DNA of 64,000 bases. It comes from an uncultured Sulfurovum sp. Lineage in GTDB: Bacteria; Campylobacterota; Campylobacteria; Campylobacterales; Sulfurovaceae. The DNA lies in contig CACVAU010000084.1 in NCBI GenBank assembly GCA_902727915.1, positions 7,962 to 71,961 on the forward strand, read 5' to 3'. The notes under the pieces are model-generated. The model was not told where the DNA came from and did no database searches. It saw only the letters and a list, made by a program, of their open reading frames with translations. Position numbers and translations under genes: made by a program. Of this stretch, positions 1 to 64,000 are shown piece after piece. How positions within the stretch are numbered: the stretch's first letter is position 1; each line of letters starts with the position of its first letter.

Positions 1-38
1 TACCCTTTTTTTGCTGTGGTTCTATTATTCTACGTTCT

Positions 39-863
39 TTATTGGGCTATAAGTTTTGCATACCACACTTTGGTGGATATATCTGTTAATTTTGCCAATA
101 ATTTTGCTTTGACTTTAGGCTGTAAATCAAGTGATAAAACATCCTCTACATATAAGGCTTTTGCCTCTTCTTTTCGCATGGAGATGACAACAACCCATTC
201 ACCTTTAGTGTTAATTATATTACTGTTAAACTGCTGTAGAATTTCTTCTGCTGAACCTCTATAATAATGTTGAAATTTTTTAGAAAGTTCTTTAGCAAAA
301 AAAACCTCTCGATGCGCATCAATATTGACAATTTCATTAATTAATTTTTCAATTCTATGTGGTGCTTCATAAAGAACCATATTACTAGAACCATTCATAA
401 TTTCTATAAGCTTAGTGCTTCGCTCAGCTCCTTTTTGTGGTAAAAAAGCACAAAAAGTAAATGCACCTTCTTCAAAACCTGATGCTGCATAAGCTGTCGT
501 CACAGCCGTTCCACCGGGTAAGACATCATAAGCAATGGTATTCTTCTGACAATACAGCACTAAAAGCTGTCCAGGATCAGAAATAACAGGCATACCTGCA
601 TCTGAAACATAAGCAACTTCTTCTTGCTCTAAACGTGATGCTATTTCTTTAAGACGCTCAGTACCATTATGTTCATGAAAAGATAAAAACTGAACCTCAT
701 CAGAAGGGTAAGTAAAATCAAAACGTGCTTCTAAAATACGTAATAATCGTTTGGTTTCTCGTGTATCTTCACATAAAAACAATGTGGTTTGTTCAAAAGC
801 TTTTAAAGCACGAATAGTGATGTCTTGTGGGTTTCCAAGAGGGGTCGGAATAAATGTCAGCAT
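39..863 (-). CDS. rsmI: 16S rRNA (cytidine-1402 2'-O)-methyltransferase RsmI
   Basis: The 274-residue product has the usual length and layout of RsmI, the SAM-dependent enzyme that 2'-O-methylates C1402 in the decoding centre of 16S rRNA. The N-terminus carries the family opening TPLGNPQDIT, followed by LCEDTRET and the signature YVSDAGMPVISDPG near residues 85-98. The C-terminal half has LYEAPHR and FAKELSKKFQ, typical of the tetrapyrrole-methylase fold. It lies downstream of rpmE on the same strand, separated by a terminator-like hairpin, so it is probably transcribed partly apart from rpmE. Family identity is clear; the activity is inferred from the family. Confidence 0.95.
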   Translation of the reverse strand: MLTFIPTPLGNPQDITIRALKAFEQTTLFLCEDTRETKRLLRILEARFDFTYPSDEVQFLSFHEHNGTERLKEIASRLEQEEVAYVSDAGMPVISDPGQLLVLYCQKNTIAYDVLPGGTAVTTAYAASGFEEGAFTFCAFLPQKGAERSTKLIEIMNGSSNMVLYEAPHRIEKLINEIVNIDAHREVFFAKELSKKFQHYYRGSAEEILQQFNSNIINTKGEWVVVISMRKEEAKALYVEDVLSLDLQPKVKAKLLAKLTDISTKVWYAKLIAQ

Positions 864-932
864 AGTGTCTCTAATTATAAATGTAGGTAGGTATATGAGC
901 CAACTGCTAAAGTTGACATTGTTTTGTAGTAA

Positions 933-952
933 AAAGGAGCTTTTGCTCCTTT
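933..952 (-). terminator. Rho-independent terminator after rpmE
   Basis: An 8-bp perfect stem (AAAGGAGC / GCTCCTTT) with a 4-base loop is followed on the minus strand by a T-rich stretch, 20 bases beyond the rpmE stop. Confidence 0.8.
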
Positions 953-971
953 AGTTCCTTTAAAAAAGTGA

Positions 972-1169
972 TTAAAGGTTGTATTTTTTCTTAAACTTAT
1001 CAATTCTTCCAGCAGCATCAACACTTCTTTCTGAACCTGTAAAGAATGGGTGACATTCATTACAAATATCAATTGTCATCTCTGATTTGTTTGTTCTAAT
1101 TTCAAATTCATTTCCACATGCACATTTCACAGCACATACTTGGTAATCTGGGTGAATATCTTTTCTCAT
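972..1169 (-). CDS. rpmE: 50S ribosomal protein L31
   Basis: This 65-residue protein is ribosomal protein L31 of the large subunit. It opens with MRKDIHPDY and carries the zinc-binding cysteines of the C+ type, in CACG near residues 16-19 and CNEC near residues 36-39, then the family ending around [17 protein letters not shown]. It is a single gene with its own terminator downstream and about 300 bases of AT-rich DNA upstream. That upstream stretch holds only a small dyad (CAGGT/ACCTG near 1215-1229) of unknown meaning. The cysteine-containing form is the zinc-replete L31. Confidence 0.97.
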
Positions 1170-1468
1170 AATAAGACCTTTTAAAGTAATTTTTGACGAA
1201 ATAAATTTCGTATGTCAGGTCACTAACCTGCTCTAGCTTTCACTCTTCTTCCAAAAATATAAACCATACATATCCATAATGCCTAAATTTTTAGAAAGTT
1301 ATTCTCGTAATGCTCTCAGCAATACGGGAAATTTCGAGCGAATTATAGCAAAAAGGACTTTATAAAAAGTTTTACAAATCCGTTTATGGAATATTAATAA
1401 AAAATATATATACTGTTTTCCATACAATGCTAAATTAACACGATTTAAAATAATTAAAGGAATCTAAA

Positions 1469-2428
1469 ATGCCTAGTCTTAAAAAATTATTATTAACCTT
1501 CAGTGTTTTCACTCTCACACTTACCTATGCTGAAGATGTTAAACCATGGGCTATTGCCTTACAAAACCTTACACAACAAGAACATCATGTTATTGTTGAC
1601 AAAGGAACAGAACGTCCCTACACAGGTAAATACCTAAATAATAAAGAAAAAGGTACCTACACCTGTAAAGTTTGTGACACACCTCTATATAAATCAGATG
1701 ACAAGTTCAATTCTAACTGTGGATGGCCCAGTTTTGACGATGAAATAAAAGGAGCAGTTAAACGTACAACAGATGCCGATGGTCGTAGAACAGAAATTCT
1801 TTGTGCTAATTGTGATGCACATTTAGGACATGTATTTAAAGGTGAAGGTTTTACTCCTAAAAATACTCGTCACTGCGTTAACTCTATCTCATTAAATTTT
1901 AAAAAAGAAAATGAGAAAAAGACAAAAAAAGAACTAAAAAAAAATACTCTAAAACGTGCCTATTTTGCAGGGGGTTGCTTCTGGGGTGTTGAATATCATT
2001 TAGAAGCTATCAAAGGGGTCAAAGATGCTATCTCTGGTTACATGGGTGGACATACAAAAAATCCTAGCTATTATGATGTTATTAGAAAAAAAACAGGACA
2101 TTTAGAAACTGTAGAAATTGTTTATGACCCCAAAATAGTAACTTATGAAACACTGGCAAAAGCTTTTTTTGAGATTCACGACCCAACCCAAACCGATGGT
2201 CAAGGACCAGACATTGGATCACAATATCTCTCTGCTATTTTTGTACAAAATGAAGATGAGAAAAAAACCGTTCAAAAATTAATTAAAATTTTGGAATCTA
2301 AAGGGCTAAAAATAGCCACTAAGATTATAAATGGTCATGTTTTCTATAAAGCTGAAGACAATCATCAAGACTACTATGAACAAAAAGGTTCCAAACCTTA
2401 TTGTCATGCTTATAAAAAGAGGTTTTAG
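1469..2428 (+). CDS. msrBA: Secreted peptide-methionine sulfoxide reductase, MsrB-MsrA fusion
   Basis: A 319-residue bifunctional repair enzyme that reduces both R- and S-methionine sulfoxide in oxidised proteins. Residues 1-21 form a signal peptide (hydrophobic run ending in TYA), so it should act in the periplasm. The MsrB domain comes first (about 30-150), with two zinc-binding pairs (CKVC and CANC) and catalytic Cys in RHCVNS. The MsrA domain follows (about 165-310), with catalytic Cys in GGCFWG and the family signatures GYMGGH and PTQTDGQGPDIGSQY. A Shine-Dalgarno-like AAAGGA precedes the ATG. It is followed by a hairpin shared with the convergent peroxidase gene. MsrB-MsrA order is a known fusion arrangement. 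Confidence 0.95.
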   Translation: MPSLKKLLLTFSVFTLTLTYAEDVKPWAIALQNLTQQEHHVIVDKGTERPYTGKYLNNKEKGTYTCKVCDTPLYKSDDKFNSNCGWPSFDDEIKGAVKRTTDADGRRTEILCANCDAHLGHVFKGEGFTPKNTRHCVNSISLNFKKENEKKTKKELKKNTLKRAYFAGGCFWGVEYHLEAIKGVKDAISGYMGGHTKNPSYYDVIRKKTGHLETVEIVYDPKIVTYETLAKAFFEIHDPTQTDGQGPDIGSQYLSAIFVQNEDEKKTVQKLIKILESKGLKIATKIINGHVFYKAEDNHQDYYEQKGSKPYCHAYKKRF

Positions 2429-2437
2429 AACCTCTTT
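2416..2437. terminator. Bidirectional terminator hairpin
   Basis: A 9-bp stem (AAAGAGGTT / AACCTCTTT) with a 4-base loop overlaps the msrBA stop codon and sits 6 bases from the stop of the convergent peroxidase gene. It could end transcription from either side. Confidence 0.6.
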
Positions 2438-2442
2438 AGCTT

Positions 2443-3909
2443 CTATAATATACTTCCATTATAACCAATGGCATCCAATTGTTTTCCATTAGGGTCTTCA
2501 TTCACTGTTGGTATCCATTTCTTTAAACATTCTCGATCTTTGACACAAGGATCCGTTAGAGTTTCTAAAAAACTTAATAATTCTTGCACTTCAAAATCTT
2601 TTAATTCAACATTTTGTAAAACTTCTTCCTTAGAAACTCTATCTTCTGTCAGTTTTTTTAGCATTGGTTCTGCCTTAGCCGTAATACTATCTATATTTTG
2701 AATACCAACTTGTGTTAACTGTGTGAGATCATAATTTTGAATGGCTTGACTTGGATTTAAATGATGACGTACCACAGCTTCTAAAGAAGTATAAGCCCCA
2801 GCGTGAGACCAAGGTCCAGTTTCAGTAACATTCAATAAAGTAGGTGTTCTGAATTTAAACATATCCTCTTCATCTTTTGTAATGTTAAATCGACCAAAAT
2901 CACTGCTTCCATCTAATCCATTGCCTTTACCTCTACCTATTTGAGGCATGACTATATTATGAAAACTTTCATCTGAAAATAAATCTCCAGTATGACAACT
3001 GGCACAATTAGCTCCCCCCTTAGAAACAGGATTAAAAAAAAGCAATGCACCTTTTTTAGCTTCATTTGAAATAGCTTTTGTATTCCCTTCGATATAGTCT
3101 TTCCAAGGTGTATTTGAAAAGGCTTGTGAGTTCTCATACTCCCCAATGGCTTTGGCAATATTTTGTTCAGTAATTAACTCTTGGGCTGTTCCTTCTAGCT
3201 GATCAAAGGCTAACTGAAATTTTTTCAACCAATAGTCATGATCTTCTAATCTATTCTCCCCTTCAGCATAACCACCCAGCCTACTTGCAATATAATCCCT
3301 AATTTCTTGATTATTTTTCTCTTGATGATCAAAACCTTTCATCTCTTCTGGTGAAGTCACAGGAAAACGTGCTTGAGCTGAAGCTAAATTATCTGTTGCC
3401 AAAGGATCAACAATATTAAGCCCAGAATCAGGGGTAGAAATACCATTCGCTAATGTACTTAAACGACCATCATGAAACAATACTTTATTCCAACCAAGTA
3501 CATTAAATGTTGTTGGTGCATTTCTAGGCACAGGTGGTCCTGCATCATTTTCTTTTGAATCCGTACTATGTAAACGTCCTTCTCCTAGTAAATCTTCAGA
3601 TTCTGCTCCAACACCAATGGGTAACGATAGCCTATCTCCTCCACCTAACATCGGATGATGACAGGTAACACAAGCTGAATCACTATCAGCACCTAAAGAC
3701 TTAGAGAAGAAAAGATGCATACCCAATTGTGTTTTTGCACTTTCAATATCTGGTATTTCTTTCCCTTTTAATGCATCCCCTGTTAAATTATTTTCATCAA
3801 TAATAAGATTTAACGCATTATCAACACTGTTATTCCCATCACAAGCCATATTTATGTATCCAAAGATAAGCATAAATCCTATCCCTAAACCTTTATTAAA
3901 ACTTTGCAT
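2443..3909 (-). CDS. Diheme cytochrome c peroxidase / MauG-family lipoprotein
   Basis: A 488-residue member of the bacterial diheme cytochrome c peroxidase family, which reduces H2O2 with electrons from c-type cytochromes in the periplasm. Two haem-attachment motifs are visible: CVTCHH near residue 80 and CASCHTGD near residue 303. The N-terminus has a hydrophobic segment ending NMACDG, which looks like a lipobox, so the protein is probably lipid-anchored. The C-terminal part has the FRTPTLLNVTETGPWSHAG block typical of the family. It is somewhat longer than classical CcpA, closer to MauG/YhjA relatives, so the electron donor and substrate are uncertain. It is divergent from the lipoprotein at 4069, with a repeat-rich spacer. 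Confidence 0.88.
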   Translation of the reverse strand: MQSFNKGLGIGFMLIFGYINMACDGNNSVDNALNLIIDENNLTGDALKGKEIPDIESAKTQLGMHLFFSKSLGADSDSACVTCHHPMLGGGDRLSLPIGVGAESEDLLGEGRLHSTDSKENDAGPPVPRNAPTTFNVLGWNKVLFHDGRLSTLANGISTPDSGLNIVDPLATDNLASAQARFPVTSPEEMKGFDHQEKNNQEIRDYIASRLGGYAEGENRLEDHDYWLKKFQLAFDQLEGTAQELITEQNIAKAIGEYENSQAFSNTPWKDYIEGNTKAISNEAKKGALLFFNPVSKGGANCASCHTGDLFSDESFHNIVMPQIGRGKGNGLDGSSDFGRFNITKDEEDMFKFRTPTLLNVTETGPWSHAGAYTSLEAVVRHHLNPSQAIQNYDLTQLTQVGIQNIDSITAKAEPMLKKLTEDRVSKEEVLQNVELKDFEVQELLSFLETLTDPCVKDRECLKKWIPTVNEDPNGKQLDAIGYNGSIL

Positions 3910-3949
3910 ATTTTTCCTTTGTATTATTCACGGAAATCATACACTTCAA

Positions 3950-4027
3950 AAGTATCATAAATGTATCAAACTCTTGTTTATCTTAATTTTCATAAGTTTT
4001 TATTTGTGATACATTTGTGATACATTT
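3950..4027. promoter_or_regulatory. Repeated TGATACATTT-type motifs between divergent genes
   Basis: The spacer between the peroxidase and the lipoprotein gene holds TGATACATTT twice in direct repeat (about 4007-4027) and its inverted form AAATGTATCA near 3960-3969, beside a further GTATCA. This three-site arrangement between divergent starts looks like an operator for a shared regulator. The regulator is not identifiable here. Confidence 0.45.
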
Positions 4028-4068
4028 ACTCATTATCATATGCTATTCAAAAATACAAAGGATACACA

Positions 4069-4818
4069 ATGAATAAAAAAATAAATACAAGCTGGATATT
4101 AGTTCCATTAAGCTTCATACTCATTGGATGTGGTGACACCTCCAATACAAGTTCAATCGATTTAAGCACTTATTTAGAGACCGATAATATGTCAAAAAAT
4201 TATCAAAAAATTGAAACAAAAAAAGGTGAAATTGTCACAGACAATACTTTTCCAACAACAAGCATTGTTAGCAACAATCGAGTTGAACGAAACTTTCCAA
4301 ATAATGTACAAGTAGTTATTAATATTGGAGAAAACACCATTATTAAAAATGATATCTCTAGTGAAGGAAATACCAGCACCTCATTTAAACGTTTGGTCAA
4401 TGTAGGTGACACCTTAAACTATTATGATGTTAATCTTACTAAAGCTTTAGAAGAAAATGAACAAACAATTGGAACACAAAACCTGAAAGGTCATAAAACC
4501 TGTGTACTTGAAAGTAAGCTAAATGGTTTTACACATGAGACACATACCTATACAGGAGATATTGTAAGAGTAAAATGTACCTTAGATGTCAAAGTAACAA
4601 CCACGGTCAAAGACGAATTTCTAGCTACTTCAAACTATAGTAATGGTACGGTAGATATGGTTGATAGCTTTTACATGCACAGTAAAAAATCTGAAGGACT
4701 TATTGCTTTTATTGATGATGATTGTCTTATAAATAACAATATCAGTATCCCCAATGATAACCAAGCTTGTACTGCTCAAAACAAAAATACGGAATATATG
4801 TACTATATAGAAAACTAA
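4069..4818 (+). CDS. Putative lipoprotein, unknown function
   Basis: A 249-residue protein with a lipoprotein signal: charged MNKK start, hydrophobic stretch and lipobox IGCG near residue 22. The mature part is rich in Ser, Thr and Asn with beta-strand-like alternation and holds four cysteines (CVLES, VKCTLD, DDCL, QACTAQ) that could form two disulfides in the periplasm. I recognise no family. It is divergent from the diheme peroxidase with a repeat-rich spacer, so the two may share control. A strong hairpin follows the stop. Confidence 0.75.
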   Translation: MNKKINTSWILVPLSFILIGCGDTSNTSSIDLSTYLETDNMSKNYQKIETKKGEIVTDNTFPTTSIVSNNRVERNFPNNVQVVINIGENTIIKNDISSEGNTSTSFKRLVNVGDTLNYYDVNLTKALEENEQTIGTQNLKGHKTCVLESKLNGFTHETHTYTGDIVRVKCTLDVKVTTTVKDEFLATSNYSNGTVDMVDSFYMHSKKSEGLIAFIDDDCLINNNISIPNDNQACTAQNKNTEYMYYIEN

Positions 4819-4841
4819 ATCGTCATTTACACGCTTCTGAA

Positions 4842-4870
4842 GTAGAAAATAAGATGCTCTTATTTTCTAC
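4842..4870. terminator. Strong bidirectional hairpin terminator
   Basis: A 13-bp perfect stem (GTAGAAAATAAGA / TCTTATTTTCTAC) with a 3-base loop lies between the convergent ends of the lipoprotein gene and the antiporter gene. Confidence 0.7.
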
Positions 4871-4891
4871 AACAAGTATCAATTAACCCAC

Positions 4892-6232
4892 TCAATGAAC
4901 CTCTCTAGCCACTTCATCATCAAACGCTTTTTTATTAAACATAATAATTCCAACCAAAACCGTTGCATAGACAAAGGTAGACAATAAAATCACCCCTATA
5001 ACAATGGCTTCAAACATCTCTTGGTGTTCAAAGCCTTTGGGTAACATTTGAAGCATAACAACGGAAAGCCCCCCTTTTATTCCTGCAAAAAGCAATACTG
5101 ACCACCAACGTACCCCAATGTCTGTCATTTTTTTGGTCAAATTAGACACAATACCAAAGGTTCCCATCATAAAAGCTCTAATAAGTGTAGTGATTAAAAA
5201 CATGAGGAATATCTCTGTTTTATACTTTAACAAAGCATCAAACTCCACAATACTTGCCATTGACATAAATAAAAAGGTATTCGCAAGTAGTGCCAATACA
5301 GCCACATAATTCAAGTTTTGTTTATGACGTTCTATGCTACTTACATCTGTTGAGAGTTTACGCGTGATACCACTCATAAATCCTGTCGAAAAGATTTTTT
5401 TATTTTTATTTGCACGGTTCACAATACTTCGGGCTTTTTCCACTTGGCGTTCTTTTTCATCAAAAGATTTTTGAGTAATGGTATTGAGCGTAATAATGCC
5501 CACAATAACAGCTAAAAGCCCAGCAAAATGAAAAATTTCAGCGATTTCAAATGCCCCATAAGCTGTTAATAAAATGACAACTAACTCACTCATTGGGTCT
5601 GATGTTAAACGCATAAGCGTAACACCAGCGTAACCTACTACCAAACCAATAATGACTGAAAAAAAGATAACTTTAGCTGAAACAAGGACGATATCTACTG
5701 CCCCTATTTGAACCCCATTTATCATTGGTATGGCAATAAACATAAAAATAATTAGCGCTGTTGCATCATTAAAAAGTGATTCTCCTTCAGCCAAAATAGC
5801 CAACTTATGAGGAACATTAAATGATGAGAAAACAGAAACAACCGAAACAGGATCAGTTGCCAAAACCATTGCGAAAAGTGCAATGATTGCGCCTGTCGAA
5901 AGTGCATATTCCATAAAAAAAGTATTGGCAGCAATAATGCCAAATGTAATGGAAATAGCGACTGAAAATGCTGCGACATAAAGAAGACTCAAAGCATTTT
6001 TTCTCAAATCATCAAGTTTTAATAGCAAAGCATCAGCAGCTATTAAAATGGGAATTAAAAACAAAACCAAATCAGCAAAAGTTTCATCTGAGAAAAGAAC
6101 CATTTGAGGGAACATATAGTAAAAACCATAACTCAGTGTAATGAGTGAAATTGGCGAAGGAATCTTAAAATATTTTTGTAGTTCAATGGCAATAAATAAA
6201 ATAGTTAATAGGGCTAAAAGTGTTAATATCAT
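4892..6232 (-). CDS. Cation:proton antiporter (CPA1/NhaP-like)
   Basis: A 446-residue polytopic inner-membrane protein with about 12 hydrophobic segments. Features of the CPA antiporter family include ATDPVSVVSVF near residues 124-134 (the TM5 region with the conserved Asp) and ALLAEGESLFNDATALI-type sequence near residues 145-160. It is predicted to exchange Na+ or K+ for H+. A hydrophilic insert near residues 255-300 (rich in Lys, Arg and Asn) is probably a cytoplasmic loop. There is no long C-terminal regulatory domain. Ion preference cannot be judged from sequence. The next gene, an MFS carrier, is on the same strand 70 bases away. Confidence 0.88.
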   Translation of the reverse strand: MILTLLALLTILFIAIELQKYFKIPSPISLITLSYGFYYMFPQMVLFSDETFADLVLFLIPILIAADALLLKLDDLRKNALSLLYVAAFSVAISITFGIIAANTFFMEYALSTGAIIALFAMVLATDPVSVVSVFSSFNVPHKLAILAEGESLFNDATALIIFMFIAIPMINGVQIGAVDIVLVSAKVIFFSVIIGLVVGYAGVTLMRLTSDPMSELVVILLTAYGAFEIAEIFHFAGLLAVIVGIITLNTITQKSFDEKERQVEKARSIVNRANKNKKIFSTGFMSGITRKLSTDVSSIERHKQNLNYVAVLALLANTFLFMSMASIVEFDALLKYKTEIFLMFLITTLIRAFMMGTFGIVSNLTKKMTDIGVRWWSVLLFAGIKGGLSVVMLQMLPKGFEHQEMFEAIVIGVILLSTFVYATVLVGIIMFNKKAFDDEVAREVH

Positions 6233-6302
6233 AGCTTGGTACCTTAATTTAAAATTAAAGTATTTTAGCGATTTGTCACTATTGTTTAGATTATTTTATG
6301 CC

Positions 6303-7484
6303 TTAAAGTAGAGGTCTAGATTTCGCTTTTTTACCAAGTAACAAAAATAAAATTCCAAAAGAAACGATAAAGGCTGTGACATAAAGTGTCATATTATAAT
6401 TTCCAAAATGCTCAAAAAGTGCCACACTGTACAACGGTGCTGTGACTTGTCCTATACCATAAGCAGCCGTCATTGCTCCCATAAAAACAACTGGATTTTT
6501 TCCTGCCAATTTTCCTCCATGATGCATAAAAAGTGCCACATGACCAATAAATGTACTCCCATACAAGGCACCACTGAGAAGATTTAAAACCATATTATTG
6601 GTTAAAGTGGGAATGAGTATGCCAGTTATTTGTAAGACAAAAGTAAAAATAATAATATTTTCACTGCCATACCTTTGTGCCAATCGCATCCAAATAATGG
6701 CTGAAGGAATACCTACTAGCCCAACAATTAACCACCCTAAACTACCAAATCCATCTAAGCCATCAAGAGAGTTTATAATATCTGGAAAGAAAGTTGCTTG
6801 AACAACAAAACCAACACCTGCTGTAAAATATGCCAAAATTAAAAGTATTACATAAGGGCTAAACATGGCTCTGGAAAGTTCATATTTAACAGCATCTTTT
6901 TTTAATGCTTTATCAAAAGACAAAATGTAAATGGAATAAAAAGAGACCAGCACAGCAAACAGTGCCAAAACCATCCACGCCTCTGACCATGTCCCCTCAC
7001 GCAATACATAATATCCTATAAGTTCACTCACAGCAATAGCAAACCCTATGCCTGAGAAATGTATGCCCATCGCTTTTGTTTTGTCTTCATAATTAAGTTT
7101 AACCATCACAATAGAACTTCCAACAATTAACACCATTGCCGAACCAAAACCAGCCACAATACGCGATATAAACCATATGACTTCATTACTAACAGTTGCC
7201 AAGATAAAAGTGCTTAAAACACTTATAATCATTCCAATTCTAAAAAATATAACTTTGATATTAATGTCTTTAAGAAAAACAGAAAACAAAGCACCACTTA
7301 AATATCCAGCATAATTAAAAGAAGCAAAAAGCCCTGCATTGCTAATGCTTAAAAAGTCATCCAACATAGAGGGTAAAAGTGTGGTAAAAGCAAATCGTGC
7401 CACACCTAGTCCCACGATAATTGATAGGACTCCTGCTAAAAGAATGTTCAAGTTTTTATTTTTATCCAACAAAGTTATATTCAT
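6303..7484 (-). CDS. YbfB/YjiJ-family MFS transporter
   Basis: A 393-residue protein with 12 predicted membrane segments. The opening (LAGVLSIIVGLGVARFAFTTLLP) and the first-half sequence match the YbfB/YjiJ (DUF1228) branch of the major facilitator superfamily, whose substrate is unknown. FNYAGYLSGALFSVFL and the FGSAMVLIVGSS block are in the expected places. It sits between an antiporter gene and a DoxX gene on the same strand, without tight coupling. A transport role is inferred from the fold only. Confidence 0.82.
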   Translation of the reverse strand: MNITLLDKNKNLNILLAGVLSIIVGLGVARFAFTTLLPSMLDDFLSISNAGLFASFNYAGYLSGALFSVFLKDINIKVIFFRIGMIISVLSTFILATVSNEVIWFISRIVAGFGSAMVLIVGSSIVMVKLNYEDKTKAMGIHFSGIGFAIAVSELIGYYVLREGTWSEAWMVLALFAVLVSFYSIYILSFDKALKKDAVKYELSRAMFSPYVILLILAYFTAGVGFVVQATFFPDIINSLDGLDGFGSLGWLIVGLVGIPSAIIWMRLAQRYGSENIIIFTFVLQITGILIPTLTNNMVLNLLSGALYGSTFIGHVALFMHHGGKLAGKNPVVFMGAMTAAYGIGQVTAPLYSVALFEHFGNYNMTLYVTAFIVSFGILFLLLGKKAKSRPLL

Positions 7485-7548
7485 TTTGACATTCTAATCA
7501 TTTATACTTCTAATGATATTAAAACTTCTTAACGAAATTCAAGCATTC

Positions 7549-7947
7549 TTATTGTCTCGCACGTGCGACATAGTTACCAGCACCCATAAAAAATAGGGAC
7601 AAAGACCCCATTAAAAAGAACATCTGTACTTCAATGCCCCAAGCACCATGTTTAGTAAGCGTCCAAACATCTTTTAAATGTACCAAGTAAATAGCGCCTA
7701 CCATCGCAACTAAAACAGTTAAGGCTGAAAGTCGTACTTGAATTCCCAATATAATTAATATGGGTGCTATTATCTCTGCAACATAGAGTCCATAAGCCAG
7801 TACAGCAGGTAGTTTATGGGCTACCAATGTCTCTTCTATAAACCCAAGACCATGTTGTAGTTTAGCAATACCATGAAAGAGCATCAAGCCACCAATCATT
7901 AGTCTCAAAATCAATTTACCCAAATCATCATTATAAAAAATTTTCAT
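7549..7947 (-). CDS. DoxX-family membrane protein
   Basis: A 132-residue, four-helix membrane protein of the DoxX family, with the family pattern LILRLMIGGLMLFHGIAKL near the N-terminus and a GxxVRLSALTVLVAMVGAIYLVH stretch in the middle. DoxX-like proteins occur in redox and thiosulfate-related settings, but many have no assigned role. An AAGGATT Shine-Dalgarno-like sequence precedes the start. Neighbours give no strong hint. Confidence 0.85.
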   Translation of the reverse strand: MKIFYNDDLGKLILRLMIGGLMLFHGIAKLQHGLGFIEETLVAHKLPAVLAYGLYVAEIIAPILIILGIQVRLSALTVLVAMVGAIYLVHLKDVWTLTKHGAWGIEVQMFFLMGSLSLFFMGAGNYVARARQ

Positions 7948-7989
7948 ATTAATCCTTTTTTAGATTTTATGATAAAGTATCTTAATTGC

Positions 7990-8427
7990 TTATAAGTCTA
8001 AGTTTTTAACGTTCTTCATCATTGCACGCCAATCTTCATCAAAATTACTAAAAATATACTGTTCACCATGAGGAATGGTACATCCTGAGCAATCTTGATG
8101 GACTTCAGCCACATCACCAACTTCTCTAACCGTACGTCTTCCACGTTTTGAACTAATGGAACAAATAGAGTGAAACTCCAGCTCTTCCTCTTGCTTAGGT
8201 GCTTTATTAAATCTAAAATGAGGACAGCCACACATATAACAATTAAGTTCATACATTTCATGGCATTTCGTATTGGTCGCATACAGTTCACAAAAGTCTG
8301 GCTCTTTTTCTACCATATTTTCAAAGATAAAGTATTGAACAATATCATACTCATCCAAGCCTTCAAGTTTTTTCATAATCGCTGCATGTTTCTTAGCATG
8401 TTCTTCATACCATTCATTATATATCAT
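7990..8427 (-). CDS. Conserved-looking cysteine-rich protein, unknown function
   Basis: A 145-residue soluble protein with ten cysteines, including CYMCGC near residues 68-73, CSGCTIPHG near residue 113, and single cysteines at CELY, KCHEMY and SICS. The spacing suggests metal or Fe-S binding, or a disulfide-rich fold. There is no signal peptide or membrane segment. I do not recognise the family. An AAGGAT Shine-Dalgarno supports the ATG. The 250 bases upstream, up to glnS, hold no gene. Confidence 0.7.
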   Translation of the reverse strand: MIYNEWYEEHAKKHAAIMKKLEGLDEYDIVQYFIFENMVEKEPDFCELYATNTKCHEMYELNCYMCGCPHFRFNKAPKQEEELEFHSICSISSKRGRRTVREVGDVAEVHQDCSGCTIPHGEQYIFSNFDEDWRAMMKNVKNLDL

Positions 8428-8677
8428 TAGGAATCCTTATAAAAATTGTAGTGTAGCATAATAAGTACCAATTCAAGAAAGTACCCAACTCTATAAATTT
8501 TAAAAGCTTAATAATGCGTAAAAGCAAAGAGGTTTATCTGGCATAATTAAAGAAGACTTGAAATTAACATGCAAAAAAATGACATTAAAAAAGTCACATT
8601 TCTTCCCTAACCCACAATAAGCCCAAATTAGATAAAATACCCACCTTAATATAAGTTCTACAATCAAAAGGTTAATA

Positions 8678-10939
8678 ATGCAAAAGAGCAGTAGTGAAAG
8701 CAAAGATTTTTTACGGTCAATAGTTGAAGAAGATTTAAAGTCAGGTAAGTACAACGAGGTGCATACAAGATTCCCTCCAGAGCCTAATGGGTTTCCACAT
8801 ATTGGACATGCTAAATCTATCTGTATAAACTTTGGTATTGCCAATGACTATAACGGTCACTGTAACCTTAGAATGGATGACACCAACCCAACAACCGAAG
8901 ACACACAATACGTAGAAGCGCTTAAAGATGCTGTAGAGTGGCTTGGGTTTGACTGGGAGGGGAATGTTCGTTATACCTCTGATAAGTTTGATGAGCTTTA
9001 CAATTATGCTAGAGAACTCATTAAAATGGGTAAGGCGTATGTGGACTCTGCAAGTGAAGAAGAGATACGTGAAAACCGTGGAACCGTAACTGAAGCTGGA
9101 AAACGCAGTAAATATGCCGAGCGTTCTGTTGAAGAAAACTTAGACCTTTTTGAGCGAATGAAAAAGGGTGAGTTTAAAGATGGTACGCATATTCTTCGAG
9201 CTAAGATTGATATGTCTGCGAATAACATGCAAATGAGAGATCCTTTGCTTTATCGTATACGAAATGTTGAGCATTACCGAACAGGAGATGCGTGGCATAT
9301 TTATCCTATGTATGATTTTGCACATTGTCTGACGGATTATATGGAAGGCATTACCCATTCTCTTTGTACTTTAGAGTTTGAAAATAACCGTGCTATTTAT
9401 GACTGGGTACTTGAGACACTTGGACTTGCAGAAAAAAGACCGTATCAGTATGAGTTCGCACGACTTGGGATTAACTATACGGTAATGAGTAAACGAAAGT
9501 TACTGGAACTGGTAAATGAAGGAAAAGTAAATGGTTGGGATGACCCACGTCTGCCGACCATTGCTGGATATAAGCGAAGAGGATACACAGCAGAGTCTAT
9601 CTTAAACTTTTGTGATGGCATAGGTATTGCAAAAGCAAACTCTATGGTGGACGTTGCACAATTAGAATTTTCTATTAGAGATGATTTAAACACCAAAGTA
9701 CCAAGAGTTTTGGCTGTCCTTGACCCACTCAAAGTGACCATTACAAACTATGAGGGGTCAGAAGAGATTGATGCTCCTTACTACCCACACGATGTACCTA
9801 AAGAGGGTTCAAGAAAAATTCCTTTTTCTAAAGAGATTTACATAGAGCGTGATGACTTTATGGAAAACCCTCCAAAGGGTTATTTTCGTTTGACACCTGA
9901 GCAATCGGTAAGACTTAGACATGCGTATATTATTACCTGTAAAGAAGTTATTAAAGATGCTGATGGAAAGATTATAGAGATAAAAGCTGAGTACCATGCT
10001 AACTCTAAAAGTGGTGAAGACACGAGTGGTATTAAAGTAAGAAGTGCCATTCAATGGGTAGATGCTGAACACGCTAGAAAAGTAGAAGTGCGTGTTTATG
10101 ACAGACTCTTTAAAGATGAAGCTCCAGAAGGGTTGAAAGATATAAATCCAAACTCTTTACAAATTATTAAAGATGCACTAATTGAACCTGCCGTTATAAG
10201 GGACAAACCTGATGAACGATTTCAATTTGAACGACAAGGGTATTTTTATGCTGACCCTGTTGACTATACGGATGAAAAGCCTGTGTTTAATAAGATTGTT
10301 GGATTAAAAGACTCTTGGGGTAAGAAGACAAAAGAAGCTAAAGAAGCACCTAAAACAAAAGCCAAAAAAGGGCAGATAGATGGTGAAGTAGTGCCAATGA
10401 CTGAAGTTGAACAAGCACTATTTGATAAATACACTTCAGAACTTAAATTAAACTCTGAAGTAGCCAATACCCTAGCGCGTGATGCAAAATTATCTTCTTT
10501 TTATGAAGAGGCTTTGTCTGAACTGAACAGTCCTATAGCACTTGCAAACATGGTATCTAATGAAGTGGCTAGAGAGTTAAAAGAGAAACAAATTGATGAG
10601 CTAAAGTTTTCTGCCAAACAGATAGCTGAATTGATTAAGATGGTTGACGATGAGACGATTTCAAATAAGATTGCTAAACAACTGTTTGAAGAGATGGTAA
10701 AAACTGGAGAAAATCCAAAGGCTATTGTAGAAGCCAAAGGACTTGTACAGATAAGTGATCCAGCTGTAATAGCACCAATTATTGATGAGATTATTGCTAA
10801 AAACCCTGATAATGTTACTAAGTTTAAAGCAGGGAACAATAAGCTTTTAGGCTTCTTTGTGGGGCAGGTTTTGAAGGCTACTAAAGGGAAGGGAAATCCT
10901 AAGGTTGTTAATGAATTGGTGGCTGAGAAGTTAAAATAG
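8678..10939 (+). CDS. glnS: Glutamine--tRNA ligase with C-terminal YqeY domain
   Basis: A 753-residue class Ib synthetase that charges tRNA-Gln with glutamine. The HIGH motif is in PPEPNGFPHIGHAKS (residues 31-45) and the KMSKS-like loop is VMSKRK near residue 270. The TLEFENNRAIYDW block is characteristic of GlnRS rather than GluRS. After the anticodon-binding beta-barrels (to about 555), a Lys-rich linker joins a helical YqeY/GatB-tail domain (about 585-750) ending GFFVGQVLKATKGKGNP, seen in only some GlnRS lineages. The presence of GlnRS suggests this organism need not make Gln-tRNA(Gln) by transamidation. The next gene begins 3 bases after the stop, so the two are probably co-transcribed. 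Confidence 0.96.
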   Translation: MQKSSSESKDFLRSIVEEDLKSGKYNEVHTRFPPEPNGFPHIGHAKSICINFGIANDYNGHCNLRMDDTNPTTEDTQYVEALKDAVEWLGFDWEGNVRYTSDKFDELYNYARELIKMGKAYVDSASEEEIRENRGTVTEAGKRSKYAERSVEENLDLFERMKKGEFKDGTHILRAKIDMSANNMQMRDPLLYRIRNVEHYRTGDAWHIYPMYDFAHCLTDYMEGITHSLCTLEFENNRAIYDWVLETLGLAEKRPYQYEFARLGINYTVMSKRKLLELVNEGKVNGWDDPRLPTIAGYKRRGYTAESILNFCDGIGIAKANSMVDVAQLEFSIRDDLNTKVPRVLAVLDPLKVTITNYEGSEEIDAPYYPHDVPKEGSRKIPFSKEIYIERDDFMENPPKGYFRLTPEQSVRLRHAYIITCKEVIKDADGKIIEIKAEYHANSKSGEDTSGIKVRSAIQWVDAEHARKVEVRVYDRLFKDEAPEGLKDINPNSLQIIKDALIEPAVIRDKPDERFQFERQGYFYADPVDYTDEKPVFNKIVGLKDSWGKKTKEAKEAPKTKAKKGQIDGEVVPMTEVEQALFDKYTSELKLNSEVANTLARDAKLSSFYEEALSELNSPIALANMVSNEVARELKEKQIDELKFSAKQIAELIKMVDDETISNKIAKQLFEEMVKTGENPKAIVEAKGLVQISDPAVIAPIIDEIIAKNPDNVTKFKAGNNKLLGFFVGQVLKATKGKGNPKVVNELVAEKLK

Positions 10940-10942
10940 TTA

Positions 10943-11545
10943 ATGAATAACACAAGCAAAGACTCCAAAAACCTACTAGTCCTTAACAAACCAAAAGGCT
11001 ATGTGGTCACACGCGCAGATGAACGTGGACGAAAAACAGTTTATGACCTTTTACCTAAGTGGGTTTTTGATGATGGGTGGATGCCTATCGGACGGCTTGA
11101 TTTAGAATCTAAGGGACTTTTACTCTTTACAAGAAATGGTAAGATTGGTGATGCCTTGACCAAACCAGGGGGTTGTGTTAAAGTATATGAAATTTGGGTT
11201 AGAGGTCATGTAACAGATGAACACCTTCAAATGGCTAAGCATGGGGTAGAAAGTCCACATGGTTTGTTAAAAGCAATGAATGTCGAAAAGATCGGTATGG
11301 GTGGTGCGAAAACGAAACTCAGAGTTGAGTTGAATGAAGGCAAAAACCGTCATATTCGTCGGCTTTTTGGGGCGATGAGTGATCCAAAGTTTGGAACGCC
11401 ATTAAAAGTTTTAAACTTGACTCGTATTAGTATTGGTAGTTTTGAACTGAATATTGAAAGTGGTCAATGGGCTTACCTTTCATTGAATGAAGAGCAAATA
11501 CTCATTAGAACATTAAACATTCAAAATAAAGAAGCATTTTCATGA
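10943..11545 (+). CDS. rRNA pseudouridine synthase, RluB/E/F family
   Basis: A 200-residue enzyme converting a uridine in rRNA to pseudouridine. The catalytic motif GRLDLESKGLLL (Asp of GRLD) is near residues 49-60, preceded by the family opening LNKPKGYVVT and followed by GKNRHIRRLFGA. It lacks the N-terminal S4 domain, so it is short like RluE; target position is not decidable. It starts 3 bases after glnS, suggesting translational coupling. It ends in TGA, direct evidence that UGA is a stop codon in this host. Confidence 0.9.
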   Translation: MNNTSKDSKNLLVLNKPKGYVVTRADERGRKTVYDLLPKWVFDDGWMPIGRLDLESKGLLLFTRNGKIGDALTKPGGCVKVYEIWVRGHVTDEHLQMAKHGVESPHGLLKAMNVEKIGMGGAKTKLRVELNEGKNRHIRRLFGAMSDPKFGTPLKVLNLTRISIGSFELNIESGQWAYLSLNEEQILIRTLNIQNKEAFS

Positions 11546-11590
11546 AACATAAAAAAGACCATTAAATACACTGAGTCATATCTCTTTTTA

Positions 11591-12127
11591 TTATGCCTTA
11601 TAAAGATACGTCACACCCCAATTTGAGAGGGAAGGCTTTCCTTTTAATTTCCAACCTTCTTTTCGTAATTGCTTTTGCATATAATAATTAAGACCACCAT
11701 GCCCAATTAAAACTATTTGCTTATGTTCATTAGAAAGTTTATGTAAATAGGCGATACCCTTTTCTATTTCTTCATTTTTTTTATTCGTAAAAAAAAGAAC
11801 AAGTCGTAAAACTATTAACCATGTTTTAGCTTGAAATTTAAAATAAGGAAATTGAATTTCAGGAATAGGAAGTTCATTAAAAAGTATGTTCTTCTCATCA
11901 ATCTTCTTGTCAAAAAAATTCGCAGATGCTATGGCACGAGATAGTTCACTCGTAAGTAAAAAATCTGAACCATTCACAATATCATGTAAGTTTTGACTGG
12001 GTTGACTCTTAGGATGTAGCCCTGCTCTATCATAATGTGCCACCCAAGCTTTTAAATCTTTTGCTGCTATTTTATCTATTCCATTGACATTGACTAAAGC
12101 ATGACGAATCAGTATTATCTTTTTGAT
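11591..12127 (-). CDS. Histidine phosphatase-family protein, apparent AUC start
   Basis: The first ATG (12043) would give 150 residues and lose the catalytic motif. Reading upstream in the same frame gives KKIILIRHA, the expected beginning of this family with its RH motif. An AAAGG Shine-Dalgarno (12135-12139) sits 7 bases before an ATC codon at 12125-12127, exactly where ATG would be expected; no ATG, GTG or TTG upstream is in frame before a TAA. The rest fits: SELSRAIASANFF (the substrate-Arg region) and IVLIGHGGLNYY (second catalytic His). Either a rare AUC start is used or the start codon has mutated. The N-terminal His/Arg motif is RHA, as in SixA-like relatives. The substrate is unknown. 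Confidence 0.75.
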   Translation of the reverse strand: MKKIILIRHALVNVNGIDKIAAKDLKAWVAHYDRAGLHPKSQPSQNLHDIVNGSDFLLTSELSRAIASANFFDKKIDEKNILFNELPIPEIQFPYFKFQAKTWLIVLRLVLFFTNKKNEEIEKGIAYLHKLSNEHKQIVLIGHGGLNYYMQKQLRKEGWKLKGKPSLSNWGVTYLYKA

Positions 12128-12215
12128 ATGAACACCTTTGTATTAAAATTTATAATATGAAATTTGCTTCATATTCTTTAACGCTTTGATTTGTAGATAT
12201 AATAAAAAAGATCAA

Positions 12216-14537
12216 TTACAAATAAACCCCTCGTCCACAAAGTAAAGTATAATCACAATACTGACATTTAGAAACATCTTCACAACGTTCAGCTACTACC
12301 TCTCGCATACCTTTAAGCTCAGAAATAATTTCATGAAGTAATGCAGTCTTCTCTTCTAAAGCTGTAATTTCAGTCATTTTTCCATTAAATATTTCAATGA
12401 ATGCTAACCTTAAATCTTTAAATCTATCTTTCAACAATTCAGCATAAATACTCATTTGAAAATCTGTTAATTTTTCTAAATTTTTAGTTCTATTTGCTTC
12501 ATTAATTGAGCCACTTTTGTAGTCAAAAATAAATGTTCCTCTACTGTCTTGGTCAATTCTATCTACCACGCCTTTAAAATTAATACCTCCTATAGAGCCA
12601 ATAATCTGTTCTTCTCTAGCAAGTACTCGCCACCCTGTTTTAAAATGCTCAACCTGTGCATCAATAAATTTTTCAAATTTAGCTTTCCAAAGCAATTTAC
12701 TGTAAGCAATTTTAGGGTTATTGGTTTCGAGTAATTCATCAAGCAGTCGGTCAATGTCACTTTTCATCTGCCCTTTGCTTTCAAAAAAAGTTTTTTCTTT
12801 AAAAAGATGTTCTAAAAGCTTATGCAAGAAAAGCCCTTCATTTAAAGCATCTTCTTCTTTGGCTTGTAAATTTAAAACATAATTGTAATAATACTTTCTT
12901 TTACATGCTAAAAAAATTTTCAATCTGGTCGCTGACCAAGTAAGGGCTGTAGCATCAAAATTTTTAATGATAGGATTTTCAATCTCTATAACCATATTTT
13001 CTTCATTATAAAGTAGTTTGGTATTCACAATTATATCTTGTCCCATACCAAGTCCTAATTCATACAAATAAGAAGCTGGAGCTTTATTATTTGATTTAGA
13101 ATAGATAATTGTGGAAACTTCAGCCTGTTCTAAAATACGCTTATACAGTTGTTTTTGTAAAGCTTCACGGTCATTCTTCGTAGGTAATTTTGCGAATTTT
13201 CTCAACCCAGAATTTAAAAAGTTATCTTTAGCTGGAAGACTAGGTACAATACCATCATTAAAATCAACTACCACCACTCCTTTAAAACAAACCCCTCGAG
13301 TTTCTAAGGCACCCATAACCGTCACTTTTCCACCTCGCACATCATCCAAAGCAACAGTAGAAAGTTTTTTGAGCCATAAAAACATCCATGATTTTATGCC
13401 CATAATGTTCGTAGAAAAAACTTGTTTAAACAATGCCATATTGTCTAAAACTTCTTGTCGTTTGTTCGCCAAATTCAAGCGTTCTAAAATATTAAAAAAC
13501 TGCTCTACTCTTAATTTTTGAGTCAAATTTATGTTATTAACTTCTTCTACTTTTATCTCATATTTTTTTAACAAAAATTGTGATTCATCAGAAAAAATTT
13601 GCCAATGTTTATAAATACTCTCTAACTGTTTATAAGCTTTCGTTTTATTAAAATCTGAACCCATCGCAAAGTTAAAGTTATTGAGCTTATCATAAAGCTG
13701 AATACTCTCTTTAAAACTTTCGTCAGGAAGTATCACTACAATATCATCTGCATCAATTCCAGTATTAACCATCTTTTGTACAGCTTCTAGTAAAAGAGGT
13801 ATTTGTGCTAAACGTTCTTCTACAGCGAAGACTTCTGCCTTAATAACTTGCTTATTGGCAATAGATGCTAAAACAGTTTGCGTATGTAAATCAAACTTAA
13901 CATAAGCGTTATTTTCCAATTCAATACCAAACTCTCTAAAACGCTCTTGAACTTTGAGGTTAAACTTTGAAGTATGCATGTGAATTACAAAAGGCTTGTA
14001 TTGTGCTATCTGCTCCATAAGTCTTAATTCAAAATAACTTAAATAACCTTCTAAAAAGAACTCAAACCCATCATAACTTTCAACAAAACCCTTGTTTAGT
14101 CGATAAGAACTCGGTACAAAAACACGATCAGTTAAGCCCTTAGACGCTAACAAGTGCTTATAATTTAAAAGTAACTGCTCCAACACTTCAATATGCTCAC
14201 TAAACTCAACATAAGCATCCCCCTCAACTAACGCATCAAAACTGACCTCTTCATGGCTAAGTTCTTCAAAAAACTTGAAAATTGCATCACTCTTTGTCAA
14301 AAATCGAATTAACTCACGATTAATTTTTAAGGCTTTAAATCCTTCAAAATTAGAAGCTTCTTGCAAAAAAAGCGTTCGGTGTAAAGGATCTACCATGGCA
14401 AGTTCAGGCAAAATAATTGCACGTTTCTCAAACTCATCCACACGCATAAGCGTTGGCAATAAAGTGTCTTCTTCTTTCTGTTTTAAGCGTTCATTCCGAA
14501 TAACACGTGAAGTTGGGTAAATTTTTAAAATTTTCAT
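12216..14537 (-). CDS. addB: AddB-like RecB-family exonuclease
   Basis: A 773-residue protein resembling the AddB subunit of the AddAB helicase-nuclease, which resects double-strand breaks for recombination. The C-terminal third has the PD-(D/E)XK nuclease elements GVVDRID and FDYKSG (about 640-670), and the protein ends with CEDVSKCQYCDYTLLCG, which with an upstream Cys (FLACKRKYYY) forms the Fe-S cluster motif of AddB/Cas4 nucleases. The middle has helicase-like remnants (GALETRGVCFKGVVVVDFNDGIVPS). There is no clear Walker A, as in divergent campylobacterial AddB proteins. AddA is not adjacent. The gene symbol is assigned by analogy. Confidence 0.8.
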   Translation of the reverse strand: MKILKIYPTSRVIRNERLKQKEEDTLLPTLMRVDEFEKRAIILPELAMVDPLHRTLFLQEASNFEGFKALKINRELIRFLTKSDAIFKFFEELSHEEVSFDALVEGDAYVEFSEHIEVLEQLLLNYKHLLASKGLTDRVFVPSSYRLNKGFVESYDGFEFFLEGYLSYFELRLMEQIAQYKPFVIHMHTSKFNLKVQERFREFGIELENNAYVKFDLHTQTVLASIANKQVIKAEVFAVEERLAQIPLLLEAVQKMVNTGIDADDIVVILPDESFKESIQLYDKLNNFNFAMGSDFNKTKAYKQLESIYKHWQIFSDESQFLLKKYEIKVEEVNNINLTQKLRVEQFFNILERLNLANKRQEVLDNMALFKQVFSTNIMGIKSWMFLWLKKLSTVALDDVRGGKVTVMGALETRGVCFKGVVVVDFNDGIVPSLPAKDNFLNSGLRKFAKLPTKNDREALQKQLYKRILEQAEVSTIIYSKSNNKAPASYLYELGLGMGQDIIVNTKLLYNEENMVIEIENPIIKNFDATALTWSATRLKIFLACKRKYYYNYVLNLQAKEEDALNEGLFLHKLLEHLFKEKTFFESKGQMKSDIDRLLDELLETNNPKIAYSKLLWKAKFEKFIDAQVEHFKTGWRVLAREEQIIGSIGGINFKGVVDRIDQDSRGTFIFDYKSGSINEANRTKNLEKLTDFQMSIYAELLKDRFKDLRLAFIEIFNGKMTEITALEEKTALLHEIISELKGMREVVAERCEDVSKCQYCDYTLLCGRGVYL

Positions 14538-14685
14538 AAAAAGATTATAGCGAAAAGCATTTTTGAGCTAAATTCTAAAAGAAAAACTTTTATTTCTTTA
14601 TTAACTTTAAATATAAAGTATGATTTTTAATTATTTTTTGTATGATAATGAAATAGATGTAAAACTTAAGAAAAAAGGAAACTAT

Positions 14686-16467
14686 ATGAGTGGTGTGTAT
14701 GAAAAAATGAACAATCAAATCGAGACTTTTTTAAGTACCCTTAAACGCTTTCCTTTAGCCAGTTTTTCTGCATTTCTAATAACTTTAATTAGCGTAATTT
14801 TGGTTGACACAGATCATTCTACTAACCCTAATACAGCCATAGCTTTAAAAATAGTTTTTGTAGCTACTTTGGGTCTTGTCTTGTTTCCAGCACTTCAACT
14901 TTTAACCTCTTCACGCCTCTTTTCCCTATTTGGCTTGATTCTACTGGCTATTTATTATTATCTACTACCCTCTAACTTAGAATCCATGTATCAAAACACT
15001 TATTCTAACCATACGCTCTTAATTATTGCGTTCTTCTCCATGATATTTTGGGCACCTTTTGTATTTAAAAAAAGTAACAATGATATTTTTTGGCAATATG
15101 CACAAAGCCTCATTTTTGGATTTATCACAGCTCTTTTCTTTTCAATTATCATCTATCTAGGTCTTTCAGGTGCACTGTTTACAATTAAAGAACTGTTTCA
15201 GTTAAACATTACCTCCTTTCATTATGGACAATTAGCCATTATTATTTTTGGTATTTTTGGTATGAATTTCTTTTTATCCCAAATCCCTAAACATCCACTT
15301 TTTATAGAAGTTCGTCCTTATTCAAAAATAAAACATTTATTTGTTAAAAATATTTTAGCCCCTATGAGTTTGATATTTTTCATTATTCTTCTAATCTATA
15401 CGCTCAAAGTTTTAATAAGCCTTAAATGGCCTGAAGGAACGCTTTCTATAACCATTGTTAGTTTCTCAATACTTGCCATTGTGAGTTTTTTGTTTTTAAC
15501 ACCTTATCTCAAAAAATCAATCTCAACCCAACGTCTTATTTGGTTCGCCATATTTTTTCAAACCCTAATATTACTTGTTGCTCTATGGATACGAATAGAA
15601 GAATATGGCATTACCTATAACCGTTATTTACTAGGAATGTTTGGAACGTGGCTACTCCTTATGTCTCTTTATTTTATGATTTTTGGAAAAGCACAACAAA
15701 AATGGCTTTTCTTCTTTCTTACACTGTTTATTTTAATTTCTCAATTTGGTGATTATTCAATAGAAAACCTTAGCAAAAAAAGCCAAATAAATAAATTGGT
15801 TAAACTTATTGAAACAGCACATCCACGTTCAGAAGAACTTAATATGAAAACAAAATATGAAATCTCCAATCGATTAGACCACCTAGAAAATTATCATGGA
15901 ATTAAAGTTTTTGAAAAGGTCATTCCTAGTATTTTAAAAAAATATGAAAAAGCTAAAGAACGTAAGGAAATGCATTTTTATAACAATAACCTACATCTTT
16001 TTTCTTATTTTGCCACGAATGAATTGGGCTTTCAATTTGTTCATAAGTGGGATTGGGAACAGTATAAACGTAATAATAAGCAAAGTGAACTTTATTATTT
16101 TAGAACACGTTATACAAAAAATCAATATATTGATACCAAGGGCTATGATTTTTTAGTGAAATTCTCTTTCTATGCTAATGCGAAAATAAATACTCTACAA
16201 ATTAAAAAAACACTGAACATTCAATTTCAAAAATATCAATTAGACATAAAAGATAATAACAGAAGTATCAGCTCTATCAATCTAAAACCCTTTATAGACA
16301 ATCTTTTAACAAAAAGTCAAAGAGAGCTTAGTCAACAACAAATGACTTATATAGAAGAAAATAATCAGAGCCGTTTCAAAATTATTTTTCAAAAGCTAAG
16401 TATTGAGAAAGAAAAAGGCTTAAAAAGCTTTAATGCCAACATACTATTAACCATAAAAGAGCCATAA
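14686..16467 (+). CDS. DUF4153 membrane protein
   Basis: A membrane protein with at least ten hydrophobic segments in residues 20-370, then a soluble C-terminal region. The block SKKSQINKLVKLIETA and the general build match DUF4153 proteins, whose function is unknown. A longer reading from 14620 is possible, but AAAAAAGGAA lies just before the ATG at 14686, which gives 593 residues and is preferred. The next gene starts 2 bases after the stop, suggesting an operon with the hydroxyacid dehydrogenase. Confidence 0.75.
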   Translation: MSGVYEKMNNQIETFLSTLKRFPLASFSAFLITLISVILVDTDHSTNPNTAIALKIVFVATLGLVLFPALQLLTSSRLFSLFGLILLAIYYYLLPSNLESMYQNTYSNHTLLIIAFFSMIFWAPFVFKKSNNDIFWQYAQSLIFGFITALFFSIIIYLGLSGALFTIKELFQLNITSFHYGQLAIIIFGIFGMNFFLSQIPKHPLFIEVRPYSKIKHLFVKNILAPMSLIFFIILLIYTLKVLISLKWPEGTLSITIVSFSILAIVSFLFLTPYLKKSISTQRLIWFAIFFQTLILLVALWIRIEEYGITYNRYLLGMFGTWLLLMSLYFMIFGKAQQKWLFFFLTLFILISQFGDYSIENLSKKSQINKLVKLIETAHPRSEELNMKTKYEISNRLDHLENYHGIKVFEKVIPSILKKYEKAKERKEMHFYNNNLHLFSYFATNELGFQFVHKWDWEQYKRNNKQSELYYFRTRYTKNQYIDTKGYDFLVKFSFYANAKINTLQIKKTLNIQFQKYQLDIKDNNRSISSINLKPFIDNLLTKSQRELSQQQMTYIEENNQSRFKIIFQKLSIEKEKGLKSFNANILLTIKEP

Positions 16468-16468
16468 C

Positions 16469-17410
16469 ATGAACATTGTATTATTAGACAAAAAAACATT
16501 AGGTGATGACTTAGACTTAAGTGCCTTAGCAACTTTAGGAAAACTAACAAGTTATGAAACAACAACAAAAGAAGAAACCTTAGAACGTATTCAAAATGCT
16601 GAAGTGATTATTACAAACAAAGTACTAATTAGCAAAGAAATAATGGCACAAGCTTCCAACCTAAAACTTATCTGTATTGCTGCGACAGGTATGAACAATG
16701 TAGACTTAGAAGCTGCCAAAGAATGCTCTATTCTCGTTAAAAATGTAAGTGGCTACTCCACCTCATCGGTTGTACAACATACTTTCTCAATGATGTTTTA
16801 TCTTTTGGAAAAACTAGAACACTATAACAAACAAGTCAAAAGTAAAGCATGGACTCAATCAGGACTTTTTACAGACATCTCTCAACCTTTTTCTGAACTT
16901 TCAGGTAAAACATGGGGTATTATTGGTTTAGGAACCATTGGTAAAGAAGTCGCAAAAGTAGCTGAAGCTTTTGGGGTGAGAGTCTGTTACCATTCAACGT
17001 CAGGAAAAAACCTTATTAATGACTATCATCACTACCCACTCAATGAACTCCTTGCTAAGTCAGATATTATCTCTATACATTGTCCTCTCAATGAGCAAAC
17101 CCTTAACTTAATTAATCAATCTAACTTAGTCTATGTCAAAGACAAAGCCATTTTGTTAAATTTGGGTCGAGGAGGTATTATCAATGAGCAAGATTTAGCC
17201 AAAGAACTCAATAAACGTGAACTTTATGCTGGATTGGATGTTCTTTCTTCTGAGCCAATCGAAGAAGACAATCCTCTCTTATCCATCAAAAATGAACAAA
17301 AATTAATTATTACACCCCATCTAGCATGGGCAAGTTTTGAATCACGTCAACGACTTTTAGAAGGAGTTATGGACAATATTAAAAACCATGTAAAAGAGAA
17401 AAAGTTATAA
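16469..17410 (+). CDS. D-2-hydroxyacid dehydrogenase (glycerate dehydrogenase-like)
   Basis: A 313-residue NAD(P)-dependent oxidoreductase. The Rossmann motif GLGTIGKEVAKVAEAFG is near residues 151-167. The catalytic set is visible: Arg in NLGRGGIINE, Glu in SSEPIEEDNPLL and His in ITPHLAWAS. These place it in the family that includes hydroxypyruvate/glycerate and lactate dehydrogenases; HprA-like is the best guess. Substrate is not certain. It begins 2 bases after the DUF4153 gene and is followed by a 347-base spacer. Confidence 0.88.
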   Translation: MNIVLLDKKTLGDDLDLSALATLGKLTSYETTTKEETLERIQNAEVIITNKVLISKEIMAQASNLKLICIAATGMNNVDLEAAKECSILVKNVSGYSTSSVVQHTFSMMFYLLEKLEHYNKQVKSKAWTQSGLFTDISQPFSELSGKTWGIIGLGTIGKEVAKVAEAFGVRVCYHSTSGKNLINDYHHYPLNELLAKSDIISIHCPLNEQTLNLINQSNLVYVKDKAILLNLGRGGIINEQDLAKELNKRELYAGLDVLSSEPIEEDNPLLSIKNEQKLIITPHLAWASFESRQRLLEGVMDNIKNHVKEKKL

Positions 17411-17612
17411 AAAACATAAAAAAACATAGAAAATTTTTATCCTAACAAGAAGAAATAATATTTATTTTATAATGCTAAAATATTAAAATAAACTTAATTT
17501 TTATACATAAATATATCATTTATATTAATTTTATATGGTATACTTTTCTTAACAGGATATATCTTTCAGTAGTAAACTCCTCTTCATAAATAATTAAATA
17601 TTTATATTCTGT

Positions 17613-17690
17613 TGAGATATTCAAGCAATAATAACAATTTTTTTCATCCCTCCCCCCTCCTTTTATATGATAAAAAGCTTGAATATCTCA
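17613..17690. repeat. Long-range inverted repeat upstream of the fumarate reductase-like pair
   Basis: The 347-base gap (17411-17757) is AT-rich except for a C-rich tract (TCCCTCCCCCCTCC, near 17646-17660). A perfect 14-bp inverted repeat, TGAGATATTCAAGC (17613-17626) and GCTTGAATATCTCA (17677-17690), brackets that tract with a 50-base loop. It lies 67 bases before the start codon and could be a regulator site pair or a 5'-UTR structure. No gene is visible in the gap. Confidence 0.6.
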
Positions 17691-17757
17691 TTTCCTCAAC
17701 CAACTTCAAAGCACTTATAAGATATTTTACTTCCAATACAACGCTATGGGAGATAAC

Positions 17758-19380
17758 ATGCTAGATATATTAATCATCGGTTCAGGTGGTGCAGGACTTT
17801 CTGCTGCACTCTCAGCCAAACAAGAAGGCTCAAATGTTTTAGTTGTTGGGAAAAGCTACCCCACAGCCTCACAAACCTCTATGGCACAAGGAGGCATGAA
17901 CGCTGCCCTTGGAAATGTAACCCCTGATTCTACCCAAGCACACATTGACGATACCCTAAAATCAGCCCACTCCCTTTGTAACCCAAACATGATTAAGCAA
18001 CTCTGTGAAGATGCACCCAAAAGCATTGCATGGTTAGACAGTCTAGGCGTTCCATTTGACCGAACAGAAGCCTCTAAAGTAGCCCAAAGACAACTGGGTG
18101 GTGCTTCTTCTAAACGTGCTTGTTATGCTCAAGACTATACGGGTCTTAAAATCCTCCATACGCTTTATGACACCTGTTTAAAAGAAGGCATTGAGATGAA
18201 AGAAGAGTATTTTCTGCTCAACCTCATCACCGAAGAACAAACCGTACTTGGTGCAACCTTCTTAAACATTGTCACAGGTGAAGTAGAGAGCATTGAAGCC
18301 AAAGCGACCATCATTGCCACTGGTGGCTACGGAAGTCTTTACAAAAACTACACCACTAATTCTGAAGGAGCAACAGGCGATGGAATCGCAGCTGTACTAC
18401 GTGCAGGTGGAAGCCTAAGCGACATGGAGTTTGTACAGTTCCACCCAACAGCCCTAAAAGGCTCTGCAACACTCATAAGCGAGAGTGCCAGAGGTGAAGG
18501 TGGCTACTTAGTTAACAGTAAAGGTGAACGTTTTATAGATGAACTACTCCCAAGAGATGTTGTGGCACGTGCCATCGCCAAACAGATAAGCAATGAGGAA
18601 GAAGTATTTTTAGACTTAAGACACTTAGGAGAAGAAAAACTCTTAAAACTCATGCCCCAAGAAGTCCAGCTCTGTAAACTCCATGAAAATGTCGATCCAG
18701 CCAAAGAACTAGTACCCATCAAACCCGTAGCCCACTACAGCATGGGTGGCATTGATGTCAATGAAAACTTAGAAGTAACAGGTTTAAAAAACTGTTACGC
18801 CGTAGGTGAATGTTCCAATGCCAAAGTTCACGGAGCCAACCGACTAGGAGGAAACTCCCTCCTAGAAATCGTAAGCCTAGGAAGAAAAGTAGGGGGTGAT
18901 TGCCATCACACCAATAAAAATTCGATTCCCCTCCCCAACGGTTCAAATAACAAACAACTACAAAACGACCAAGAATACATCGAAGGTCTCTTTGAAGAGT
19001 ATCCATGGGAAAGAAACTTCTACCAAGAGTTCAACAAGCTAGGAAAAGCCTTTTACCACAAAGCCGGCATCGTAAGAGACAACACCGAACTCAACAACCT
19101 ACTCAATGAACTACGCGTCCTAAAAGCCGACCTCGACAACATGGGAATCGGTGACAAGAACAGAGAGAACAACACGAACTTAGTAGAGTTCTTACAATTT
19201 CAAAACATGTTAGAAATAGGTGAAATCGTTTTAGACGCAGCCCTAGTAAGAGACGAAAGCCGTGGAGCCCACTTTAAAACAGCTTTTCCCGAAAAAGATG
19301 ACAAGCTCTACAAAGCCCATTCACTCTACTGGATAGAAGAAAACGTTTTACAAAATAAACTCGTAAAGGTAACAGCATAA
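17758..19380 (+). CDS. Fumarate reductase/succinate dehydrogenase-like flavoprotein subunit
   Basis: A 540-residue flavoprotein with the FAD-binding opening ILIIGSGGAGLSAALSA, then SMAQGGMNAALGN, HPTALKG, ESARGEGGYLVN, LPRDVVARAI (catalytic Arg region) and the GRLGGNSLLEIV-type block near residue 365. It should interconvert succinate and fumarate. The ATG at 17758 follows GGGAG with 5 bases spacing and is preferred to the one at 17746. There is no twin-arginine signal, so it should be cytoplasmic. It overlaps its Fe-S partner by one base (TAATG). No membrane-anchor or CCG-domain subunit is adjacent, unlike the SdhABE/Mfr type, so electron transfer to quinone is unresolved. L-aspartate oxidase is less likely because of the partner gene. 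Confidence 0.85.
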   Translation: MLDILIIGSGGAGLSAALSAKQEGSNVLVVGKSYPTASQTSMAQGGMNAALGNVTPDSTQAHIDDTLKSAHSLCNPNMIKQLCEDAPKSIAWLDSLGVPFDRTEASKVAQRQLGGASSKRACYAQDYTGLKILHTLYDTCLKEGIEMKEEYFLLNLITEEQTVLGATFLNIVTGEVESIEAKATIIATGGYGSLYKNYTTNSEGATGDGIAAVLRAGGSLSDMEFVQFHPTALKGSATLISESARGEGGYLVNSKGERFIDELLPRDVVARAIAKQISNEEEVFLDLRHLGEEKLLKLMPQEVQLCKLHENVDPAKELVPIKPVAHYSMGGIDVNENLEVTGLKNCYAVGECSNAKVHGANRLGGNSLLEIVSLGRKVGGDCHHTNKNSIPLPNGSNNKQLQNDQEYIEGLFEEYPWERNFYQEFNKLGKAFYHKAGIVRDNTELNNLLNELRVLKADLDNMGIGDKNRENNTNLVEFLQFQNMLEIGEIVLDAALVRDESRGAHFKTAFPEKDDKLYKAHSLYWIEENVLQNKLVKVTA

Positions 19381-20066
19381 TGAACATAGAAATCAAACGT
19401 GGCGAAGCAACAGAAACCTTTGACATTTCAACAACAAGCTCTACCCTACTTCAAGCTTTATTTGAGATCAAAAACAACATTGACAACTCGCTAACATTCT
19501 CATCAAATTGTCGTTCAGGAGTCTGTGGAACCTGTGCCATGCGTGTCAATGGACGAGAAGAACTTGCTTGTTCGTACAAAGTACAAGACGGTGACCTCAT
19601 CGAGCCATTACAATACCACGAAGTACAACGCGACCTCAAAGTCAACAAAACAAAAGTAAGAGAAACCCTCAAAGCTTCAACAGCATGGATGCAAGCTTCA
19701 CAAGAAGTAGAGACTACACAGGAAAATGTACTGTTAACCGAAACCCAAACAGACTGCATACTCTGTGACTCTTGTTATTCTGCGTGTCCTGTTTTAGCTG
19801 TGAACCCAGACTTCATGGGACCTTTTGCCCTAACCCGTGTCTACCGTTACACATCCGATGCTAGAGAATCAGACATTGCTACTACCATTGCTAATGTTCA
19901 GTCAAATGCTATTTGGGATTGTACCTTATGTGGGGAGTGTACAGCCGTTTGTCCACAAGGCATCGACCCTAAAATGGACATCAACATGTTACGTGGAACT
20001 GCTGCTCAATTAGGGTATATGGATCCTAATTATCAGGCTATGGATTTTGGGTTTGGTGGGTTTTAA
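19380..20066 (+). CDS. Fumarate reductase/succinate dehydrogenase-like Fe-S subunit
   Basis: A 228-residue iron-sulfur protein, partner of the flavoprotein. The N-terminal ferredoxin domain has the 2Fe-2S ligands CRSGVCGTC and a later Cys in ELACSY (about residues 41-62). The C-terminal domain has CILCDSCYSACP (about 121-132) and CTLCGECTAVCP (about 181-192), ligands for the 4Fe-4S and 3Fe-4S or second 4Fe-4S clusters. The start overlaps the upstream stop by one base, so translation is coupled. There is no CCG (heterodisulfide reductase) extension and no anchor gene follows. Confidence 0.88.
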   Translation: MNIEIKRGEATETFDISTTSSTLLQALFEIKNNIDNSLTFSSNCRSGVCGTCAMRVNGREELACSYKVQDGDLIEPLQYHEVQRDLKVNKTKVRETLKASTAWMQASQEVETTQENVLLTETQTDCILCDSCYSACPVLAVNPDFMGPFALTRVYRYTSDARESDIATTIANVQSNAIWDCTLCGECTAVCPQGIDPKMDINMLRGTAAQLGYMDPNYQAMDFGFGGF

Positions 20067-20152
20067 TAGCTTTAATTATTAATATTTAAATTATAAATTA
20101 AGTATATTTATTATATATTTAATTTAATAAAAATTTAATATTAGGATTATCC

Positions 20153-20518
20153 ATGAAATATTTATCTAAAACATTCTTAGTAATACTCTCAACTTTTATA
20201 CTTATAATACTCTCTGCCTGTTCAAAATCAGAAGTTATTGCTGTCTCAGAACTACATCCCTATAAGCAAAATTTTGGTGTATTACAAAACCATCAAGCCG
20301 ATGAAGTCATTCGTCAAGAACTTATGGCTATGCATCAACCAACCCAAATAGACACACCTGAAATTCTTGACCCTGAAATCTCAACGGAACTCACTGTTGA
20401 CTCAGACGCATTTTTAGCACATGAATATGTCCCCACAGCTCCTGTTATTAGTTATAAATACAAATTCGATTCTAAATTCTACTCCAAGGCAGAATGGCGA
20501 ACAATGGATTTAGAATAA
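20153..20518 (+). CDS. Small putative lipoprotein, unknown function
   Basis: A 121-residue protein with a lipoprotein signal (MKYLSK, hydrophobic run, lipobox LSAC at residue 23). The mature region is short, acidic and proline-containing with no recognisable domain. A weak AGGAT precedes the start. It is 86 AT-rich bases after the Fe-S subunit gene and need not be related to it. Confidence 0.65.
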   Translation: MKYLSKTFLVILSTFILIILSACSKSEVIAVSELHPYKQNFGVLQNHQADEVIRQELMAMHQPTQIDTPEILDPEISTELTVDSDAFLAHEYVPTAPVISYKYKFDSKFYSKAEWRTMDLE

Positions 20519-20557
20519 AACTTGCTATACTCATGCTTATTAAAATAAGGAAGCTAA

Positions 20558-20740
20558 ATGGAACATTTTTTTACTTGTCCCTACTGTTGGGAAAGAATAT
20601 CCATGATACTAGAAAGTGAAGAAGAAAACGCAGACTACATAGAAGATTGTGAAATTTGTTGTAGACCTATAGAGTTAGATTTTAAATTTGTACGCAATGA
20701 TTTAGTGATGTTTAATGCCAAAAAAATGGAAGGCATTTAA
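20558..20740 (+). CDS. CPXCG-motif cysteine-rich protein
   Basis: A 60-residue protein of the small CPXCG family: CPYCWERI near the N-terminus and CEICCRPI near residue 37, two pairs that probably bind one zinc ion. It ends in a short acidic and hydrophobic tail. AAGGAAG precedes the start. The role is unknown, though such proteins are widespread. A strong hairpin follows, separating it from rpoC on the opposite strand. Confidence 0.85.
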   Translation: MEHFFTCPYCWERISMILESEEENADYIEDCEICCRPIELDFKFVRNDLVMFNAKKMEGI

Positions 20741-20748
20741 CACACTAT

Positions 20749-20775
20749 GAGAAGCAAGAGAAAATCTTGCTTCTC
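20749..20775. terminator. Bidirectional terminator between the CPXCG gene and rpoC
   Basis: An 11-bp perfect stem (GAGAAGCAAGA / TCTTGCTTCTC) with a 5-base loop lies 10 bases from the rpoC stop and is likely to end the rpoBC transcript. Confidence 0.75.
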
Positions 20776-20785
20776 TCAAAATAGC

Positions 20786-29469
<8,684 letters not shown>

Positions 29470-29655
29470 TTATATTAATATGTTAATTGATTGATGTATG
29501 GATATACAAAAAAACTATTGAGTAATAGCTTATTGCTATATCCAACAAAGTATAAAATTTAAATCTATTGATATTGCACAGTTACTAATGCTATGCAAGG
29601 AAATATAATCTACTGTTACTAATGCAGTAGAAGAAAGGGTCTAAATATTTTTAAT

Positions 29656-29684
29656 GTTTCAAATGAAAAAAATTCATTTGAAAC
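29656..29684 (-). promoter_or_regulatory. rplL-rpoB intergenic hairpin (attenuator or processing site)
   Basis: A 12-bp perfect stem (GTTTCAAATGAA / TTCATTTGAAAC) with a 5-base loop begins 18 bases after rplL. It lacks a following U-run, so partial attenuation or RNase processing is more likely than full termination. The remaining 29461-29655 is AT-rich leader with no gene. Confidence 0.6.
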
Positions 29685-29702
29685 GCATAAGTCAAATAAG
29701 AC

Positions 29703-30068
29703 TTATTTAAGCTCACAAGCTGCACCAGCTTCTTCAATCTGCTTTTTGATTTCTTCAGCTTCTTCTTTAGATGCACCCTCTTTAAGCGTTGTTGGTACTT
29801 CTTCAACTGCTGCTTTTGCTTCTTTAAGTCCAAGACCTGTAATAGCTCTTACTACTTTAATAGCATTGATTTTCTTAGCACCAGCATCTGTAAGCACTAC
29901 ATCAAATTCTGTTTGCTCTTCAACTGCTTCTGCTACTGCACCACCAGCTACTACAGTAGCTTGTGCAGATACACCAAATTTTTCTTCAAATTCTTTTACA
30001 AGCTCAGAAAGCTCAAGTACTGACATGTTTGAGATAAACTCTAAAACATCTTCTTTAGTTGTTGCCAT
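29703..30068 (-). CDS. rplL: 50S ribosomal protein L7/L12
   Basis: A 121-residue stalk protein that recruits translation factors to the ribosome. It has the N-terminal dimerisation helices, an Ala/Val-rich hinge ([15 protein letters not shown]) and the C-terminal domain with [23 protein letters not shown]. An in-frame upstream extension exists, but AAGGAAT lies properly before the ATG at 30068, which gives the standard MATTKED start. It follows rplJ by 73 bases. Confidence 0.97.
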
Positions 30069-30141
30069 TTTTAATTCCTTAAAATTATTATTTTTCAAAT
30101 GATATTAAAATCATTAAATTCAATGTTCGATTAAATCGAAC

Positions 30142-30627
30142 CTACGCTTCTTCTTCTAATTTAGTTGCTAAAGCACTCATACCAATTGTAAAGTTTTGCA
30201 CTGGTGCATTCCATACATTAAGTAACATACCAAGAAGTTCATCTCTACCTGGAAGTTTCGCCATAGCATTAATTGTAGCGATATCTGCAACTTTAGACTC
30301 AATTACCCCAGACTTAATTGAAAAATTATCTCCGTTTTCAGAAGCAGATTTATCGGCTACTTTACAAGTAGCAATCTGATCTTCACCCCAGATAAATACA
30401 TTCGTATCTACTAACTCCATCTCTTCACAATTTGCATTTTTAAGTGCAATTCCTGCTAAAGTGTTTTTAATAACACGTACTTGTACATCATTTTCTTTAG
30501 CTAATTTTCTAACACCTTCTAATGCTTCAACAGTCATACCTTTATAATCACATACGATTACAGCACCCTGATCAGCAAAAGCAGTTGATAATTCATTTAC
30601 AATAGCTTCTTTTTCAGTTCTAGTCAT
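30142..30627 (-). CDS. rplJ: 50S ribosomal protein L10
   Basis: A 161-residue protein that anchors the L7/L12 dimers at the stalk base. It has the family features VIVCDYKGMTVEALEGVRK and IKNTLAGIAL. AAGGAG precedes its start. The 146-base gap upstream (30628-30773) contains several small dyads, such as GACATCAAAATGATGTC, and is where L10-binding autoregulatory leaders normally lie; that role is inferred from position. Confidence 0.97.
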   Translation of the reverse strand: MTRTEKEAIVNELSTAFADQGAVIVCDYKGMTVEALEGVRKLAKENDVQVRVIKNTLAGIALKNANCEEMELVDTNVFIWGEDQIATCKVADKSASENGDNFSIKSGVIESKVADIATINAMAKLPGRDELLGMLLNVWNAPVQNFTIGMSALATKLEEEA

Positions 30628-30773
30628 TTGTTCTCCTTTCGATCTCTAAAAGGGTGGTTCTACCCAACAAACTTTTTTCAAAGTTCTCTATTAAGCTTTC
30701 GCCCCTATTATCTTTAATCTAGATTACTTATGCTAAGCATAAAGCAAAAGACATCAAAATGATGTCCTAAGCT
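30628..30773 (-). promoter_or_regulatory. Probable rplJ leader
   Basis: An untranslated stretch between rplA and rplJ with small inverted repeats (GACATC/GATGTC near 30750-30766, and TATGCTAAGCATA near 30728-30740). In many bacteria this position holds the L10(L12)4 autoregulatory leader. The consensus fold is not confirmed here. Confidence 0.4.
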
Positions 30774-31478
30774 TTAGGCTTTAATATCCAGAAGTTCAGC
30801 TGTATCAAGTGTTACAGAAGGACTCATGGTTAATGATAATGCACCATTTAAAATATACCTACCCTTTGCAGAAGCTGGTTTTGCTTTATTAACTTTTTCT
30901 AAAATAACTCTTAAATTCTCTTCAATTTTAGCAGCCCCAAAGGATACTTTTCCAATACCTGCATGGATATTACCTTTTTTATCTACTCTAAAGTTAACTT
31001 TACCACCCTTAGCTTCAGTAACAGCCTTAGTAAGATCCATTGTTACTGTTCCAGTTTTAGGGTTAGGCATTAAACCTTTTGGTCCGAGTACTCTTGCTAC
31101 TTTTCCAAGTGTTCCCATCATATTAGGCGTTGCAATTACCGTATCAAAATCTATATTACCTGCTTGAATTGCCTCAATAAGATCATCAGAACCAACAATA
31201 TCTGCACCTGCTGCTTTTGCTTCGTCTGCTTTTTCATCTTTAGCAAAAACGGCAACCCTAACAACTTTACCTGTACCATTTGGTAGTACAACTGAACCTC
31301 TAATCATTTGATCAGCATGTCTTGGATCAACATTTAAATTTAATGCTATCTCTACAGTTTCATCAAATTTAGCTGATTTTAATTTACCTAATAATGCTGT
31401 AGCTTCAGCCACAGAATAATTTTTTTCAGCATCAACTTTTTCTAAAAGTGCTGCTCTTTTTTTACTTAATTTTTTCAT
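30774..31478 (-). CDS. rplA: 50S ribosomal protein L1
   Basis: A 234-residue L1 protein of the ribosomal E-site stalk. The signature [28 protein letters not shown] lies near residues 118-145 (landmarks [14 protein letters not shown]). It follows rplK by 84 bases and probably shares its transcript; L1 commonly represses this operon. Confidence 0.98.
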
Positions 31479-31562
31479 TGAATTTCTCCACGATATAAAT
31501 CTCCCACTATCTTAGTGGTACAGGGTCGAAACCGACCATTAAGTTAATTCGAATAAATCGAA

Positions 31563-31988
31563 TTAACCAGCAATCTCAACACCCATTGAACGACATGTAC
31601 CAGCAATAATTTTTGCTGCCATCTCTTTATCATCTGTGTTTAAGTCAGAAATTTTCTTTTCAACAATCTCATCAATTTGAGCTGCTGTAAGTGTTCCAAC
31701 TTTATTAATAATAGGGTTATCTGTACCCTTTTTAATACCTGCTGCTTTCATAATAAGCTCAGATGCAGGAGGCTGTTTAGTTTCAAATGTAAAAGATCTA
31801 TCAGCATAAACTGTTACTTCAACAGGGATTTTGAAACCCATTTTGTCTTTAGTTCTTTCATTAAATGCTTTACAAAATTCCATAATGTTAACACCACGTT
31901 GACCAAGTGCTGGTCCAACTGGTGGTGATGGGTTAGCTGATCCAGCAGGAATCATCATTTTGAACTTTTCAGTTACTTTTTTTGCCAT
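31563..31988 (-). CDS. rplK: 50S ribosomal protein L11
   Basis: A 141-residue L11 protein of the GTPase-associated centre. The proline-rich [25 protein letters not shown] region and the C-terminal ends match the family. Two adjacent ATG codons are possible; AAGGAG is 6 bases from the second, giving the standard MAKKVTEK start, so that one is used. It follows a nusG terminator by about 150 bases, so it probably has its own promoter. Confidence 0.97.
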
Positions 31989-32094
31989 CATTGTCTCCTT
32001 AGATTAAATAGTAGTTTATTTAGTATTAAATAAAAACTTGACTAATAAAAATAGTTTTTTATTAATTAAATTTTTAGATATTATTTTTTGATAT

Positions 32095-32131
32095 AAAAAA
32101 AGGGAATGAGATTTTCATCCCATTCCCTTTT
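32095..32131 (-). terminator. Rho-independent terminator after nusG
   Basis: A long near-perfect stem (AAAGGGAATG ... CATTCCCTTT with a short GAT/ATC continuation around a 4-base loop) ends in seven T residues on the minus strand, just after the nusG stop. It separates secE-nusG from rplKAJL. Confidence 0.85.
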
Positions 32132-32137
32132 AGATAA

Positions 32138-32668
32138 TTATATTATTTTTTCGACTTGTGTATAAAGAATCTCTACTGGTGTATTTCTACCAAAAATTGA
32201 AACATTAAGTTTTAATTTTCCATGATCGAGATCATATTCTTCAACCATCCCTGTAAAATTAGAAAAAGGTCCATCGACAATACGAACCATCTCACCATTT
32301 TCAAAGTCAACTTTAGGACGTGGAGCCTCTTTTTTCTCCATTTTGTCTAAAATAACTTTAATATCGGCAGCTGATAGTGGTGTAGCAGTTTTACCTTCTC
32401 CAATGAAACGAGAAACACGAGGTAAAGATTGAACTTTATGCCAAAGTGCTATATCAAGATTAACTTGGGCAAAGACATAGCCAGAATAAAGCACACGCTC
32501 TGTAATCTTTTTTTCGCCATTTTTAACCTCAATAACTTCCTCAGTAGGAACAATAATTTTTTCTACTTGATCTTCAATACCATTTTCAACAGCTAAAAGT
32601 TCTATTCCTTTTTTAACAGCTTGTTCTGATCCTGAATAAACTTGAATTGCATACCATTGAAATGACAT
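32138..32668 (-). CDS. nusG: Transcription termination/antitermination factor NusG
   Basis: A 176-residue NusG. The N-terminal NGN domain opens with WYAIQVYSGSEQAVKKGI and contains YSGYVFAQVNL. The C-terminal KOW domain is VRIVDGPFSNFTGMVEEYD. It binds RNA polymerase beta' and links transcription to Rho or S10. It starts 1 base after secE, so the two form an operon, terminated by the hairpin at 32095-32131. Confidence 0.97.
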   Translation of the reverse strand: MSFQWYAIQVYSGSEQAVKKGIELLAVENGIEDQVEKIIVPTEEVIEVKNGEKKITERVLYSGYVFAQVNLDIALWHKVQSLPRVSRFIGEGKTATPLSAADIKVILDKMEKKEAPRPKVDFENGEMVRIVDGPFSNFTGMVEEYDLDHGKLKLNVSIFGRNTPVEILYTQVEKII

Positions 32669-32669
32669 C

Positions 32670-32852
32670 TTAACCTACTATTGAAGTTACGATTGATGAC
32701 ATTAACCAATCAACAAGTGCTAAAAAAATTGATATTACTGTTACCACGATGAAAACTGCAAAAAATGCTTGTCTTATTTGAGTTTTTGTTGGAAATATAA
32801 CTTTTCGAATCTCTTCTTTAACGTGTGCAAAATATGTTGTTAATTTTCCCAT
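32670..32852 (-). CDS. secE: Preprotein translocase subunit SecE
   Basis: A 60-residue single-span SecE, with the conserved amphipathic stretch EEIRKVIFPTKTQ and one membrane segment (about residues 33-56). It clamps SecY in the inner-membrane translocon. It sits between tRNA-Trp and nusG in the order usual for bacteria. Confidence 0.95.
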   Translation of the reverse strand: MGKLTTYFAHVKEEIRKVIFPTKTQIRQAFFAVFIVVTVISIFLALVDWLMSSIVTSIVG

Positions 32853-32883
32853 TGTATTTACCTTTTGTATTTACCATTATTTG

Positions 32884-32959
32884 TGGCAGGCCAAGAGGGA
32901 CTCGAACCCCCGGCACCTGGTTTTGGAGACCAGTGCTCTACCAACTGAGCTATTGGCCT
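32884..32959 (-). tRNA. tRNA-Trp (CCA)
   Basis: A cloverleaf on the minus strand with a 7-bp acceptor stem (AGGCCAA / TTGGCCT), anticodon loop with CCA between CTGG/CCAG arms, T-loop GTTCGAG and an encoded CCA end. It lies between rpmG and secE. Confidence 0.97.
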
Positions 32960-33012
32960 AAGAATAAAGAAAGATAAAAATATCTTTCTTAAAAAGTAAA
33001 AGAAAAAACTTA

Positions 33013-33165
33013 TTACAGCTTCATTTCTTTGTGTGTCGTATGACGCTTACAATGCTTACAGTACTTTTTTAAAGCAATCTTTTCAGCAGTGTTTCTTTTA
33101 TTCTTAGTGGTGTGATAGTTACGTCTTGTACATACTTCACAACCTAAGTGAATTGTTTCTCTCAT
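33013..33165 (-). CDS. rpmG: 50S ribosomal protein L33
   Basis: A 50-residue L33, [17 protein letters not shown] at the start and CKHCKRH near the end, the zinc-binding C+ form. It lies between tuf and tRNA-Trp, the usual place in this cluster. AGGAGAAA precedes the start. Confidence 0.96.
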
Positions 33166-33218
33166 TTAGTTTCTCCTAAAGAATATTAGAAAAGAGTTAA
33201 ACTCTCTTCTAATGGTGC

Positions 33219-34427
33219 TTATGCAATAATTTCAGCAACAACACCAGCACCAACCGTTCTACCACCTTCACGGATAGCAAACTTAGTACCCTGCTCAAGA
33301 GCAACTGGGTTAATTAGCTCAACAGTAATTGTAACATTATCACCAGGCATAACCATTTCAACACCCTCAGAAAGAGAAATTGAACCTGTAACATCTGTTG
33401 TTCTTACGTAAAACTGAGGTCTATAGTTATTAAAGAATGGAGTATGTCTACCACCCTCTTCTTTTTTAAGGATATAAACTTCAGCTGTAAACTTAGAATG
33501 TGGGGTAATTGAACCTGGCTTACAAAGAACCATACCTCTTTCAACAGCCTCTTTATCAATACCTCTGATAAGAACACCACAGTTATCACCAGCTTGACCA
33601 CAATCCATCTCTTTACGGAACATTTCAACACCAGTAACAGTTGTTTTTTGGTTATCTCTAATACCAACAATTTCAACTTCATTACCAACACATACTGTAC
33701 CTCTGTCAATTTTACCAGTTACAACAGTACCACGACCTTGAATTGTAAAGATATCTTCAATTGGCATTAAGAAGTCTTTATCCGTTTCTCTTACTGGCTC
33801 AGGAATGTACTCATCTACAGCATTCATAAGTTCGTAAATTTTTTCTGACCACTCACCAGCCGTTCCAGCTTTAGCTTCTTCAAGAGCTTGGAATGCAGAA
33901 CCAGCAACGATTGGCGTATCATCACCTGGGAAATCGTACTCAGAAAGAAGTTCTCTAACTTCCATCTCAACTAATTCTAACATCTCTTCTTTATCTTCAT
34001 CATCAAGTTGATCTTCTTTATTTAAGAAAATTACGATGTAAGGTACACCAACTTGTTTAGAAAGAAGGATATGCTCTCTAGTTTGTGCCATAGGTCCATC
34101 AGTTGAAGCAATTACAAGAATAGCACCATCCATTTGAGCAGCACCAGTAATCATATTTTTAACGTAATCGGCGTGACCAGGACAATCTACGTGAGCATAG
34201 TGTCTAGTGTCAGTTTCGTACTCAACATGAGAAGTGGCAATAGTAATTCCTCTTTCTCTCTCTTCTGGTGCATTATCAATTGCATCATAATCCATTAGTT
34301 CTGAATCATTTTTTAATGCTAATACAGCAGTAATTGCAGCTGTTAATGTAGTTTTACCGTGATCAACGTGACCAATTGTTCCAATGTTAACATGTGGTTT
34401 GGTTCGTTCAAATTTTTCTTTAGCCAT
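33219..34427 (-). CDS. tuf: Elongation factor Tu
   Basis: A 402-residue EF-Tu that delivers aminoacyl-tRNA to the ribosome. GTPase motifs are G1 GHVDHGKT, G3 DCPGH and G4 NKED. TAGGAGACC is placed correctly before the ATG at 34427; the upstream in-frame extension is rejected because EF-Tu starts [12 protein letters not shown]. The preceding spacer holds a large inverted repeat and then four tRNA genes. Confidence 0.99.
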
Positions 34428-34503
34428 CTGAGGTCTCCTAAGTTTAGTTTTTAAAATTTTCGACATTATATCAAAAAGTTTTTTATATTGCTTTAAATAG
34501 TAG

Positions 34504-34559
34504 AATATGGACAAAACTATTGTAAAACAAACATTTTTTACAACACTTTTGTCCATATT
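34504..34559. repeat. Nested inverted repeat between tRNA-Thr and tuf
   Basis: Perfect 13-bp arms AATATGGACAAAA (34504-34516) and TTTTGTCCATATT (34547-34559) enclose a second dyad (TGTAAAA / TTTTACA). The transcript would fold into a long stem after the tRNA array and before tuf. No U-run follows, so it may be a processing signal or an attenuator. Confidence 0.65.
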
Positions 34560-34565
34560 TTAATC

Positions 34566-34640
<75 letters not shown>

Positions 34641-34751
34641 GTAATTAATTTACGATATCTATTTGTAAAAAGTATAAGTGTTTGTTTTTTGATTAGTAAT
34701 GTGAAAGTAGTAATAAAAATTTCACATCAGCTCCCAGATTGCTTTGATAAT

Positions 34752-34827
34752 TGGAGCGGGAAACGAGATTCGAACTCGCGACATCCTGCTTGGAAGGCAG
34801 GGGCTCTAGCCACTGAGCTATTCCCGC
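34752..34827 (-). tRNA. tRNA-Gly (TCC)
   Basis: A minus-strand cloverleaf, acceptor GCGGGAA / TTCCCGC, anticodon loop CTTCCAA (anticodon TCC) and encoded CCA. This reads GGA/GGG. It does not read UGA, which matters for the recoded genes in the island; no tRNA-Gly(TCA) was found in the window. Confidence 0.97.
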
Positions 34828-34847
34828 ATCTATATCAAATATATAAA

Positions 34848-34932
34848 TGGTGGTGAGTGAAGGATTCGAACCTTCGAAGACGTAGTCAGCGGATTTACAA
34901 TCCGCCCTCGTTGGCCACTTGAGTAACTCACC
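34848..34932 (-). tRNA. tRNA-Tyr (GTA)
   Basis: A minus-strand class II tRNA with acceptor GGTGAGT / ACTCACC, anticodon GTA in GATTGTAAATC, a long variable arm (about 13 bases) and encoded CCA. Confidence 0.96.
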
Positions 34933-34972
34933 ATATTTTTATATTTCTGGTCAAACACTGATAAAATTTTAA

Positions 34973-35049
34973 TGGAGCTGATGAAGGGACTCGAACCCCC
35001 GACCTGCTGATTACAAATCAGCTGCTCTAGCCAACTGAGCTACATCAGC
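34973..35049 (-). tRNA. tRNA-Thr (TGT)
   Basis: A minus-strand cloverleaf with acceptor GCTGATG / CATCAGC, anticodon loop TTTGTAA (anticodon TGT) and encoded CCA. It is the first of the four tRNAs upstream of tuf. Confidence 0.96.
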
Positions 35050-35181
35050 ACCATTCATTTAAAGTCATTCTTTAAATGGAGTCGCATTATAGGCAAAAAT
35101 AAAATCTATGTCAAGGATTTATATTAAAATAATATGATTTTCTTTAAATTTGCTATAATGACTAAAAAACAAGGTAAAATG

Positions 35182-35916
35182 ATGAAAATCCTTCTTGCTC
35201 CTAGTGAAACAAAAATTCATGGAGGCTGTGATAATTTTTCTTTAGAAAGTCTTCTCTTTTCAGAACTTACAACTACTAGAAAAATACTTTTACATAAATA
35301 CACGAATATATTACAAAAAAATGATTTTGATGAACTTTCCAACATGTTTGGATTAAAAAAAGAAGCTGATATTATTTATCATACCAAAGATATTATCCAT
35401 GAACTTACAATGAAAGCCATAGAGCGTTATACTGGTGTTGCTTTTGATTATTTAAACTATAAAGAACTTACTAAAAAAGAACAAGCTTATATAGACCATA
35501 ATGTAATTTTATGTTCTAACCTTTTTGGTTTTTTACGTGCTGATGATATGATTCCTGAATATCGACTCAAACAAGGAGAAAAAATTTCTGATTTAAAACC
35601 TGAGAAACTTTATAAAGAACATAGTTATTTAATGGAAAAATATTTAGAGAATGAAGATATTTTAGATTTACGTGCTGGATTTTATGATAAATTTTATAAA
35701 CCTACAAAAGCCTACACAACACTAAAGTTTATAAAAAATGGGAAGGTAGTAAGTCATTGGGCAAAAGCTTACCGAGGAATTGTTTTACAGAAGATTGCAA
35801 AAAAACAAATTAACAACATAGAAGCTTTTATGAAACTCTCCATAGAAAACCTCACCATAGATGAAATACAAACAAAGAAGAATAAAACTGAAATAATTTA
35901 TAGGATAGACAATTAA
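35182..35916 (+). CDS. yaaA: YaaA-family peroxide stress protein
   Basis: A 244-residue DUF328/YaaA protein, starting MKILLAPSETK and containing NLFGFLRADDMIPEYRLKQGEKI, the family core. In E. coli, YaaA lowers intracellular iron-driven damage during H2O2 stress. Two adjacent ATGs exist; AAGG is 7 bases before the second (35182), and this gives the standard N-terminus. A longer reading from 35134 is unlikely. It ends 4 bases inside the convergent murE stop region. Confidence 0.88.
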   Translation: MKILLAPSETKIHGGCDNFSLESLLFSELTTTRKILLHKYTNILQKNDFDELSNMFGLKKEADIIYHTKDIIHELTMKAIERYTGVAFDYLNYKELTKKEQAYIDHNVILCSNLFGFLRADDMIPEYRLKQGEKISDLKPEKLYKEHSYLMEKYLENEDILDLRAGFYDKFYKPTKAYTTLKFIKNGKVVSHWAKAYRGIVLQKIAKKQINNIEAFMKLSIENLTIDEIQTKKNKTEIIYRIDN

Positions 35917-37211
35917 TTGTCTATCTCAGATAATATCGCTTTAACAATTTCTCGATCATCAAAATGAAATTTTTCTCCATTAACTTCCATTGTATCTTCA
36001 TCACCTTTTCCTAAAATCATTAAAACTTCATCTTCTTCTAAATTTTTTAATGCTTCTTGTATTGCAAATGCCCTATCTACCATCGCGCGTGTATTACTTT
36101 GATCTCGAATTCCAGATAAAATATCTTTTAAAATATCTTCTGGAGCTTCTGAGCGTGGATTATCCGAAGTAACATACACTTTTTTAGCAAACTTAGCTGC
36201 TACAGCACCCATTCTCGATCGTTTTCCTTGATCACGATCACCACCTGCACCAAAAACTACAGAAATCTCTCTATCTTTCATACTATCCAAAACTTGTACC
36301 ATACCATCGTCTGTATGCGCAAAATCTACAATGACTAATGGATTAGTCGAAACAACTTCCATTCTACCTGCTACCCCAGCAAAGTTACTAACTACTTCAC
36401 AAACTTCCATCACATTTCTACCTGTTAACATAGTACAGGCACCTATAGCAGCCATAAGATTAAAAAGATTAAAAAGACCAACCATAGGAGAATGAAAAGT
36501 AGCTTCTGTACTTAAATGTTTAATTCCAGCTGTGATTCCATGTTGAAGTGAAAATGCTTGTACTTTAAAAGTTGCTGGTTCATCTACTCCATAACTTTGA
36601 GCACCAATGGGGTTATAAGTAATACTTTTAATATCATCTTTGTTTAAAAGTTTTGGAGACTCATCAGCAAAAAACAAATTTTTTACACGTCGATACTCTT
36701 CAACTGTTCCATGATAGTCCAGATGATCAGAGGTAACATTGGTATGAATCTTTAAAGCAAATTCAAGTCCTTCGATACGCTTTTGATCAATGGCATGAGA
36801 ACTTACTTCCATAATAAAGTAATTTCCACCCTTCTCTTTTGCTACCTTCATTGCAGCTAAAATATGTAATATTGAAGGGGTTGTCATCGACTTTTCTTCT
36901 ATGCGTTCTTCATTAACAAAAAAACCCCTTGTTCCTAATAATGCAGGTTTTTCACCCAAATCTAAAAGAAAAGAATAAATTGCAGCAGTTACTGTCGTCT
37001 TACCATTTGTACCTGTAACGCCCACAACCTTTAAAGACTTTAAATCCCAAGATATCATTAATTCACTAGGCGTAATATAATCAGGTTTATTATCTAAATC
37101 ATCAAAATATTTTTTATTTTGTGCTGTTAAAAGGAATTGACTTTCTTCATTAAGTCTTGAAGTGTCATCAGTAAGATACTTATAGGTATTTACTTTATAA
37201 TCTATTATCAT
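35913..37211 (-). CDS. murE: UDP-MurNAc-tripeptide synthetase MurE
   Basis: A 432-residue Mur ligase adding the third residue of the peptidoglycan stem peptide in the cytoplasm. The ATP loop is GVTGTNGKTTVTAA near residues 60-73. The DNPR motif (SDNPRSEAPEDI) that marks meso-diaminopimelate-specific MurE is present near residue 340. The ATG at 37211 is used; a TTG one codon earlier is possible. It is 18 bases from the upstream TPR-like gene, suggesting an operon with it and the NifU-like gene. Confidence 0.96.
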   Translation of the reverse strand: MIIDYKVNTYKYLTDDTSRLNEESQFLLTAQNKKYFDDLDNKPDYITPSELMISWDLKSLKVVGVTGTNGKTTVTAAIYSFLLDLGEKPALLGTRGFFVNEERIEEKSMTTPSILHILAAMKVAKEKGGNYFIMEVSSHAIDQKRIEGLEFALKIHTNVTSDHLDYHGTVEEYRRVKNLFFADESPKLLNKDDIKSITYNPIGAQSYGVDEPATFKVQAFSLQHGITAGIKHLSTEATFHSPMVGLFNLFNLMAAIGACTMLTGRNVMEVCEVVSNFAGVAGRMEVVSTNPLVIVDFAHTDDGMVQVLDSMKDREISVVFGAGGDRDQGKRSRMGAVAAKFAKKVYVTSDNPRSEAPEDILKDILSGIRDQSNTRAMVDRAFAIQEALKNLEEDEVLMILGKGDEDTMEVNGEKFHFDDREIVKAILSEIDN

Positions 37212-37229
37212 CAAATATTCTTTTTATAA

Positions 37230-37820
37230 TTATTTACTATTTTTTTTGTCATACGCTTGTAATTTATGATATAAGGCATAAATTTCTTGATCATTTGAAA
37301 AACTATTACTCAACGAATCTAAAAATTGTGTTGCTAAGTCAATCTGACCTCGTTCTATTAGTAAACTCACAAAAAGAACATATTCTTCTTTACTTTTCAA
37401 AATTACACGGGTAGAAAACATTATGTCTTCAAATGCCCTCTTAAAACTTCCACGTTCATCAATGAACTTTATAAAGTCTTGATAACCGATGCCATCTTTA
37501 TATTCAGCTTTATCTTCATCAGTATTTAATATCTCAGCTACTTGTCCTTGACTCACATCTAACGTAGATAATAAGTTTACCATTACTTCTTGTGCATCAT
37601 CTTGTTCATTTTTAATTATCTGATAATAATCAAATAATGCTTGTGCTTCATCAGCACTTTCTAAGCCAATATCACATAAATAAACACCAATTTGAGCATC
37701 AGAATCGCTAGGATATTCAGTCAAAAGTAAACCATAGGTTCTTAATGCATTTTCATATTTCCCTGAAGTAAATTGCTCCTCAGCTCTTGTTAACAATGTA
37801 TTAAGACTTACTTTTGCCAT
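37230..37820 (-). CDS. TPR-like helical protein, unknown function
   Basis: A 196-residue, acidic, all-helical protein. Residues 8-75 read like tetratricopeptide repeats (AEEQFTSGKYENALRTYGLLL then DSDAQIGVYLCDIGLESADEA). Such repeats bind other proteins. There is no signal peptide. It lies between the NifU-like gene (3 bases upstream) and murE (18 bases downstream) and is probably co-transcribed with both. Specific function is unknown. Confidence 0.75.
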   Translation of the reverse strand: MAKVSLNTLLTRAEEQFTSGKYENALRTYGLLLTEYPSDSDAQIGVYLCDIGLESADEAQALFDYYQIIKNEQDDAQEVMVNLLSTLDVSQGQVAEILNTDEDKAEYKDGIGYQDFIKFIDERGSFKRAFEDIMFSTRVILKSKEEYVLFVSLLIERGQIDLATQFLDSLSNSFSNDQEIYALYHKLQAYDKKNSK

Positions 37821-37823
37821 TAA

Positions 37824-38102
37824 TTATCCTAGTTCTTCTAATTTCTCTTCCATGCCATGAGGTACATTTGTTACTGTAATCTCAGGATGAATCATGGTCT
37901 TCATCTCTTTTTCTATACCAAATTTGATTGTTGAACCAGAAGAACCACAACCAACACAAGCTCCTTGTAATTGTACAAATACCTTACCATTCTTTATATC
38001 AATTAACTTTATATCTCCACCATCTTTCTGTATCCATACTCTTGCTTTTTCAATCATATTAGAAACAATAGGGGTTAGTTCATCATCAGTAAATGGAAGC
38101 AC
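37824..38102 (-). CDS. NifU C-terminal-domain Fe-S carrier protein
   Basis: A 92-residue protein equal to the C-terminal domain of NifU (Nfu type). The ligand motif is GACVGCGSSGSTIKFGIE (CxxC near residues 49-52). It likely carries Fe-S clusters to target proteins. It is the first gene of the NifU-like/TPR/murE unit. AAGGAG precedes its start. Confidence 0.92.
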   Translation of the reverse strand: MLPFTDDELTPIVSNMIEKARVWIQKDGGDIKLIDIKNGKVFVQLQGACVGCGSSGSTIKFGIEKEMKTMIHPEITVTNVPHGMEEKLEELG

Positions 38103-38258
38103 TAGCTTCTCCTTAATTATGTTATTAGCCTAGTTATACATTATATTTAACACTTTGTCAAGCAATTATGCTAAGTTTTGACCCTCTAGTGATTATAGGA
38201 GTATCAAATTAACCTAGCTTTCATTAAAACATAATGCTAGAGAGATTAAAATACATCC

Positions 38259-38750
38259 ATGATACGAAAAATATTTAAAAAAAAGCAAAGCAATGGTAAA
38301 ATTAAAGCATTTATTAATAAATATAAAATACCCCGTGAATATCTTTCTATCAATAGAAAATCAATTGCAAAAGGTGTTTTTATTGGTCTTTTTTGGGGCT
38401 TTATACCTATGCCTATGCAGATGTTGGCTGTTTTAGCCATCACCCCATTTCTCAAATTTAATTTACCTATTGCCCTTACTGTCGTTTGGCTCAGTAACCC
38501 TATTACCATGCCCTTTATGTATTACATGGAGTACCAAACAGGTGTAATGTTATTAGGAAGTGAAAGCTTAGAAGATATTGAATTAAGTTTAGATTGGTTT
38601 TCAAATAACTGGGATAAAATTATTACCCCTCTCTATGTGGGAACAATTCCTTATTCTCTTGGTGTTTCAAGTATTATTTATTTTATCATTAATAAATTAT
38701 GGATTGATTCCGTCAAGAAAGAAAAGTCCTATCGAAAAAAGGACTCTTAA
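38259..38750 (+). CDS. DUF2062 membrane protein
   Basis: A 163-residue protein with a basic N-terminus and two or three membrane segments. The family core KSIAKGVFIGLFWGFIPMPMQML and LSNPITMPFMYYMEY is plain. DUF2062 proteins are of unknown function and sit in the inner membrane. No Shine-Dalgarno is evident before the ATG at 38259. Neighbours do not suggest a role. Confidence 0.85.
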   Translation: MIRKIFKKKQSNGKIKAFINKYKIPREYLSINRKSIAKGVFIGLFWGFIPMPMQMLAVLAITPFLKFNLPIALTVVWLSNPITMPFMYYMEYQTGVMLLGSESLEDIELSLDWFSNNWDKIITPLYVGTIPYSLGVSSIIYFIINKLWIDSVKKEKSYRKKDS

Positions 38751-39136
38751 AATACAGCATAAAAATGTTTTCTCCCCCTCCCTAAAAAAGACTACATTTG
38801 TTTCTTACTCTACACGATTAAGCTTTCATAAGCCGTATTTGAATCTGTGGTAATTTTCTTTCATTCTTATAAAAAAGAAACATTACAACCTTCACTAATA
38901 TACTCTTCATGTCATCTCCTTTGTATTGTTTTATATTAAAAATAAAATTTAATATACTCTCATGACATTTTTATTATATTGTGATTATTTTAAAATAAAA
39001 TTAAAGTTAATTATATTTCATAAGTATAAATTATAAATAAAATAATATCTATAATTATTTATTTTTATTTTTTTTTAAGAGGTTTTAAAATTTAGGGAAG
39101 AGATTTGAGGGAATAAACCCTCAAAGTTAGAAGCAA
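38751..39136. other. Long AT-rich intergenic region
   Basis: These 386 bases between the DUF2062 gene and rplQ hold no convincing gene. Near the rplQ end is a hairpin, TTTGAGGG / CCCTCAAA (39104-39125), which probably closes the rpoA operon transcript on the minus strand. The rest is poly-A/T-rich. Confidence 0.6.
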
Positions 39137-39484
39137 TTATACAAGTTCGATAATGGCCATTGGTGCAGCATCTCCACGACGCATACGTGTTTTAATAATT
39201 CTAGTGTAACCACCATTTCTTTCAGAATACTCTGGAGAAATTTCTGTTACTAGTTTATTAGTACACTCTTTATCTTGTAAAAGTGCGAATACTGCTTTAT
39301 GTGCATTCTCTCCACTTAAACCTTTACTAATAAGTTTTTCAAAATATCTACTAAGCTCTTTCGCTTTTGGAAGTGTTGTTTCAATCTTCCCAGCTTTAAT
39401 AAGAGCAATAGAAAGATTCTTCAACAACGCAGCTCTATGTGCAGAAGTTCTGCTTAATCTACGGTATCCATGTCTATGTCTCAT
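39137..39484 (-). CDS. rplQ: 50S ribosomal protein L17
   Basis: A 115-residue L17 near the polypeptide exit of the large subunit. It starts [17 protein letters not shown] and contains [13 protein letters not shown], then ends MAIIELV. It is the last gene of the rpoA operon, 21 bases after rpoA. Confidence 0.97.
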
Positions 39485-39505
39485 GACTATTCCTTTATAT
39501 AGAGC

Positions 39506-40507
39506 TTATTCTTTAATTTGCTCAATTTTCTTAACAAGATTTACTCTTGTACTGTCTGCTAATTCAAAATCTTCACCATAACCAAGAGTCTCTAAACAAT
39601 CAGCAATCTCATCTAAGGATTTCTTACCAAGGTTTTTAATGTTTTTAATCTCTGTTGTGGTCATAAGAACCAATTCTCCAACAACTTTCATACCAGCTCT
39701 ATCCAATGAGTTAAATGAACGTGCTGATAAACCTAAAGATTCAATAGGTTCAAGGTATGCTTTAATTTCAGAATCATCATTAGAACGTTTAATTGGTGTA
39801 GCATTGATTTCAACATCAAGTACGCCATTAAATACTGAAAGTTGCTTATACATTGTCTCTAAGGCATTAGTAAACGCATCCACAGGAGTCACTTGACCAT
39901 CTGTTTCAATGTCAAAGACAATTTTTTCATAGTTAGGGTTATCTTCAACCAAAACATTTTGAATGTCATAGTTTGCTTTTTTTACTGGCGTAAAAAAAGC
40001 ATCCAAAGCGATGCTGTCATGTACAACTTCATCTCTTAGGTCTTCACTTTGAACGTAACCTAGACCTTGAGCAATTACTACAGTAAAGTTTAAAACTGCA
40101 TCCTCATTAAGTGTTGCTAAAAAAGCATCAGGATTAACAATTTCTACATCATCACTTACTAAATCAGCAGCTGTAATTTCTCTAGGGCCATTAAAGCTAT
40201 AAGAAACTTCTAATCTCTCAACACCTTCGGCAAGTTTAAAACGAATATTTTTAAGGTTAATGATAAATACAGCAACATCTTCATGCATACCACGAACAGA
40301 GTCAAACTCATGTGCTGCACCCTCAATTTTAATTGAGATTGGTGCATACCCTACAGAAGAACCTAAAATAAGTCTTCTTAAAGGGTGGGCTAAGGTAATA
40401 GCATATCCACTCTCAAAAGGGTAGGCAATAACTTCAGATCTGTTTTCGCCCAATTCGTTTACTTCTACATTTTCTGGAAGTGATGGTGCTACTTTTATTT
40501 TTTTCAT
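39506..40507 (-). CDS. rpoA: RNA polymerase subunit alpha
   Basis: A 333-residue alpha subunit. The N-terminal assembly domain has YPFESGYAITLAHPLRRLILGSSVGYAP. The C-terminal domain (about 255-320) has LGLSARSFNSLDRAG and IKNIKNLGKKSLDEI, which bind UP-elements and regulators. It is between rpsD and rplQ in the usual order. Confidence 0.98.
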   Translation of the reverse strand: MKKIKVAPSLPENVEVNELGENRSEVIAYPFESGYAITLAHPLRRLILGSSVGYAPISIKIEGAAHEFDSVRGMHEDVAVFIINLKNIRFKLAEGVERLEVSYSFNGPREITAADLVSDDVEIVNPDAFLATLNEDAVLNFTVVIAQGLGYVQSEDLRDEVVHDSIALDAFFTPVKKANYDIQNVLVEDNPNYEKIVFDIETDGQVTPVDAFTNALETMYKQLSVFNGVLDVEINATPIKRSNDDSEIKAYLEPIESLGLSARSFNSLDRAGMKVVGELVLMTTTEIKNIKNLGKKSLDEIADCLETLGYGEDFELADSTRVNLVKKIEQIKE

Positions 40508-40529
40508 TCTTTGCCTTTTTTACTAATTA

Positions 40530-41156
40530 CTACTTAGAGTAAAGTTCAACGATTAAACGCTCTTCTACTGGGATTGAAATCTCGTCTCTATTTGGAATTC
40601 TAGTAAACATTCCAAATAATTTTTCTTTTTCAACATCTACCCACTCAACCATACCCGTTTGGTTCGTTAACTCCATTGCTCTCACAACTTGTGGGTTAGC
40701 TTTACTAGCTTCTTTAATCTCAATTTTTTGACCAGGCTTAACTCTAAATGATGGAATATCAACTCTTTTTCCATCAACAAGAACATGCCCATGGTTTGTA
40801 AGTTGTCTAGCAAATCTTCTAGTAGTTGCAAAACCCATTCTGTACACTACGTTATCAAGTCTTTGCTCAAGAAGTTGAATAAGGATTGCCCCTGTATTTC
40901 CATCTTGTCTTTTAGCTTCTGCAAAAAGTGCTCTAAATTGTTTTTCAGAAACACCGTACATGAATTTAGCTTTTTGCTTCTCTTGAAGTTGCTCACCATA
41001 TTCACTTAACTTTGTTCTTCGTTGACCGTGTTGCCCTGGTGGGTATGGTCTTTTTTCTAAAGCTGATTTACCTGCAAGTCTTCTCTCACCTTTTAAGCCG
41101 AGATCAACACCAAGTCTTCGCTCTAGTTTTTCAACTGGACCTCTATATCTTGCCAT
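40530..41156 (-). CDS. rpsD: 30S ribosomal protein S4
   Basis: A 208-residue S4, primary 16S rRNA binder in assembly. It starts [26 protein letters not shown] and holds the S4 RNA-binding domain [30 protein letters not shown]. It often regulates its own operon in bacteria. Confidence 0.98.
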
Positions 41157-41208
41157 ATTGTATACCTTTAATTATTCTATTAAATATAAATTCAATCACC
41201 AATGGTGA

Positions 41209-41583
41209 TTAAACTCTTCTCTGCTTAGGAGGACGACAACCGTTGTGAGGTAATGGAGTAATATCTTTTAACCAAGTTACTCTAACTCCTTCAGTTGCAC
41301 CAATTGACTTAACAGCTGTATCTCTACCAGAACCAGGTCCTTGTACTTTGATACCAACTTCTTTAATTCCATGCTCCATTGCTTTTGCCATTGCATCAGC
41401 TACAGCTTCTGTTGCTGCAAAAGGAGTTGATTTTTTAGAACCTTTAAATCCTAAAGCACCAGCAGAACTCCAAGCAAGAACATTTCCCATCTCATCAGTA
41501 ACTGTAATTACTGTATTGTTAAAGGTAGCTGCTACATAAACAACGCCTCTAGCAATATTCTTTTTTGCTTTTTTCTTAGCCAT
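41209..41583 (-). CDS. rpsK: 30S ribosomal protein S11
   Basis: A 124-residue S11 of the small-subunit platform, with [21 protein letters not shown] and [13 protein letters not shown] and the ending PPKQRRV. It is 14 bases after rpsM. Confidence 0.98.
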
Positions 41584-41597
41584 TAATCATTCCTCGC

Positions 41598-41960
41598 TTA
41601 TGCTGCGCCAACAGTTTTTCTTTTACCCTTACGAGTTCTAGCGTTTGTCTTAGTCTTTTGACCTCTACATGGAAGACCACGTCTATGTCTAAGACCTCTG
41701 TATGAACCTAAGTCCATAAGTGCTTTAATGTCAAGTGTTACTTTCTTACGAAGGTCACCTTCCACCATTACATTCTCTTGAATCTCGTTACGGATTAACG
41801 CTGCTTGTGCATCTGTGAGTTCAAAAACTCTGGTGTTATAATCAACACCTGTAGCATCAAGAATTTTTCTTGAAGTATGAAGACCTATACCATAAATATA
41901 AGTTAGTGCATATTCAATTCTTTTTTTCTTTGGTAAATCAACACCTGATATACGTGCCAT
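41598..41960 (-). CDS. rpsM: 30S ribosomal protein S13
   Basis: A 120-residue S13 of the subunit head, starting [19 protein letters not shown] and ending in the basic tail with [23 protein letters not shown]. It begins 2 bases after the rpmJ stop. Confidence 0.98.
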
Positions 41961-41962
41961 GC

Positions 41963-42076
41963 TTATCCTTGTCTTTGTTTATGTTTTGGATTCTTGCAGA
42001 TAACTCTCACGATACCTTTTCGCTTGATAATCTTACAGTCATCACACATTTTTTTTACTGATGGTCTAACCTTCAT
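41963..42076 (-). CDS. rpmJ: 50S ribosomal protein L36
   Basis: A 37-residue L36, [21 protein letters not shown] at the start and zinc ligands C11, C14, C27 and H32. It is the first gene of the operon seen here. AGGAGTAAC precedes the start. It is 2 bases from rpsM. Confidence 0.96.
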
Positions 42077-42394
42077 TGGTTACTCCTAAAGTGTGTTTTT
42101 GCACCTGTACGCGTTTATGGTTGGATGAATTACTGCTGATAAAAATAGAAGTTTTATCCAACCAACTCTTATATAATCAGTGCGAATTATATAAAAATTC
42201 TTCACGTAGAATTACACTAAACCCAGAGCCTGTCTATAATTTAGGTCGCGAATGGTAACAAAAAGAAACTAATAGTAGGCTTATAAGGCGTTATTATAAA
42301 AATTATTCTTAGATTTTAAACTTCTTTAAGAAACAAATAATACCTTTAGCTGAAATTTAATAGACTATAGGCTATTAGTTTTCATGGAGTTAAA
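42077..42394. promoter_or_regulatory. Upstream region of the rpmJ operon with an inverted repeat
   Basis: These 318 bases separate rpmJ (minus) from a plus-strand gene. A 9-bp inverted repeat, TGGTTGGAT (42118-42126) and ATCCAACCA (42156-42164), lies about 40 bases upstream of rpmJ and may be a leader structure. No gene or tRNA is visible. Confidence 0.5.
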
Positions 42395-42964
42395 ATGCTA
42401 ACTGTTGAACAATTTATTGAAAAAATTCATAAAAACCCACAAAGTTACTTTTTTTATACACTCGAAAGTATTATTGATAGTAAAATTGTTTATATTAAAA
42501 ATAATTTAGATGACAAAACTTTAATTAATATAAATAGCACCCTTTTCTTAGAAATACAAGAAACACTTGAAGTACTGAATAAAATGCCAACTTGGTGGCA
42601 TAAATTACTCTCCATCTTTATCCCACTAGATAAGCATCAAGCACATCAACAAAAAAAATTAAATATTTTAGTTGATACACTGAATAAAGAAATTTACAAA
42701 ATAAATACAAGTATTGACAAAAATAATAAAGCACTTGATACCATTAATGAAATATTAAGTTATCTTATAAACTTAAAAGAAAAACTTGCTACTACTCCTA
42801 ATTTAGAACAATTAACTATTAATAATTTTTTAATTAAAGAAATAGATGATAAAATCATCTTACTAGAGGGTTATAACGTAACATTAAGTTTCAAAAAAAT
42901 CAACCTTTTAGAAGTTAAAAAAATTTATCATAATGTAAAAATTACAAATCAAGGATTAAAATGA
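42395..42964 (+). CDS. Coiled-coil protein, unknown function
   Basis: A 189-residue Lys/Asn/Leu-rich helical protein. Residues about 85-145 are heptad-like (KKLNILVDTLNKEIYKINTS, then LKEKLATTPNLEQL). There is no signal peptide. One Trp pair (MPTWWHKLLSIFIPL) could touch the membrane. The stop overlaps the start of the flotillin-like gene by 4 bases (ATGA-type), so it is translated together with it and may act on the same membrane microdomain. Confidence 0.65.
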   Translation: MLTVEQFIEKIHKNPQSYFFYTLESIIDSKIVYIKNNLDDKTLININSTLFLEIQETLEVLNKMPTWWHKLLSIFIPLDKHQAHQQKKLNILVDTLNKEIYKINTSIDKNNKALDTINEILSYLINLKEKLATTPNLEQLTINNFLIKEIDDKIILLEGYNVTLSFKKINLLEVKKIYHNVKITNQGLK

Positions 42965-44634
42965 ATTTATTAGAAATATTAAATGGTTTAGGAATTTATG
43001 CTTACGCACTGGGAGTTGTTTTATTAGTTCTCATCTTAGGAATTATGTTTGTTCGTCTTTACAAAAAAACCACAAAAGAAAAAGCATTTATTCGTACTGG
43101 TTTAGGGGGTGCCAAAGTTATTTTAGATGGAGGAAGTATCATATTACCAATGGTTCATGACCAAACCATTATTAACCTCAACACGTTAAAACTCGTAGTT
43201 ACCCGTCAAAATGAACAATCTTTAATCACCTCTGATAAATTAAAAGTTGATGTTATTGTCGAATTTTTTGTACGGGTTAAACGTGATGAAGACTCTATTT
43301 CTCGTGCAGCTGCAACCTTAGGCTCAAAAACTTTACGTCCAGAAGATTTAAAAAATCTTATTGAAGGTAAGTTGGTAGATGCCATTCGTTCTGTTGCATC
43401 ACGTACAACCATGGAGTCACTGCATGTTGAGCGTAAAGATTTTGTTCAGCAAGTTTCCAATACCGTTGCTGAAGACCTTGATGCCAATGGATTGGAGTTA
43501 GAATCAGTCTCTTTAACCTCTTTAGATCAAACCCATATCAAATACTTCAATGAAAACAATGCTTTTGATGCGCAAGGTTTACGAAAAGTTGCTGAAATTA
43601 CAGAAGCAAAAAGAAAAGAACGTATTGACATAGAAGAAGAAACTAAAGTTCAAATAGAACTCAAAAAACTTGAAGCAGAAAAGAAAATTTTAACCATTAG
43701 AGAAGAAGAGGCTCTCGCTAGAGCTTCACAAGAATCTAATACGAGAATTGACCGTTCTAAACAATCTAAAGAGGCTGAAGAGTCAGAAATTTTAAATGCA
43801 AAATCAGTTGCTTTTGCAAATATCCAAAAAGACAAAGAGATTCAAGAACGAGAGATCTTAAAAACACGAAAATTAGAAACTGACAAAATTCAAAAAGAAG
43901 AAGCCCTCAAACTGGCTCAACAAGAAAAAGAAATTAAAATTTCTGAAAAATCAAGTGCTGTTGCCATGGCTGATGCCAAAGCCAACCTTGAAAAAGCCAA
44001 AGAAGTTACCACACAAGAAGCCGTCACAACGGCAAGAGAAACAGAAATTGCTAACAGAGATAAATCGTTAGCCCTCATCAAAGCAATGCAAGTAGCTGAA
44101 GAGGAGGCTGTGGGTAAAAAGTTACTTGCCCAAGCAGAAAAAGAAGCTGCCGAAGACAAAGCTGATGCACGTAAAATTGGAGCGCATGGAGAAGCCGAAT
44201 CTATCAAAATCATATCAGATGCCAAAGCCAAAGAACATGCTGTTGAAGCAGAAGGTCAAAAACTTTTAAATGATGCGCTAAATTCACTCTCACCAGAACA
44301 AATTAAAAAAGAGATTCAACTCTCAATGATTGAACGTCTTCCTGAAATAATTGAACAGATGATAAAACCTGCCAATAACATCGATAGCATTAAAATTGTT
44401 GATATGGGTAATGGGGGTAAAAACCTAATGTCCAATACACAAGAAGGTGACAATGCCTCAAAGGCTTCTTTACCTGAACAAATCACCAATGCAATGATGA
44501 ACTATTCTGTAGGGAGTACCATGATTAATGACATGTTAAAAGAGTCTGGTCTAAGTGAAACGGTAGGTGTATCAGAACTCCAAGACTTTTTAAACAAAAA
44601 CACCATAACAAACAGTGATAAAAGTGAATCATAA
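42961..44634 (+). CDS. Flotillin-family (SPFH) membrane protein
   Basis: A 557-residue flotillin/YqiK-like protein. A single N-terminal membrane segment (residues 12-32) is followed by the SPFH/Band 7 domain (about 45-200, LGGAKVILDGGSIILPMVH), then a long coiled coil rich in EA, EK and KA (about 215-430). A short C-terminal region follows. Such proteins form oligomeric rafts organising the inner membrane. It is directly followed by a NfeD-like gene, the standard partner. Confidence 0.9.
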   Translation: MNLLEILNGLGIYAYALGVVLLVLILGIMFVRLYKKTTKEKAFIRTGLGGAKVILDGGSIILPMVHDQTIINLNTLKLVVTRQNEQSLITSDKLKVDVIVEFFVRVKRDEDSISRAAATLGSKTLRPEDLKNLIEGKLVDAIRSVASRTTMESLHVERKDFVQQVSNTVAEDLDANGLELESVSLTSLDQTHIKYFNENNAFDAQGLRKVAEITEAKRKERIDIEEETKVQIELKKLEAEKKILTIREEEALARASQESNTRIDRSKQSKEAEESEILNAKSVAFANIQKDKEIQEREILKTRKLETDKIQKEEALKLAQQEKEIKISEKSSAVAMADAKANLEKAKEVTTQEAVTTARETEIANRDKSLALIKAMQVAEEEAVGKKLLAQAEKEAAEDKADARKIGAHGEAESIKIISDAKAKEHAVEAEGQKLLNDALNSLSPEQIKKEIQLSMIERLPEIIEQMIKPANNIDSIKIVDMGNGGKNLMSNTQEGDNASKASLPEQITNAMMNYSVGSTMINDMLKESGLSETVGVSELQDFLNKNTITNSDKSES

Positions 44635-45252
44635 ATGGAGTTTTCAGCAACAGAACTTTTACCTTATTCCATAAGCTTTTTAATTTTTCTTATGTTTTCT
44701 TTGTTAGAAATCATGGTATTAATTTTGGGCTGGGGCATTTTTGATTTTTTAGATGACATGTTTCCTAGCCATCAAGGAGATGTAGACCTAGATGCTCAAA
44801 GTAGTTTAGGAAGTTTTTTTGCTTACATGAATCCTGAAAAAGTACCTTTCTCCATGGTACTGCTTTCACTGTTTTTTATTTTTGCCTTTACAGGAACCCT
44901 TATTCAGAATATTTTTGGTTCAATGTCTCTTAGCATAAGTTTACCTATTGCGACTATTTTAACGTTTATCTTATTACGTCATACAACGACACTCATCGCT
45001 AAAGTTTTACCCAAAGAGACCAGTGAAGTAGTTTCCACAGACAGCTTTATAGGAAAAAAAGCCTTCATTCTCGATCCTAGTACAAAGAGAGATCTACCAG
45101 CAAGAGCCAAAGTTAAAGATGTTTATGGAGAAATACACCATATTCGGGTTGAACCCTTAAATGATGAAGACATTTTTCATGAAGGAGAAAATGTCTTAAT
45201 TATGGAGAAAAAAGGTTTGATTTTTTTTGTTGAAAAAACCTTAGAGTTTTAA
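44635..45252 (+). CDS. YqiJ/NfeD-like membrane protein
   Basis: A 205-residue protein with three to four membrane segments (about 5-35, 75-95, 105-125) and a C-terminal OB-fold-like soluble domain (about 140-200: GKKAFILDPSTKRDLPARAKVKD, then ENVLIMEKKGLIFFVE). It matches YqiJ/NfeD partners of flotillins. Its start touches the flotillin stop (TAA ATG), indicating an operon. Confidence 0.85.
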   Translation: MEFSATELLPYSISFLIFLMFSLLEIMVLILGWGIFDFLDDMFPSHQGDVDLDAQSSLGSFFAYMNPEKVPFSMVLLSLFFIFAFTGTLIQNIFGSMSLSISLPIATILTFILLRHTTTLIAKVLPKETSEVVSTDSFIGKKAFILDPSTKRDLPARAKVKDVYGEIHHIRVEPLNDEDIFHEGENVLIMEKKGLIFFVEKTLEF

Positions 45253-45261
45253 GAAAAAAGG

Positions 45262-45618
45262 CTAAGCTAAAAGTGCTACAACATTTTCAATAGGGCGACC
45301 TAAAACAGCTTTATTATTTTTAATAACAATTGGTCGCTCAATAAGTTTTGGATTGGCTACCATTGCTTCAATTAATGCCTCTTCTGATTGTTCTTCTTTT
45401 AAATTTAATGCTTTATAAATGGCTTCTTTAGTGCGCATAAGTTCTTGTGCAGAATCCATTCCCAATATTTTAAGCATGTCTTTTAATACCTCTTTACTTG
45501 GAACCTCATCCAAATACTTCACAACTTCTATCTCCATCCCTTGCTCTTCAAGTAATGCTAAGGCATCACGTGATTTTGAACATCGTGGGTTATGCCAAAT
45601 GATAATCTTCTTCATCAT
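45262..45618 (-). CDS. ArsC/Spx-like arsenate reductase family protein
   Basis: A 118-residue thioredoxin-fold protein of the ArsC family. The N-terminal IIWHNPRCSKSRDALALLEE has the catalytic Cys (CxxS form). The C-terminal GRPIENV and IERPIVIKNNKAVLGRP match glutaredoxin-dependent arsenate reductase. There are no ars genes nearby, so real arsenate reduction is uncertain. AGGATTTT precedes the start. Confidence 0.85.
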   Translation of the reverse strand: MMKKIIIWHNPRCSKSRDALALLEEQGMEIEVVKYLDEVPSKEVLKDMLKILGMDSAQELMRTKEAIYKALNLKEEQSEEALIEAMVANPKLIERPIVIKNNKAVLGRPIENVVALLA

Positions 45619-45644
45619 AAAATCCTATTTTTTTCAGATTCTAC

Positions 45645-46283
45645 CTAAATAGCTTTAATATCAAAGACCAATCTTGCTGGATTTTTTAAAGCAAAAACAC
45701 GTACTTTTACCTGATGACGAAGTTTAATATGAAATTTAAAAGCACTGTCGTCATAATACTTTTCAAAATAAATCTTTTCAATGTCTGATGCAGTAGAGAA
45801 AGAAGGTAAAGTAGCTGAGAACTTTCGATAGCCACTTAACACCACACTAATATCATTTTCATTGGGATTATACTTGGCTTGATAATGTCCTACCTTAGAA
45901 GCTGGTTTAAGCTCATCATACACATCAAAAACCAAACGTATAAAACCATCATGTCGACCTACTCTAATGGATTTTATGTTCAATCCATCTTGTACCACCC
46001 CTCCACTAAAAGTACTTAAAGCCTTAGTGGGCATTTCAAACAAAGCTTTATCTTCAGCAATAATAATAGGATGAAGATCATCATCAAAAGTATGTTCCAC
46101 TCGATCTTCTCCCTTATCTTCAGCTAAGGCTTCAATATCTGCATCATGACGCTGTGAAAGTTCTCTCTTAATACTTTGGGAATCTATATTCTCTATCTTC
46201 GTCATATTCTTATCATATCGTATACCTGTTTCACACCCTAAGAAGAACAGTGAAAATATTAAAAACAACATACCTCTATTCAT
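45645..46283 (-). CDS. AMIN-domain-like lipoprotein
   Basis: A 212-residue lipoprotein (lipobox FLGC near residue 17). The C-terminal region, IRVGRHDGFIRLVFDVYDE through ARLVFDIKAI, resembles an AMIN domain, a beta-sandwich that binds peptidoglycan or secretin partners. The N-terminal mature part is charged and probably disordered. It is 34 bases after the sensor kinase gene stop in the same direction, but the functional link is unknown. Confidence 0.65.
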   Translation of the reverse strand: MNRGMLFLIFSLFFLGCETGIRYDKNMTKIENIDSQSIKRELSQRHDADIEALAEDKGEDRVEHTFDDDLHPIIIAEDKALFEMPTKALSTFSGGVVQDGLNIKSIRVGRHDGFIRLVFDVYDELKPASKVGHYQAKYNPNENDISVVLSGYRKFSATLPSFSTASDIEKIYFEKYYDDSAFKFHIKLRHQVKVRVFALKNPARLVFDIKAI

Positions 46284-46317
46284 GTTAAACCCTTTATTGT
46301 AAAAATTATAACAACTA

Positions 46318-47139
46318 TTATAGCGTAAGAATCTGACGTAAATTAAAATGTACCATTGTCCCTTTATCTTTTTTTGAGCGTATATTCATCTCTATGTTTT
46401 CATCTTTACAATAAGCGCTAACCAATGCCAACCCTATACCTTCACCCCCATTCCCTTTACTGGACTGATAATACCTATTATAAACATTTTTAAGTACCTC
46501 ATCATCCATGCCAATGCCATAATCTTTAATAGTCAACTCAGCACTTTTTAATGTCACTTCAATTTGATGCTCTTTAGATGAATACTTCATGGCATTGGTC
46601 AATACATTGTCTAACATTTTTTCAAAACCAATTTTATCGACCATAATGCTATGAGGCGCTAAATTTAAAACAAATGCATTACGTTTTAATAAACGCATAA
46701 TTTGTACACGCTCCTCAATAAGTGCGACCACATCTGTTTTCTCTCGCTCAACAGTTTGTATCTCTTTTTTAATACTATAAAGTAACTCTTGATACAGCCT
46801 TTCCAAACGTTTTGAAGAATCCTCAATACGCCCTAAGCGTTTCAAAGACTTTTCATTTTCACTGCAAGTTCGACGTAATAACAAAGTATTTGCTTGTATG
46901 GTTGAAATAGGAATAGCCAATTCATGTAAAATTTCTTTGGTCAAGTGCAAAACATTTTCATCAATTTCATATTTTTGTTTTAACACATAGGTATTCACAA
47001 TAAAACCTAAAATTAATAAAATCACCAAAATTAATAGCGCAGGAATAACAATCTCCACATCTTCTTTAAGAAAACCATATAAAATAATAATTAAGACTGA
47101 AAGATACAAAATAATGAGTAGTAAAATCTGTTTTTTCAT
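46318..47139 (-). CDS. Membrane sensor histidine kinase
   Basis: A 273-residue kinase with two N-terminal membrane segments (about 4-23 and 30-52) and almost no periplasmic part, so it may sense within the membrane. The H-box is LTKEILHELAIPIST near residue 72. The ATPase domain has N-box DNVLTNAMKYS, G1 KDYGIGMDDE and G2 GEGIGLALV. It is divergent from the TonB receptor gene; the likely partner regulator lies on the far side of that receptor (49235-49885). Confidence 0.9.
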   Translation of the reverse strand: MKKQILLLIILYLSVLIIILYGFLKEDVEIVIPALLILVILLILGFIVNTYVLKQKYEIDENVLHLTKEILHELAIPISTIQANTLLLRRTCSENEKSLKRLGRIEDSSKRLERLYQELLYSIKKEIQTVEREKTDVVALIEERVQIMRLLKRNAFVLNLAPHSIMVDKIGFEKMLDNVLTNAMKYSSKEHQIEVTLKSAELTIKDYGIGMDDEVLKNVYNRYYQSSKGNGGEGIGLALVSAYCKDENIEMNIRSKKDKGTMVHFNLRQILTL

Positions 47140-47229
47140 GGAAATATCATAGCTATGATTTGTTTAACAGTAAATTAACACTTCTTTTCTATTATCAGGC
47201 AATTCATATATAAAGAGGGCTAATTTTCT

Positions 47230-49251
47230 ATGAAAAAAGTAATTTATTTATCACTGGCAGTCATTGCGACACTACAAGCTGAAGAAATATTAGAAGACAT
47301 TTCTATTACAGAACTAGGGACAACCCAAATTGTAAAGAATATTTCAGGAGAAGAATTAAAGTCTGCTGACTTAGCTGAAGCTTTACACAAAAATGTGCCA
47401 AGTATTTCTATTATTAGACGTAGTGGAATTGCCAATGACATTTTACTTAGAGGTCAAAAACGTGACAATATTAACGTAACCATTGATGGAGCCAAAGTAC
47501 ATGGTGCTTGTCCAAACAGAATGGATCCACCAACTTCACATGTTGTAACCCATGCCATTGAAGATGTGGTGGTACAAGAGGGGCCTTTTGATGTGGAAGA
47601 GTTTGGGGTATTAAGTGGTTCAGTAAAAGTTAAAACAAAACAACCTACCAAAGAAGTTCATGGGGACATCTCTTTAAATGCAGGTTCATTTGACTACAAA
47701 AAAGCTTCAGGTACTATTTCTGGAGGAACGGACAAAGTACGTTTCTTATTTTCTGCTTCCACTGAAGAAGGTGGACAATATGAAGATGGGAAAGGTAGAG
47801 ACTTCTCTGAACAATTACAAGACTACACAGCAAGTACCCCTGCACCTACTGACCCTACAAAAGATGATGCTCGTTTTAATTACAGTACAGCCAACAAAGG
47901 TAAAGATGCTTTTGAAAAAAACATGTACATGGGAAAAGTTTTTGTAGACTTTAGCCCTGATCAAGCTTTAGAATTTTCTTATACAGCCAACAGAAGTGAT
48001 AATGTACTCTACCCATCAACCCCAATGGATGCACTCTATGATGACAGTGATATTTTTAATCTTCAATACTCTCTTAAAAACCTTTCTCCTTACTCTAAAG
48101 AACTCAACGTACAAGCTTACAACTCAAAAGTTGACCACCCAATGAGTACCAAGTTTAGAAATGCTGGACAAATGATGTACATGACACATGCCTTAACTAC
48201 AGAAGCTACTGGACTTAAAGTAAAAAATGCCGTAGATGCCTTTGGTCAAAACATTGTTTATGGAGTAGATGGAAGCAAAAGAAACTGGGATGGTGCTTAC
48301 AATATGACTACCGTAGCCACAGGTGCTACAAACACTACTAGAAAAAGTATTAATGATGTAGACACTCAAAACATCGGTGTTTTTATAAAGTCTAAAAAAG
48401 CGTTAGGACAACTAACCCTTGAAATGGGTGCAAGATATGATGATACCTCTATAGAAACTGCTTCTCTTACCTCAAAGAACAATGACTATGAAGCACTCTC
48501 TGCTAATATTTTTGCTAACTATCAAGTAAATGATAATACTAAATACTTTGCTGGAGTGGGAAAGTCTAGTCGTGTACCAGATGCTAGAGAACTCTACTTT
48601 GTGAATAAAACAGGGGGCATTACAGGTAACGAAAACCTAAATCAAACAACTAACTACGAACTAGACTTTGGTGTTGAGAAACAATACGACAATGGTGCTA
48701 TCAAAGCAAAAACTTTTTACTCTAAACTAAAAGATTACATCTATTACAATGGAAGCCAAACAAATACCAATTTTGAGAACATTGATGCTACTATTTATGG
48801 GCTAGAGCTAAGCAGCTCCTATATGCCAAGAGATGATGTTTATCTTTCTGCTGGAGCCGTTTATAAAAAAGGTAAAAAAGATACCCAACCAACAGGTCAA
48901 ACCAACACAAACCTAGCTGACATTACGCCTTTAAAACTCAATGCTACAGCTGCCTATGATTATGATGAAAATGGAATGGTTGAAGTATCCATTGTGGCAG
49001 CTGACAAATGGGATACTATAGACAGTGACAACAACGAACAAACACTTGCTGGTTATGGTGTGGTGAACTTAAAAACAACCCGTAATTTTGACAATGGCTT
49101 AGCCTTTACCTTAGGGCTAGACAATGCATTTGACAAAGCATACGCAAATACTAACACCTACAATGACCTTGTTCTCATTAGTGGTGGAGATACCATGCTT
49201 ATTAATGAACCTGGTCGCTATGTTTACTTGAATGCTAAGTATCAGTTTTAA
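47230..49251 (+). CDS. TonB-dependent outer-membrane receptor (possible copper receptor)
   Basis: A 673-residue receptor. A short signal peptide (residues 1-17, ending LQA) is followed by a plug domain, in which VPSISIIRRSGIANDILLRG and the CPNRMDPPTSHV motif lie near residues 40-110. The barrel ends with aromatic residues (YLNAKYQF). The Cys/Met/His-containing CPNRMDPP region resembles the plug of NosA/OprC copper receptors, so copper uptake is a reasonable guess. It is flanked by a kinase gene (divergent) and a response regulator gene (convergent, overlapping by 17 bases), suggesting two-component control. Confidence 0.85.
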   Translation: MKKVIYLSLAVIATLQAEEILEDISITELGTTQIVKNISGEELKSADLAEALHKNVPSISIIRRSGIANDILLRGQKRDNINVTIDGAKVHGACPNRMDPPTSHVVTHAIEDVVVQEGPFDVEEFGVLSGSVKVKTKQPTKEVHGDISLNAGSFDYKKASGTISGGTDKVRFLFSASTEEGGQYEDGKGRDFSEQLQDYTASTPAPTDPTKDDARFNYSTANKGKDAFEKNMYMGKVFVDFSPDQALEFSYTANRSDNVLYPSTPMDALYDDSDIFNLQYSLKNLSPYSKELNVQAYNSKVDHPMSTKFRNAGQMMYMTHALTTEATGLKVKNAVDAFGQNIVYGVDGSKRNWDGAYNMTTVATGATNTTRKSINDVDTQNIGVFIKSKKALGQLTLEMGARYDDTSIETASLTSKNNDYEALSANIFANYQVNDNTKYFAGVGKSSRVPDARELYFVNKTGGITGNENLNQTTNYELDFGVEKQYDNGAIKAKTFYSKLKDYIYYNGSQTNTNFENIDATIYGLELSSSYMPRDDVYLSAGAVYKKGKKDTQPTGQTNTNLADITPLKLNATAAYDYDENGMVEVSIVAADKWDTIDSDNNEQTLAGYGVVNLKTTRNFDNGLAFTLGLDNAFDKAYANTNTYNDLVLISGGDTMLINEPGRYVYLNAKYQF

Positions 49252-49885
49252 ACCGATACCCAACCCCCCGAATATTCTCAATATTTGGAAAATATTTTTT
49301 GAGTGTTGTAACATAAACCCTTACAGCACCTAAACTTGACTCTTCATTGGTATGCCATAAGCGCTCTTCTATAGTTTGAAGAGAAACAACTTCTCCTTTA
49401 GCATGCAGTAAGAGTAAAAATAAATCCATTGTCTTCCCACCAAGTTTAATCACCTTACCATTCAAAGAGAGTTCTTTTGCACTGCTATCTAAACAATAGC
49501 TTCCCACTTGAACTTTTTCAGCACGTATTTGTCTTCGCAATAAAGCTCTAATACGAAGTAACAGTTCATCTAAATCAATGGGTTTCTTCATGTAGTCATC
49601 TGCTCCAACATCAAAACCTTGAGTTAAAGAGACTTTGTCATCACGAGAGGTTAAAAACATTGTTGGAGTAACATCACCAGCATCACGTAGCTGTTTTAAA
49701 AGGGAAAATCCTGTTTCATAAGGGAGGTTTACATCAAAAAGATAAAGATCAAACTTTTCTTCATACGTTATATCAAGTGCTGAATAAGGGTCAAGTGCTG
49801 TAGACACTTCAAAGCCCTCCTCTTCAAGGAAGTCTTCTAAAGTGTCATTAAAAAGTTTATCATCTTCAAGTACAAGTATCTTCAT
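49235..49885 (-). CDS. OmpR-family response regulator
   Basis: A 216-residue regulator. The receiver domain has the acid pair ED near residues 7-8, phosphoacceptor Asp in LYLFDVNLP near residue 53 and Lys in KKPID near residue 101. The C-terminal winged helix (about 125-215) has LFLLLLHAKGEVVS and VYVTTLKKYF. Its last 17 bases overlap the 3' end of the convergent TonB receptor gene. It follows fabG closely (4 bases) but probably serves the kinase at 46318-47139. Confidence 0.92.
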   Translation of the reverse strand: MKILVLEDDKLFNDTLEDFLEEEGFEVSTALDPYSALDITYEEKFDLYLFDVNLPYETGFSLLKQLRDAGDVTPTMFLTSRDDKVSLTQGFDVGADDYMKKPIDLDELLLRIRALLRRQIRAEKVQVGSYCLDSSAKELSLNGKVIKLGGKTMDLFLLLLHAKGEVVSLQTIEERLWHTNEESSLGAVRVYVTTLKKYFPNIENIRGVGYRFKTDT

Positions 49886-49889
49886 ACTT

Positions 49890-50633
49890 TTACATCATCA
49901 TCCCACCATTTACCTTTAAGGTCTCACCCGTAATGTACGAAGCGTGGTCACTTAAAAGAAATGCTGTTGCTTCAGCAACTTCAGAAGGGTTACCAAAACG
50001 TGCCATAGGAATTTTTGCTGTAAAAGCATCTTTTACCTCATCTTTTAATACCTCTGTCATCTCTGTAGCAATAAATCCTGGTGTAATACTGTTATAACGA
50101 ATTCCAGAAGTAGCTGCCTCAATAGCAAATGACTTAGTCATAGCAATGGTTCCACCTTTAGAAGCAGCATAGTTTGTTTGACCAGCATTACCTGTCTCCC
50201 CAACAATAGAAGCAATGTTCACAACTGAACCAAAACGCTTTTTACGCATGGTCTTCAGCGCTTCCCTACAACCAATAAATGATGATGTTAAATTCGCATT
50301 AATAACATCCATAAACTGCGCACTTTTCATTCTCATGGCTAAACCATCTTTAGTAATACCAGCATTATTTACAAGATAAGCAAGTTCTCCATCTACTGTG
50401 ACAATACTTTTCATAGCATCTACAAAAGCTTTTTCATCACTTACGTCAAATCCAATAACTTCAGCCTCACCACCAGCTGCCATAATATCAGCTTGAACAG
50501 CTTTAGCTTCTGCTTCACCAGAACGATAATTTATCCATACCTTAAGACCAAAACCTGCTAAAGATTTTGCTATCTCTGCACCTATACCTCTGCTTGAACC
50601 TGTTACCAATACATTTTTACCTGTAAATTTCAT
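49890..50633 (-). CDS. fabG: 3-oxoacyl-[ACP] reductase FabG
   Basis: A 247-residue short-chain dehydrogenase for the first reduction step in fatty-acid elongation. The NADPH motif is TGSSRGIGAEIAKSL, followed by NNAGITKDGLAMRM and the catalytic YAASKGG; the PGFIATEMT block is typical of FabG. AAAAGG is 6 bases from the ATG at 50633. The response regulator begins 4 bases after the stop. Confidence 0.95.
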   Translation of the reverse strand: MKFTGKNVLVTGSSRGIGAEIAKSLAGFGLKVWINYRSGEAEAKAVQADIMAAGGEAEVIGFDVSDEKAFVDAMKSIVTVDGELAYLVNNAGITKDGLAMRMKSAQFMDVINANLTSSFIGCREALKTMRKKRFGSVVNIASIVGETGNAGQTNYAASKGGTIAMTKSFAIEAATSGIRYNSITPGFIATEMTEVLKDEVKDAFTAKIPMARFGNPSEVAEATAFLLSDHASYITGETLKVNGGMMM

Positions 50634-50750
50634 CAATTACCTTTTTCAAATAAATTGGCTTATTGTAGTTTATTGTTTGTTAAATTATTATGAAAAGTAT
50701 GGGGTAAAGGTTGGTCTAAAAAGTTTGTGTAGATAGATAAGCTCTATCTA

Positions 50751-51092
50751 CTACTTATGTGGGAAAAAAGCTTCTTTAACCTTATCAAATAAGTCATAAT
50801 CTTCATCTACAAGTTTCGATTTTACAATGATATGATTGAGTTGTTTTAAAACAGACATTTTCGTATAGGTCTCATTCATCAGACCATTGGCAATCATAGA
50901 GATTTGAGTATCTATATTGTAATCTTTTGCCATAACTTCATCAAGTAAAGCACAAGCCTCTTCTTGAGAAGCATCAAAATTTTGCTTCATAAAACGAGAA
51001 AATAAGGGACGCTCTGCATCTAAATCCTTATTGTCTAATTTAATAACATGACAAAACAGTGCTGCTACTGATTCTTTTAGCATAGTATCCAT
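50751..51092 (-). CDS. Helical protein, possibly TerB-like
   Basis: A 113-residue acidic, all-helical cytoplasmic protein with no signal. A pattern of ALFCHVIKLDNKDLDAERPLFSRF and EEACALLDEVM vaguely resembles the TerB/DjlA N-terminal fold. That is a weak impression. AAGGAGGC precedes the start, a strong Shine-Dalgarno. It lies between fabG and gpmI on the same strand. Confidence 0.65.
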   Translation of the reverse strand: MDTMLKESVAALFCHVIKLDNKDLDAERPLFSRFMKQNFDASQEEACALLDEVMAKDYNIDTQISMIANGLMNETYTKMSVLKQLNHIIVKSKLVDEDYDLFDKVKEAFFPHK

Positions 51093-51170
51093 TTTAATAA
51101 GCCTCCTTTTTAAACTTTACGTATATTTTATAATAGCTAAATAAACATAATTTAAAATAAAATTGTTTCT

Positions 51171-52652
51171 TTATATTAGACTTTTATCCATCTCGTTAGG
51201 TATATCGAGTCCCATAATTTCTAAGACCGTTGGCGCAACATTATTTAAGCCCCCTCCCTCTTTTAATGCCTTAACCTTTTTATCGACCACATAACACCAA
51301 ACATCACCAACAGTATGGTTGGTTAGCCTATTCCCCTCACTGTCTTTCATCTCTTCACAATTTCCATGGTCGGATGTTAAAACAATGGAGTAATCACATT
51401 CTTTAGCTTTTGTGATAATCTTTCCAAGCTCTAAATCAACAGCAGTAACAGCAAGAAGGGCAGCTTCATAATTTCCTGTATGTCCAACCATATCACCATT
51501 CGCAAAATTGACTACTATGAGTTCATACTTTTCATCCATACCTGTTCTTACAGCTTCACCTACTTCTACTGCTGACATTTCAGGTTTCATATCATAAGTT
51601 TTCACATCTGGACTCGGAATTAACACACGACTCTCACCAATCACAGGTTCTTCTACTCCTCCGTTTAAAAAGAACGTTACATGTGCATACTTTTCAGTTT
51701 CAGCTGTATGAAGTTGAGAAAGTTTGGCATCAGCAACAACTTCTGCCAAAGTATTTTTAGGCACAGCTTTATCAAACATAATTGGATGACTAAAAGAAGC
51801 ATCATATTTGGTTAATGTTGTCAAATTTAAAGGTAAAAAGTCACGTTCAAAACCATCAAAAACTTCATTGCCCAATGCCATGGTAATTTCACGAACTCGG
51901 TCTGAACGGAAGTTTGCAATCACCACAGCATCATTCTCTTTCATTCCTGCATAAGCATTTAAGGCAACTGGTTCTAAAAACTCATCTAAAATATTTTTTT
52001 CATAACTCTGGCTCACATAAGTTTGAGCATCTACACTTATTGAGGGTTCAGCCTTAACCATTGCGTTATAGCCTTTTTCTATTCGTTCCCAACGGTTATC
52101 TCTATCCATGGTATGAAAACGTCCAGCGATGGTAGCTATGGAAATTTTCTCTGAACAAATGCTCTCTATCTGCTCAATGTACGTTCTGGCTGACGTTGGA
52201 GAAACATCACGACCATCTGTAATAAGGTGTAAAAATACTTCTTTACCCCATTTTTCAGAAAGTTGTGCCAAACCAATAAGGTGTTTAATATGTGAATGCA
52301 CTCCACCATCACTCAAAAGCCCCACAATATGTACCCTGTTGCTTTTGTCTAATGTACCATTTAAGGCAACATTCTCTTCAATGCTTCCATCTTCAATTGC
52401 CAAAGAAACTTTGACCAAATCTTGATATAAAATACGCCCAGCACCAATGCTCATATGCCCAACTTCTGAATTTCCCATTTGACCTTCAGGTAGCCCAACA
52501 CTGAGTCCATGTGTCGCAATAAGTGTTTTAGGAGCATCTTCCATAAGTTTGTCATATGTTGGTTTTGTGGCATCTTTAAATGCGTTACAGGTACTATCTG
52601 GTTTGCATCCTATTCCATCGGTGATGATTAAAACAGTTTTTTGTATCTTCAT
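51171..52652 (-). CDS. gpmI: 2,3-bisphosphoglycerate-independent phosphoglycerate mutase
   Basis: A 493-residue Mn-dependent enzyme interconverting 3- and 2-phosphoglycerate in glycolysis or gluconeogenesis. The N-terminal metal site is LIITDGIGC, the phospho-Ser is in MGNSEVGHMSIGAGR near residue 60, and the C-terminal metal ligands are in TSDHGNCEEM and TNHTVGDV. The longer reading from 52697 is rejected, since the family begins near MKIQKTVLI. It is divergent from mraY by 87 bases. Confidence 0.95.
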   Translation of the reverse strand: MKIQKTVLIITDGIGCKPDSTCNAFKDATKPTYDKLMEDAPKTLIATHGLSVGLPEGQMGNSEVGHMSIGAGRILYQDLVKVSLAIEDGSIEENVALNGTLDKSNRVHIVGLLSDGGVHSHIKHLIGLAQLSEKWGKEVFLHLITDGRDVSPTSARTYIEQIESICSEKISIATIAGRFHTMDRDNRWERIEKGYNAMVKAEPSISVDAQTYVSQSYEKNILDEFLEPVALNAYAGMKENDAVVIANFRSDRVREITMALGNEVFDGFERDFLPLNLTTLTKYDASFSHPIMFDKAVPKNTLAEVVADAKLSQLHTAETEKYAHVTFFLNGGVEEPVIGESRVLIPSPDVKTYDMKPEMSAVEVGEAVRTGMDEKYELIVVNFANGDMVGHTGNYEAALLAVTAVDLELGKIITKAKECDYSIVLTSDHGNCEEMKDSEGNRLTNHTVGDVWCYVVDKKVKALKEGGGLNNVAPTVLEIMGLDIPNEMDKSLI

Positions 52653-52739
52653 TTGAGCTTTGACCCTATCTTTATAAAATTTTAAGTAAAATAACACTTA
52701 TTTACTTAAATAGACACTAATATCAGGATATTACTTCAT

Positions 52740-53804
52740 ATGTTATACGCTTTCTACGAATATTTCGACATCAACATTTTCCAATATATTTCTGTTCGAG
52801 CTGGTTTTGGTTTTTTTATCTCTTTTTTTCTTACCCTTTATCTTTTACCAAAATATATGGCTTGGGCAATTTCCAAAAAGACACATCAACCCATAAACAA
52901 ATATGTTCCCAATCATGCCTCTAAAGCCAATACCCCAACCATGGGTGGTGCTATCTTTGTTATCTCAACGGTTATAGCTCTTTTATTTACTTCTAACTTC
53001 TCTAACCCCTACATCATTGCTGGATTGATTGCCTTAGTCGGTTTTGCGCTGGTTGGCTTTCAAGATGACTTAGGGAAAGTCTTAACAGGGGATAACCTAC
53101 AGGGACTTTCTGCTAAAGGAAAACTTCTATTGCAAGGAGTCATTGGTGCTGTTGTATCCATGTACCTCATACTGGTTGCAGACTTTCCAACAAGCATGTA
53201 CATTCCTTTTCTCAAAGAGCCACTTTTTGACTTGGGCATCTACTTTGCCATTCCATTTTGGGTCTTTGTATTTTTAGCTGTCACCAATGCCGTAAACTTA
53301 ACCGATGGACTCGATGGACTGGCAACGGTTCCTTCTATCTTTTCACTTGCAACCTTAGGAGTTATTGTCTATTTAACAGGTCATGCCATCTTCTCAGGTT
53401 ACCTTTACATGCCAAATATCAAAGGGGTTGGAGAAGTCACCATTTTAGCAGCTTCACTCTCAGGAGCCTTACTTGGTTTCTTATGGTATAACTGTTACCC
53501 AGCAGAAATCTTTATGGGTGACACAGGTTCATTGGCGATTGGTGGGGTTATCGCTTACATGGCAATTATTGGTAAGTCAGAAGTTTTATTAGTCCTTATA
53601 GGCTTTATTTTTCTTATTGAAACCATCTCGGTTATCTTACAAGTAGGATCATATAAACTACGACAAAAACGGGTCTTTCTTATGGCTCCTATTCATCACC
53701 ACTTTGAGATGAAAAAATGGGCTGAAAACAAAATTATTGTACGTTTTTGGATGATTGCCTTCTTGTCGAACATCTTAGCACTTATCTCACTAAAAATTCG
53801 GTAA
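52740..53804 (+). CDS. mraY: Phospho-MurNAc-pentapeptide transferase MraY
   Basis: A 354-residue, ten-span enzyme that makes lipid I. The catalytic region has [13 protein letters not shown] near residue 183, [12 protein letters not shown] near residue 257 and the HHHFE loop near residue 320. It leads directly into murD, as in many cell-wall clusters. Confidence 0.97.
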
Positions 53805-53809
53805 TAAAC

Positions 53810-55024
53810 ATGGAAGCTACCTTAAAACCCACACTTTTTGGATACGGACTCACCACAAAAGCCATTGCTAAAAGCCTTGGTGGAGGCTGTACTTTTTTTG
53901 ATGACAATGCTAAAGAAGCCTATACAGACGCAGACAATAACCAAATCTTACCTTCACATCTTTTTGACCCTGAAAACTCAAAACTGGAAGTAACCACACC
54001 CAGTGTACCTCCATCTCATCCTCTCATACAATCAGCTCAAAACCTGATGAGTGAGTATGACTTCTTTGCCAAAGAGATGCCTTTTAGCATTTGGATTTCA
54101 GGAACAAATGGAAAAACAACCACCACACAAATGCTAACCCACCTTTTAGAAGAAAAAGGTGCTATAAGTGGTGGAAATATTGGTACACCTTTAGCAGAGC
54201 TAGATACAAAAGCACCTATTTGGGTTTTAGAATCAAGCTCTTTTACCCTACATCATACCCATATTGCCTCACCAAACATCTATTTACTACTACCAATCAC
54301 CCCTGACCACTTAGACTGGCATGTGACCCCTGAACAGTATGAAGCAGACAAACTCAAACCTCTACTCACCATGAAAGAGGGAGAACTAGCACTGCTACCA
54401 AAAGGTTTAAACCTACCAAAAACAGATGCTTTTGTGGTCGAATACGATTCAGCCGAATTTTTAGCAAACTATTTTGACATTGACAACTCTAAAATTCGTT
54501 TTAAAGCTGCCTTTTTAGAAGATGCTCTAATAGCCCTAGCTGTCACAAAAACACTTTTTGATAAAGTAGACTATGAGAAAATCAATGCTTTTACTTTAGA
54601 CAACCATCGACAAGAAGAGACAAAAGACAAACTTGGAAGACTATGGGTCAACGATTCCAAGGCGACTAATTTAGATGCAACCATACAAGCCGTGAAAACC
54701 TATGATGATAAATTCATAAGACTTATTATCGGTGGTAATGATAAAGGTTCTGACCTAGAACCTCTATTTCAACTTTTACAAGTAAAAAAAGTACAACTCT
54801 ATACCATTGGTGCAAACTCGCAAAGACTGGCTAATTTGGCAAATAAATACAGCATAAACTTTACAGCTTGTGAGACCTTAGAAAATGCCATTAAGAGCAT
54901 CTACACTGAAAGAACCCAAAACGATGTAGCCCTGCTCTCACCAGCAGCTGCAAGTTTTGATCAATTTAATTCTTACAAACATCGTGGAGAAGAATTTTTT
55001 AGAATAATAAACTCTATCAGATAG
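53810..55024 (+). CDS. murD: UDP-MurNAc-L-alanine:D-glutamate ligase MurD
   Basis: A 404-residue Mur ligase. The ATP loop is WISGTNGKTTTTQML near residues 95-109; LPITPDHLDWH and NDSKATNLDAT are as expected in MurD. An in-frame extension reaching back into mraY is rejected; the ATG at 53810 lies 5 bases after the mraY stop and gives a natural start. It is the last host gene before tRNA-Phe and the island. Confidence 0.95.
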   Translation: MEATLKPTLFGYGLTTKAIAKSLGGGCTFFDDNAKEAYTDADNNQILPSHLFDPENSKLEVTTPSVPPSHPLIQSAQNLMSEYDFFAKEMPFSIWISGTNGKTTTTQMLTHLLEEKGAISGGNIGTPLAELDTKAPIWVLESSSFTLHHTHIASPNIYLLLPITPDHLDWHVTPEQYEADKLKPLLTMKEGELALLPKGLNLPKTDAFVVEYDSAEFLANYFDIDNSKIRFKAAFLEDALIALAVTKTLFDKVDYEKINAFTLDNHRQEETKDKLGRLWVNDSKATNLDATIQAVKTYDDKFIRLIIGGNDKGSDLEPLFQLLQVKKVQLYTIGANSQRLANLANKYSINFTACETLENAIKSIYTERTQNDVALLSPAAASFDQFNSYKHRGEEFFRIINSIR

Positions 55025-55044
55025 TTTAAGAATTAATTAAGTTT

Positions 55045-55068
55045 AAGTGGCTATAATTTCAGCCACTT
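55045..55068 (+). terminator. Hairpin after murD
   Basis: An 8-bp stem (AAGTGGCT / AGCCACTT) with an 8-base loop, 21 bases after murD. It has no clear T-run, so the terminator call is moderate. Confidence 0.5.
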
Positions 55069-55093
55069 CAAACATGAAGTACTACAAAATAGT

Positions 55094-55169
55094 GGCTCCA
55101 TAGCTCAGTTGGTAGAGCAAAGGATTGAAAATCCTTGTGTCGGCAGTTCGATTCTGTCTGGCGCCACCA
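55094..55169 (+). tRNA. tRNA-Phe (GAA), island integration site
   Basis: A full cloverleaf with D-arm GCTCAGTTGGTAGAGC, anticodon loop TTGAAAA between AGGAT/ATCCT and T-loop GTTCGAT, with encoded CCA. The acceptor stem GGCTCCA / TGGCGCC has one mismatch (T4 facing C69). The 3' part of the gene and the following 44 bases are repeated at 62137-62229, marking this as the attachment site of the island. Confidence 0.95.
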
Positions 55170-55213
55170 CTTACAAATCCCATAAAATCTTACTTTCAAG
55201 CAACTTTTTTAAT
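55121..55213 (+). repeat. Left direct repeat (att site in tRNA-Phe)
   Basis: A 93-base copy running from the anticodon stem of tRNA-Phe to 44 bases past its CCA end. It matches 62137-62229 at 89 of 93 positions; mismatches fall at the fourth base and at three positions in the downstream tail. It is the left boundary of the island. Confidence 0.92.
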
Positions 55214-55340
55214 CAATCAAATTATAGCATAAATATTTTTTAGTAACTGTATTTTCTTCTTTATCAAACAGAGTCAAATCAAAATGATAAATCTTAGCTA
55301 AATTCCTATAAGCCTTGTCTCTTTTTATCAGCCTCATCAT
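55209..55340 (-). CDS. Short ORF at the island's left edge, doubtful
   Basis: A 43-residue reading frame (MMRLIKRDKAYRNLAKIYHF at the start) next to the left repeat and opposite the truncated vapD. No family recognised and no clear Shine-Dalgarno. It may be a remnant of a longer gene or chance. Confidence 0.2.
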   Translation of the reverse strand: MMRLIKRDKAYRNLAKIYHFDLTLFDKEENTVTKKYLCYNLID

Positions 55341-55351
55341 ATTTAGCCTCG

Positions 55352-55576
55352 TATAATCCTGCCTATGATGAGATTAGAAAAACAATGGATAATCTAGGTT
55401 TTAACTGGGTTCAATGAAGTCTATATCTAGCTAGGGAAGAGCATAACTCTTTAACTACAGTTTATAAAACCATTGATAGACTCAAAAATATTAATTGGTT
55501 TAAAAACTCTGTTAGAGATATTAGAGCTTTTAAAGTTGAGGATTGGTCTGATTTTACTGAAATTGTAAAAGGATAA
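55352..55576 (+). pseudogene. vapD: VapD fragment with UGA at an invariant glycine
   Basis: The frame reads YNPAYDEIRKTMDNLGFNWVQ, then TGA (55415-55417), then [19 protein letters not shown] and [20 protein letters not shown], ending TAA. This is the C-terminal three-quarters of VapD, a Cas2-like toxin endoribonuclease found in toxin-antitoxin settings. In VapD the residue between Q and S is glycine, so TGA stands exactly where Gly is required. The N-terminal strand (about 17 residues, including the catalytic Asp region) is missing; upstream sequence does not restore it and an in-frame TAG lies near 55298. It is therefore a truncated gene, either UGA=Gly coded like its neighbours or a GGA-to-TGA mutant of a standard-code gene. 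Confidence 0.8.
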
Positions 55577-55593
55577 TTTTTTATCCTTTTTTT
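55568..55593 (+). terminator. Terminator after vapD
   Basis: A 9-bp stem (AAAGGATAA / TTATCCTTT) with a 4-base loop and a 7-T run overlaps the vapD stop. Confidence 0.8.
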
Positions 55594-55600
55594 CTTCAAC

Positions 55601-55621
55601 AAAAAAAGGGAACTAATCCCT
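55601..55621 (-). terminator. Terminator after the small recoded gene
   Basis: On the minus strand a 5-bp stem (AGGGA / TCCCT) with a 5-base loop is followed by seven T residues. It overlaps the TAG stop at 55620-55622 and faces the vapD terminator. Confidence 0.65.
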
Positions 55622-55901
55622 ATACTTCATAAGATATATTTTCCCAATTATCTAAAAAGTCTACTCATAGAATAAATAAGTCACATAGTGGAGAATAATA
55701 CAATGGCATATCTGTAATTTTAGCTATATATTCACCAAGGTATCTAGGTATAACAAAATATTGATAAATATCTTTATGTTCATCACAATCCTCATCATAA
55801 TCATTTCATGCCTCTAATTCAAGTTCATAATCTATTTTGATAATATTGTTAAACAGAACCATGTCTATGTCTTTTGTAATCTCTTTAAATGTTTTTTTCA
55901 T
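55620..55901 (-). CDS. 93-codon UGA-recoded small protein, unknown function
   Basis: Read with UGA as glycine, this is one open frame of 93 codons from ATG (55899-55901) to TAG. UGA occurs at codons 32 and 79 (contexts ELEA-G-NDYDED and LFIL-G-VDFLDN), and there is no TAA or TAG inside. GGT also codes Gly once (YLGEY). The product is acidic, ending VDFLDNWENISYEV, and has no signal peptide or recognised family. There is no Shine-Dalgarno before the start, unlike most host genes here. It is not found by standard-code gene calling. A terminator overlaps its stop. Recoding is supported by its neighbour at 57899-59119; in isolation the evidence would be moderate. Confidence 0.75.
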
Positions 55902-56397
55902 AATGTATCTAATCAAAATATAAATATTAGGATAAATTAATCCTACAAATTAAACACAAGATGGGTGGTACTAGTCCAATTTATTTTAAAAAAATTGGAT
56001 AACATCTTTTAATGATTATCTGAATTTGATGAATTTTTAGGAGGAAAATATTTTTAAAATAAATTTGATGAGTGCCAGTTTTTGAGAGATTCTTTTTTTG
56101 TTCCAATTAAAAAATTAGAAACAAAAAAAGAACCCTCAAAACCATTTTGTATAATTGATTTGGGGTTGATTGACCTCTTTGATGATTTTCTTGGGAGGTG
56201 ATGATAAGGGTATAGTATATTGGGTATTTTAGAGGTTATAGTTATTAATATTATTAAATACAAAACTCTTCAATATTATTTTATTTTCTCTAATTAGGAT
56301 AAAAAAGATATAATATTTATTGAATAAATTTTTAGATATAAAATTAGATTTTAAGATAAATGAGAGTTAAGATTGAATTTTAAAGAATAGAGGATGT
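55902..56397. other. Intergenic region with a possible broken reading frame
   Basis: About 500 bases without an intact gene. A hairpin TAGGAT / ATCCTA lies near 55929-55945. The plus-strand frame 56058-56207 reads protein-like (NKFDECQFLRDSFFVPIKKL, then PFCIIDLGLIDLFDDFLGR) and ends TGA TGA TAA, but a TAA at 56055 cuts it from a related-looking upstream stretch (LSEFDEFLGGKYF). It may be a decayed gene. TATAAT near 56308 could be the promoter -10 of the repeat protein, and the remainder is AT-rich. Confidence 0.4.
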
Positions 56398-57513
56398 ATG
56401 AGTAAATTAAATAAAGTTTCAGCCATTGGTTCTTTAACTTCGGATATGTTTAAAGCTGAAAACCTTGGTATCACAAAAGCTTTAGAACACTATGAAAAAA
56501 TAAGTGGTATTGGTTCTCTTGGATTAGATATGTTTAATCATAAAACAGCATATGAAGAAGCTATGGATAGTATGAATAAAGTTTCAGCCATTGGTTCTTT
56601 AACTTCGGATATATTTAAAGCTGAAAACCTTGGTATCACAAAAGCTTTAGAACACTATGAAAAAATAAGTGGTATTGGTTCTCTTGGATTAGATATGTTT
56701 AATCATAAAACAACATATGAAGAAGCTATGGATAGTATGAATAAAGTTTCAGCCATTGGTTCTTTAACTTCGGATATGTTTAAAGCTGAAAACCTTGGTA
56801 TCACAAAAGCTTTAGAACACTATGAAAAAATAAGTGGTATTGGTTCTCTTGGATTAGATATGTTTAATCATAAAACAGCATATGAAGAAGCTATGGATAG
56901 TATGAATAGAATTTCAGCCATTGGTTCTTTAACTTCGGATATGTTTAAAGCTGAAGGCTTTGAAAAAAGTAGAGCATTACATAATGCCCTATATGAAACT
57001 ATTTCTATAGAACCTTTAGCTGTTTTAAATCCTACTTATGAAGTGTCAGAATATGAAATCATTACAGCTTTAGAAATTTTTAAAAATGAAAGTCTTCCTA
57101 ATATAGTTGAAGAAGTAAAACAGTTTTCTCCTCATTTGAAAATGACTTTGTTTTGGATATTTGATAAAATACTTATGGTGTTTATAATGGGGCTAATTGT
57201 AAATCACACATCTGATGTTTTAAAAAGTAGTAATGATAAAACACCCACCCAGCAAATTCAACAGATGAAACGAATTCCTAAAAAAATTAATTCTTCACTT
57301 GATCTTACTTATTATAGATTTATAACAGCAGATATTTTAAATGTACGAACAAAACCATCAATTAAGTCAGATATTTTAGGTAAGTTAAAAAGAGGAGATT
57401 TTATTGAGGTTTTAGATAAAAGAAAAAATTGGATTAAAATTTTATGTAAAAAAGATGGTGTTTTAATTCAAGGATGGACATTTACTAGATATACCCATAA
57501 ATTTGAAAATTAA
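56398..57513 (+). CDS. 55-residue tandem-repeat protein with membrane segment and SH3 domain
   Basis: A 371-residue standard-code protein. Residues 5-169 are three nearly identical 55-residue units followed by a partial fourth (170-186). Each unit is itself two related halves sharing K(V/I)S(A/G)IGSL and DMF. A unique segment follows, then a hydrophobic stretch (residues 249-268, MTLFWIFDKILMVFIMGLIV), and a C-terminal SH3-like domain (about 305-368: ADILNVRTKPSIKSDILGKL, then WIKILCKKDG). There is no N-terminal signal, so the repeats are probably cytoplasmic and the SH3 domain exported, or the reverse. GAGG lies just before the ATG. Function is unknown; anchoring or cargo binding is conceivable. 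Confidence 0.85.
   Translation: MSKLNKVSAIGSLTSDMFKAENLGITKALEHYEKISGIGSLGLDMFNHKTAYEEAMDSMNKVSAIGSLTSDIFKAENLGITKALEHYEKISGIGSLGLDMFNHKTTYEEAMDSMNKVSAIGSLTSDMFKAENLGITKALEHYEKISGIGSLGLDMFNHKTAYEEAMDSMNRISAIGSLTSDMFKAEGFEKSRALHNALYETISIEPLAVLNPTYEVSEYEIITALEIFKNESLPNIVEEVKQFSPHLKMTLFWIFDKILMVFIMGLIVNHTSDVLKSSNDKTPTQQIQQMKRIPKKINSSLDLTYYRFITADILNVRTKPSIKSDILGKLKRGDFIEVLDKRKNWIKILCKKDGVLIQGWTFTRYTHKFEN
56410..56955 (+). repeat. 165-bp tandem repeat array (3.3 copies)
   Basis: Units begin at 56410, 56575, 56740 and 56905 with exact 165-bp spacing and no frame change. Copies differ by only a few bases (M to I in copy 2, A to T in copy 2, K to R in the partial copy), pointing to recent duplication. 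Confidence 0.95.
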
Positions 57514-57542
57514 TTCTATGTAAAAATTTTTAAACAGAAGTC

Positions 57543-57764
57543 TTAAAAAATATCCCCAAACCCATGAATAGCATTATTCTTAACTTTATCCCTAAAGTCA
57601 TAATACCTAATCATCTGTGAGGTCTTATGACCTGTAGCATTCATAATATTGTTATAGTTCTCATTCTTGTTCAAAGAAATTTCAATAAAAGATTTTCTAA
57701 ATGAATGAGGAGTAATCTTTTTATCAATACTCAATTTATTACACATATTTTGAGTAATCTCCAT
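57543..57764 (-). pseudogene. Tyrosine recombinase C-terminal fragment
   Basis: The frame contains ITPHSFRKSF and ATGHKTSQMIRYYD, the second-Arg box and the catalytic Tyr region of tyrosine recombinases. The reading frame can be followed upstream for about 11 more codons (GLNKPIFSDYI) and then meets a TAG inside the palindrome at 57793-57840; the rest of the catalytic domain and the whole N-terminus are missing. It differs from the integrase at 61250-61988 and so represents a second recombinase, cut at the point where the recoded segment begins. Confidence 0.8.
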
Positions 57765-57792
57765 AATATAATCACTAAAAATAGGCTTATTT

Positions 57793-57840
57793 AACCCAAA
57801 TTGCTAGTTAAACGCCAATGTTTGACTAGCAATTTGGGTT
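57793..57840. repeat. 48-bp palindrome at the truncated recombinase / recoded gene junction
   Basis: Two 21-base arms with a single mismatch surround a 6-base loop (GCCAAT). The arms share AACCCAAATTGCTAGT and its complement. Weaker symmetry continues outward (CTTAT on both sides, 57786-57848). The palindrome ends the truncated recombinase frame and stands just before the terminator of the recoded ATPase. Confidence 0.9.
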
Positions 57841-57870
57841 ATCATAAGGTTTTTTAGTGAGGAAATAAAA

Positions 57871-57886
57871 AGGATTTTTTAATCCT
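57871..57886 (-). terminator. Terminator after the recoded ATPase
   Basis: A 6-bp stem (AGGATT / AATCCT) with a 4-base loop is followed by a T-rich run on the minus strand, 13 bases after the ATPase stop. Its AGGAT-type stem resembles that of the vapD terminator. Confidence 0.65.
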
Positions 57887-57898
57887 CAAAATCTTTTT

Positions 57899-59119
57899 TT
57901 AAAATATTAAATCATCAGTATCCAATAGATCAATTTTATTGATTTTAGCATACTCTATTGCTTCTTTTGTGAATCATGAATGAGAAACAGCTAAATACAG
58001 ATAATTTGTTTTTGAATTTTTCTTATTCCAATCAATTAGTTCAACTCTTCTTTGTAACTTTTCAAGCTCTTTAACTCACTTTTTATCTTTAGTATATTTA
58101 CATTCTACTCAAAATATAAAATTATCCATTTCATTGACTCCTACAATATCAATTTCTTCTGTACTTCATTTCCACCATTTTCATAATTGAGAAAATTTTA
58201 ATGGATAATTTCATGACATTAAAAATTCTTTTACAATATCTTCATAAGTAAATCAAAGTCATTTTCTAAAATTTAGATAAAAATTATCTATGATGTAATC
58301 ATAATTTCATTCTTCTATAAAAGATTCATAAGGCAGAACATATCTCAAAAAGTTTTTAAAGTAAATATTCCTTATATGATAGGTTCATTTAAAAGAATTA
58401 TTATGTGGTACTTTAATCTTTTTATGCACTATTCACAAGTCAATAAGACTATTTAAATCTTTCTCTAGCTCATTATATTTATTTCGATATCAACTATCTT
58501 TACTTCTAATATTGTAAACATAAATTAATATATCTTTCTTTGAAGTTAAGCCATTAGCAATGGCTTTTAAAATTGAATGTTTATATTTATTTCATCTCAA
58601 CTCTATGTCTAAAGTTTGTTTTGTTTCTACATACAAATTTTTGATAAATATTTTTTCCATCAATGAAACATAAGAACCTAAAGCTATTAAACATAACTTT
58701 GGAATACTTTCATTTAGTCATATTTTATAACTATCAATTACCTCTACCAAGTCCCAAAATATAGAATTGTTTATATATTCAAAATTTTGAAATTCATCTA
58801 AAATAACAATAATATTATGTTTTTCAGAATACTCAAATATATTAAAAAATAACTCTTTTAATGAGTCTCATTTAATATCAATATTCAATGATTCATGTAT
58901 TTTTAATTTGATATTTTTAACCTCTATTTGTTCAGTATTATTTCAATAAATTAGAAGATAGAGGAAATTTACTTTTGATTCTTTTACTGTGTTTATGACT
59001 AATGTGGTTTTTCAAACTCTTCTTAATCATAAGTAAACTTTGAAACAAAAACCATTTTTAGAGTCTTTAATTATTCCCTTTAATTCTCTTTTCTCTTCTT
59101 CTCTGTTATAGAATTTCAT
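57899..59119 (-). CDS. UGA=Gly recoded archaeal-type ATPase with DUF234 domain
   Basis: Under the standard code no frame here exceeds 60 residues. With UGA read as glycine, the minus strand holds one frame of 406 codons, ATG (59117-59119) to TAA. It has 18 internal UGA and no UAA or UAG. With Gly at those sites the protein shows Walker A LGLRRVGKTTL (both glycines are UGA, codons 31 and 36), Walker B IIVILDEFQNF (103-113), LIALGSYVSLMEK (145-156) and a C-terminal DUF234-type region with LGKWWKGSTEEIDIVG, FGVECKY and LAVSHSGFTKEA. This is the Arch_ATPase/DUF234 architecture. Trp is encoded by TGG, so UGA is not Trp. Only five Gly codons are GGN. There is no Shine-Dalgarno. Such coding is that of Absconditabacteria and Gracilibacteria. 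In this host, translation should stop after residue 30. Confidence 0.93.
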
Positions 59120-59343
59120 AATTATATTTTTTACATCTAAATATTATGTATTAGTATAATGCATGTTATTTAAAATGCAAATATTTTTAATATTACATAA
59201 ATATTTTGAGTTATTTTAGTCTATAAACAGGTGAAATATCAACTTACATAGTTTCTTAATGTAATATGAAAAATCTACAGTTTATTTGATAGTTATACTT
59301 AATGACTCTTTCATATTTCTCCTATCAATTTATAAAATAATCT
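59120..59343. other. AT-rich spacer between the recoded ATPase and fic
   Basis: No gene or tRNA is visible. On the minus strand ATTATACTAA near 59150-59162 could serve as a -10 element for the ATPase gene. The segment is the likely second junction of the recoded block. Confidence 0.35.
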
Positions 59344-60252
59344 CTACTTTTTAGTAAGTTCTAAAACCCTCTTATAAAAATATTCCCCTTTAATATTCTC
59401 TTCTCCATTAACTGAAATAATTTCTAAATATTTAATCAAAGAATCTTTTACATTTTTAGCTATGAATTTATGAAAAATTTCTTTATCATCTTCTGTTTGA
59501 GTAGTTTCTAAACTTTTATAATACTCATCTCTTAACTCATTTTGACTTGAAATATTGGTTATAGGAAAACCATGTTTAAGTAAAATTAAATTCATTAGTA
59601 ATCTTGAAGTTCTTCCATTACCATCAACAAAAGGATGAATAGTTACTAATCTTTCATGCATCTCTGCTGATAAGATTACAGGGTTTAAATTTTCTTTGCT
59701 TTCTTCATAAAATTTAAAAAAATCTTTCATCAAACTTTCAACTTGTAAAAATGTAGGTGGTTTATGTGCTGAACCACTTATCATAACATCTACATTTCTA
59801 TATTTACCTGCATTTTGAATATCAACATTTTTTAAAATTAAATGATGAATATCTAAAAGTACTCTTTTATCAAAATCTATTTCATTTTTAACTAAGTCTT
59901 TGATGTAATCAATCGCTTCTTTATGGTTTACTATTTCAAAATGTTCTCTAAGAGATTTACCACCAATAGTTACCCCTTTATTAAGAACTAAAGATGTCTC
60001 TTGAAGTGTTAAAGTATTTCCCTCAATCCCTGTACTATCATAAGTAAAAACTTCATCTAAATATTGGTCTAATTTTTCAATATGAATACCTTGAAGAGGT
60101 CTAAAACTATCTAATGACTTTTTTAAATCTTTTATCTGTTCTAATATAACATTTAAACTCTCACTATTAGGATAAAGTTTTAATAATTTAAAAGTACTAT
60201 CATTCATAATGGCAGTAATTAATTTTAAAAATTCTTCTTTTGTATCAGACAT
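59344..60252 (-). CDS. Fic-domain protein (class II)
   Basis: A 302-residue Fic/DOC protein that would transfer AMP to target proteins. The catalytic motif HPFVDGNGRTSR is at residues 206-217. The inhibitory helix motif STGIEGN (residues 73-79, S/TxxxEG) precedes it, marking class II, where the toxin-like activity is self-restrained. The C-terminus is helical. It begins 21 bases after the HTH gene on the same strand, so the two form a pair. Reading is standard code, ending TAG. Confidence 0.92.
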   Translation of the reverse strand: MSDTKEEFLKLITAIMNDSTFKLLKLYPNSESLNVILEQIKDLKKSLDSFRPLQGIHIEKLDQYLDEVFTYDSTGIEGNTLTLQETSLVLNKGVTIGGKSLREHFEIVNHKEAIDYIKDLVKNEIDFDKRVLLDIHHLILKNVDIQNAGKYRNVDVMISGSAHKPPTFLQVESLMKDFFKFYEESKENLNPVILSAEMHERLVTIHPFVDGNGRTSRLLMNLILLKHGFPITNISSQNELRDEYYKSLETTQTEDDKEIFHKFIAKNVKDSLIKYLEIISVNGEENIKGEYFYKRVLELTKK

Positions 60253-60273
60253 TTTTCTTCCTTTTATAAAATA

Positions 60274-60654
60274 TTAACTTTCCCATAAATTCTTTTGATA
60301 CTCTCCAGTTAAAAACTGATTTTTTGTATCTTCTATTAATTTTTCAATTTCACTATTCTCTAAACCTTGATTTTCTAAACTAGATGTATCTTGAACTAAG
60401 GAAACAATGTATAAAGCCTTTTCCTTAGCTCTATTCTCTTTTAAAATAGAAACATCAAGGATTATATTACCTGCAAAGTCTAAGCCCATTAAATTGGTTA
60501 TTTTTTCAAGTGTACTAAGTTTAACATCTTGACCATTAAAGAATCTAGTAACCGTTCTATTACCTAATTTTGAAAGTTTAGCAATATTATTTAAAGTCAT
60601 ACCCAGTTCAATTTTTCTTAATTTGATTCTTTCTAAAACCTGTTTTTTATTCAT
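60274..60654 (-). CDS. HTH (XRE-like) regulator paired with fic
   Basis: A 126-residue protein with an N-terminal helix-turn-helix (about 10-60: LGMTLNNIAKLSKLGNRTVTRFF). The C-terminal half is helical and charged. It is directly upstream of fic and likely regulates the pair; whether it is an antitoxin is not decidable. Standard code. Confidence 0.8.
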   Translation of the reverse strand: MNKKQVLERIKLRKIELGMTLNNIAKLSKLGNRTVTRFFNGQDVKLSTLEKITNLMGLDFAGNIILDVSILKENRAKEKALYIVSLVQDTSSLENQGLENSEIEKLIEDTKNQFLTGEYQKNLWES

Positions 60655-61249
60655 TACAAAAGCCTAAAAAACTATATACCTTAGTATGCCATAAGTGACT
60701 AATAAATTAAATAATAATTCAATATTTTTAGAACTTAAAATATTTTTTCCTTATTTATAAAATAAAAAAATAATATTGAAAATATTATTAATCCATATGA
60801 ATTGGCTTCGGGTGTGGCGAATTGATAAGGATATTTGAGTTTAAAACTTAGAAAATATTTGGCTATCATAACTACAACTTGTAGAAGTGGGTATGTAGCG
60901 AATAGCAAAATGCTTTCTTCCTTGGAGTTATTATAGGTCAATATCTTCTAATTTAGTGAAGTATGGCTTTTAAATTTTGGACTGAGCTTGTGAGGGAAAA
61001 ATTGAAAAGTCTTACTGAATGGTTAAATTCAAATATCCTCAGCAATGGGAAAAGCTTAGTGATTAGTGCCTTTAGGTGAGTACCACGTACTCATTCCGAA
61101 GGAACACAAGCACGACCCCTTGTGGGTAAGCCCCTAATAAAAATAAGGAACTTTATCTAACTATCCTCACGCCCTATCGGTTGTGGATTCATCACGTTTT
61201 ATTCCGTTACACTTCATAAACTTTCGCGATGAATTCTAGTTTTTCTATA
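60655..61249. other. Structured, less AT-rich noncoding stretch
   Basis: About 600 bases with no supported protein. The 68-residue frame at 60735-60941 looks spurious. The part 60790-61240 is clearly less AT-rich than the rest of the island and contains hairpins, such as TGAGTAC/GTACTCA (61076-61092) and CACAAG/CTTGTG (61105-61123). This suggests a structured RNA or a dispersed repeat element. I do not recognise a known family. Confidence 0.4.
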
Positions 61250-61988
61250 TCAAACCACACCATCAAAAATAGCCTTTATAACCTCATGCCTTTGACTTGG
61301 TATTAAATGAGCATAACGAAGTGTCATATCAAGTTTCTTCTGTCCTAGTTGCTCTTTTATTTGTAAAATATCAGCACCTGCAAGCGCCATCCAAGAAGCA
61401 TGAGTATGCCTAAGACTATGAACAGTAATTCTATACTTCTCTGCTGTCACATTTCTTTTAATTTCATTGTTATTTATGTCAGTAACTACATAAGGAGTAT
61501 TTTTAGGTAAGTCTTGAAGAATTTCATAAACTAAATCAGTCATATAAACTTGTCTAGCATTTCCATTTTTTGTAGATTTAAAATAAATTAGTCTTTGTAA
61601 AAAATTTATGTCATTCCAAGTAAGGGTAGCTACTTCAACAAATCTAGCACCAGTATAGAGCAATAAAACAGTTAAATAGTACATTGTTTGACCGTCTTTA
61701 GCTTTTAGCCCAAATAATATAATTTTCATAAGCATTTAAAAAAGTAAAACTCTTTTTTCTACCCTTAATTATTTGTTGTGGGTCTTCCCCTAATCTTATT
61801 GCATTTACAAGTTCAGACCTTTTTGCATAACAATAATGCTCTGTAATTCCTTGTGACTTTTCCCCAACTTTAACCCTTTTTAGCTTGTTATTAGCGTCTT
61901 TATAGGTAATATAGTAAGTAAAATCCCCATTTTTTTTATGATAAAACTGCACGGAACTACCGTATTTCTTTGATTTGATGTATGCCAT
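61250..61988 (-). pseudogene. Integrase (tyrosine recombinase), broken
   Basis: The N-terminal part begins at ATG 61986-61988 (MAYIKSKKYGSSVQFYHKKN) and runs to a TAA after ENYIIWAKS. The catalytic part, in another frame, has TGARFVEVATL (first Arg), HSLRHTHASW (His and second Arg) and LRYAHLIP (Tyr). The core-binding region expected between them is missing (roughly 80-110 residues) and the frames are shifted. Thus a deletion with frameshift has inactivated the gene. It sits next to the right repeat, as expected for the integrase of a tRNA island. Confidence 0.88.
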
Positions 61989-62136
61989 TTTTAGTAACCT
62001 ATTAGTAACCATATCTGAAAAAACATGGTAAAATTTGATTAAATATAGTATAGCACCAAACCTTTCTAAACACCACAGTTTAGGAGCTACAGAGAGGTTT
62101 GAGCAAGTTTTCGAAAACATGAAAAAAGGTCTATTT

Positions 62137-62229
62137 AGGGTTGAAAATCCTTGTGTCGGCAGTTCGATTCTGTCTGGCGCCACCACTTACAAACCCCATA
62201 AAACCTTACTTTCAAGAAACTTTTTTAAT
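62137..62229 (+). repeat. Right direct repeat (att site)
   Basis: A 93-base copy of 55121-55213, including anticodon-loop-to-CCA of tRNA-Phe and 44 bases of tail, with 4 mismatches. It is not a full tRNA since the 5' half is absent. It is the right boundary of the island. Confidence 0.92.
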
Positions 62230-62283
62230 AATCTATTATTAAACATATTTTTATAATTTTAGTAACTTAACTATTTATTTTAA

Positions 62284-62417
62284 TTCTTCCTCCTTATTCT
62301 CCTGAACTCAATATTATTGAAACCCTTTGGAAGTTCATGAAGTATATTTGGATTCGGATAATATGCTTCTTTATATTCAAAAAATATTTGATAACTATGG
62401 TAAACTTTTTAGGATAA
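62284..62417 (+). pseudogene. IS630-type transposase C-terminal remnant
   Basis: The plus-strand frame reads ILPPYSPELNIIETLWKFMK, the C-terminal catalytic block (with Glu) of IS630/Tc1-like DDE transposases, then degrades and ends at TAA. The upstream domain is absent, and no terminal inverted repeat was identified. The rest of 62230-62527 is AT-rich without a gene. Confidence 0.75.
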
Positions 62418-62527
62418 ACTTTTCTTAGGGTTTAATTATTATGGGGTACTTAGCATTCTTTGTTCCATAATTCGCCATCCAAGCTTTTATGGAACTCTTC
62501 CTCTTTATTTCTTTTTAACTATACTAC

Positions 62528-62986
62528 TTAACGCTTCCATAAGTTCACTTCATTCATCTTCTCACCACTAAGAGCATAAATCTCATCACCAAAACCAAAA
62601 GTAATCTCGCCCGATGTAGGTGTTAAGGCATAAAGCACCAACTCACTAGTCCCCATTAAAATACCAAAAGCCCCATCTTCAAAATTAGGCATAATTTCTT
62701 TATACTTCGAACTGGCACTATCAACTATGCTTACCTTACACTCTAGAGTAGTTCTATGACGCTCATGTGTACTTCTATTTGAACTTTTATCTTCTACAAA
62801 AAGTAAGGAAGCCTTAGGGTTGGCTTGAAGATTTTCTACATGTGTCACAATACTTGGTACAGAGACATAAACCACTTCACCATCATAATAAAAAGAGGCA
62901 TAAGAAGAAAAAGGATGTCCATCTTCACCTTTAGTATTGATAGCAACACTTTGAGACTTTCTTAAAAATCTACTCAAATTTTCCAT
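62528..62986 (-). CDS. PNPOx-like (HugZ-type) flavin/haem-binding protein
   Basis: A 152-residue pyridoxamine-5'-phosphate-oxidase-like split-barrel protein. SVAINTKGEDGHPFSSYASFYYDGEVVYVSVP near the N-terminus (landmarks GHPFSSYASF) is the family core. Relatives bind FMN or, as HugZ, haem. The ATG at 62986 follows GGAG and is preferred over the reading from 63022, which overlaps the upstream gene. It is directly downstream of the FtsH-like gene and probably co-transcribed. Confidence 0.85.
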   Translation of the reverse strand: MENLSRFLRKSQSVAINTKGEDGHPFSSYASFYYDGEVVYVSVPSIVTHVENLQANPKASLLFVEDKSSNRSTHERHRTTLECKVSIVDSASSKYKEIMPNFEDGAFGILMGTSELVLYALTPTSGEITFGFGDEIYALSGEKMNEVNLWKR

Positions 62987-62987
62987 A

Positions 62988-64000
62988 TTAATTACGCTCC
63001 TTATATTGTCTAATCTCCTCAAATATCTCTTCTTTAGATAAAACCCAACGCTCTATAAGTACCGATGCTAAATGTTCAATTAACGCTTGTTCATCTTTTA
63101 AAAGAGTCAAAGTCTCAGCATACAACAGAGAAGCTTTAACTTCCATTTTACTGTAAGCTTCTTTCTTAAGCGTGTCTAATCCATCCAACTTTAACTTCGA
63201 GGTACTATAGGCAGAAGTCTCTATAAACAAATGGTTCAATATACGGGTAATCTTCTCTATATCATTCGCTGAACCTGTTGTAATGTTCTGCTTACCAAAA
63301 ACCAACTCTTCAGCTGCCACACCACCATAGAGTATACGCACTTCTTTTTCAAGTTCAGCAATGCTATGAAGTAACATGTCGTCAGATTCAGATAAGACAT
63401 ACCCAAGTGCATTGACACGTGAGATATTTTCAGAAGAGATTTTAATGACTTTCATTTGCTCTTCGGTCTTTTCCATGTCATTCTCATTGTCTGCTAAAGT
63501 CTGTTTAAAGTTCGTTATAAAATGCCCTATTTCATGGATAGAAATAATATGTCTTTCTTTCTCTTTGTTCTTTGTCGTCTTACGATTCGACTGACCTATC
63601 ATCACCACTTCAAATGCTTTCATAAGATGTTCATGGTTAACCTGTTCTTGTTTAACAATCGCCAGTAAAGAAGCTTCTTGCACAATCGTTTGCAACGTTC
63701 TAGGACTTGTCCCTGAAAATGCCTTAGCTAACTTAGTCACTTCTATGCTATCATCTTTATTTTCCACAGGTTTTAGGAAATGAACCAATAACGCTTCACG
63801 CTCTTCTTCATTTGGTAATCTAAAGTGTATCTTCTTTTTAAATCGTGCAGCCATCGCTTCATCTAACTGCATGTTAGACTCATCAAAGTTAGAAGCCACA
63901 ATGGTAATAATACGCACATCATTAATGGTCTTAACACCCTCTAAATGTGTTAACAATTCATTAGGAGTGTCATCAGCCCATTTGTCACGTGACTGCCCAC
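62988..64000 (-). CDS. FtsH-like AAA metalloprotease (partial, 5' end outside window)
   Basis: The frame is open to the window end. It carries the end of an AAA+ domain (IITIVASN sensor region, then AMAARFKKKIHFRLP with the arginine finger area), then the metalloprotease domain with HEIGHFI (HExxH zinc motif) and later LYGGVAAEELVFGKQNITTGSANDIEK, a conserved FtsH block. It is more divergent than housekeeping FtsH, so it is probably a second, specialised copy. The N-terminal part, including Walker A and any membrane anchor, lies beyond 64000. The PNPOx gene begins 1 base after its stop. Confidence 0.88.
   Translation of the reverse strand, partial: GQSRDKWADDTPNELLTHLEGVKTINDVRIITIVASNFDESNMQLDEAMAARFKKKIHFRLPNEEEREALLVHFLKPVENKDDSIEVTKLAKAFSGTSPRTLQTIVQEASLLAIVKQEQVNHEHLMKAFEVVMIGQSNRKTTKNKEKERHIISIHEIGHFITNFKQTLADNENDMEKTEEQMKVIKISSENISRVNALGYVLSESDDMLLHSIAELEKEVRILYGGVAAEELVFGKQNITTGSANDIEKITRILNHLFIETSAYSTSKLKLDGLDTLKKEAYSKMEVKASLLYAETLTLLKDEQALIEHLASVLIERWVLSKEEIFEEIRQYKERN

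Follow-up and report, generated by a model that had tools for sequence, protein, structure and literature searches.

A predicted ATPase-nuclease gene, very probably written with UGA as glycine, in a tRNA-Phe island of a Sulfurovum-like contig

How does a gene that stays open only when UGA is read as a sense codon come to lie among standard-code genes? The question arises from a stretch of 64,000 nucleotides (the window) of contig CACVAU010000084.1, assembled from an uncultured Sulfurovum sp. The answer that we consider probable is that a gene with UGA as glycine, likely derived from a bacterium using genetic code 25 or from its mobile DNA, sits in a tRNA-Phe island of a Sulfurovum-like genome that uses the standard code. 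In such a host, the gene is predicted not to be translatable.

The UGA-containing frame and the meaning of UGA

The gene and the parts of it discussed below are as follows.
57899..59119, minus strand: ATPase-nuclease gene, UGA as Gly (frame, Pfam, homologues)
59006..59029, minus strand: residues 31-38, presumably the Walker A stretch, with UGA at residues 31 and 36 (coordinates from the frame)
58643..58649, minus strand: approximate junction of an in-frame internal deletion (comparison with the relatives P0003 and P0004)
58097..58156, minus strand: E322-x-D324...E339-x-K341, which we take to be a PD-(D/E)XK-like motif, in the DUF234/Mrr_cat part (conserved columns, fold)

The initial annotation described a frame of 406 codons with 18 UGA and no internal UAA or UAG, and its coordinates and counts are exact. 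The frame starts with ATG and ends with TAA. It also contains five GGN and four TGG codons, and UGA makes up 18 of the 23 Gly codons. The chance of 406 codons without TAA or TAG is about 2e-16 for random sequence of the gene's own base composition. The run free of these two stops extends over 414 codons, compared with a longest run of 184 in 1,000 dinucleotide shuffles of 57300-59700.

Long UGA-only frames by themselves prove nothing. The antisense shadows of two real genes in the window are also open under code 25, one at 43059-44489 on the minus strand (476 codons, 10 UGA) and one at 23805-24842 on the plus strand (345 codons, 11 UGA), which is a warning against screens that use frame length alone. 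An antisense shadow was ruled out for the ATPase frame, as the ORF list of the window has no standard-code ORF of at least 100 codons opposite it and the encoded protein (P0001) has homologues. Each of the three plus-strand frames of the region contains 15-22 TAA. P0001 matches the Pfam families DUF234 (7.5e-19), ATPase_2, AAA_14 and Mrr_cat, and it is this homology, not the length of the frame, that identifies a real gene. Selenocysteine at UGA appears implausible, given 18 UGA codons, many of them on Gly columns.

The protein search with P0001 scored 7,993 candidates, 166 of which passed E 0.001; 120 of these proteins were listed. The residues at the UGA columns were taken from 117 of the listed homologues, and the remaining three (P0002-P0004), which carry Trp at most UGA sites, were left out. 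Gly accounts for 39.5% of the 1,912 residues at the UGA columns, whereas it accounts for 4.4% over all columns; at the GGN columns of P0001 itself the value is 36.2%. The mean BLOSUM62 score at the UGA columns is 1.18 for Gly, the best of the 20 residues, followed by Ser (-0.14), while Trp scores -2.06. The assignment of UGA to Gly in the initial annotation is thus upheld, as is its claim that the Walker A stretch needs Gly at both UGA sites: all 113 homologues with a residue there (117 aligned) have Gly at residues 31 and 36. Residue 289 is Gly in 104 and residue 313 in 110 of the 117 homologues. The expectation of Gly at nearly all UGA columns was only partly borne out. Gly is best overall, but in the wider family it reaches only 0-3% at five of the 17 columns with data (residues 59, 84, 176, 287 and 337, the last of which falls inside the E-x-D...E-x-K motif), and column 134 has no aligned residue among the 117 homologues. 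Four of the five Gly-poor columns are Trp in P0003 too.

The three proteins left out of the alignment are informative in a different way. P0002, encoded on a separate contig of 2,016 bp, is the protein of the window with Trp at every UGA. Of the 18 UGA sites of P0001, 14 are Trp in P0003, two Gly, one Asn and one Asp, whereas in P0004 nine are Trp, three Gly and six other residues. The Trp in these database translations presumably stands for UGA. Two of the GGN sites of P0001 are also Trp in P0003, and the four TGG sites are Trp in both P0003 and P0004. Read in this way, UGA and GGN exchange between the relatives while Trp stays TGG, in agreement with the earlier statement that TGG encodes Trp and UGA does not. 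From these sequence comparisons, we regard it as nearly certain that UGA stands for Gly in this gene.

The encoded protein and its relatives

P0001 contains the hallmarks of its family, namely Walker A, an acidic Walker B pair (D108 E109), DUF234 and E-x-D...E-x-K. It had been described as full-length, which is not correct: compared with P0003 and P0004, about 74 residues are absent in frame after residue 158, and the region between the ATPase core and the following domain is incomplete. The structure predicted with Gly at UGA is confident (pLDDT 88.9, pTM 0.63). Foldseek matched the whole model to AAA+ chains with TM scores of only 0.2-0.3. When its best 1,000 matches were re-aligned at the domain level, the N-terminal part matched the archaeal proteins PAB2304 (2qen) and SSO1545 (2fna), and the C-terminal part matched 1y88, 2vld, EndoMS (5gke) and Can2 (7bdv). 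A sequence search of the PDB with a four-row subfamily profile gave no match at 0.01. Judged by sequence and predicted fold, P0001 combines an AAA/STAND-type ATPase with a PD-(D/E)XK-like nuclease domain in one chain. In PADLOC, residues 2-154 matched PDC-S27 (5e-20) and other families weakly. Since PDC-S27 is a candidate family and the other matches are weak, a defence function is a guess.

The best matches had been expected in Absconditabacteria or Gracilibacteria. Instead, the nearest relatives of P0001 are the metagenome proteins P0002-P0004, which are not assigned to these groups, and a second protein search with the four-row profile returned 200 proteins, none close beyond these three. 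Genome contigs were also scanned for ATPase homologues; 91 loci were confirmed, in a step that read UGA as a stop, and 80 were kept. Most of the higher-scoring loci among those kept belong to archaea, Bacteroidota and other standard-code groups. One of the 80 is titled Gracilibacteria, from a Candidatus Gracilibacteria MAG (JAMONT010000035.1, L068), with 16 UGA in the matched stretch. Among the 353 genomes of the Gracilibacterial class, with at most four first-look candidates scored per genome, ATPase matches were found in 12 places in 10 genomes: six places with 14-17 UGA (in five genomes), one with two and five with none. In the extended frames of the six UGA-rich loci, UGA makes up 71-94% of the Gly codons. 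Overall, the UGA-rich homologues of this class have 14-18 UGA, TAA as the stop codon and a GC content nearby of 19-22%.

In a tree of 80 rows, P0001 joins P0003 (99%) and P0004 (100%), and this subfamily is on a long branch of its own. The tree does not nest P0001 within the loci of the Gracilibacterial class, though the position of the long branch is provisional, and UGA use needs four changes on it. A source in standard-code Campylobacterota, named in the initial annotation as the opposing possibility, is not indicated: ATPase-family matches occur in 71 of 175 Sulfurovum-family genomes, but these homologues are distant from P0001 in the tree, and the listed places contain no UGA (two contain UAA).

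Mobile DNA was searched as well. Scans of viral contigs with P0001, a further query (A2) and three queries from the neighborhood of the gene described below (a hairpin arm, the protein P0243 and a recombinase remnant) found no relative; tblastn against phages gave three weak partial matches to P0001 and one weak match to the recombinase remnant. P0001 also matches 92 plasmid records, none of which reaches 60% identity; the best among the matches listed has 25.6% identity over 98%. Hence, the code of the donor is clear, and its lineage is not pinned.

The tRNA-Phe island and its surroundings

The surroundings had been described as standard-coded, and the flanks indeed match Sulfurovum-family genomes. 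MurD, whose gene borders the island on the left, shares 85-90% identity with three listed proteins from uncultured Sulfurovum sp. The DNA from murD to tRNA-Phe is matched in 168 of 175 genomes of the family of a Sulfurovum MAG (L067, the same as G002), which we take to be Sulfurovaceae, with up to 87% identity (G525: 87%). The stop codons of 39 ORFs selected from the 64 in the window are TAA in 27, TAG in nine and TGA in three, and two of the three ORFs stopped by TGA are Pfam-recognised genes. Six tRNAs are found within the 64-kb window, none of them with a UCA anticodon that would read UGA.

The features of the island are given below.
55094..55169, plus strand: tRNA-Phe, left attachment site (tRNA scan)
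55121..55213, plus strand: left copy of a 93-nt direct repeat, attL-like (repeat search)
55298..55576, plus strand: VapD-like remnant lacking the N-terminal part, with a single in-frame UGA (homologues)
55620..55901, minus strand: P0243, 93-codon frame with two UGA, no clear homologue (frame)
56398..57513, plus strand: SH3-domain protein, standard code (domain match, repeats)
57543..57803, minus strand: tyrosine recombinase, C-terminal remnant (family and genome matches)
57786..57848, minus strand: long hairpin at the point where the recombinase gene is truncated (repeat search, folding)
59344..60252, minus strand: Fic-family gene, standard code (family match)
60274..60654, minus strand: HTH regulator beside the Fic gene, standard code (family match)
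61250..61735, minus strand: tyrosine integrase, catalytic part, one piece of a broken gene (family match)
61698..61988, minus strand: likely N-terminal part of this integrase, read in a different frame (sequence only)
62137..62229, plus strand: attR-like right copy of the 93-nt direct repeat, with 96% identity to the left copy (repeat search)

The 93-nt repeat consists of the 3' part of tRNA-Phe and the DNA downstream of it. Its two copies are 7,016 bp apart and bracket an island of about 7 kb. The integrase pieces adjoin the right copy, and the putative N-terminal piece has no family match of its own in the domain scans. In two related genomes (G518 and G519) the insert is absent, and an FtsH-like gene, which in the window lies beyond the island, follows within about 50 bp of tRNA-Phe. 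These two genomes also lack 62230-63012, a stretch of about 780 bp past the right repeat that contains a PNPOx-like ORF, so the right border of the insert is not exactly the repeat. The locus thus has the tRNA gene, the direct repeat of its 3' end, the integrase and the insert-free relatives of a tRNA island, with an inexact right border. In another relative (G523), about 6 kb of other DNA is found at the same site, and sequence comparison suggests a hotspot for insertions at tRNA-Phe (55174-63012 in the window). Two relatives also contain, near tRNA-Phe, a 27-bp stretch that in the window lies at the start of the integrase (61988-62014; L121, 589-615; L124, 14513-14540).

The SH3, Fic and HTH genes contain no UGA. 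The SH3-domain protein has weak matches to an amidase (lysis) and an ssDNA-binding family, and three repeat copies (spacing 165 nt, 92-96% identical) are located at its start (56397-56979). The Fic gene and the HTH gene upstream of it (59344-60654, minus strand) weakly resemble a 'mobile mystery' B/A pair. Among the eight island proteins scanned, no phage structural family was found; the matches are to integrase, regulator, Fic-like and unknown families. About 500 bp at 60700-61240 are without a clear gene and have a locally higher GC content (38.7% at 61000), with no Rfam match at the gathering score.

The recombinase remnant has matches in two of 40 genomes tried, one strong (G040, Gracilibacterial class; 48%, 8e-18) and one weak (G053; 25%, 2.7e-4). 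No match was obtained in 20 near genomes of the Sulfurovum family. The gene in G040 has 10 UGA and five GGN codons, and it is the only strong relative found. This genome was put among the 40 because it had already matched in an earlier DNA comparison, and the Gly codons of the remnant itself are all GGN (three GGG and one GGT); therefore, the link to the Gracilibacterial class is a lead only. At the DNA level, the only close match in the 353 genomes of that class is to 99 bp of the recombinase remnant, and the DNA matches at E 1e-3 or better, in 67 of the 353 genomes, are nearly all short, chance-like and AT-rich.

The hairpin is about 50 nt after the stop codon of the ATPase gene and has arms of 22 nt, which differ by one base, and a loop of 6 nt. 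A 122-nt stretch containing it folds with -41 kcal/mol (z -8.3). Its arm has no other copy in the window (17-mer, at most three mismatches) and no exact copy (16-mer) in 133 loci. An integron attC site was considered and is not claimed, as no unpaired spacer was seen by eye. The terminator scan found no intrinsic terminator here.

Two further island frames hold UGA. In the VapD-like remnant there are two GGN codons and a single UGA, which aligns with Gly in two plasmid relatives. Its nearest relatives are standard-code plasmid genes. Since two of its three Gly-type codons are GGN and its relatives are standard-coded, a simple nonsense change appears as likely as recoding. P0243 may be a second code-25 gene. 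Searches for the VapD-like remnant and P0243 in the 353 Gracilibacterial-class genomes, and for P0243 in the 175 Sulfurovum-family genomes, gave no match; there is no known positive for these searches, so the null results are uninformative. With the integrase in two frames, the VapD-like gene without a start, the recombinase without its first part and the ATPase without about 74 residues, the island looks to be in decay.

Origin of the gene and comparison with known systems

The evidence from the code, the Sulfurovum-like surroundings and the position of the gene within an inserted stretch makes transfer across the code barrier the best reading. The initial annotation had called the evidence for such a transfer strong; the interpretation stands as the best available, but the place of the gene in a Sulfurovum chromosome rests on one contig. 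A code-25 bacterium or its mobile DNA would have supplied the ATPase gene to the tRNA-Phe island, which would have brought it into the genome through the integrase, a phage or DNA uptake. Host ribosomes would stop at codon 31, and the gene would be silent cargo. In the donor, the AAA/STAND-type ATPase would drive the PD-(D/E)XK-like nuclease, plausibly in defence or in competition between mobile elements. The intact frame suggests a recent arrival if the gene is unselected and the contig is sound.

An assembly chimera, in which the UGA gene of a Gracilibacterial or Absconditabacterial population of the same sample was joined to a Sulfurovum contig, is the rival that survives best, though we consider it unlikely. 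The same protein is also encoded on the separate 2,016-bp contig (P0002), the GC content drops locally to 20-22% across the UGA gene, and the hairpin lies at the left junction. On the other hand, the gene is inside an island with att-like repeats and an integrase and has standard-code genes on either side, and the arms of the hairpin differ by one base, unlike a fresh foldback artefact. These observations are not proof, but the repeats, the integrase and the standard-code genes on both sides favor a real insertion.

It is very improbable that the gene functions as part of an element at home in both codes, by means of a host suppressor tRNA or read-through or by return to code-25 cells. Apart from the in-frame deletion the frame is intact, and in simulations the chance that an unselected frame has acquired no UAA or UAG was 0.07 after 30 substitutions and fell to 0.013 after 50. 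Excerpts of PMC10746230 and PMC13059738 describe dual-code phages and a code-25 phage with a tRNA-Gly(TCA). Against such an element, the window has no tRNA with a UCA anticodon, the ATPase itself lacks about 74 residues, and the broken integrase, VapD-like gene and second recombinase give the island a decaying look. A related conjecture, to which we give only slightly more weight and which is still quite improbable, is a mobile element that moves back and forth between code-25 Patescibacteria and the Sulfurovum cells on which these live, with a recombinase readable in both codes and a UGA-locked ATPase-nuclease that is silent in the standard-code partner and active only in the code-25 one.

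Decay of a native standard-code gene by point mutation has a negligible probability and was ruled out. GGA can become TGA by a single change, and the two other gene-like island frames also hold UGA. This route does not explain 18 UGA without any UAA, UAG or frameshift, as the simulated chance of no UAA or UAG is below 0.001 by 75 substitutions (substitutions only). P0003 has Trp, presumably UGA, at 14 of the same 18 sites, and the homologues of the Sulfurovum family are only distantly related, with no UGA in the places listed. The earlier statement that this is not an ordinary pseudogene is therefore right in that stop codons have not simply accumulated in a native gene; functionally, it would be a pseudogene in a standard-code host. 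A donor with UGA as Trp (code 4), suggested by the Trp at most UGA sites in the database translations of P0002-P0004, is dismissed with equal firmness by the UGA-column scores (Trp -2.06, Gly 1.18), by the invariant Gly at the two Walker A sites, and by the TGG sites, which stay Trp while the UGA sites alternate with Gly in P0003 and P0004.

If the contig is sound, the UGA gene in the Sulfurovum-like genome is tangible evidence that DNA has crossed from a bacterium with UGA as Gly into a standard-code one. By title or abstract opening, no report of a code-25 gene in a standard-code genome was found among the top-ranked papers of the open-licence PMC literature. An excerpt of PMC10811913 mentions Gracilibacteria alongside Sulfurovum in biofilms of sulfide springs. 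Standard annotation breaks up UGA-rich frames, and with a screen of complete genomes for such frames one could test how strongly the code barrier acts on the entry of genes as distinct from their use.

The gene resembles those of Gracilibacteria (BD1-5) and Absconditabacteria (SR1), in which UGA is the main Gly codon and GGN codons are few; UGA as Gly in BD1-5 was validated by proteomics, as an excerpt of PMC6851277 states. It differs from them in its internal shortening and in its location on a Sulfurovum-like contig where the other genes are standard-coded. Compared with other AAA_14/ATPase_2-DUF234 ATPases, the copy in the window lacks about 74 residues after the ATPase core. The island is like tRNA-targeted integrative islands in its tRNA-Phe, the 93-nt repeat of the 3' part, the integrase at the far repeat and the insert-free relatives, and unlike them in its split integrase, its foreign-code cargo gene and the approximately 780 bp past the right repeat that are also missing in relatives. 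The excerpts of PMC10746230 and PMC13059738 also describe UGA-dense phages and prophages of Gracilibacteria and Absconditabacteria, some of the phages being compatible with both codes, and the gene studied here is likewise UGA-dense and on mobile DNA. Those phages are found in, or directed against, code-25 hosts, whereas here the UGA-dense gene is in a standard-code contig, in an island with no phage structural family among the eight proteins scanned.
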